Below the pieces are notes generated by a model, which was not told the DNA's origin, searched no databases, and was given only the letters and a program-made list of their open reading frames with translations. Source: Clostridiales bacterium DTU073 (GTDB taxonomy: Bacteria > Bacillota > Peptococcia > DRI-13 > DTU073). From it: a DNA stretch of 34,524 nucleotides. Of the stretch, positions 1 through 34,524 are shown piece after piece (within the stretch, counting starts at the first letter, position 1; every line of letters begins with the position of its first letter). The stretch lies in assembly GCA_001512665.1 (NCBI GenBank), contig LFSF01000031.1, positions 91,807 through 126,330 of the forward strand, given 5' to 3'. The position numbers and the translations under genes were made by a program.

Positions 1-1
1 A

Positions 2-169
2 GATGATTTGTTAAATAAGATTGAAGAGATTGATAAATATGCATTTAATAACGGATTAAAGGAGTATCCTGACAATAAGCCGTTGGTTCATAGTTCAGGT
101 CAAAAAGAAATTACGTCTATATCTAACGGACTTTCTCGTTCAGAACGTGATTATTTGAGTGCAAGGTAA
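2..169 (+). CDS. 3' end of an unrecognised protein (partial)
   Basis: An open frame enters from the left edge and stops at TAA (167-169), leaving 55 residues of a C-terminus. The peptide is charged and polar, begins DDLLNKIEEIDKYAF and ends SRSERDYLSAR. I see no recognisable domain, transmembrane segment or catalytic motif, so no function is assigned. The frame is supported by being open up to the left edge and by the strong terminator that starts 10 bases after its stop. It is transcribed in the same direction as uvrB but separated from it by that terminator and a promoter-like site, so it is probably a different transcription unit. The start lies outside the window. Confidence 0.55.
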   Translation, partial: DDLLNKIEEIDKYAFNNGLKEYPDNKPLVHSSGQKEITSISNGLSRSERDYLSAR

Positions 170-178
170 TTTTGTTTT

Positions 179-261
179 AAAAAACGCTCTAGAATGTATT
201 GTCCCCTAAACTTGGACCGAAAATCTAAAGTTAGGGGGGCAGTACAGAAGGAGCGTTTTTT
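179..261 (+). terminator. Intrinsic terminator with an enlarged, interrupted loop
   Basis: AAAAAACGCTC (179-189) pairs perfectly with GAGCGTTTTTT (251-261), and the T-run continues beyond, which is a classical rho-independent terminator for the upstream gene. The A-tract on the left lets it work on both strands. The loop is unusually long (61 bases) and contains its own stem (196-209 with 231-245). If 195-246 and one copy of GAA are removed, the loop becomes TAGAAG, a normal terminator loop. Confidence 0.75.
195..246. mobile_element. 52-bp IS3-like end remnant (candidate)
   Basis: The segment begins TGTATTGTCCCCTAA and ends TTAGGGGGGCAGTACA, so its ends form imperfect terminal inverted repeats in the TG...CA form. 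The left end continues ACTTGGACC, which resembles the terminal repeats of IS3-family elements (TGTACTG followed by a C-run and then a TTGGAC-like motif). It is flanked by GAA (192-194) and GAA (247-249), consistent with the 3-bp target duplication made by some IS3-family members. It has no coding capacity. It could instead be an elaborate terminator hairpin. The reading as an element is inference. Confidence 0.4.
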
Positions 262-275
262 TAGTTTTACTGGTA

Positions 276-284
276 TGTTATAAT
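276..284 (+). promoter_or_regulatory. Extended -10 promoter for uvrB
   Basis: TGTTATAAT is a perfect TGnTATAAT extended -10 element, 44 bases before the chosen uvrB start and just after the upstream terminator. No good -35 hexamer is visible, which is usual for extended -10 promoters. No LexA/DinR box of the GAAC-N4-GTTC type was found nearby. Confidence 0.5.
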
Positions 285-328
285 ATTTTAGTATAAGTAT
301 AACCAGAGACAGGATGTGGAGTGACAGC

Positions 329-2305
329 ATGGATAACAGGTTTAAATTGGTTTCAGACTATCAACCTAGGGGCGATCAACCGGAGGCAATTAATACCTTA
401 GTAAAAAATCTGCAACAGGGAATGAAACATCAGGTATTATTAGGCGCGACAGGTACCGGAAAAACCTTTACCATGGCTCATGTGATTCAAAAGGTACAGA
501 AACCCACTCTGGTGATTGCGCACAATAAGACTTTGGCGGCGCAATTGTGTAGTGAGTTCAAGGAATTTTTTCCTGATAATGCGGTGGAATATTTTGTTAG
601 TTATTATGATTATTACCAGCCCGAGGCTTATGTGCCGCATACGGATACCTATATTGAAAAAGATGCCTCGATAAATGAGGAAATAGAAAAATTACGGCAT
701 TCTGCGACGGCTGCATTATTTGAACGGCGCGATGTAATTGTGGTAGCCAGTGTTTCTTGTATTTATGGACTGGGTTCACCGGAAGAATATAGGGATCAGA
801 CTCTTTCCTTACGTTTAGGGCAGAATATTGATCGTGACTTTATTTTGCGGCGGTTGACAGAGATTCAGTATGACCGTAATGACCTTAATTTTATGCGTGG
901 TACGTTTAGAGTGCGGGGGGATGTAGTGGAGATATTCCCAGCTTCATATGGGGAAAAAGCGGTCCGCGTAGAATTGTTCGGTGATGAAATTGAACGGATT
1001 GTGGAAGTGGATACAATAACCGGTGAGATTCTGGCTCAGCTTCGTCATGTCAGCATTTTCCCGGCTAATCATTATGTTACGGGTAAAGAAAAGATGCAGC
1101 GGGCTTTGGTCACCATTGAGCAGGAGTTGGAAGAACAACTGGCCATTTTCCGTCAGCGTGGTAAGTTACTGGAAGCACAACGCCTGGAACAGAGGACTCG
1201 TTTTGACTTGGAGATGATGAGAGAGGTGGGTTTTTGTTCGGGGATTGAGAATTATTCCCGTCATCTGACCGGCAGAAGACCGGGTGAGCCCCCTTATACT
1301 CTGCTGGATTTTTTCCCGTCAGATTATTTGTTAATGATTGACGAATCTCATGTTACTATTCCTCAGCTTGGCGCCATGTATGAAGGGGATAGATCCCGTA
1401 AGGAAACATTGGTGGAGCACGGTTTTCGGTTGCCTTCGGCTTTGGATAACCGTCCTTTGAAGTTTGCGGAGTTTACAGAAAAGCTCAATCAGGTTATCTA
1501 TGTTTCGGCAACGCCGCGACCGTATGAGCAGCAATTGAGCGGCGCCATAGTCGAGCAGATTAACCGGCCTACCGGTTTGCTGGATCCGGAGATTATTGTT
1601 CGGCCAACTAAGGGACAGATGGATAATCTTTTAGAAGAGATTAAGATCCGGGAAGAGAGAAAGGAACGGGTTTTGATTACTACCTTGACGAAGAAAATGG
1701 CAGAGGCATTAACGGATTATCTGCGCGAAATGGGGATAAAGGTTCGTTATCTTCATTCTGAGGTAAAGACTTTAGAGCGGATGCAGATAATCAGGGATTT
1801 ACGCTTAGGTGTCTTTGATGTCTTGGTTGGGATAAACCTGTTGCGTGAAGGATTAGACCTTCCGGAGGTTTCCTTGGTGGCGATTCTTGATGCCGACAAA
1901 GAAGGATTTTTGCGCTCAGAGCGTTCTCTCATTCAGACTATCGGTCGGGCTGCACGTAATGTGCGTGGGCAAGTTATCATGTATGCAGATGTGGTTACTG
2001 ATTCCATGCGGTTGGCGATTGAGGAGACCGAACGACGCCGCAGAATTCAGAGTGAATTCAATCGAAAACATGGGATTGTTCCGCAGACAGTACAAAAAGA
2101 GGTGCGGGATGTAATTGAGGTTACTTTGGCTGCTGAGGAGCAGACCGAGTATCAGGTTGATGTTTCTGCAATGCCGCAGAAGGAACTACGTAAGCTGATT
2201 GCCCGCCTGGAGAAGGAAATGAAGGGGGCAGCTAAGGAGTTGGCTTTTGAGCGGGCTGCGGAATTGCGTGATATAATTATTGAATTGAAGACTCAGTTAA
2301 GGTAG
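329..2305 (+). CDS. uvrB: UvrABC excinuclease subunit B
   Basis: UvrB is the damage-verifying ATPase of nucleotide excision repair. It is loaded onto DNA by UvrA and then recruits UvrC for dual incision. The 658-residue product has the full family layout: the N-terminal [17 protein letters not shown] block, a Walker A motif GATGTGKT at about residues 39-46, the tyrosine-rich DNA-clamping beta hairpin ([12 protein letters not shown], about 92-103), a DES box in the middle, a helicase C domain, and a C-terminal UVR motif ([10 protein letters not shown]) that contacts UvrC. An in-frame ATG at 314 exists, but ATG 329 has GGAG (318-321) seven bases upstream and matches the usual UvrB N-terminus. 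uvrA follows after 9 bases, so the two are one operon. Confidence 0.96.
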
Positions 2306-2314
2306 GTAGCAGAA

Positions 2315-5134
2315 ATGTTAAAAGATAAAATTATTATTAAAGGTGCTCGTTCTCATAATTTAAAAAATATTGATGTAGAGATTCCTCGAGATAAGCTGGT
2401 AGTGATTACCGGTTTAAGCGGTTCCGGTAAATCTTCTTTAGCTTTTGATACGATTTATGCTGAAGGACAACGGCGTTATGTAGAGTCTTTGTCTGCCTAT
2501 GCTCGCCAATTTTTAGGACAAATGGATAAGCCGGATGTGGATTATATTGAGGGGCTCTCCCCGGCAATTTCTATTGATCAGAAGACAACTAGCAATAACC
2601 CTCGTTCTACGGTGGGAACGGTAACGGAGATTTACGATTATCTGCGCTTACTCTTTGCCCGAATCGGCAAGGTACACTGTTATAAGTGCGGACAGGCCAT
2701 CAGCCAGCAAACGGTAGAACAGATGGTGGATCGTATAATGACCTATCCGGAGGGGACTCGTTTGCAGATTTTGGCTCCTTTAGTCAGGGGGAGAAAAGGT
2801 GAGTACCAAAAGTTGCTTGAGAATATCCGTAAGGAAGGTTATGTGCGAGTCAGAGTTGACGGAGAGGTTCGCGAGGTTAATGAGGAAATTCAACTAGATA
2901 AGAATAAGAAACATACCATTGAAGTGGTGGTTGACCGCATTATTATTCGACCTCAAGTGGAGCAACGCTTGGCTGATTCTTTAGAAACGGCGATTAATCT
3001 TACCGGCGGTATCGTTACTGTGGATATAATCGGGCAGGAGGAGATAATCTTCAGCCAAAATTTTGCCTGTGTGGATTGCGGAATCAGTTTTGAAGAGATT
3101 GCCCCGCGGATGTTTTCTTTTAATAATCCTTATGGGGCCTGTCCCGAGTGCACCGGTTTGGGATTTAAGACACAGGTAGATCCGGAATTAGTAATCCCGG
3201 ATCCTACTATGACTTTGGCTGAGGGAGCGATAGCACCTTGGAATAAACGCACATTTACATGGTATGCAGGGCTGTTAAATGCAGTAACCCAACAGTTTAA
3301 TATTCCTCAGGATGTCCCTTTTAAGGACTTAAGTAAAGAAGAACAGCAACTTTTGTTGTATGGTGCCGGACGCCAGAAGATTAAAGTTAGTTATCAAAAT
3401 AACAGTGGTCAATTAAGGACTTTTGAGACCTATTATGAAGGGGTTATTCCTAATTTAGAGCGGCGTTATCGTGAAACCCAGTCGGAACATGCTAAAAGCA
3501 TGCTTGAATCCTATATGAGCAGTGTTCCCTGTTTTCGTTGTCACGGAACCAGACTGAAAGAGGAGAGCTTAGCGGTTACCGTTGGTGGCAAAAACATTTG
3601 GGAAGTTACTTGTTTTTCCGTGGGGCAGGCTTTACAGTTTTTTAATGAACTTCAATTAACGGAAAGGGAAACATTGATTGCTCGTCAGATTTTAAAGGAA
3701 ATCCGTAGCCGTCTGGGGTTTTTAGTGAATGTAGGCTTAGATTATATGACCCTAAACCGTGCTGCCGGTACTTTATCGGGTGGAGAAGCGCAGCGCATCA
3801 GGTTGGCAACTCAAATCGGCTCTAGTTTGGTAGGTGTTTTATATATTTTGGATGAGCCTTCCATCGGGCTGCATCAGCGTGATAATCAACGTTTGATTGA
3901 AACGCTTAAGTCTTTGAGGGATATAGGCAATACGGTTATTGTAGTAGAGCATGACGAGGAAACTATGTATGCGGCAGATCAGATTATTGATATTGGTCCG
4001 GGGGCCGGTGTACATGGGGGAGAGATTGTGGCCCAGGGTACCGTGGAGGAGATTAAGCAAGTAAAGGGTTCGGTGACCGCAGATTATTTGAGTGGGCGCA
4101 AACACATTCCCCTGCCCTTAATCCGGCGGCAACCTAATGGTAAATGGTTGGTGATCGAAGGCGCTCGGGAACATAATCTAAAAAATATTGATGTAGCCAT
4201 TCCTTTGAATGTGTTTACTTGTGTAACCGGAGTTTCCGGATCGGGGAAGAGTACGTTGGTTAACGAGATCCTGTATAAGGTTTTGGCGCATAAGTTGAAT
4301 AGAGCGCGGGTTAAAGCGGGAGCCCATGAGAAGGTTACCGGCTTGGAATATTTAGAGAAGGTGGTTAATATTGACCAGTCACCGATCGGGCGCACACCAC
4401 GTTCCAATCCCGCTACTTATACCGGCACCTTTGACTTGATTCGGGAGGTTTTTGCCCGGACAAATGAATCTAGGATGAGGGGATATGCTCCGGGTAGGTT
4501 TAGCTTTAATGTGCGGGGAGGCCGCTGTGAGGCATGTCGCGGAGATGGGATTATTAAGATTGAAATGCATTTCTTACCGGATGTTTATGTGCCTTGTGAG
4601 GTATGTAAAGGTAAGCGTTATAACCGGGAAACTTTGGAGGTAAAATATAAAGGTAAAACGATTGCCGATGTTTTGGACATGACGGTTGATGAGGCGACAG
4701 AGTTTTTCCAGAACCATCAGCGTATTTATCATAAGTTAAAAACTATGCAGGATGTAGGGTTGGGGTATATTCGACTGGGTCAGTCGGCCACCACTCTTTC
4801 CGGTGGAGAGGCACAGCGGATAAAGTTGGCGACAGAGTTAAGCCGACGTTCCAATGGAAAAACTTTTTATATTTTAGATGAGCCTACCACCGGTCTACAT
4901 TTAGCAGATATTCACAGGTTGTTAGGTGTTTTAGAGCGGCTTGTGGATAGCGGAAATTCCGTACTGGTGATTGAGCACAATCTTGAGGTAATCAAAATGG
5001 CTGATTATTGTATCGATTTGGGACCTGAAGGCGGGGAAAAAGGTGGACAGGTTGTGGCAACCGGTACACCGGAGGACATCTGTGCAAATCCTGCCAGCTA
5101 TACGGGAAAATATCTGCAAAAAGTTATGCGCTGA
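2315..5134 (+). CDS. uvrA: UvrABC excinuclease subunit A
   Basis: UvrA is the dimeric ABC-type ATPase that scans DNA for distorting lesions and delivers UvrB. At 939 residues it is full length. Visible features are a first Walker A motif GLSGSGKS at 33-40, CxxC zinc-binding pairs in the insertion domain (CVDC and CPEC), a first ABC signature [12 protein letters not shown] followed by [11 protein letters not shown], a second Walker A GVSGSGKS near 639-646, a zinc module CEAC...CEVC, and a second signature [12 protein letters not shown] with [10 protein letters not shown]. All key residues for two ATP sites are present. It lies 9 bases downstream of uvrB and is followed by a bidirectional terminator shared with the convergent CoA-transferase gene. 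Confidence 0.97.
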
Positions 5135-5184
5135 CCGGGCAAAGTATAGCATCAAATGATAGACACATGATAGACACAATAAAA

Positions 5185-5219
5185 AGACCCCACTTATCCA
5201 GCTTGGATAAGTGGGGTCT
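5185..5219 (-). terminator. Terminator of the CoA-transferase gene, shared with uvrA
   Basis: A perfect 15-bp stem, AGACCCCACTTATCC (5185-5199) with GGATAAGTGGGGTCT (5205-5219), closes a 5-base loop. On the minus strand it is followed by TTTT and then ATTGTG, an ideal intrinsic terminator for the gene ending at 5266. On the plus strand the tail is only moderately T-rich, but the hairpin probably also stops uvrA transcripts. Just before it lies an exact tandem duplication of ATGATAGACAC (5156-5166 and 5167-5177). Confidence 0.88.
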
Positions 5220-5265
5220 CATTCTCTTTGTTGTACTGTGATGATAGTACTGTTGGAGAGCGTTA

Positions 5266-6837
5266 TTATTTCCCTTTAGCTAAAATTTCTGCTTTAATAC
5301 CCATCGGTTGTTCTAGGAAGATTCTTTCATCCATTAATTTTAGATCCTCGGCAATTTGTGGTTTGAAACACATTTGATTTAAAATATCTTTTTCCAAATC
5401 CACTCCAGGAGCTATTTCTATTAAAGTAAGGGCATTATTTCTAATTTCGAAAACAGCCCGTTCTGTAACGTACAATACTTTTTGCTTTTTCTCTTGGGAA
5501 TATTCGCCGCTGAAAGTAATGTGTTCAACTTTTTCCACAAATTTTTTGGCTCTTCCTTCATTCTCGATAACTAGCTTGCCATCACAAACTTTTTCTTTTA
5601 ATCCGCCTGCTGTAAATGTACCGCAGAAAATAACTACTTTGGCGTTTTGTGTAATATTGACAAATCCGCCCGGTCCGGCAATTCTCGGACCAAACTTACT
5701 AACATTAACATTTCCTGAGATATCACATTCGGCCATTCCTAAACAGGCTAAATCCAAGCCACCACCATCATAGAAATCAAATTGACTGGGATGATCAATC
5801 ATCGCTTCAGGGTTGATGGCTGCACCGAAATTAAGTCCCGACAAAGGAACTCCACCATGTAAGCCCGGTTCTACTGTTGATGTAAAGATATCACTGATTC
5901 CTTCTTCGGCTGCTACTGCTCCTACACCTTCTGGTATGCCAATTCCCAAATTAATTACGATATTCGGGCTCATTTCTAATGCTGCTCTTCGGGCAATGAC
6001 CTTGCGAGCGTCTAAAGCCATTGGAGGGATACTATCTAAAGGAATCTTAACATCTCCGGTGAAAGACGGATTGTATTTTTCAGCTAGAGTTTGTACATGA
6101 TTCTCGGGTTTTGCAATGACAACAGCATCAACTAAAGCGCCGGGAATGACAATGGACCGTGGATCAAGTGTCCCTCGCTTAGCTACTCTTTCCACCTGTA
6201 CGATCACCTTACCGCCAGAGTTTTTTGCCGCTAAGGCCATTACAAAAACTTCTAGGCGTAAGGCTTCTTTTTCCATACTGATATTACCAAACTCATCGGC
6301 TGTTGTACCTTTTAAGATAGCTACATTAATGGGGAATGCTTTATACCAGAGATATTCTTTATTATCAAGCTTCACTAGTTCTACTAAGTCTTCTTTGGTA
6401 ATACTATTTAATTTACAGCCTGTTTCTCTTGGATCCGCAAAAGTTTTCAGTCCGACATGAGTGATTACTCCAGGTTTCTTTCCTCCGATTGCTCTGAATA
6501 AATGAAGAATTACTCCTTGCGGAACGCCATAAGCTTCGATTTTTTCTTCAGCTATAAGTTTGATTAAATCGGGAACCAGGTTAAAATGTGAAGCGATTAC
6601 CTTTTTAATTAAGCCTTCTTTGGCCCATCTGTTTAGCCAAACGTTAGTTTTTCCGTCACCTGCGCCGGCTCCGGTGGTAATTGTTAGATTATTGGGCGTT
6701 CCATTGTTGAGAAAACTTTCCTCAACTGCTATGGATACTTCTTCGGGATGTCCTATTCCAACAAATCCGCCTACAGCTACCGTATCTCCATTCTTAATCA
6801 TCTTTACTGCATTTTGGGCACTGATTACCTTACTCAT
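5266..6837 (-). CDS. Acyl-CoA:carboxylate CoA-transferase, propionate CoA-transferase type
   Basis: This is a family I CoA transferase of 523 residues with the alpha and beta halves fused, as in propionate/acetate CoA-transferase (Pct) and the YdiF-like acetoacetyl-CoA transferases. It moves CoA between an acyl-CoA and a carboxylate through a glutamyl-CoA thioester. The N-terminal half carries the GGFVGIGHPEEV and TGAGAGDGK glycine-rich segments. The C-terminal half carries NLGIGIPEGV and the catalytic Glu at about residue 323 in STVEPGLHGG. The chosen ATG has AGGAGG nine bases upstream (6847-6852); the in-frame TTG at 6846 abuts that site and cannot be used. It is transcribed against the uvr genes. 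A sigma-54 type promoter and a six-codon ORF precede it. The acyl substrate cannot be told from sequence. Confidence 0.9.
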   Translation of the reverse strand: MSKVISAQNAVKMIKNGDTVAVGGFVGIGHPEEVSIAVEESFLNNGTPNNLTITTGAGAGDGKTNVWLNRWAKEGLIKKVIASHFNLVPDLIKLIAEEKIEAYGVPQGVILHLFRAIGGKKPGVITHVGLKTFADPRETGCKLNSITKEDLVELVKLDNKEYLWYKAFPINVAILKGTTADEFGNISMEKEALRLEVFVMALAAKNSGGKVIVQVERVAKRGTLDPRSIVIPGALVDAVVIAKPENHVQTLAEKYNPSFTGDVKIPLDSIPPMALDARKVIARRAALEMSPNIVINLGIGIPEGVGAVAAEEGISDIFTSTVEPGLHGGVPLSGLNFGAAINPEAMIDHPSQFDFYDGGGLDLACLGMAECDISGNVNVSKFGPRIAGPGGFVNITQNAKVVIFCGTFTAGGLKEKVCDGKLVIENEGRAKKFVEKVEHITFSGEYSQEKKQKVLYVTERAVFEIRNNALTLIEIAPGVDLEKDILNQMCFKPQIAEDLKLMDERIFLEQPMGIKAEILAKGK

Positions 6838-6881
6838 TCTTTGCAACCTCCTAATTTTTGTCTTAAAAATGGTCCCTTGGC

Positions 6882-6902
6882 TTAGTTTAAATAGTTCCGC
6901 AT
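6882..6902 (-). CDS. Six-residue upstream ORF (candidate leader peptide)
   Basis: On the minus strand, a near-perfect Shine-Dalgarno sequence AAGGAGGTG (complement of 6906-6914) stands before an ATG at 6902. The frame reads MRNYLN and then TAA. It ends 45 bases before the CoA-transferase start, which has its own AGGAGG. No attenuator hairpin is visible between the two. It may be a translated leader that tunes expression, or simply a vestigial ribosome binding site. The ribosome binding site is seen; translation is inference. Confidence 0.35.
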   Translation of the reverse strand: MRNYLN

Positions 6903-6943
6903 AGTCACCTCCTTGATATAATATTCACTCTACTATTTATTAA

Positions 6944-6959
6944 TGCAATTTTCATACCA
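6944..6959 (-). promoter_or_regulatory. Sigma-54 (-24/-12) promoter of the CoA-transferase gene
   Basis: The minus strand reads TGGTATGAAAATTGCA. The GG and GC doublets are exactly 10 bases apart, and the site matches the sigma-54 consensus TGGCAYRNNNNTTGCW except for T in place of C in the -24 element. Transcription would start near 6933, about 95 bases before the gene. Sigma-54 itself is encoded at 15677-17062. An activator binding site should lie further upstream (about 6980-7120), but no clear palindrome was identified there. Confidence 0.65.
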
Positions 6960-7154
6960 TTAAGGCAGGTAATCTTGCGGTATATTTAGTTTTTTGCAGT
7001 GGGCTTAATATAGGCACTAGCGGGTTCCTTTGTTTGAGCTCCGACAAAATTAGCCGGGGCACAGATTTATTTAACCTTTTCTACCACATACAACTTATAG
7101 TTGCTAGATTTGTTTATCAAAAGTAAGAGAGAAACTTATGGTTGGATGAATATA
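6960..7154. other. Divergent intergenic region with no further assignable element
   Basis: Together with the sites listed on either side, this fills the 350-base gap between the divergent CoA-transferase and uvrC genes. No ORF with a ribosome binding site and no strong hairpin was seen here. It is the expected location of an enhancer for the sigma-54 promoter. The GC-richer block around 7000-7070 (containing AGCGGGTTCC and GCCGGGGC) is the most likely place, but this is inference. Confidence 0.3.
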
Positions 7155-7184
7155 TTGACTTAATAATCTTGTTTCTGAAATAAT
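7155..7184 (+). promoter_or_regulatory. Sigma-A type promoter for uvrC
   Basis: TTGACT (7155-7160, 5 of 6 to consensus) and AATAAT (7179-7184, 5 of 6) are separated by 18 bases. They lie just ahead of the uvrC ribosome binding site. The predicted start point falls close to the AGGAG at 7193-7197, so the leader would be very short. Confidence 0.45.
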
Positions 7185-7205
7185 AAAAAAGTAGGAGTGA
7201 GTAAA

Positions 7206-9032
7206 ATGTTGGAGGAAAAATTAAAGATATTACCAACAGAACCGGGCGTCTATCTCTTTAAGAATAGTAAGGGCAGGGTAATTTATGTCGGCAAGGCGAT
7301 TAATCTTCGTAATAGAGTGAAGTCATATTTTTCTTCTCAACATGCCGATTCTCCCAAGACGCAAGCCTTGGTCAGAAATATTGCTGATGTGGAGTATTTG
7401 CTGACAGATTCAGAGGTAGAAGCGTTAATTCTGGAGAGTAATTTAATCAAAAAACATAAGCCGAAATATAATATTCGGCTTACTGATGATAAAAGTTATC
7501 CTTATTTACGGGTGACTTTGCAAGAAGATTTCCCTCGTTTGGAGATTGTGCGTACAGTAAAAAAAGACGGTTCTCGTTATTTCGGTCCTTATACGAATGT
7601 GGGGGCTGTACATGAGACCTTAAAGTTACTGAAACGTATTTTCCCTATCCGTTCTTGTAAACAAGGCAGTCTTAAAAAACAAGAGCGTCCTTGTCTTAAT
7701 GCTTTTATTCAGCGTTGTTCCGCTCCTTGCCAGGGGCAGATTACCAAGGATGATTATCGCAAAATGGTTGCAGATATTATTTCCTTTTTAGAAGGAAAAG
7801 AGGAAACATTAGTGCATAAATTGGAGAAGCAGATGAAAGAGGCTGCGGAAAGATTGGATTTTGAAAAAGCGGCCGAGCTGCGTGATCAATTGCTGTCAGT
7901 AGAAAAAGTGCGAGAAAAACAGAAGATTGTTTCCGGTAATTTTGTGGATATGGATGTACTGAACTATGCTCAGGGAGCGGAGCGGGCTTGTGTGCAGATC
8001 TTTTTTGTGCGTGGCGGCAAGGTAATGGGGGGAGACCATTTTATTCTAGAGAGCGGAGCGGAAATGGAGGGTAGGGAAATACTGTCAGCTTTTTTGAAAC
8101 AGTATTATTATCAGGCTAAATATATCCCTTCTCAGATTCTTCTTCCGGAGGAAGTGCCGGAGAAGGAGGTTTTAACATGTTGGCTTGCGGAAAAAAAAGG
8201 CGGGAAAGTAGTTTTAAAATTTCCGCAAAGGGGATATAAAAAAGAGCTACTGGAACTGGCGGGCAAAAACGCCTGGGAAAGTTTACAACAGGAAACAAAA
8301 ATAAGGGAACAGCGTAAGCAAAAAGAGGAGTTAGCTTTAATTGAGATAGCCCGCGCCCTTAATTTGCTGGAAAAACCTCATCGTTTGGAGTGTTATGATA
8401 TCTCCAATATTCAGGGTCAGGAAGCAGTAGCCTCTATGGTAGTTTTTGAAGAAGGCAGACCTAACCGTAGTGAATATCGGCGTTTTAAAATCAAGACAGT
8501 CGAAGGTCCGGATGATTTTGCCAGTATGGCGGAAGTGATTAGACGCCGGTTTGAAAAAGGGCTTAGGGGTGATGAGCGCTTTTCTATTTTGCCGGATTTA
8601 GTGATTGTGGACGGCGGCAAAGGTCAGCTCGCTGCGGCACGGAAGGTCATGAAAAAATTAGGTGTTGCACAGATTCCGATTGTTAGTATAGCTGAGAAAG
8701 AGGAAGAGATTTATTGTGAGGGGCAGTCCCTTCCCATAGTACTACCGCGTGATTCTCAAGCTTTATATTTATTACAACGGATTCGGGATGAAGCACATCG
8801 TTTTGCCATTACCTATCATCGTTTATTAAGGGGACGGCGTAATTTAGCTTCAGTTTTAGACGATATTCCCGGGTTGGGACCACAAAGAAAATCAGCTTTA
8901 CTGCAGTATTTTAATTTTTCTTTGCAAAGGATTAGACAGGCTTCTCTCGAAGAATTGCAAAAAGTAGCCGGCTTGGGAAAAACCACGGCGTATCAAGTTT
9001 GGAATTTTTTTCACACTAGTGAGCAGGACTAA
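7206..9032 (+). CDS. uvrC: UvrABC excinuclease subunit C
   Basis: UvrC makes both incisions around a lesion in the UvrB-DNA complex. The 608-residue product has the complete order: an N-terminal GIY-YIG nuclease domain (GVYLFKN then IYVGKA, about residues 15-35) for the 3' cut, a cysteine cluster region, a UVR motif (DFEKAAELRD, about 215) that binds UvrB, an RNase H-like domain with CYDISNIQG and VIVDGGKGQ for the 5' cut, and C-terminal helix-hairpin-helix motifs (IPGLGPQRK and VAGLGKTTA). A GTG at 7197 overlaps the AGGAG (7193-7197), so ATG 7206, eight bases after it, is preferred. It is separated from uvrBA by the CoA-transferase gene and has its own promoter. Confidence 0.96.
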   Translation: MLEEKLKILPTEPGVYLFKNSKGRVIYVGKAINLRNRVKSYFSSQHADSPKTQALVRNIADVEYLLTDSEVEALILESNLIKKHKPKYNIRLTDDKSYPYLRVTLQEDFPRLEIVRTVKKDGSRYFGPYTNVGAVHETLKLLKRIFPIRSCKQGSLKKQERPCLNAFIQRCSAPCQGQITKDDYRKMVADIISFLEGKEETLVHKLEKQMKEAAERLDFEKAAELRDQLLSVEKVREKQKIVSGNFVDMDVLNYAQGAERACVQIFFVRGGKVMGGDHFILESGAEMEGREILSAFLKQYYYQAKYIPSQILLPEEVPEKEVLTCWLAEKKGGKVVLKFPQRGYKKELLELAGKNAWESLQQETKIREQRKQKEELALIEIARALNLLEKPHRLECYDISNIQGQEAVASMVVFEEGRPNRSEYRRFKIKTVEGPDDFASMAEVIRRRFEKGLRGDERFSILPDLVIVDGGKGQLAAARKVMKKLGVAQIPIVSIAEKEEEIYCEGQSLPIVLPRDSQALYLLQRIRDEAHRFAITYHRLLRGRRNLASVLDDIPGLGPQRKSALLQYFNFSLQRIRQASLEELQKVAGLGKTTAYQVWNFFHTSEQD

Positions 9033-9070
9033 ACTAATGTATAATAGATTTGCTATGTTTCGGGTGGCGT

Positions 9071-9158
9071 GGGTGGCAAGGGGACGTTTCTCCTGCCACA
9101 TTTATCAAAATAATATTTTGCTTTTCAATGTGGCAGGAGAAGCGTCCCCTTGCCACCC
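9071..9158. repeat. Long palindrome (REP-like), probable terminator of uvrC
   Basis: The arms 9071-9102 and 9127-9158 form a 32-bp stem with a single wobble pair and a 24-base loop. The stem core reads GGTGGCAAGGGGACG on one side. The right-hand motif GTCCCCTTGCCACC is then repeated at 9159-9172, and the left-hand GGGTGGC is also found at 9062-9068, giving nested partial copies. There is no T-run, but such a stem should block transcription. Short GC-rich palindromes of the form GTGGCAAGGGGAC are, from memory, scattered between genes in several clostridial genomes, which suggests an interspersed repeat. Confidence 0.7.
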
Positions 9159-9199
9159 GTCCCCTTGCCACCTGGCACAACTAGAAGGGATGAAATAAG

Positions 9200-10009
9200 G
9201 TGAAAGACATTAAATTAATAGCAATTGATCTGGATGATACGCTGTTACGTGATGATTTAACTATATCGAAGCGGTCTAAAGAAAATATCAGAAAGGTTAT
9301 TGCTAAAGGGATTACAGTAACTTTGGCCACCGGTAGGATGTTTGCCGCAGCTTTTCCTTATGCTAAGGAATTGGGGCTCAATGTTCCGCTGATCACTTAT
9401 CAGGGTGCGATGGTCAAATGCGTAAATGGTGAATTAATCCATCATAGGCCACTGCCTCTGGATATAGCTCAAGAAGTAGCGGATTATGTACGTGCTCATG
9501 ATTACCATCTCAATGTTTATGTGGATGATGTTTTGTATATGGAGCAGGACTCTCCGGAAGCACGTCATTATGAAACTATAACCAGGGTGTCACCCAATTA
9601 TGTCGAGAGTTTTGACAAGCTTTGGGCGGATCCCACTAAATTGGTGGTTTTAGCTGAGGATTCAAGAATTAAATCTTTAGCTAAAGAATTGGAACCGAGA
9701 TTCGGACATATCTTAAACATAATCCGAACTTTGCCGGGTATGCTCGAGATTACTCATAAAAAGGCTACAAAGAGTAATGCGCTTAAAGCTTTAGCAAAAA
9801 GTTTGGGGTTTGGGCTAGAAAATGTGATGGCTATCGGAGATAGTCCTAATGATATAGAGATGGTTCAAGATGCCGGATTTGGCGTAGCTATGGAAAACAG
9901 TATCCCTCTATTAAAGGAGAAAGCTGATTATATAACTTTGAGTAATAATGACGATGGCGTCGCAGAGGTTCTCGAAAAATTTGTTTTAAACACACAAAAA
10001 GCCTGCTAA
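9200..10009 (+). CDS. Cof-type HAD-IIB family phosphatase
   Basis: A 269-residue hydrolase of the haloacid dehalogenase superfamily, Cof/YbiV-like subfamily IIB. These enzymes dephosphorylate small metabolites such as sugar phosphates or flavin and cofactor precursors. Motif I is DLDDT with nucleophile Asp10 and general acid Asp12. Motif II is the Thr in TLATGR. Motif III is a Lys in the THKKATKSNAL region, and motif IV is GDSPND at 213-218, which binds Mg2+. The start is GTG with a GAAGGG ribosome binding site about 10 bases upstream. It stands alone between the palindrome after uvrC and the Spo0E-like gene. The substrate cannot be predicted; the family assignment is firm. Confidence 0.88.
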   Translation: MKDIKLIAIDLDDTLLRDDLTISKRSKENIRKVIAKGITVTLATGRMFAAAFPYAKELGLNVPLITYQGAMVKCVNGELIHHRPLPLDIAQEVADYVRAHDYHLNVYVDDVLYMEQDSPEARHYETITRVSPNYVESFDKLWADPTKLVVLAEDSRIKSLAKELEPRFGHILNIIRTLPGMLEITHKKATKSNALKALAKSLGFGLENVMAIGDSPNDIEMVQDAGFGVAMENSIPLLKEKADYITLSNNDDGVAEVLEKFVLNTQKAC

Positions 10010-10061
10010 ATTTCCTCAGCTGTCATTTTATTAAAAATTTTACAAAAATCTTCCAAATTAG

Positions 10062-10090
10062 GCAGGAAAATTGAAATGTAAGTCGAATTA
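10062..10090 (+). promoter_or_regulatory. Sigma-H type promoter for the Spo0E-like gene
   Basis: GCAGGAAAA (10062-10070) fits the sigma-H -35 consensus RNAGGAWWW exactly, and GTCGAATTA (10082-10090) fits the -10 consensus RNNGAATWW exactly. The 11-base gap is the same as I recall for the B. subtilis spoVG promoter. The -10 also contains AGTCGAA, one base off a Spo0A core box (TGTCGAA), and TGTCGAT lies on the opposite strand at 10107-10113. Confidence 0.55.
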
Positions 10091-10125
10091 AATATTAGCA
10101 AGAAAATCGACAGGGGGAAAAGAAG

Positions 10126-10299
10126 ATGGCTGTCAATCAAACAGATAGTCTTCGGCAGGAAATCGAAGCATTGAGAAAAGAATTATACGTTTCGGCTATT
10201 AATCATAGCTATTTATTAACCTCGAAGGATATTTATCAGGCCAGTATTAATTTGGATAAGGTTATTGTCAAATATTTGCAGAAAAGATATTGTTGTTAA
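10126..10299 (+). CDS. Spo0E-like aspartyl-phosphate phosphatase
   Basis: This 57-residue ORF starts at ATG with GGGGGA eight bases upstream and ends with its own terminator. The sequence has the two-helix Spo0E layout: a first amphipathic helix (LRQEIEALRKELY, residues 9-21), a turn, then a second helix with S..IYQASINLDKVIVKYL (about 33-51). The latter corresponds to the family signature SQxLDxLIxxY, although the usual Gln-Glu after Ser is replaced here. Known Spo0E-family proteins remove phosphate from Spo0A~P and so delay sporulation. A sigma-H type promoter upstream fits a role in that phosphorelay. The C-terminus ends in two cysteines, KRYCC. The target is inferred from the family. Confidence 0.78.
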   Translation: MAVNQTDSLRQEIEALRKELYVSAINHSYLLTSKDIYQASINLDKVIVKYLQKRYCC

Positions 10300-10321
10300 A
10301 ATGGAGTGAAATTCCATTCCG

Positions 10322-10348
10322 ATACCCCTCTTGAGGGGTATTTTTTTT
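10322..10348 (+). terminator. Terminator of the Spo0E-like gene
   Basis: ATACCCC (10322-10328) pairs with GGGGTAT (10335-10341) around a TCTTGA loop and is followed by a run of eight T (10341-10348). It closes a monocistronic unit. Confidence 0.92.
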
Positions 10349-10384
10349 GTAAAAATGTTGTCAGCGGAAAAATAGTTTAATAAT

Positions 10385-10393
10385 TGGTATAAT
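10385..10393 (+). promoter_or_regulatory. Extended -10 promoter for the PHP gene
   Basis: TGGTATAAT is a perfect extended -10 element 40 bases before the GTG start. A possible -35 (TTGTCA, 10358-10363) is too far upstream at 24 bases to be convincing. Confidence 0.5.
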
Positions 10394-10432
10394 AAAGGTA
10401 GAGTAAAAAATCAATCAGGGTGAAAAAACAAA

Positions 10433-11161
10433 GTGGAATTTTACGGAGATTATCATCTCCATTCTTCTTATAGTGATGGACGCTGTTCGGTGGAAGAAAT
10501 GGTCATGGCTGCTTCTTTAACCGGATTAGCGGAAATGGGGCTGGCTGATCACGGTCCTCGTAATCTTTTTACGGGACTTAAATCTGAGCAGATGTTATTA
10601 GAAATAAAAAAAGAAATTGAACAGCTTCGCCCTCAATATCCGGATTTGCAGATAAAACTTGGTGTGGAGGCTAATATTGTTAGTTTGAACGGTCAGTTGG
10701 ATGTAGGGAAGGAGCTAATTGCAGAATTAGATTTTTTGATTGTCGGCTTACATCCCTATATCTTGCCGGATAGAGTGGTTGACATCCCCTGGATTTTAAG
10801 AAATCAGACGGAAAAAATATTTCCGTCGATAAAAAATCGGGTTAGGAATGAAAATACGAAGGCTTTAGTAGAGACGATATATCGCTATGAGGTAGATATC
10901 ATTAGTCATCCTGGGTTAAAAATGCCCATAGATATAACAGAGGTAGCCAGAGCATGTTTAAAGAGAGATACTTGTTGGGAAATTAACACCGGACATAAAT
11001 TTCCAGGGTTGCAAGAGGTAAGTACTGTGGCGCGACAGGGGGTTAATTTTATCGTGAACAGTGATGCTCATTTTGCGGAAAGTGTTGGGGCTTTAGAATA
11101 TGGCTCCTGGGTTTTGGAAAAAGCCGGTGTTCCTCATGAGCAAATAAAAAATGTTAAGTAA
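10433..11161 (+). CDS. PHP-domain metal-dependent hydrolase
   Basis: A 242-residue single-domain member of the polymerase and histidinol phosphatase (PHP) family, closest in look to YcdX-like and histidinol-phosphatase-type proteins. Metal-binding signatures are visible in order: HLH at residues 8-10 (DYHLHSSYSDG), a DHG (GLADHGPR), a Glu in GVEANIV, a His in VGLHPY, SHPG, and a final NSDAHF near the C-terminus. These fit a trinuclear metal site for phosphoester hydrolysis. The natural substrate is unknown; no histidine biosynthesis genes are nearby, so histidinol phosphate is not supported. The start is GTG with AGGGTG upstream. It precedes rapZ by 72 bases, a gap that holds a 7-bp hairpin and a tandem heptamer. 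Confidence 0.85.
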   Translation: MEFYGDYHLHSSYSDGRCSVEEMVMAASLTGLAEMGLADHGPRNLFTGLKSEQMLLEIKKEIEQLRPQYPDLQIKLGVEANIVSLNGQLDVGKELIAELDFLIVGLHPYILPDRVVDIPWILRNQTEKIFPSIKNRVRNENTKALVETIYRYEVDIISHPGLKMPIDITEVARACLKRDTCWEINTGHKFPGLQEVSTVARQGVNFIVNSDAHFAESVGALEYGSWVLEKAGVPHEQIKNVK

Positions 11162-11173
11162 ACTTGCTGTAGA

Positions 11174-11215
11174 TGATTATTTAAGGATAATCAGATAGAA
11201 TATAGAATATAGAAA
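11174..11215. repeat. Small inverted repeat followed by a tandem heptamer
   Basis: TGATTAT (11174-11180) and ATAATCA (11187-11193) form a perfect 7-bp inverted repeat with a 6-base gap. Immediately after it the heptamer ATAGAAT is repeated (11195-11201, 11202-11208), with a third variant ATAGAAA (11209-11215). The TAGAAT units could serve as -10 elements for rapZ. No proven role. Confidence 0.5.
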
Positions 11216-11233
11216 TAACGGGGGTGTTGAGGG

Positions 11234-12094
11234 GTGCGGTTTTGTATTATTACAGGTTTATCCGGAGCAGGGAAAACTCATACGATTAGATCATTAGAAG
11301 ATTTAGGTTTTTTTTGTGTTGATAATCTTCCACCTGCCCTTTTACCCAGGTTTGCGGAATTGTGTCTTGAAGGGGGAGACATTATTGACCGGGTAGCGAT
11401 CGTTATTGATATTCGTGGTGGTCGCTTTTTTAATGATTTGTTTCAAGCTTTATATGATTTAAAAGAACAAGGCTGTCCTTATGAAATTCTCTTTTTAGAA
11501 GCAACTACGGATGTATTGATTAAAAGGTTTAAGGAAACCAGAAGGCGTCATCCCTTTTCCGGTCGTGGCCCTCTGTTGGAGGAAATACGCTCAGAAAGGG
11601 AGCGGATGGAGGAATTACGGGGTATTGCTAATAAAATCATTGATACTTCGGAGCTTACTCCCCATGAATTAAAGGCGCAAATATCGGATCTTTATGGTCC
11701 TGATAATGACAAGGTAAAAATGCATATTACTGTGATGTCTTTTGGTTATAAGTATGGGATTCCTCTAGACGCAGATTTAGTAGTAGATGTTCGGTTTTTA
11801 CCCAATCCTTATTATGTAGAAGAGTTACGTCCTTTAACCGGTTGTGACCGGCAGGTGGATGAGTATGTGCGTAAGTTTCCGGAAACGGAAGAATTTTTGC
11901 AAAAGTATAATGATATTTTAACCTTTCTCTTACCTAATTATGTTAGCGAGGGTAAGACACATCTGGTTATTGCCATCGGGTGCACAGGGGGACAGCATCG
12001 CTCAGTTGTTTTGGCGAATTGTTTAGGAGAACGGTTAGCTTCTCAGGAATATCGCGTCATAGTCAGACACCGCGATATCTTAAAAAGAGCATGA
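11234..12094 (+). CDS. rapZ: RNase adapter RapZ / YvcJ nucleotide-binding protein
   Basis: A 286-residue RapZ/YvcJ family P-loop protein. In enteric bacteria RapZ guides RNase E to small RNAs in cell-envelope sugar metabolism. In Bacillus, YvcJ binds and hydrolyses nucleotides and affects competence, with no known RNase E partner. The Walker A motif GLSGAGKT spans residues 8-15, and VDNLPP follows near residue 30. The C-terminal domain carries the conserved GCTGGQHRSVV signature. GTG is the start, with a GGGGG-type ribosome binding site just upstream. It begins the rapZ-yvcK-whiA cluster, conserved across Firmicutes and Actinobacteria, and yvcK follows after 13 bases. Confidence 0.94.
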   Translation: MRFCIITGLSGAGKTHTIRSLEDLGFFCVDNLPPALLPRFAELCLEGGDIIDRVAIVIDIRGGRFFNDLFQALYDLKEQGCPYEILFLEATTDVLIKRFKETRRRHPFSGRGPLLEEIRSERERMEELRGIANKIIDTSELTPHELKAQISDLYGPDNDKVKMHITVMSFGYKYGIPLDADLVVDVRFLPNPYYVEELRPLTGCDRQVDEYVRKFPETEEFLQKYNDILTFLLPNYVSEGKTHLVIAIGCTGGQHRSVVLANCLGERLASQEYRVIVRHRDILKRA

Positions 12095-12107
12095 AGGAGA
12101 AGGTTGG

Positions 12108-13202
12108 ATGAAAGTTCCACGTTGGTTATCAAATTTATTCATTCCGGAATATGTGCGGGAACAAATGAAAAATGTTTATCAACGTAAGTCATTAAAAAAG
12201 GGACTCCGGATTGCGGTATTGGGAGGGGGTACCGGACTTTCTGTTCTCTTAAGAGGACTGAAGGAATACACCTCTAATATTACCGCAATTGTCTCTGTTG
12301 CTGATGATGGGGGAAGTTCAGGCAGATTGCGGGGACAATTAGGGATCTTGCCGCCCGGAGATTTGCGCAATTGTTTAGTGGCCTTGGCGGATACGGAACC
12401 GGCTATGGAGAGCCTTTTCAATTATCGCTTTACTACCGGGGAGGGACTTGCCGGTCATAGTCTGGGAAATTTATTGATTGCGGCGATGACTGATTTAACG
12501 GGGAGTTTTGAAACGGCGATCCATGAAGTAGGCGAAGTATTGGCGATCAGGGGGAAGGTAATACCTGCTACTAATACTCTTTTGGTTTTAGGTGCTGAAT
12601 TGGCTGATGGAACCATCATGATGGGGCAATCAGCTATTTCGCGTACAGAAAAGCCAATTAAAAGAGTTTTTCTCGAACCGGCGGATTGTCAGCCGGCACC
12701 GGAGGCACTGGCGGCGATTAGAGAGGCAGATGCGATTGTTATTGGACCAGGAAGCCTTTATACCAGTGTGATTCCGAATTTACTGATCCCTGGTATGGTT
12801 GAAGCAATTAAGAAGGCTCGTGGAGTTAAAATCTATGTTTGCAATGTGATGACCCAGATGGGTGAGACTAAAGACTATACTGCCGGAGATCATTTAGAAG
12901 CCTTATATAATCATTCTGTCCCCGGACTGGTTGATTATATGATTGTGAATACTAAAAAGGTGCCTGCTGCTTATGTGAACAAATATGCTTTAGAAGGAGC
13001 TAAAGTCGTAGAAATAGATAGAGAAAAGTTGGCTTCACAGCAAATTCAGTTAATTCAGGCTCCTATAAGTAAAGAAAATGATTATGTGCGTCATGATTCC
13101 TTAAAATTAGCCTCTTTGATTATTTCTGTAGTGTTTAGAGGGAGGGATCGTAATGTCTTTTTCTACAGAGACCAAAAACGAGCTGGCTCGTATTTTTCCT
13201 GA
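12108..13202 (+). CDS. yvcK: Gluconeogenesis factor YvcK (CofD-like, UDP-sugar binding)
   Basis: A 364-residue member of the YvcK/CofD-like family. In B. subtilis, YvcK is needed for growth on gluconeogenic carbon sources and for cell shape, and it binds UDP-sugars. The core begins with VLGGGTGLSVLL (about residues 38-49) and continues with VSVADDGGSSGRLR and LPPGDLRNCL. GHSLGNLLI and IGPGSLYTS are also typical. An extension of about 35 residues precedes the core. The start ATG has AAGGAGAAGG at good spacing. The C-terminal reading frame runs 50 bases into whiA, ending in the non-conserved tail RDQKRAGSYFS. It is probably translated together with rapZ and whiA. Confidence 0.93.
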   Translation: MKVPRWLSNLFIPEYVREQMKNVYQRKSLKKGLRIAVLGGGTGLSVLLRGLKEYTSNITAIVSVADDGGSSGRLRGQLGILPPGDLRNCLVALADTEPAMESLFNYRFTTGEGLAGHSLGNLLIAAMTDLTGSFETAIHEVGEVLAIRGKVIPATNTLLVLGAELADGTIMMGQSAISRTEKPIKRVFLEPADCQPAPEALAAIREADAIVIGPGSLYTSVIPNLLIPGMVEAIKKARGVKIYVCNVMTQMGETKDYTAGDHLEALYNHSVPGLVDYMIVNTKKVPAAYVNKYALEGAKVVEIDREKLASQQIQLIQAPISKENDYVRHDSLKLASLIISVVFRGRDRNVFFYRDQKRAGSYFS

Positions 13203-14094
13203 GAAACATTGTTGCCGTATAGGAGAATTAGCAGCTTTAACGCGTTTGGACGGAACATTGCATATTGATGAAAATCAACATGTGAGTATGGTTATTACTA
13301 CGGAGAGTTCACCGGTAGCCAGAAAAATCTTCCGTCTGTTTAAAGAGTTGTACCATATAGAACCAAAAATTCACGTGCAAAGAAAGAAGAGGTTTAAAAA
13401 AAATTTTCTCTATAGTGTACGTGTTGGCACTTCTCCGAAGATGATGCGGATTTTAAAGGAATTAGGTGTTTTAGGTGATGATGGAGAAATTCTTCCGGGA
13501 ATTAAGAAAGCACTGATTAAGAAAAAATGTTGTCGTCGCAGTTATTTACGCGGCATATTTTTGGGTTCTGGGTCTATAAATAATCCGGAAGGAAATTATC
13601 ATTTGGAATTAATCACCAATAACAGCTTATTTGCTGAGGAAGTTGTGAAGTTAATGGATCAGTTTCCGGAGTTACAGGCGAAAATTAGCCAGCGTAAAAA
13701 ATCTTATATTGTTTATCTGAAAGAAAGTGAGCAGATTGCTGCTTTTTTAAATATAATAGGGGCACACCGAACTTTGTTGGAATTTGAAAATATTCGTGTG
13801 ATTAAAGATATGCGGAATAAGGTTAATCGTTTGGTAAACTGTGATACGGCTAATTTGAAGAAATCTGTAGAAGCCTCTTTGAGACAGATTAAACAGATTA
13901 AATTAATTGAAGAGAAGATTGGTTTGAATAAGTTACCACCGCGTCTGAGAGAGATAGCACGTTTACGGTTGGAAAACCCCGACAGCAGTCTGAAAGAATT
14001 AGGAGAAATGCTTGATCCTCCTGTGGGAAAATCAGGCGTCAATCATCGCTTAAGAAAAATCGAAGCAATCGCTGAAAAATTATCTCCTAGCTAA
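13153..14094 (+). CDS. whiA: DNA-binding protein WhiA
   Basis: WhiA is a regulator first known from Streptomyces sporulation; in Bacillus it affects cell division and chromosome segregation. This 313-residue product starts with the typical MSFSTETKNELAR. It then has a LAGLIDADG-homing-endonuclease-like region (RGIFLGSGSINNPEGNYHLEL, about residues 133-153, split as RGIFLGSGS and NNPEGNYHLE). It ends with a helix-turn-helix domain (SLKELGEMLDPPVGKSGV then NHRLRKIEAIAE). GGGAGGGATCGTA supplies the ribosome binding site inside the end of yvcK, and the two genes overlap by 50 bases. The nuclease catalytic residues are lost in this family, so it acts by binding DNA. Confidence 0.95.
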   Translation: MSFSTETKNELARIFPEKHCCRIGELAALTRLDGTLHIDENQHVSMVITTESSPVARKIFRLFKELYHIEPKIHVQRKKRFKKNFLYSVRVGTSPKMMRILKELGVLGDDGEILPGIKKALIKKKCCRRSYLRGIFLGSGSINNPEGNYHLELITNNSLFAEEVVKLMDQFPELQAKISQRKKSYIVYLKESEQIAAFLNIIGAHRTLLEFENIRVIKDMRNKVNRLVNCDTANLKKSVEASLRQIKQIKLIEEKIGLNKLPPRLREIARLRLENPDSSLKELGEMLDPPVGKSGVNHRLRKIEAIAEKLSPS

Positions 14095-14146
14095 TCCTAA
14101 CAGAGAAAATTTTTGAAAAAGTACTGTTTTTTTGTCGGTTTTTCTG

Positions 14147-14152
14147 TATAAT
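14147..14152 (+). promoter_or_regulatory. -10 element for the ferredoxin gene
   Basis: TATAAT lies 40 bases before the ferredoxin start, after the stop of whiA. No -35 hexamer at 16-18 bases is convincing, although the region is T-rich. It suggests that the ferredoxin is transcribed separately from whiA. Confidence 0.42.
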
Positions 14153-14192
14153 TGAAGAGTGGTGGAGCATTTGTGGAGTTGGAGGTGAAAAA

Positions 14193-14363
14193 ATGGCTTA
14201 CGTAATTAATGATGACTGCATTTCCTGTGGTGCATGTGAACCTGAATGCCCCAGTGAAGCAATTAGTGAAGGTGATGGCAAATTCGTTATTGACGCTGAC
14301 AAATGTACCGATTGCGGTAATTGTGCAGACGTTTGTCCCGTAGGTGCTCCTACGCAGGAGTAG
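14193..14363 (+). CDS. 2[4Fe-4S] ferredoxin, clostridial type
   Basis: A 56-residue bacterial ferredoxin. Two CxxCxxCxxxCP clusters are complete: Cys9, 12, 15, 19 and Cys38, 41, 44, 48, each set followed by Pro. The length and the MAYVINDDCISCGACEPECP N-terminus are those of the small cytosolic low-potential ferredoxins of anaerobes, which carry electrons for pyruvate:ferredoxin oxidoreductase, hydrogenases and similar enzymes. GGAGGTG (14181-14187) lies six bases before the ATG. It stands alone between a -10 element and a strong terminator, consistent with high, independent expression. Its redox partners are not encoded in this window. Confidence 0.95.
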   Translation: MAYVINDDCISCGACEPECPSEAISEGDGKFVIDADKCTDCGNCADVCPVGAPTQE

Positions 14364-14407
14364 TATTATTGAGCAGATCTTGTTTTTTGGTCGGAAGTAT
14401 GAAGTAT

Positions 14408-14449
14408 AAGGATGTTAACAGAGTGTTCTGTTGACATCCTTTTCTTTTC
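14408..14449 (+). terminator. Terminator of the ferredoxin gene
   Basis: AAGGATGTTAACAGA (14408-14422) pairs with TCTGTTGACATCCTT (14427-14441) with one wobble pair and a 4-base loop, followed by the T-rich tail TTCTTTT. Confidence 0.88.
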
Positions 14450-14523
14450 CCGTAAATTTCTCAAACATTAAGCTATTGTGGCAAAAAATTGATTAAAATT
14501 TCGGTTAATATGTTATTCAAATT

Positions 14524-14532
14524 TGATATAAT
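14524..14532 (+). promoter_or_regulatory. Extended -10 promoter for the acyltransferase-rpoN group
   Basis: TGATATAAT is a perfect extended -10 element 26 bases before the GTG start at 14558. No strong -35 hexamer is seen. Because the next three genes overlap in series, this promoter may also drive rpoN. Confidence 0.5.
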
Positions 14533-14557
14533 ATAAGTAATTGAAAGGTGGTGCCAT

Positions 14558-15112
14558 GTGCGAGAATATAAAATTTACCCGGTTAAAGAGGGTACAAATT
14601 CTTTGCAGTATTGGACTAAATTTTGTTCACCATTAAAAGTGATTAAAAATTTTATAATAATTCAAATCTGCAGGTATTCGCCGTCATTAAAACTTAAAAG
14701 TTTTTTAGCCCGGCATTTTTTAAGAATGCAGATAGGTCAATCTGTTTCTTGGGGTTTGATGGCGATGGTAGATATCTTTTGGCCGGAGAAGATCTCTATC
14801 GGAGATAATTGTATTCTCGGTTATAATTGCACGTTATTGTGTCATGAATTTCTCATCAAGGAATTGCGTGTAGGCAAGATACAAATAGGTGCAGATGTAA
14901 TGATTGGTGCTAATACAACAATCCTTCCCGGGGTTACTATTGGGGATAAAGCTGTGATAGCTGCCGGTTCTTTGGTCAATAGGGATGTTCAGCCCGGGGA
15001 ATTTGTGGGGGGTGTACCTATACGTACGTTGCAAGCAAGGCGGAAAAGCCAGGAGGATGAGAGCCGGGAGGATGAAGATGAAGCATTATCTTCTTTGGAT
15101 AAAGCACTTTAA
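14558..15112 (+). CDS. Left-handed beta-helix (hexapeptide repeat) acyltransferase
   Basis: A 184-residue member of the hexapeptide-repeat O-acetyltransferase family, which acylates sugars or other hydroxyl or amino groups using acyl-CoA. The hexapeptide repeats are clear from about residue 85 to 150: KISIGDNCILGYNC, KIQIGADVMIGANTTIL, PGVTIGDKAVIAAGS and the closing GEFVGGVPIRTL loop typical of the family. A His in LLCHEF is a possible catalytic residue. The first 60 residues are basic and partly hydrophobic. The C-terminus is highly acidic (SQEDESREDEDEAL) because it overlaps the ribosome binding site of the next gene. The start is GTG with AAGGTGG upstream. The substrate is unknown; a cell-envelope polysaccharide is possible. 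Confidence 0.82.
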   Translation: MREYKIYPVKEGTNSLQYWTKFCSPLKVIKNFIIIQICRYSPSLKLKSFLARHFLRMQIGQSVSWGLMAMVDIFWPEKISIGDNCILGYNCTLLCHEFLIKELRVGKIQIGADVMIGANTTILPGVTIGDKAVIAAGSLVNRDVQPGEFVGGVPIRTLQARRKSQEDESREDEDEALSSLDKAL

Positions 15113-15680
15113 CGGTTGGCGACAGTTTTTTTTAGATCCGCGCGTTTTAAAAATTATTTTATTCATAAATATTTTAGGTTCTATTTATGGTTATTATTGG
15201 TACAGAGTTCAGTTACAGTTGACTCCCCTTAGATTTTGGATTTTTATCCCGGATTCTCCGCTTTCCACGACTTTGTTTTCGATAGCAATATTCTTGATTT
15301 TGTGTAAAAGAAAGTTCCCATTTTTATATTTTTTAGCCTTTATTACTGTAATTAAATATGGACTTTGGGCTGTTTTTGTTAATACGCATTTTTGGTTGCT
15401 CTCGGGACAAGTACATTGGGTTGAGTTTATGTTATGGCTGAGTCATTTAGGTATGGCTCTAGAAGGGATTATTTATCTGCGACTTTTTTTACCTTCCCTT
15501 TATGAATGGGGAGTAGTGGGCTTTTGGATGATGTTCAATGATTATGTGGATTACGCTTGGGATTTACATCCTTATCTTTATTTGCAAGCACAGCTTCCTG
15601 TGGTAGAGGTATTTACTTATTGCTTAACTTTTGTCTTGCTATTTATGACGATTATTATTGTTTGGAGGGTTAAATCGTGA
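15078..15680 (+). CDS. DUF1405 family membrane protein (YpjA-like)
   Basis: A 200-residue multi-pass membrane protein resembling Bacillus YpjA (DUF1405). About five or six hydrophobic segments are visible, beginning with VLKIILFINILGSIYGYY and ending with FTYCLTFVLLFMTIIIVW. Conserved aromatic and charged patches such as DPRVL, WYRVQL, PDSPLSTTLF and FNDYVDY are family hallmarks. The function is unknown. The ORF is open from 14985, but ATG 15078 has GGGAGG six bases upstream (15066-15071), while the ATGs at 15057 and 15072 abut their purine-rich sequences. With this start it overlaps the acyltransferase gene by 35 bases. Its stop overlaps the rpoN start by 4 bases, so coupling is likely. Confidence 0.8.
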   Translation: MKHYLLWIKHFNGWRQFFLDPRVLKIILFINILGSIYGYYWYRVQLQLTPLRFWIFIPDSPLSTTLFSIAIFLILCKRKFPFLYFLAFITVIKYGLWAVFVNTHFWLLSGQVHWVEFMLWLSHLGMALEGIIYLRLFLPSLYEWGVVGFWMMFNDYVDYAWDLHPYLYLQAQLPVVEVFTYCLTFVLLFMTIIIVWRVKS

Positions 15681-17062
15681 ATATACATTATGGGCTAAAC
15701 TTACAACAGAGTCAAAAGTTAATGATGACCCCGGAACTTAGACAGGCGATTAAGATTCTGCAGCTTTCCGCAATAGAGTTAGGGCAATATGTAAATCAAA
15801 TTTTATTGGAAAATCCGTTAATGGAAGTTAAAGAGGAAGCTGATCCTTTTACTACTGAGCAGAGGAAGGAAAAGGATATAAATTGGGAGAATTATTTGCG
15901 GGATTATCGTGAAAACCGTAATTATGAAGGATATACCGGAATGTGGGAGGTAAAAGAAGAGTTTCCTTGGGAAAATTTGATTGTTCATGATGTTAATCTC
16001 CAGGAGCATCTTCTCTCACAACTGGGCTGTTTGCCCCTAACAGATCTTCAACAGAGAGTGGGGCAGTATTTGATTGGCAATATTAATTCGACAGGATATC
16101 TTACGGTGACGGTAGAACAAGCTGCTTATGATTTGAAAGTGCCTAAAAAACTGGTAGAAGAGGTTTTACAATTAGTTCAGAGTTTTGAACCTGCAGGAGT
16201 AGGGGCACGCCATCTGCGCGAATGTTTGCTTTTACAGTTAAAACAACAAAATCTCTTAAATGAAGAGGTTAAAAAATTAATAGAAGAATACTTAGATGAT
16301 CTGGGAGCCGGAAAATATCAAAAAGTAGCGGCAGCTTTGAATCTTTCTGTAATCCGTATTCAGGAGTTGGCGGATCTTATTAAGAAGTTAAATCCTAAAC
16401 CGGGTGCGTCTTTTGCCAGCGGGGAGCGCATCCGCTATATAGCTCCGGATATATTTATTGAGCGGGTGGGGGGAGAGTATCTAATTTTGCTTAATGATCG
16501 GTTATTACCCCGTTTGACCATTAGTAAAGCTTATAGTTCTATTTATCTCCGTGAGGGTGCGGTTGATGAAAAAACGAAAAAATTTGTAGAAAACAAATTA
16601 AACCAGGCCATGTGGGTGATACAGAGTATTAATCATCGGCAGAGGACTCTTTATCGGCTGGCTAAGATTTTATTGAAAAAACAGCGTCAGTTTTTCGATA
16701 AGGGTATAAAATATTTGCAGCCTTTAACCTTAAAACAGGTTGCTGAAGAATTAGGGGTTCATGAGTCTACAGTAAGCAGGGCCACGACGAACAAGTATAT
16801 GCAGACACCTCATGGTCTCTTTGAGTTGAAATTCTTTTTTAGTTCAGGGTATAAAATGGACACAGGAAGAAGTACTTCTGTGGAAAGTATTAAAAAATTT
16901 CTGCAGGAGGTTATTGCCACAGAAGATCCTACCCGACCTTATAGTGATCAAGCTTTAGCCGATTTGATGGAGAAAAAAGGTTTGAAGATTGCCAGACGGA
17001 CGATTACTAAGTATCGTAATGAATTGGGGATATTAAACAGAGGTCAGCGGAGGCGTTATTAG
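15677..17062 (+). CDS. rpoN: RNA polymerase sigma-54 factor
   Basis: Sigma-54 directs RNA polymerase to -24/-12 promoters that need an ATP-dependent enhancer-binding activator. The 461-residue protein is complete. Region I is the Gln/Leu-rich start (LNLQQSQKLMMTPELRQAI and then ILQLS). An acidic region II follows, then the core-binding domain (about 80-270), a helix-turn-helix that reads the -12 element (LKQVAEELGVHESTVSRAT), and the RpoN box ARRTITKYR at residues 439-447 that reads the -24 element. The GTG start has GGAGGG seven bases upstream and overlaps the preceding stop as GTGA. It lies just upstream of cggR, an arrangement common in clostridia. The promoter at 6944-6959 is a candidate target within this window. 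Confidence 0.96.
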   Translation: MNIHYGLNLQQSQKLMMTPELRQAIKILQLSAIELGQYVNQILLENPLMEVKEEADPFTTEQRKEKDINWENYLRDYRENRNYEGYTGMWEVKEEFPWENLIVHDVNLQEHLLSQLGCLPLTDLQQRVGQYLIGNINSTGYLTVTVEQAAYDLKVPKKLVEEVLQLVQSFEPAGVGARHLRECLLLQLKQQNLLNEEVKKLIEEYLDDLGAGKYQKVAAALNLSVIRIQELADLIKKLNPKPGASFASGERIRYIAPDIFIERVGGEYLILLNDRLLPRLTISKAYSSIYLREGAVDEKTKKFVENKLNQAMWVIQSINHRQRTLYRLAKILLKKQRQFFDKGIKYLQPLTLKQVAEELGVHESTVSRATTNKYMQTPHGLFELKFFFSSGYKMDTGRSTSVESIKKFLQEVIATEDPTRPYSDQALADLMEKKGLKIARRTITKYRNELGILNRGQRRRY

Positions 17063-17128
17063 TACTAGTTAAAATTACAACAATGAAAGTTATTGCAATC
17101 TTGTCATGATGTTGTAAACCTGTTAAAG

Positions 17129-17175
17129 TATATTTTACGGGTATCTTATCATTTGCGGGGGACATGATAAGACCC
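17129..17175 (+). promoter_or_regulatory. cggR promoter and candidate CggR operator
   Basis: TATATT (17129-17134) is the likely -10. Just after it GGGTATCTTATCAT (17139-17152) and ATGATAAGACCC (17164-17175) form an imperfect inverted repeat, and CGGG occurs twice, at 17138-17141 and 17156-17159. In B. subtilis the CggR operator also lies between promoter and cggR and contains CGGGAC direct repeats. A second inverted repeat, TTACAACA (17075-17082) with TGTTGTAA (17110-17117), flanks the expected -35 region and could bind another regulator. No T-run follows the palindrome, so it is not a terminator. Confidence 0.5.
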
Positions 17176-17191
17176 GGAGGGGGCAATTAGT

Positions 17192-18226
17192 ATGACGATT
17201 AATTTGGAGTTATTAAAAAGGATTACTCCGGAAATGATAATCTTGTTGGAGAAAAGGTATAATATATTACGAGCTGTAAAATATCATCAGCCTATTGGTC
17301 GTCGGTTGCTTTCAGAAAGGTTGAAAATAGGTGAAAGAATAGTCCGTAGCGAAGTGGATATTTTAAGGGAACAACAACTGCTTGTTTCCGATTCGTTAGG
17401 GGTATCCCTTACTCCCGAAGGGGAAGTGTTAATGCCGCAGTTTGCCGAGCTAGTGCATAAGCTTCAGGGATTAAGTGCTTTAGAAAGATATTTACAAGAA
17501 AAAATGGGTTTGGAGAGAGTTTATATTGTCCCGGGTGATTCAGATAAAGATAAATTAATTTTGTCTGAATTGGGTAAGTTAACCGGCCGATTTATTAGTA
17601 ATACGGTGAAATCTGGTTGGGTTGTTTCTGTTACCGGGGGTACAACTATGGCCGAAGTTTCTCGTCAAATGCCATTATCTAATGAAAAAAGTGATATTTT
17701 GGTTGTTCCTGCTCGAGGTGGATTGGGAGAAAGTGTAGAAATTCAGGCTAATACGATAGCGGCTAAAATCGCCGAAAAGCTGGGGGGTAGTTATCGGCTG
17801 TTATATGTTCCCGATGATGTTTCGGAACGAATATTGGAGGACTTGTTAAAGGATCATAAAATACAGGAGACAATAGCGTTATCTAAAAAAGCTAATCTCC
17901 TTGTCCATGGGATTGGAGTACCAGAGGTCATGGCAGCGCGTCGGGAGCTTAATTGGCATTCTTTATTGAAAAAAGCTGCTAAACTCCCTGTGGGGGAATC
18001 CTTTGGTTATTATTTTTCTGAAGAAGGTACAGTAGAAATTACTACGCCTACTCTTGGTCCAAAGCTTGAGGATTTGGCTAAGTTAAAATTAGTTGCCGCT
18101 GTTGCCGGAGGTAATAGTAAAGCTCGAGCTATACTTGCTGTGGCAAGGGCCGGTTTTATTAATATTTTACTTACAGATCAAGGGGCTGGAGAGGCGATGA
18201 GAAAAATATTAGAAGAAGGAGGTTGA
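17192..18226 (+). CDS. cggR: Central glycolytic genes regulator CggR
   Basis: CggR is a SorC-family repressor of the lower-glycolysis operon and is relieved by fructose-1,6-bisphosphate. The 344-residue product has an N-terminal winged helix (IGRRLLSERLKIGERIVRSE, about residues 37-56) and a large effector-binding domain with phosphosugar-binding loops (VTGGTTMAEV near 150, and VVPARGGLGESVEIQANTI, given here as VPARGG and ESVEIQA). It ends with AVAGGNSKARAILAV and LLTDQGAGEAMRKIL, which are typical. The ribosome binding site is GGAGGGGG. It is the first gene of the glycolytic cluster and is probably autoregulated through the operator in its leader. Confidence 0.93.
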   Translation: MTINLELLKRITPEMIILLEKRYNILRAVKYHQPIGRRLLSERLKIGERIVRSEVDILREQQLLVSDSLGVSLTPEGEVLMPQFAELVHKLQGLSALERYLQEKMGLERVYIVPGDSDKDKLILSELGKLTGRFISNTVKSGWVVSVTGGTTMAEVSRQMPLSNEKSDILVVPARGGLGESVEIQANTIAAKIAEKLGGSYRLLYVPDDVSERILEDLLKDHKIQETIALSKKANLLVHGIGVPEVMAARRELNWHSLLKKAAKLPVGESFGYYFSEEGTVEITTPTLGPKLEDLAKLKLVAAVAGGNSKARAILAVARAGFINILLTDQGAGEAMRKILEEGG

Positions 18227-18285
18227 CATTTTTAGAAAAAGCTGTTTTTATTGTGTTTAAATAATGGAAATATAGTAATATATAA

Positions 18286-19302
<1,017 letters not shown>

Positions 19303-19327
19303 ATATCCTGAATGGGGGGTTGTTTGA

Positions 19328-20515
19328 GTGGATAAAAAATCGATTCGTGACATTGATGTTACGGGAAAAAAGGTGCTTGTGCGCGTAGATTTTAACGTAC
19401 CGATGAAAGACGGTAAAATTACCAATGATGCGCGTATCTTGAAGGTAATACCTACAATCAAATATCTTCAAGAACAAGGGGCTAAAATTATTCTGATGAC
19501 ACATTTAGGTCGCCCGAAAGGGAAAGTGGTCCCGGAAATGAGCGTAAAACCTATCGCTGAACGGTTAAGTAATATTTTGGGGCAGGAAGTAATTTTTGCC
19601 GGCGATTGTGGTGGACCGGAATCCCATAAGGTCACAGCGGAGATGGCTAAAGGGCAGGTTGCTCTTTTGGAAAATGTTCGATTTTATCCTGAAGAAGAAG
19701 AAAATGATCCCACTTTTGCTAAAAACCTAGCTGCTTTAGGTGAAATATATGTGAATGATGCTTTTGGTACAGCTCATAGAGCACATGCTTCCACGGAAGG
19801 GGTAACGCATTTTCTGCCTGCTGTATCCGGTTTTTTAACCGAGAGAGAGATTCTTGTTTTATCAGAGACCTTAGAAAATCCCAGTAAGCCTTTTGTGGTC
19901 ATTTTGGGTGGAGCAAAAGTTTCTGATAAGATTTACGTAATTGAGAATTTAATGCGGAAAGCTGATTGTCTCTTGATTGGTGGAGCGATGGCCAATACCT
20001 TTTTAAAAGCGCAAGGGTATAATTTAGGTAATTCTAAAGTGGAAGAAGATAAAGTAGAGATCGCGGCTGAATTATTAAGTAAGGCACAAAAATCCGGGGT
20101 AAAAGTTGTTTTGCCGCTGGATCTGGTTGTGGCTAAGGAATATGCCGCTGAAGCTGAGTCCAAAGTTGTCGCCGTACAGGATATTCCTGAGGACATGATG
20201 GCTTTGGATATTGGACCGGCTACAGTGGAGGAATTTAGTAAGCTGATTGCTCAAGCCGGGACTATTGTTTGGAATGGTCCTCTAGGTGTTTATGAATTTG
20301 ACAGATTTGCCGTAGGAACAAATAAGATTGTGGAAGCAGTAGCTGCAGCTCCCGGCAAAACTGTGATTGGTGGCGGTGATGTGGTGGCAGCTGTAGAAAA
20401 AACCGGGTTAACCGCAAAAATATATCATATTTCTACCGGAGGTGGAGCTTCCTTAGCCTTTTTAGGCGGAAAAGTTCTACCTGGTGTAGCTGCTATGCTA
20501 GATAAAGATAAATGA
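19328..20515 (+). CDS. pgk: Phosphoglycerate kinase
   Basis: PGK transfers phosphate from 1,3-bisphosphoglycerate to ADP, giving ATP. The 395-residue protein is full length. Substrate-binding motifs are VRVDFNVPMKDGKI (about residues 17-30) and THLGRPKG (about 58-65), with LLENVRFYPEEE in the N-terminal domain. The nucleotide domain carries VILGGAKVSDKI, GGAMANTFL, WNGPLGVYEF and the glycine-rich ending GGGDVVAAVE and STGGGASL. The start is GTG with GGGGGG a few bases upstream. The tpiA gene follows at once, so the two are in one transcript. Confidence 0.97.
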   Translation: MDKKSIRDIDVTGKKVLVRVDFNVPMKDGKITNDARILKVIPTIKYLQEQGAKIILMTHLGRPKGKVVPEMSVKPIAERLSNILGQEVIFAGDCGGPESHKVTAEMAKGQVALLENVRFYPEEEENDPTFAKNLAALGEIYVNDAFGTAHRAHASTEGVTHFLPAVSGFLTEREILVLSETLENPSKPFVVILGGAKVSDKIYVIENLMRKADCLLIGGAMANTFLKAQGYNLGNSKVEEDKVEIAAELLSKAQKSGVKVVLPLDLVVAKEYAAEAESKVVAVQDIPEDMMALDIGPATVEEFSKLIAQAGTIVWNGPLGVYEFDRFAVGTNKIVEAVAAAPGKTVIGGGDVVAAVEKTGLTAKIYHISTGGGASLAFLGGKVLPGVAAMLDKDK

Positions 20516-20528
20516 GGTGAAGAAGTTG

Positions 20529-21314
20529 GTGCAAAGAAGAAAGCCGATCATCGCTGCTAACTGGAAAATGTATAAAACTCCAGATGAAGGGAAAATTTTT
20601 GCTGAAGGGTTTTCTCTTGATGCTGCTATCGCCCAGGAGGTGGAAGTAGTAATCTGTCCGCCTTTTACAGTGATACCGGCGATAGGGGAAGTGCTTAAGG
20701 AGAAAGGGATAAAATGGGGTGCTCAGAATCTTTATCCGGCAGTAGAGGGAGCTTTTACAGGAGAGATTTCTCCTCTAATGTTGAAGGATTTAGGTTGTAC
20801 ATATGTTATTATTGGGCATTCGGAACGTCGTCAGATTATGGGCGAAACAGATGATTTTATCAGGAAAAAGGTTATCGCGGCTTTTACTTATGATTTGTTG
20901 CCTATTTTTTGTGTGGGAGAGACTTTAGAGCAGCGGAAAGCTAATCAGACGGAAGAAGTATGTAGCAACCAAATTTTACAAGGTTTGGATGGGATTAAGA
21001 GTGAGGATATTGCCCGTATGGTGATTGCTTATGAACCTGTTTGGGCTATTGGTACCGGTGTAAATGCCAGTCCGGAAGATGCCGAAAAAACTATTGCTTT
21101 TTTGCGTCAGTTGATTAGTGAAAAGTGGGGAAAAGAAGCCGGAGAAGCCGTACGGATTCAGTATGGCGGTAGTGTAAAACCGGGAAACATCAAAGAATTA
21201 ATGAACTGTGCAAATATTGACGGAGCATTGGTAGGAGGAGCCAGTTTAAAGGTTGACTCTTTCTATGAGATTGTGCGGTGTGCAGGAGAGGAAGCGAAAA
21301 AACATGGCGTATAA
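20529..21314 (+). CDS. tpiA: Triosephosphate isomerase
   Basis: TPI interconverts dihydroxyacetone phosphate and glyceraldehyde 3-phosphate. Catalytic elements are present: Asn11 and Lys13 in AANWKM, the electrophile His in IIGHSERR, and the base Glu in AYEPVWAIGTG, followed by the loop-6 region and YGGSVKPGN. With the GTG start at 20529 it has 261 residues; GAGGTG (20514-20519) lies nine bases upstream. Other in-frame starts are TTG 20526 and GTG 20517, the latter overlapping that ribosome binding site. The gene begins within about 15 bases of the pgk stop and overlaps gpmI by 11 bases. Confidence 0.95.
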   Translation: MQRRKPIIAANWKMYKTPDEGKIFAEGFSLDAAIAQEVEVVICPPFTVIPAIGEVLKEKGIKWGAQNLYPAVEGAFTGEISPLMLKDLGCTYVIIGHSERRQIMGETDDFIRKKVIAAFTYDLLPIFCVGETLEQRKANQTEEVCSNQILQGLDGIKSEDIARMVIAYEPVWAIGTGVNASPEDAEKTIAFLRQLISEKWGKEAGEAVRIQYGGSVKPGNIKELMNCANIDGALVGGASLKVDSFYEIVRCAGEEAKKHGV

Positions 21315-22842
21315 ACCGGTAATGTTGATAATACTGGATGGTTGGGGTTTTTCACAGAATGAAGAAGGGAATGCCATCTCTTTAGCCAAGAAACCCTTTT
21401 ATAATCAGCTTAAGGAAAAATACCCCCATTGTATTTTAAAATCTTCAGGAGAGGATGTGGGACTTCCTGAAGGACAGATGGGTAATTCCGAAGTAGGTCA
21501 TTTGAATATTGGAGCAGGGAGAATAGTTTATCAGGAATTAACCCGGATCAATAGGTCTATTCGTTTAGGGGAGTTTGCTAAAAACACCGTCTTAAACGAA
21601 GCTATAGACAAAGCTGTGCAAAAAAACAGTGCTTTACATCTGATGGGTTTACTTTCTGATGGGGGTGTCCATAGTCATATTGATCATCTTTTTGCACTCA
21701 TGGATTTAGCTAAAGAAAAAGGCGTTAAAAAGCTTTATATTCATGCTATATTAGATGGTCGTGACGTTCCTCCGGCTAATGCAGGAGAGTATATTGACAG
21801 CTTAGAAGATAAGATTGAAGAAATTGGTTTAGGACAGATTGCTACAGTGTCCGGTCGTTATTATACGATGGATCGGGACAAGCGTTGGGAACGCGTGGAA
21901 AAAGGTTATCGAGCCATGGTCAACGGCGAAGGGGTCAAAGCTTGTTTGGCGCGAGAAGCTTTAGAAAAGTCCTATGATCTGAAAGTTACAGATGAATTTG
22001 TGGAGCCTACGGTAATTGTTGATGAACATGGTGAACCGGTGGGCAGGATCAAGCCCGATGATGTAGTGATTATGTATAATTTTCGTGCGGACAGAGCTCG
22101 GCAAATCAGTTATGCCTTTACAGAGAAGAATTTTGCGGGTTTTGTCAGACCCGGAGGATTCCCTCAGGTTCATTATGTTTGTTTTACACAATATGATTTA
22201 AACATTGATGCTCCAGTAGCCTTTCCTCCACAGGATTTAGCTAATACTTTGGGGGAAGTAGTGAGTAAGGCGGGATTAAAACAGTTAAGGATTGCGGAAA
22301 CAGAAAAATATGCGCATGTCACCTTCTTTTTTAATGGTGGGGTAGAAAAGGCTAATCCCGGCGAAGAACGGGTGTTAGTGCCTTCGCCTAAAGTGGCTAC
22401 ATATAATCTTCAACCGGAAATGAGTGCCCCTGAAGTAACGAAGCAAGTTGTGCAGAAATTAAAAGAGACAGATTATGGTTTAGTTGTCTTAAATTTTGCG
22501 AATCCTGATATGGTTGGTCATACGGGGAATCTGGAGGCTTGTATAAAAGCTATTGAAACGGTAGATTGTTGTTTGCAAAAAGTGGTTGAAGCTGTATTGG
22601 CTCAAAATGGGGTAGTGTTAATTACAGCAGATCATGGCAATGCTGAATATATGATTGATTGCGAAACGAAGAAATGTCTAACAGCCCATACTACAAATTG
22701 CGTACCTTGTATTTTGGTAGGTAATAAGGTGAAACAGATGAGTTTAAGAGATGGCTCCTTGCAGGATATTGCCCCTACTTTGTTGGAATTGATGGGGTTG
22801 GAGAAGCCGGTGGAGATGACGGGAGAGAGTCTAATTATATGA
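21304..22842 (+). CDS. gpmI: 2,3-bisphosphoglycerate-independent phosphoglycerate mutase
   Basis: The Mn2+-dependent iPGM converts 3-phosphoglycerate to 2-phosphoglycerate. The 512-residue protein is an alkaline-phosphatase-superfamily enzyme with Asp12 in LDGWG and the phospho-acceptor Ser62 in MGNSEVGHLNIGAGR. Other metal and substrate residues are visible in HSHIDHLF, LDGRDVPP, YNFRADRARQ, NPDMVGHTG and TADHGNAE. The frame is open from 21253, but ATG 21304 (MAYKPVMLIILDGWG) matches the family and has GGAGAGGAAG upstream within tpiA. The stop at 22840-22842 lies at the very edge of the long palindromic repeat, which may end the cggR operon transcript. Confidence 0.96.
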   Translation: MAYKPVMLIILDGWGFSQNEEGNAISLAKKPFYNQLKEKYPHCILKSSGEDVGLPEGQMGNSEVGHLNIGAGRIVYQELTRINRSIRLGEFAKNTVLNEAIDKAVQKNSALHLMGLLSDGGVHSHIDHLFALMDLAKEKGVKKLYIHAILDGRDVPPANAGEYIDSLEDKIEEIGLGQIATVSGRYYTMDRDKRWERVEKGYRAMVNGEGVKACLAREALEKSYDLKVTDEFVEPTVIVDEHGEPVGRIKPDDVVIMYNFRADRARQISYAFTEKNFAGFVRPGGFPQVHYVCFTQYDLNIDAPVAFPPQDLANTLGEVVSKAGLKQLRIAETEKYAHVTFFFNGGVEKANPGEERVLVPSPKVATYNLQPEMSAPEVTKQVVQKLKETDYGLVVLNFANPDMVGHTGNLEACIKAIETVDCCLQKVVEAVLAQNGVVLITADHGNAEYMIDCETKKCLTAHTTNCVPCILVGNKVKQMSLRDGSLQDIAPTLLELMGLEKPVEMTGESLII

Positions 22843-23050
22843 AAACATATTTTACTATTTTCATTTCTGTGCTACGTACAGAACAGACTAGCACTCGGCT
22901 CAGGAGAAAGCAGACCACCCTCGATATACGTCCATGTATTGCGAGGGTTGAGGCTGACATCCTGTCAGCCTCTCTGCTTTCTCACTTCGCTTTCGTGAAG
23001 TCTGTTTAGCTGTACTTCGCAATGAAATGAGAAACAGCAAAATATGTTTC
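22841..23050. repeat. Structured palindromic repeat, copy A (about 210 bp)
   Basis: The whole segment folds as one imperfect hairpin. Outer arms of about 42 bases start GAAAACATATTTT on the left and end AAAATATGTTTC on the right. Further in, GTACAG and CAGACT pair with AGTCTG and CTGTAC, and GAGAAAGCAGA (22903-22913) pairs with TCTGCTTTCTC (22973-22983). The head has two hairpins: CCCTCG with CGAGGG (22918-22946), and GAGGCTGACA with TGTCAGCCTC. A side hairpin, CACTTCGCTTTCGTG, sits in the right arm. It begins at the gpmI stop codon. No ORF is present. It matches copy B in two blocks. Confidence 0.75.
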
Positions 23051-23123
23051 AAAAAAGGTATGAATGAATTTATAAGTCATTAGGCACCCTCCGGCAATAT
23101 TTGTTTAAAACGTTAGAGTGTCT

Positions 23124-23248
23124 AGACTAGCACTTGGCTTAGGAGAATGCAGAACACCCTCGATGCATACGATGGGGACATTCCGCAACAAGGATGATAA
23201 AGTAAACAGTCAGTTTAGCTGTACTCCGCAATGAAATGAGAAATAGCA
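23124..23248. repeat. Palindromic repeat, degenerate copy B (about 125 bp)
   Basis: Block 1 (23124-23164) matches 22885-22925 of copy A at 37 of 41 bases. Block 2 (23213-23248) matches 23004-23039 at 34 of 36. Both are in the same orientation and order. The middle is 48 bases instead of 78 and lacks the GAGGCTGACA hairpin, and the outer arms no longer pair well. It looks like a partly deleted copy of the same element. Between the copies (23051-23123) nothing recognisable is seen. Confidence 0.7.
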
Positions 23249-23271
23249 TGACATAGTTTTATTATATAAAT

Positions 23272-23302
23272 ATGACAAATAAGACATCTTATAGCTTATA
23301 AT
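23272..23302 (+). promoter_or_regulatory. Candidate promoter for eno
   Basis: ATGACA (23272-23277, 5 of 6) and TATAAT (23297-23302, 6 of 6) are 19 bases apart, slightly long for sigma-A. They lie just before the eno ribosome binding site GGGAGGT (23313-23319). The 484-base gap and the palindromic repeats after gpmI make a separate eno promoter likely. Confidence 0.48.
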
Positions 23303-23314
23303 AATTATAATTAG

Positions 23315-24610
<1,296 letters not shown>

Positions 24611-24641
24611 TACGGTAAAAGGAACTAATGTCATAATGCAT

Positions 24642-24680
24642 AAAACATCGGGCAGATTAAATCTGCCTGATGTTTTAACT
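24642..24680 (+). terminator. Terminator of eno
   Basis: AAAACATCGGGCAGAT (24642-24657) pairs with ATCTGCCTGATGTTTT (24661-24676) with one wobble pair and a 3-base loop. The tail is a short T-run and then AACT. The A-run on the left would allow termination in both directions. Confidence 0.82.
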
Positions 24681-24719
24681 AGTGTAATTTCTTTCTTTCT
24701 GTGCAATTTCTTTCGTTTA

Positions 24720-24728
24720 TGATATAAT
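24720..24728 (+). promoter_or_regulatory. Extended -10 promoter for secG, with a long leader
   Basis: TGATATAAT is a perfect extended -10 element. The start of transcription would be near 24735, leaving a leader of about 130 bases before secG. In that leader TTACAA (24752-24757) can pair with TTGTAA (24781-24786), and TACGAGAT (24806-24813) with ATCTCGTA (24840-24847), the latter ending just before the ribosome binding site. Confidence 0.5.
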
Positions 24729-24865
24729 TTAAAAATAGACATCAGGTAATGTTACAATTATTGCAAAGATGAGACAAAAGTTGTAAGATTTATAAAACAG
24801 GGTTTTACGAGATTGTCCTGGTGTAGAAAAACTATTAATATCTCGTATTAAGGAGGGAGGTTAGT

Positions 24866-25090
24866 ATGGGAACAGTAATACTTATCTTGCAGGTTTTAGC
24901 AGCAATTGGTCTTATCGCTTCAGTTTTATTACAGTCTGGGAAAAGTGCCGGACTTTCTGGTTCTATAGCCGGAGGTGCTGAAGCTTTATTTGGGGGCAAG
25001 AAAAAGGGATTAGATGAATTATTAGCAAAACTTGCTACTATTTCGGCTATTTCTTTTTTGGTTTTAACTTTACTTTTATCGGTATTATAG
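24866..25090 (+). CDS. secG: Preprotein translocase subunit SecG
   Basis: SecG is the small third subunit of the SecYEG channel that stimulates protein translocation at the membrane. The 74-residue product has the usual two transmembrane helices (VILILQVLAAIGLIASVLL, about residues 4-22, and ATISAISFLVLTLLLSVL at the end). The conserved loop QSGKSAGLSGSIAGGAEALF, about residues 23-42, lies between them. AAGGAGGGAGG gives a strong ribosome binding site. A position after eno and before rnr is common for secG in Firmicutes; here hppA, an HD-domain gene and the gerK operon intervene before rnr. Confidence 0.95.
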   Translation: MGTVILILQVLAAIGLIASVLLQSGKSAGLSGSIAGGAEALFGGKKKGLDELLAKLATISAISFLVLTLLLSVL

Positions 25091-25146
25091 TATTTTATGT
25101 TTTTATATTTGAATGAATTATGATTGCTTTTGAGGGAGGAAGTGTA

Positions 25147-27165
25147 ATGGATAACATATCTTTTGTTTATTGGGCTCCTCTTGCCGGAGCCGTTGCTCTT
25201 TTATTTGCCTATTATTTGACACAACGGATTTATAAGGTTGAGCCAGGTAATGAAAAGATGCAGGAAATTTCCGGAGCAATTCATGAAGGAGCAATGGCTT
25301 TTTTATTAAGGGAATATAGAGCCTTAGTTGTCTTTGTTTTAGCAGTAGCAGCTTTTATTTTTATTACCGGTTATTTTACGGAAGGTGCGGATAGTTTACA
25401 GCCTGAAACGGCCCTCGCTTTTATTATCGGGGCTATTTGTTCTGTATCTGCCGGTTATATTGGGATGAATGTGGCAACCAGGGCTAATGTCAGAACGGCT
25501 AATGCTGCTCAGGAAAGTACCAATAAAGCTTTGGGTGTTGCCTTTTCCGGCGGGGCAGTCATGGGGATGTCAGTAGTCGGTTTAGGTTTGATTGGTTTAG
25601 GGATTGTCACTTTCCTATTTGAAGATCCTAATACTATAAATGGTTTTGCTTTGGGTGCCAGCTCTATTGCTCTCTTCGGTCGTGTAGGCGGCGGTATTTA
25701 TACAAAAGCTGCTGATGTTGGTGCGGACTTGGTAGGTAAGGTTGAAGCAGGTATACCTGAAGACGATCCGCGTAACCCTGCAGTTATTGCTGATAATGTT
25801 GGGGATAATGTGGGTGACGTGGCCGGAATGGGTGCGGACCTTTTTGAATCATATGTAGGTTCAATTATTGCCGCGATTGCTTTAGCTGTTGCTTTGGGCT
25901 TAGGTAGAAATGGTATTATTTTGCCGATGTTAATTGCAGCGGCTGGAATTATTGCTTCGATAATTGGTACATTCTTTGTAAGAACCGGAGAAGGTGCTAA
26001 TGCTGCTAAGGCTTTAAATGCCGGAGAAACTGTAGCGATGGTGCTTTCTTTAGTTGCTACTTATTTCTTAACGACCAATTTATTACCGAAAACAGGTGTT
26101 GTGACTGGCTTTAACGTATTTGTTGCAACTGTAGCCGGATTATTAGCCGGATTTATTATCGGAAAAATAACAGAGTATTATACTTCTGCTGATTTTAATC
26201 CTGTAAAAGGCATTGCTAAAGCTTCACAGACCGGTTCGGCGACAAATATTATTTCCGGATTTGGAGTAGGGATGTTAAGCACAGCATTACCGGTATTGGT
26301 TATTGTTATCGCCATCCTCGTTTCTTATAAATTTGCTAATTTGTATGGTATTGCTTTGGCTGCTGTAGGAATGCTTTCTACTACAGGAATGGTTGTAGCT
26401 GTTGACGCTTATGGACCTATTGCCGATAATGCCGGTGGGATTGCGGAAATGTCTGAGCTTGATCCAAAAGTTAGGGAAATTACTGATAGTTTAGATTCAG
26501 TTGGTAATACAACCGCAGCAATCGGTAAAGGTTTTGCCATTGGTTCTGCCGCGTTGACCGCTTTGGCCCTCTTTAGTGCTTATACGCAAGCTGCAGGTAT
26601 TCAATCTCTTGATTTAATGAATCCTACAGTTATAGCCGGTCTATTCATTGGTGGAGTATTACCTTTCCTTTTCTCTGCTTTAACGATGGGTGCTGTGGGG
26701 AGAGCAGCTAGTGATATGATCGCGGAAGTAAGAAGACAATTTAAAGAAATACCTGGTTTAATGGAAGGAACAGCTAAACCTGAATATGCTAAGTGTGTAA
26801 GCATCAGTACAGCTGCAGCAATCCGGGAAATGATTATTCCTGGTTTGATGGCCGTAGTGGTTCCGCTTGCAGTAGGTTTTATCCCCGGTTTAGGTAAAGA
26901 GGCTTTGGGTGGTTTGCTGGCAGGTGCTTTGGTTACTGGTTTCCTTTTGGCGATTATGATGGCTAATGCCGGTGGCGCCTGGGATAACGCGAAGAAATAT
27001 ATTGAAGGTGGAGAATATGGTGGTAAAGGTTCTGAAGCACATGCTGCGGCTGTAACCGGTGACACCGTAGGTGATCCCTTCAAGGATACTTCCGGACCTT
27101 CTATTAACATTCTGATTAAGCTCATGACTATTGTTGCATTGGTCTTTGTACCTCTCTTTATGTAA
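25147..27165 (+). CDS. hppA: Membrane-bound ion-translocating pyrophosphatase
   Basis: This integral membrane enzyme couples pyrophosphate hydrolysis to H+ or Na+ export. The 672-residue protein has about 16 hydrophobic helices and all hallmark loops: [30 protein letters not shown] with the [20 protein letters not shown] segment, [15 protein letters not shown], and the C-terminal [12 protein letters not shown] and [15 protein letters not shown]. In the [10 protein letters not shown] segment an Ala stands where K+-independent enzymes have Lys, so the K+-dependent class is indicated. A Glu in DLFESY on helix 6 is compatible with Na+ or H+ pumping, so the ion is undecided. ATG 25147 is chosen because GAGGGAGG lies upstream; an in-frame ATG at 25120 lacks one. 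Confidence 0.95.
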
Positions 27166-27213
27166 AGATAGAGCAGGAAGTTAATTTAGAGTTAAGATTT
27201 GATTTTAGTCAAT

Positions 27214-27264
27214 AGAGCTGTCACATCATATGCTGATTAGCAAATGAGGTGACAGTTCTTTATT
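27214..27264 (+). terminator. Terminator of hppA
   Basis: AGAGCTGTCAC (27214-27224) pairs with GTGACAGTTCT (27249-27259) with a wobble pair, and an inner stem TGCT with AGCA lengthens the hairpin. A TTTATTTCTT tail follows. Confidence 0.75.
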
Positions 27265-27266
27265 TC

Positions 27267-27295
27267 TTCATCTTTTGGCAGGAAAAAGGTATAAT
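27267..27295 (+). promoter_or_regulatory. Candidate promoter for the HD-domain gene
   Basis: TATAAT (27290-27295) is a perfect -10 hexamer about 57 bases before the chosen start. The best -35 at 17 bases is the poor TTCATC (27267-27272). It lies just after the hppA terminator. Confidence 0.38.
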
Positions 27296-27351
27296 TAAAA
27301 CGAAGTTTTCGTTATTTTACATGATGAAAGAAAGGAATGATGGTGGAAATG

Positions 27352-27903
27352 ATGTCACGTGAAGAAGCTTTAAAAATAGTCCGAGAAAATGTGAAGAATA
27401 AGAATTTGATTAAACATATGTATGCGGTGGAAGCTGTTATGGGGGGCTTGGCACGGCATTTTGGGGAAGATGAAGAATTGTGGAAATTAGCCGGACTTTT
27501 ACATGACATAGATTATGATCAAACTAAAGATGATGCCGCCAGTCATAGTTTAGTGGGGGGCGAGATGCTGGAAGAGGCTGGGTTGCCGGAAGAATTGGTT
27601 TATGCCGTGAAGTGCCATAATGATTATCATGGTTTGGAGAGAAAAAGTTTGTTAGATAAAGCTTTATATGCGACAGATCCCTTGACCGGGTTGATCGTGG
27701 CAGCTGCTTTAATCAGACCGGAAAAGAAACTGGAACCAGTGGACGTGACTTTTTTAGTTAATCGTTTTCATGAAAAGTCTTTTGCGCGTGGGGCACGGCG
27801 AGAGGTTATCGCCAGTTGTTCCGAAATGGGGCTGACTTTGGAGGAGTTTATGGAAATAGGTTTAAAGGCTATGAAAGAAGCTCATCAGGAACTGGGCTTG
27901 TAA
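27352..27903 (+). CDS. HD-domain hydrolase
   Basis: A 183-residue (if started at 27352) HD-superfamily protein. These are metal-dependent phosphohydrolases acting on nucleotides or related phosphoesters. The metal-binding His-Asp pair is in LAGLLHDIDYD, with an earlier His in LIKHMYAVEAVM and later ones in ASHSLVGGEML and VKCHND. Several in-frame ATGs (27337, 27340, 27349, 27352) crowd the start. GGTGG (27341-27345) is six bases before 27352, while AAGGA abuts 27337, so 27352 is preferred with low certainty. It sits alone between two terminators. Similar small HD proteins are widespread in clostridia without an assigned substrate. Confidence 0.82.
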   Translation: MSREEALKIVRENVKNKNLIKHMYAVEAVMGGLARHFGEDEELWKLAGLLHDIDYDQTKDDAASHSLVGGEMLEEAGLPEELVYAVKCHNDYHGLERKSLLDKALYATDPLTGLIVAAALIRPEKKLEPVDVTFLVNRFHEKSFARGARREVIASCSEMGLTLEEFMEIGLKAMKEAHQELGL

Positions 27904-27977
27904 GATAATTCACCGTTGATTGCATGTTGTTTTTTGTGGAATGTGGCCAAAATATATTTTTGTGAGTTTAAATGTTG

Positions 27978-28009
27978 AACAGACATCGCTATCGTGATGT
28001 CTGTTTTTT
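27978..28009 (+). terminator. Terminator of the HD-domain gene
   Basis: AACAGACATC (27978-27987) pairs perfectly with GATGTCTGTT (27996-28005) around an 8-base loop and is followed by TTTT. Confidence 0.9.
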
Positions 28010-28025
28010 CATTACACCATTTTAT

Positions 28026-28055
28026 ACATATTTTTTTCTGCTTTTCCTCACAATA
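28026..28055 (+). promoter_or_regulatory. Candidate sigma-G promoter for the gerK operon
   Basis: ACATA (28026-28030) and CACAATA (28049-28055) are 18 bases apart. Compared with the sigma-G pattern GHATR and CATNNTA, each element has one mismatch. The start point would lie about 30 bases before gerKA. Germinant receptor operons are forespore-specific (sigma-G) in Bacillus, which makes this plausible, but the match is short and degenerate. Confidence 0.33.
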
Positions 28056-28090
28056 AAGCTAAAGTATAAAAAATAGTGTAAGGAAAATTG

Positions 28091-29701
28091 ATGTTCAGAA
28101 AAATAATTAAAAAATTACTGCCGGGGATATTATTAAGACCAAAAAAAAGCAAAAAAGAACAGGACCTGTTGTTACATATAGAGTCTGGAAAGACCCGACT
28201 TTCTCGCAATCTACAGGATAATATCAATCTGTTCCAAAATATTTTAGGCCATAGCAGTGATTTTGTTGTGCGGGAATTCAGTTTTGGGGTAGGAAAAAAT
28301 TATCGGGCAGCTCTTTTTTTTATCGATGTTTTGATTGATAAAAAGATTATCAATAATAGTATTATCAGACCTTTAATGTATGATTTTAATCTTATTAGTC
28401 CTGAGCAGCTAAAGGAGTCAAAGACTCTTGATTTTCTAGCAAATAGGATGCTATCAGTAGATGAGATTAAAAAAACCGATCAAATTGATAGCTTATTAAA
28501 TGCCTGTTTATACGGAGATACTGTGTTTTTAATGGATGGTTTTGCTGAAGGTTTAATTATTGGTAGTAAAGGTTGGCAAATCCGAAACATTAAGGAACCT
28601 GAAACAGAAGTTGTGGTAAGAGGACCACGGGAAGGCTTTGTGGAGTCTGTAAATGTGAACATTTCTTTATTACGGCGAAAAATTCGTCACCCTGATTTGG
28701 TAATTGAAAGGATGCAGATTGGCGAAAAAACCCGCACTTTAATAGCGATAGCTTATGTGAAGCAGATTGTCCGTCCCGGGGTAGTGGAAGAGGTTAGGAA
28801 GCGCCTGCAAAGAATTAATACAGATGCGATTCTGGAGTCCGGCTATATTGAACAATTTATTGAGGATGCTCCTTATTCCCTTTTTTCCACGGTAGGTAAC
28901 AGTGAAAAGCCGGATGTGGTTGCTATGAAAATCTTGGAAGGACGAGTAGCCATATTCGTAGATGGCACTCCGATTGTACTTACTGTTCCCTTGCTCTTTA
29001 TTGAAGGCTTTCAATCGGCGGAGGATTATTATTTACGACCTTATTATGTTTTTTTTGTTCGTTTACTCAGGTTGCTTTGTTTTTTTATTTCTCTCTTAGC
29101 TCCTCCTGTTTATGTAGCTCTTACTTCATATCACCAAGAGTTAATTCCCACACCGTTATTATTTACGATAGCGGCGGTCAGAGAGGGAGCACCGTTTCCG
29201 GTAGCTATAGAGATTTTACTAATAGGGATTTTCTTTGAAATAGTTCGGGAAGCCGGGATACGTTTACCCAGACCGATAGGTGGTGCCATAAGTATTGTCG
29301 GCGCACTGGTAATTGGCGACGCGGCAGTTTCAGCAGGATTGATTGGGGCTCCGATTATCATTGTCATTGCTATAACCGCCTTAGCTACTTTTGTGGTGAC
29401 TACACTTTACGATATTTTGCTATTGTATCGGCTAGTCTTAATTTTTGGCGCGGCTACTTTGGGAGGTTTTGGAATAGTAACTCTCTTAATTTTGTTAACA
29501 ATTCATTTAGCCTCTTTAAGATCCTTTGGTGTGCCTTATTTAGCTCCTTTAGCTCCTTTGAATGTTAGCGAACTAAAGGATAGCTTTGTTAGATTTCCTC
29601 TTTGGGCTATGTGGAATCGTCCTCAAGATCTCAGTTATAAAAATCAGCAGCGGCAAAGATTAGGGCAAATGCCTCGGCCTCCACGAAAACGGTTTCCTTA
29701 A
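28091..29701 (+). CDS. gerKA: Spore germination protein, GerA/GerKA family (A subunit)
   Basis: The A subunit of a Ger-type nutrient germinant receptor in the spore inner membrane. The 536-residue protein has a large hydrophilic N-terminal domain (about 1-310) containing the family segments DFVVREFSFG and EVVVRGPREGFVES. A membrane domain of about five helices follows, starting at YYVFFVRLLRLLCFFISLL, with the signature segments PTPLLFTIAAVREGAPFPV, GIRLPRPIGGAISIVGALVI and GDAAVSAGLIGAPIIIV. The basic tail ends RPPRKRFP. ATG 28091 has AAGGA six bases upstream; the TTG at 28088 is too close. gerKC follows after 42 bases. Which nutrient is sensed cannot be read from the sequence. Confidence 0.93.
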   Translation: MFRKIIKKLLPGILLRPKKSKKEQDLLLHIESGKTRLSRNLQDNINLFQNILGHSSDFVVREFSFGVGKNYRAALFFIDVLIDKKIINNSIIRPLMYDFNLISPEQLKESKTLDFLANRMLSVDEIKKTDQIDSLLNACLYGDTVFLMDGFAEGLIIGSKGWQIRNIKEPETEVVVRGPREGFVESVNVNISLLRRKIRHPDLVIERMQIGEKTRTLIAIAYVKQIVRPGVVEEVRKRLQRINTDAILESGYIEQFIEDAPYSLFSTVGNSEKPDVVAMKILEGRVAIFVDGTPIVLTVPLLFIEGFQSAEDYYLRPYYVFFVRLLRLLCFFISLLAPPVYVALTSYHQELIPTPLLFTIAAVREGAPFPVAIEILLIGIFFEIVREAGIRLPRPIGGAISIVGALVIGDAAVSAGLIGAPIIIVIAITALATFVVTTLYDILLLYRLVLIFGAATLGGFGIVTLLILLTIHLASLRSFGVPYLAPLAPLNVSELKDSFVRFPLWAMWNRPQDLSYKNQQRQRLGQMPRPPRKRFP

Positions 29702-29743
29702 AAACAGCTATGAAGTTGTCAATTTCCTCTTAGGAGGTATTAG

Positions 29744-30952
29744 ATGAAGAAGCGGTTAAAAATACTATATCTCTGGTTAATACTGAGCATAATTATAGTT
29801 ACTGTAGGTTGCTGGGATCGCCGAGAATTAGACACAATAGCGATAGTAACAGGGATGGGTATTGATACAGGGGAAGTGGATCCTGAACAAATCCAGGTAA
29901 CTGCACAAATTGTCAAAGCGGCAGAGTTTCAAGGTCCTACCACTACCGGTGGTAGTGGAGGTGGTCAGGGTAAACCTTATCTAAATGTTACCAACACGGC
30001 AGAAACAGTCTTTGATGCTATTAGGGAATTTACTCATATAGTAAATCGTAAGCTCTATTTTCCTCATAATCAAATTCTGATTTTTGGAGAGCAAGCGGCA
30101 AAAAATGGTCTAAGAAGGTATATCGATTTTTTCCTGCGTGATCCGGAGCCGCGTTTAATAACTTGGGTAGCAGTAGCGAAAGGTAAAGCCGGAGATGTAT
30201 TGGAAACAAAAGCAGAATTAGAACAGTTGCCGTCACTGAATATCTCTCAACTGATTGAGGCACGTGCTGCTACGTCCGAGGTTAGTGCAGTTAATTTACG
30301 TGATTTTATGGAACGTTTAATGAGTAGAACAACAGCACCTATTGCTACTTTAGTGGAAGTTAAAGAGCATGGAGAGCAAAAAATTGCTGAGTTGGTAGGA
30401 ACGGCAGTATTTAAAAAGGATAAAATGGTGGGAACTTTAGATAAGAAAGAAACGAGAGGACTACTTTGGGTCTTAAATAAAATAGAATCAGGAATAATCA
30501 TTGTTACTTGTCCTGAATGTAAAGATGAGACAGATAAAACGAGTCTGGAAATTATCAGGGCTAAAGGTAAAATCGTCCCGGAGCTTAAAAACGGTCAACT
30601 GGAGATAACTGTAAAAATAAAGGAAGAAGGCAATTTAGGCTGTAAGATGTGTAAACAGGATGTCACGAATCCTTCCCATTGGTCAGCTTTGGAAAAGGAA
30701 AAAGCTCAGGTCATTCAGCAAGAGGTCAGAGCCGCTCTGAAAAAGGCGCAAAACCTCAATGCCGATATTTTTGGTTTTGGGGAAGCAGTGCATAAAAAAT
30801 ATCCTTCCTTGTGGAAAGAGTGGGAAGGGGAATGGGACAAGATTTTTCCTAAACTCAAAGTAAACGTGTGGGTAGAAGCTAAATTACAGAGTACGGGTAT
30901 GATTACAATGCCGGCCAGTCCAGGATGGGTAGGTAATGAAGATGCAACTTGA
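29744..30952 (+). CDS. gerKC: Spore germination lipoprotein, GerAC/GerKC family (C subunit)
   Basis: The lipoprotein subunit of the germinant receptor, exposed on the outer face of the inner spore membrane. The 402-residue product begins with a signal peptide (KKRLKILYLWLILSIIIV) and a lipobox ending VGC, giving a lipidated Cys at about residue 23. The family start CWDRRELDTIAIVTGMGID then follows. Further hallmarks are FTHIVNRKLYFPHNQILIFGE, seen in parts as NRKLYFPHNQ, and FFLRDPEPRL. A central segment carries a CPEC and a CKMC pair, which are unusual among GerAC proteins known to me. The ribosome binding site is AGGAGG. The last 17 bases overlap gerKB. Confidence 0.92.
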   Translation: MKKRLKILYLWLILSIIIVTVGCWDRRELDTIAIVTGMGIDTGEVDPEQIQVTAQIVKAAEFQGPTTTGGSGGGQGKPYLNVTNTAETVFDAIREFTHIVNRKLYFPHNQILIFGEQAAKNGLRRYIDFFLRDPEPRLITWVAVAKGKAGDVLETKAELEQLPSLNISQLIEARAATSEVSAVNLRDFMERLMSRTTAPIATLVEVKEHGEQKIAELVGTAVFKKDKMVGTLDKKETRGLLWVLNKIESGIIIVTCPECKDETDKTSLEIIRAKGKIVPELKNGQLEITVKIKEEGNLGCKMCKQDVTNPSHWSALEKEKAQVIQQEVRAALKKAQNLNADIFGFGEAVHKKYPSLWKEWEGEWDKIFPKLKVNVWVEAKLQSTGMITMPASPGWVGNEDAT

Positions 30953-32030
30953 GCAGGGTCGAATCTCTAGCAGAGAATTATTGGTGATAGCTTTCGTTTT
31001 TACTATTGGCTCCAGTATCCTCCTTAATTCTTCCGTGTTAGTAGGGCGTAATGCTTGGTTGGTCATACTGGCAGGTATGGTGGAGGGGTTATTCTTTGCT
31101 TTTATTTTTACTACTCTGGCCATGAGATTTAAGGGTAAGAATTTAGTAGAAATAAATAACCTTATATTCGGGTCAATTCTAGGAAAGGTTATTTCTTTAG
31201 CATATCTGGGATATTTTTTATTGGTGGGAAGTTTGGCCTTAAGAACTTTTGGTGCTTTTTTTGTTGTTGGCTTTTATCCGGAGACTCCGTTAATTGTGTT
31301 TATTGTCCTAGAGGCAATTGTTTGTGCCTATGCAGTTCGCCATGGTCTCGAGGTTATTGCGCGCTGTAGTTTAATCTTTGTACCAATTGTAATTATCTTT
31401 CTAGTTGTTGACGTATTTTTTTTGTTAAATCAAATGGATTTAACTAAGCTTTTACCATTTTTCGATGTTTCTTGGTCCCAGTTTTTGCAAGCAACTCAAG
31501 CGATTGCTGCCTTTCCCTTTGGGGAAACGATTGCTTTTTTAATGATTTTTGCTTATGTTAAGGAGCAACAAAAAGCTCGTCGCAGTTTTTTTCTTGCACT
31601 TTTTTTTGCCGGCATAATTTTGTGTGTTATGTTGGCCAAAGTTATAGCGACTTTAGGAGATATTGTTATAATTAATACTTATCCTTTCTTAACTTCGGTA
31701 AGATTAATTAATGTGGCCGAAGTCTTTACAAGATTAGAGCTTATTATTATCAGTTCAATCTTAATGATGGGATTTCTAAAGATGGCCATATTTTATTATG
31801 TATCCACATTAGGGTTAGCCCAAGTCTTTAAACTCCGCTCATACCAGCCTTTAGTTATACCGGTAGGGATAATTATGATTGTATTAAGTATGCTGATAGT
31901 GGAAAACACTAACGAAATGATGAAATTAGCTATGTACAAATACCCTTATTTTGCCTTGCCTTTTCAATTTGGGCTTCCTCTTCTTTCTTTGCTTGTTGCC
32001 GCTATTCGGGGAGTACGAGTAAAAGTGTAG
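30936..32030 (+). CDS. gerKB: Spore germination permease-like protein, GerAB/GerKB family (B subunit)
   Basis: The B subunit of the germinant receptor, a member of the amino acid-polyamine-organocation permease superfamily thought to bind the germinant. The 364-residue protein has about ten transmembrane helices and begins with the family segment GRISSRELLVIAFVFTIGSS. A conserved FPFGETIAFLMIF motif lies in the middle. The start may be ATG 30936 or ATG 30942, since GGGTAGG serves either; both overlap the end of gerKC. The A-C-B gene order is the one often met in clostridial gerK operons. No terminator was found right after it; the rnr promoter lies 30 bases downstream. Confidence 0.92.
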   Translation: MKMQLEQGRISSRELLVIAFVFTIGSSILLNSSVLVGRNAWLVILAGMVEGLFFAFIFTTLAMRFKGKNLVEINNLIFGSILGKVISLAYLGYFLLVGSLALRTFGAFFVVGFYPETPLIVFIVLEAIVCAYAVRHGLEVIARCSLIFVPIVIIFLVVDVFFLLNQMDLTKLLPFFDVSWSQFLQATQAIAAFPFGETIAFLMIFAYVKEQQKARRSFFLALFFAGIILCVMLAKVIATLGDIVIINTYPFLTSVRLINVAEVFTRLELIIISSILMMGFLKMAIFYYVSTLGLAQVFKLRSYQPLVIPVGIIMIVLSMLIVENTNEMMKLAMYKYPYFALPFQFGLPLLSLLVAAIRGVRVKV

Positions 32031-32059
32031 ACAATTCACAAATTTTTCTTTGTATGATA

Positions 32060-32068
32060 TGGTATAAG
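32060..32068 (+). promoter_or_regulatory. Extended -10 promoter for rnr
   Basis: TGGTATAAG is a good extended -10 element in the gap after gerKB. It places the transcription start near 32075, downstream of the ATG at 32054, and so argues that translation begins at 32102. Confidence 0.42.
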
Positions 32069-32101
32069 CAAATCAAGCAGACGAGGAGTTTATTAATTAT
32101 T

Positions 32102-34213
32102 ATGATTAACAAAGAAGAACTGTTGGAGTTTATGTGGTGTAATTCCTATAAACCTTTGTCAGCGGAGGAATTGGCTGAGTCTTTGAAAATAGCGGACCGT
32201 TCCGCTTTTGGTCAATTATTGCGCGAGTTAGAAGAAGAGGGGAAAATAGTACTTAACCGTAAAGGACGTTATGGTTTACCGCAAAAGATGAATCTGGTGG
32301 CCGGTCGCTTGCAGGGAAGTCCGAAAGGATTTGCTTTTTTAATTCCGGATGATCCGGCGGAACAGGATGTATATGTGAAGAATGAGGATCTTAACGGAGC
32401 AATGCATAATGACCGAGTTATTGTTCGTCTTTACCGTCATTTGGAGGAAAACCGCAAGCGTGAAGGTGAGGTTATTCGTATCCTGAAGCGAGCTAATCAG
32501 CAAGTGGTGGGTACTTTCGAAAGCAGTCGCAATTTCGGCTTTGTTACTCCTGATGAGAAACGCTTAGGCTATGATATCTTTATTCCTAAGAATGAAGCGG
32601 GCGGAGCTAAAACAGGTGATAAGGTAGTTGTAGAAATAACCGCTTGGCCGGAGCCGCGCCGTAATCCGGAGGGAAGAGTGCTGGAGGTTCTAGGGCAGAA
32701 AGATCAGCCGGGGATTGATATTCTTTCGATTGTGCGTAAATATCATTTACCGGAGGCTTTTCCCGAAGAGGTTTTAAAAGAGGCGGCGAAAATTCCGGCA
32801 GTCGTTAGGGAAGAGGATAAAAAAGGGCGTCGTGATTTGCGGCATTTACCAATGGTCACTATTGACGGGGAAGATGCTAAGGACTTGGATGATGCGGTGA
32901 GCTTAGAGATACTTGCTAATGGTCATTATTATTTAGGTGTACATATTGCTGATGTCAGTTATTATGTAAAAGAAGGCAGTCTTTTAGATGAGGAGGCTTT
33001 GAAAAGGGCTACCAGTGTTTATTTGGTAGATCGGGTTATTCCTATGTTGCCGCCGCAGCTTTCCAACGGGATATGCAGTCTTAATGCCGGGGTTGAAAGA
33101 TTAGCTCTTTCTTGTTTAATGGAAATAAATACAGAGGGTGAAGTGGTTAATCACGAAATAGTGCCCAGTGTCATTGTGGTGAAAGAACGGATGAGCTATA
33201 CGGCTGTGCGCAAAATCCTGGAGGAACAGGATGCAGAATTAATCAATCGATATCGTGATTACGTTCCAATCTTTGAGCAGATGCGGGAGTTGTGCTTGAT
33301 TTTGCGGGAAAAGCGGTTAAAACGCGGGGCGATCGATTTTGATTTCCCTGAGAGTCAAGTAATTCTTGATGCACAAGGCAAACCGGTAGAAATTATTCAG
33401 CGTGAGCGTTCTATTGCCGAAATGATTATTGAGGAATTTATGATTGCGACAAATGAGACGGTTTCGGAAGAATTTTTCTGGAGGGAATTACCGTTTTTGT
33501 ATCGTGTTCATGAGAAACCGGATTTGGACGATCTTACAGAACTAAATGAATTTTTAGGGATTTTTGGTTATCATATTAAGACAAATCGACAAGGTGTGGT
33601 AAGCCCACGAAACTTTCAGCAGATTGTGGAGAAGATCAAGGGCAGACCTGAAGAGAAAATGATTAGTTTGGTCATGCTCAGATCCATGAAGCATGCCCGT
33701 TATGCCGCGGAAGCACTGGGGCATTTCGGTCTTGCCGCTAAGTATTATTCGCATTTTACCGCACCCATCAGAAGGTATCCGGATTTGGCTATTCACCGGG
33801 TTATTCGGGAAGCACAAGGGAAAGGGATGGGGGAAAAGAGACGGAAAAAGCTGGCTTATCTCATGGAGCAGTATGCCGAACAATCTTCTATACAGGAGAA
33901 GGTGGCGGAAGATGCGGAGCGGGAATCGGTCGATTTGAAAAAAGTTGAATATATGCAGGATTTTGTGGGCGAAGTTTTTACAGGAACCATTAGTGGTGTT
34001 ACTTCTTTCGGCTTTTTTGTGGAATTACCGATCACAGTGGAAGGGTTGGTGCACGTTTCCACCCTAAATGATGATTACTATCAATTTGTAGAAAAACAGC
34101 TGATGCTGATCGGAGATAATACGAAGAAAGTTTATCGTATTGGTGATGAGGTGGAGGTAGTTCTGGTTAAGGTAAATGTGGAAGAACGGCAGATTGATTT
34201 TGAAGTAGTATAG
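32102..34213 (+). CDS. rnr: Ribonuclease R
   Basis: RNase R is a processive 3'-5' exoribonuclease that degrades structured RNA and works with tmRNA in quality control. With ATG 32102 the product has 703 residues: an N-terminal winged-helix region (LSAEELAESLKIADRSAFGQ, about 20-39), two cold-shock OB folds, and the RNB catalytic domain starting TIDGEDAKDLDDAVSLE, whose Asp residues hold Mg2+. The RNB domain continues through HIADVSYYV, LPPQLSNGICSL and HFTAPIRRYPDL. A C-terminal S1 domain follows (GTISGVTSFGFFVELP). The frame opens at 32054, but that ATG precedes the predicted transcription start. The GAGGAG at 32083-32088 is 13 bases from ATG 32102, a long spacing, so the start is not certain. 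smpB, a usual neighbour, is not within the window. Confidence 0.94.
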   Translation: MINKEELLEFMWCNSYKPLSAEELAESLKIADRSAFGQLLRELEEEGKIVLNRKGRYGLPQKMNLVAGRLQGSPKGFAFLIPDDPAEQDVYVKNEDLNGAMHNDRVIVRLYRHLEENRKREGEVIRILKRANQQVVGTFESSRNFGFVTPDEKRLGYDIFIPKNEAGGAKTGDKVVVEITAWPEPRRNPEGRVLEVLGQKDQPGIDILSIVRKYHLPEAFPEEVLKEAAKIPAVVREEDKKGRRDLRHLPMVTIDGEDAKDLDDAVSLEILANGHYYLGVHIADVSYYVKEGSLLDEEALKRATSVYLVDRVIPMLPPQLSNGICSLNAGVERLALSCLMEINTEGEVVNHEIVPSVIVVKERMSYTAVRKILEEQDAELINRYRDYVPIFEQMRELCLILREKRLKRGAIDFDFPESQVILDAQGKPVEIIQRERSIAEMIIEEFMIATNETVSEEFFWRELPFLYRVHEKPDLDDLTELNEFLGIFGYHIKTNRQGVVSPRNFQQIVEKIKGRPEEKMISLVMLRSMKHARYAAEALGHFGLAAKYYSHFTAPIRRYPDLAIHRVIREAQGKGMGEKRRKKLAYLMEQYAEQSSIQEKVAEDAERESVDLKKVEYMQDFVGEVFTGTISGVTSFGFFVELPITVEGLVHVSTLNDDYYQFVEKQLMLIGDNTKKVYRIGDEVEVVLVKVNVEERQIDFEVV

Positions 34214-34280
34214 GAAGTGAAAAGACAGAAAGGACGGTGCAAATAAAGCAAAGATACACATATACAAAAAGGGTTAACTC

Positions 34281-34312
34281 AAAAAACAAGGTGCTAAACA
34301 CCTTGTTTTTTT
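34281..34312 (+). terminator. Terminator of rnr
   Basis: AAAAAACAAGGTG (34281-34293) pairs with CACCTTGTTTTTT (34299-34311) around the loop CTAAA, with the T-run continuing. It is a strong intrinsic terminator working on both strands. Confidence 0.92.
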
Positions 34313-34338
34313 ATAGTTCGCTTTAAAAATGTCTGAAG

Positions 34339-34358
34339 TTTCGACGTATTACGACATA
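34339..34358. promoter_or_regulatory. Two candidate Spo0A boxes one helical turn apart
   Basis: TTTCGACGTA (34339-34348) and TTACGACATA (34349-34358) each match the reverse complement of the 0A box (WTTYGACAAA) at 8 of 10 positions. Their CGAC cores are exactly 10 bases apart. A TATAAT at 34378-34383 lies 20 bases downstream and could be the -10 of a gene beyond the right edge. Confidence 0.35.
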
Positions 34359-34383
34359 CATTATTTTTTAGAACAGATATAAT

Positions 34384-34524
34384 AAAAGAAAAAATCAACT
34401 CATCGTCGATAAAGAAAAAAATAGAAATTCCCACTATTATGTAGAGTTAAATTATATTTTCCGTATATATTACCGTCTTAAACTCTAATAAACATCTAAT
34501 CTTATAAATATATAAATGAAAAAG
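34384..34524. other. AT-rich intergenic tail, no gene seen
   Basis: After the TATAAT at 34378-34383 the sequence is very AT-rich and holds no ORF with a ribosome binding site on either strand. It is probably the leader of a gene lying outside the window. No tmRNA or tRNA fold was recognised. Confidence 0.4.

What the first reader, a model, noticed from the sequence alone, without database searches (positions are those of the whole stretch)
179..261. A tiny IS3-like remnant appears to have landed in a terminator loop
Removing 195-246 and one GAA restores a normal terminator (AAAAAACGCTC, loop TAGAAG, GAGCGTTTTTT). The insert has TG...CA inverted ends with C-runs like IS3-family termini and is flanked by GAA on both sides, a 3-bp target duplication. 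At 52 bp it would be little more than two abutted IS ends, with no transposase. Being self-palindromic, it extends rather than destroys the hairpin.
Basis: partly seen in the sequence, partly recalled or inferred. Interest (0 to 1): 0.5.

Follow-up and report, generated by a model that had tools for sequence, protein, structure and literature searches.

The report
Mini-transposon hairpin inside a terminator
A 52-base leftover of a jumping gene sits in the loop of the stop-transcription hairpin before the DNA-repair gene uvrB, and similar leftovers in other bacteria suggest that this kind of jumping gene often lands in such hairpins.

Summary
Window 195-246 is a 52-bp TG...CA palindrome between two GAA copies (192-194, 247-249), inside a terminator stem (179-190 / 250-261) before uvrB. 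Two of six family relatives carry the homologous short terminator empty; none carries the insert.

The own genome has no second copy and no rve-domain transposase. Elsewhere such ends belong to IS3-family elements. A strict end-to-end pattern found 52-56 bp relatives at 10 loci in 8 genomes. Of 23 minis collected, 14 have flanks pairing over at least 12 bases across the insertion (swapped flanks 42 of 506) and 8 a 3-bp duplication (22 of 506). Of 21 assigned flank pairs of full-length IS in two genomes, 14 have a 3-bp duplication, 11 of these with arms of at least 10 pairs.

The unit resembles the IS left end, which carries its own hairpin, closed by a short tip. In three of four genomes compared the tip mirrors the left end. 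Deletion in place or movement in trans remains open. The terminator is predicted to keep working. New variant of a known kind; moderate interest.

The parts
179..190 (+). left arm of the host terminator stem
   Evidence: fold; homologous arm in G002 and G006
192..194 (+). GAA, left copy of the 3-bp target duplication
195..246 (+). 52-bp IS3-end mini-element; left half TGTATTGTCCCCTAAACTTGGACC resembles IS left ends, right half ATCTAAAGTTAGGGGGGCAGTACA
247..249 (+). GAA, right copy of the 3-bp target duplication
250..262 (+). right arm of the host terminator stem and its run of 7 T (256-262)
   Evidence: fold
314..2305 (+). uvrB, downstream gene
   Evidence: PRK05298.1, TIGR00631

Best explanation
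Window 195-246 is a palindromic mini-element of an IS3-family insertion sequence lodged in the loop of an intrinsic terminator. Shown by sequence comparison: ends, duplication and empty site; the same kind of 52-57 bp unit in terminator loops in other genomes; IS copies with such ends flanked by hairpin arms and 3-bp duplications. Inferred: the IS left end carries its own hairpin, and this hairpin closed by a short CA tip is what remains once the transposase genes are gone, most likely by deletion after a full IS had inserted (about 0.5; trans-mobilised MITE about 0.35). Because it is a palindrome placed in a loop, the host stem and T run stay joined, so the terminator should still work and the insert is tolerated (not tested).
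For: 3-bp GAA duplication and fold. Empty terminators in G002 and G006, insertion in 0 of 6 relatives. Strict mini pattern in 1 of 46 class genomes (the own one), 3 of 398 phylum genomes and 6 of 189 genomes of family f40 (overlapping sets: 10 loci, 8 genomes), all 10 of 52-56 bp although 40-68 was allowed. Of 23 minis, arms of at least 12 pairs in 14 versus 42 of 506 swapped-flank pairs and 35 of 920 random sites; 3-bp duplication in 8 versus 22 of 506. Empty-site energy mean -18.5 versus -8.9 for swapped flanks (0 of 10000 permutations as low) and -11.0 for random sites. IS left flanks: A5+ run in the last 30 nt in 41 of 79 versus 307 of 3950 background. Assigned flank pairs of IS copies: 3-bp duplications 5 of 7 in G025 and 9 of 14 in G046; maximum with shuffled right flanks 3 and 4. 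Transposase orfB of L250: IS3 family, E 2e-70. The G025 mini (L230/L251) equals the left end of that genome's IS for 51 nt, then CA and duplication CTA.
Against: No second copy or rve transposase in the own genome, none in G001, G002, G006. 9 of 23 minis show no arm of 12 pairs and 15 of 23 no 3-bp duplication (one of the 15, L192, has a 4-bp one). L195, L153, L186, L187 and L060 are not clear terminators, and L191, L193 and L246 are weak. Random sites also often fold well: -15 or lower in 426 of 2300, against 13 of 23 minis. Right tips that mirror the left end (G025, G027, G047) are not what simple deletion to the right end would leave. Flank pairing across contigs is an assignment, and flanks of two different genomes also pair well (mean arm 11.3 and 11.9, though 0 and 0 duplications). 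Of 6 IS copies read within one contig, 2 have arms of at least 12.
Confidence: 0.82

Rival explanations
1. The 52-bp unit is a true MITE: two left-end-like termini moved in trans by an IS3 transposase, not a scar left in place.
For: G566 has three near-identical minis in three terminators, two with a duplication (TTTC, GAA) and one without. Tips mirror the left end in G025, G027 and G047. All 10 strict minis are 52-56 bp.
Against: Numbers found per genome are low (1-4; not every hit was read), while IS ends number 7 and 14-15 in G025 and G046. A 52-bp element leaves almost no DNA between its ends for the circle intermediate of IS3 transposition (recalled). Eremococcus mini L108 carries the right-end tip of its IS, as a deletion would give.
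Confidence: 0.35
2. An ordinary long terminator hairpin that grew by duplication or drift, with a chance resemblance to IS ends.
For: It folds as one nested hairpin.
Against: Empty homologous terminators in two relatives; end pattern in 0 of 100 shuffles; backwards control pattern in 0 of 46, 1 of 398 and 0 of 189 genomes; exact 3-bp duplication.
Confidence: 0.03
3. The nested hairpin is a selected regulatory RNA or attenuator acting on uvrB.
For: It lies before uvrB and folds strongly.
Against: No Rfam family at gathering score (best 19.3 bits against 50); absent from 6 relatives; by eye a TATAAT-like element shared with relatives lies downstream of it (window 279-284).
Confidence: 0.05

Closest known systems
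IS1397 and ISKpn1 (IS3 family, insert into palindromic units / REP)
   Same: IS3-family elements that choose palindromic DNA as target (PMC1525189, passages seen).
   Different: There the target is REP/palindromic units of E. coli and Klebsiella; here intrinsic terminators, plus transposase-less 52-57 bp derivatives.
Bacterial MITEs (RUP, BOX, SPRITE)
   Same: Short, palindromic, transposase-less; SPRITE is described as terminator-like (PMC10969869, passages seen).
   Different: About 52 bp, with almost no sequence besides the two ends, one to four found per genome, placed inside an existing terminator loop.
IS1447 group (IS3 family of Firmicutes)
   Same: IS3-family element with 3-4 bp duplications (PMC6211511, passages seen).
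   Different: Its ends start 5'-TA and transcriptional slippage is the topic; the passages seen do not speak of insertion into terminators.

Membership tests
IS3 family (autonomous element) | orfA/orfB transposase with HTH and DDE integrase core | tested here: not met
   52 bp is too short for a gene; no PF00665 hit in the own genome. Related full copies do encode it.
IS3 family (autonomous element) | IS3-type TG...CA inverted ends | tested here: met
   The left-end motif occurs in 80 listed loci, of which at least three (L060, L101, L108) are minis; not each was checked for a transposase. In L205/L250 and L207 such ends flank an rve-domain gene, in L250 an IS3 transposase by NCBIfam.
IS3 family (autonomous element) | 3-4 bp target duplication | tested here: met
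   GAA at 192-194 and 247-249.
MITE | no transposase, inverted ends like those of an autonomous partner | tested here: met
   the partner is known from other genomes only
MITE | multiple copies in the genome | tested here: not met
   One copy in this genome. Other genomes: three in G566.
MITE | mobilisation in trans | not testable with these tools
   needs a transposition assay
Intrinsic terminator | G+C-containing stem followed by a T run | tested here: met
   12-bp outer stem and 7 T. The simple scanner, whose loop limit is 8, found none.
Intrinsic terminator | stops transcription | not tested
   no RNA data

The most novel reading that the evidence does not exclude
An IS3 lineage found mostly in Bacillota takes the intrinsic-terminator hairpin itself as its target, and sheds about 53-bp left-end hairpins that stay nested in the host terminator, turning it into a telescoped terminator without loss of function. 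This would be an unnamed class of palindromic mini-elements and a largely harmless landing site.
Probability: 0.55. Interest if true: 0.6.

Novelty: new variant of a known kind. Interest (0 to 1): 0.48.

Why it matters
It gives a sequence-level case of safe-site targeting, possibly by shape: an IS that enters a terminator loop keeps the terminator arms and disturbs no gene, and its smallest derivative even lengthens the stem. It could explain unusually long terminators in genomes that have lost the IS, and it offers a test of whether IS3 transposases read hairpins (cruciforms) or sequence.

Tried and rejected
Native long hairpin: rejected by empty sites in G002 and G006. Second copies in the genome: none. 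TGTANTGNCCCC alone has 5 hits there, of which 2 are the mini's own two ends, and the backwards control has 4. Rfam: nothing at gathering score. Plasmids: no match. Viral contigs: 0 matches for the mini pattern and 0 for the closest left end. Counting junction-spanning base pairs did not separate minis from swapped flanks well (21 of 23 against 355 of 506 at 11 pairs) and was replaced by arm length and energy.

Rows dropped before counting the 23 minis: truncated or tip-changed left ends (L159, L184, L225/L249, L228/L245), left ends with a different inner hairpin (L160, L161), and repeat fetches of one locus (such as L151 of L149, L152 of L150, L154 and L252 of L194, L185 of L108, L230 of L251). 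Not every hit was fetched or read. Of the 80 loci listed (81 stretches reported), L068 was dropped from the left-flank count because it begins at the IS end.

Literature: the listings of searches showed, by title and start of abstract, no paper on IS3 insertion into intrinsic terminators or on 50-bp IS3 minis; two were capped lists (25 of 33 and 15 of 90 shown). The library is open-access only, so absence is weak.

Full report
Observation. The described structure is present. The outer stem 179-190 / 250-261 ends in a T run. GAA stands at 192-194 and 247-249, and the insert is 195-246. The stretch 170-275 folds at -41.7 kcal/mol, z -6.9, with 0 of 200 shuffles as good. With the insert left out (both GAA copies kept) the flanks fold as a plain 12-bp hairpin of -13.6. 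The end-to-end pattern is found once in the window and in 0 of 100 shuffles. The simple terminator scan lists nothing; it allows loops of 3-8 only.

Empty site. uvrB was located in 7 of 7 genomes of the family held, the own one included. Upstream of it, G002 has AAAACGCTCCGGAAGGGGCGTTTT and G006 has AAAAACGCTCCATTAGGGGGCGTTTTTTT: the homologous short terminators, both empty. G005 has an unrelated short terminator; by eye I see none in G003, G004 and G001. The insert is in 0 of 6 relatives.

Parent element. The own genome (1.67 Mb, 52 contigs, 96.4% complete) has no second copy and no rve domain, so the parent is gone or unassembled. Elsewhere the left-end motif TGTANTGNCCCCNTAAANTTNGAC gave 81 stretches (80 listed loci) in Selenomonas, Anaerovibrio, Megasphaera, Eremococcus, Facklamia, Halobacillus, Bacillus and others, also outside Bacillota (Chitinophaga) (record titles); many lie near contig ends, as repeats do. 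At least three of the 80 are minis. The Facklamia element (L250, 1558 bp) has an orfB that scores 237.9 bits against the IS3 transposase model (cut-off 160), with rve and HTH_21 domains, and an orfA-like HTH protein. In the window's class, G027 holds a 1556-bp copy (L243, its transposase frame interrupted by a stop), and G025 holds left ends with an orfA start and right ends with orfB on separate contig ends. G001, of the window's family, holds a truncated left end in a terminator-like setting but no IS3 transposase hit.

Same kind elsewhere. The strict mini pattern was found in 1 of 46 genomes of the class (the own one), 3 of 398 of the phylum sample and 6 of 189 of family f40. These sets overlap; together they give 10 loci in 8 genomes. 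The backwards control rang in 0, 1 and 0 genomes. All 10 are 52-56 bp though 40-68 was allowed. With 13 looser finds (52-57 bp for all together) I have 23 minis. In 14 of 23 the two flanks form an arm of at least 12 pairs (one mismatch allowed), against 42 of 506 swapped-flank pairs and 35 of 920 random sites; for the strict ten it is 7 of 10. A 3-bp duplication is present in 8 of 23 against 22 of 506. Examples: G566 has three, each in a terminator of the GAGAGCC...GGCTCTC type; Megasphaera L155 (CTA) and L156 (GAA); Eremococcus L108 (TTC); G025 L251 (CTA). Against this, L195, L153, L186, L187 and L060 are not clearly inside terminators, and L191, L193 and L246 are weak.

Full-length copies. 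In G025, 7 left and 7 right flanks of the IS, best assigned to each other, give a mean arm of 13.1 and 5 duplications; shuffled right flanks give 9.4 (max 10.6) and at most 3. In G046, 15 left and 14 right flanks give 12.9 and 9 duplications; shuffled 9.7 (max 10.5) and at most 4. Arm of at least 10 together with a duplication: 4 of 7 and 7 of 14. The assignment itself favours arms and duplications, which is why the shuffles were treated the same way. Pairing flanks of the two different genomes also gives long arms (11.3, 11.9), since the flanks are terminator-like, but no duplication. Across 79 left flanks, 41 have an A5+ run within 30 nt against 307 of 3950 background. Of six copies read in one contig, L078 (arm 17; also among the G046 pairs) and L112 (arm 12, 4-bp duplication) are in hairpin loops; L089 and L110 (the latter only 1016 bp) have a 3-bp duplication but no arm of 12; L243 and L250 have neither.

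What the 52 bp is. Several left ends of this group contain a second palindrome directly inside the end, in some cases followed by a T run and the orfA start. The G025 mini is that left end for 51 nt, then CA. The right end of the G025 IS reads ...GGGGTCACCTCA, so the mini's tip is not simply from it beyond the last CA. In G027 (right end read from one copy) and G047 the tip also mirrors the left end. Eremococcus (G046) L108 is different: its tip CACTATA is that of its IS right end. Six of 23 minis have C-C or G-G at the fifth pair, as expected if the tip came from a non-identical right end. So deletion explains some, while the mirrored tips ask for palindrome correction or trans mobilisation. 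I lean to deletion in place (about 0.5) over a MITE (about 0.35) because the numbers found per genome are low. For the window itself there is no IS in the genome to compare with.

How it works. Inserting a palindrome at the loop leaves the host arms and T run facing each other; the fold keeps all 12 outer pairs. Termination is therefore predicted, not shown, to persist.

Comparison. IS3-family IS1397 and ISKpn1 insert in palindromic units (PMC1525189, passages), so palindrome targeting by IS3 is known; terminators and 52-bp derivatives are the new twist as far as my searches reach (listed in Tried and rejected). MITEs such as SPRITE are described as terminator-like themselves (PMC10969869, passages).

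Noticed in passing
L060 (UBA11021), minus strand: A lone 57-bp left-end-like hairpin with its own T run lies right after what looks like a stop codon and may itself serve as terminator. Its left end is, by eye, the closest found to the window's.
   Followed up: partly
left flanks listed (several loci): Some flanks share GTGAGCCTCCTCG-like or CAAGCCTCCTCG-like sequence (I think the Halobacillus loci, not checked one by one), so an IS subgroup may use another repeated target.
   Followed up: no
L018 (G003), about 1400-1460, upstream of uvrB: Repeated TGACCCCGAAAGA units; they look like a different short repeat.
   Followed up: no
L001, about 1290-1350, upstream of the window: The upstream ORF contains a run read as X (N bases).
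   Followed up: no
L157, L163 (Megasphaera): IS left ends carry a hairpin plus T run just before the orfA-like start, possibly shielding the transposase from outside transcription.
   Followed up: partly
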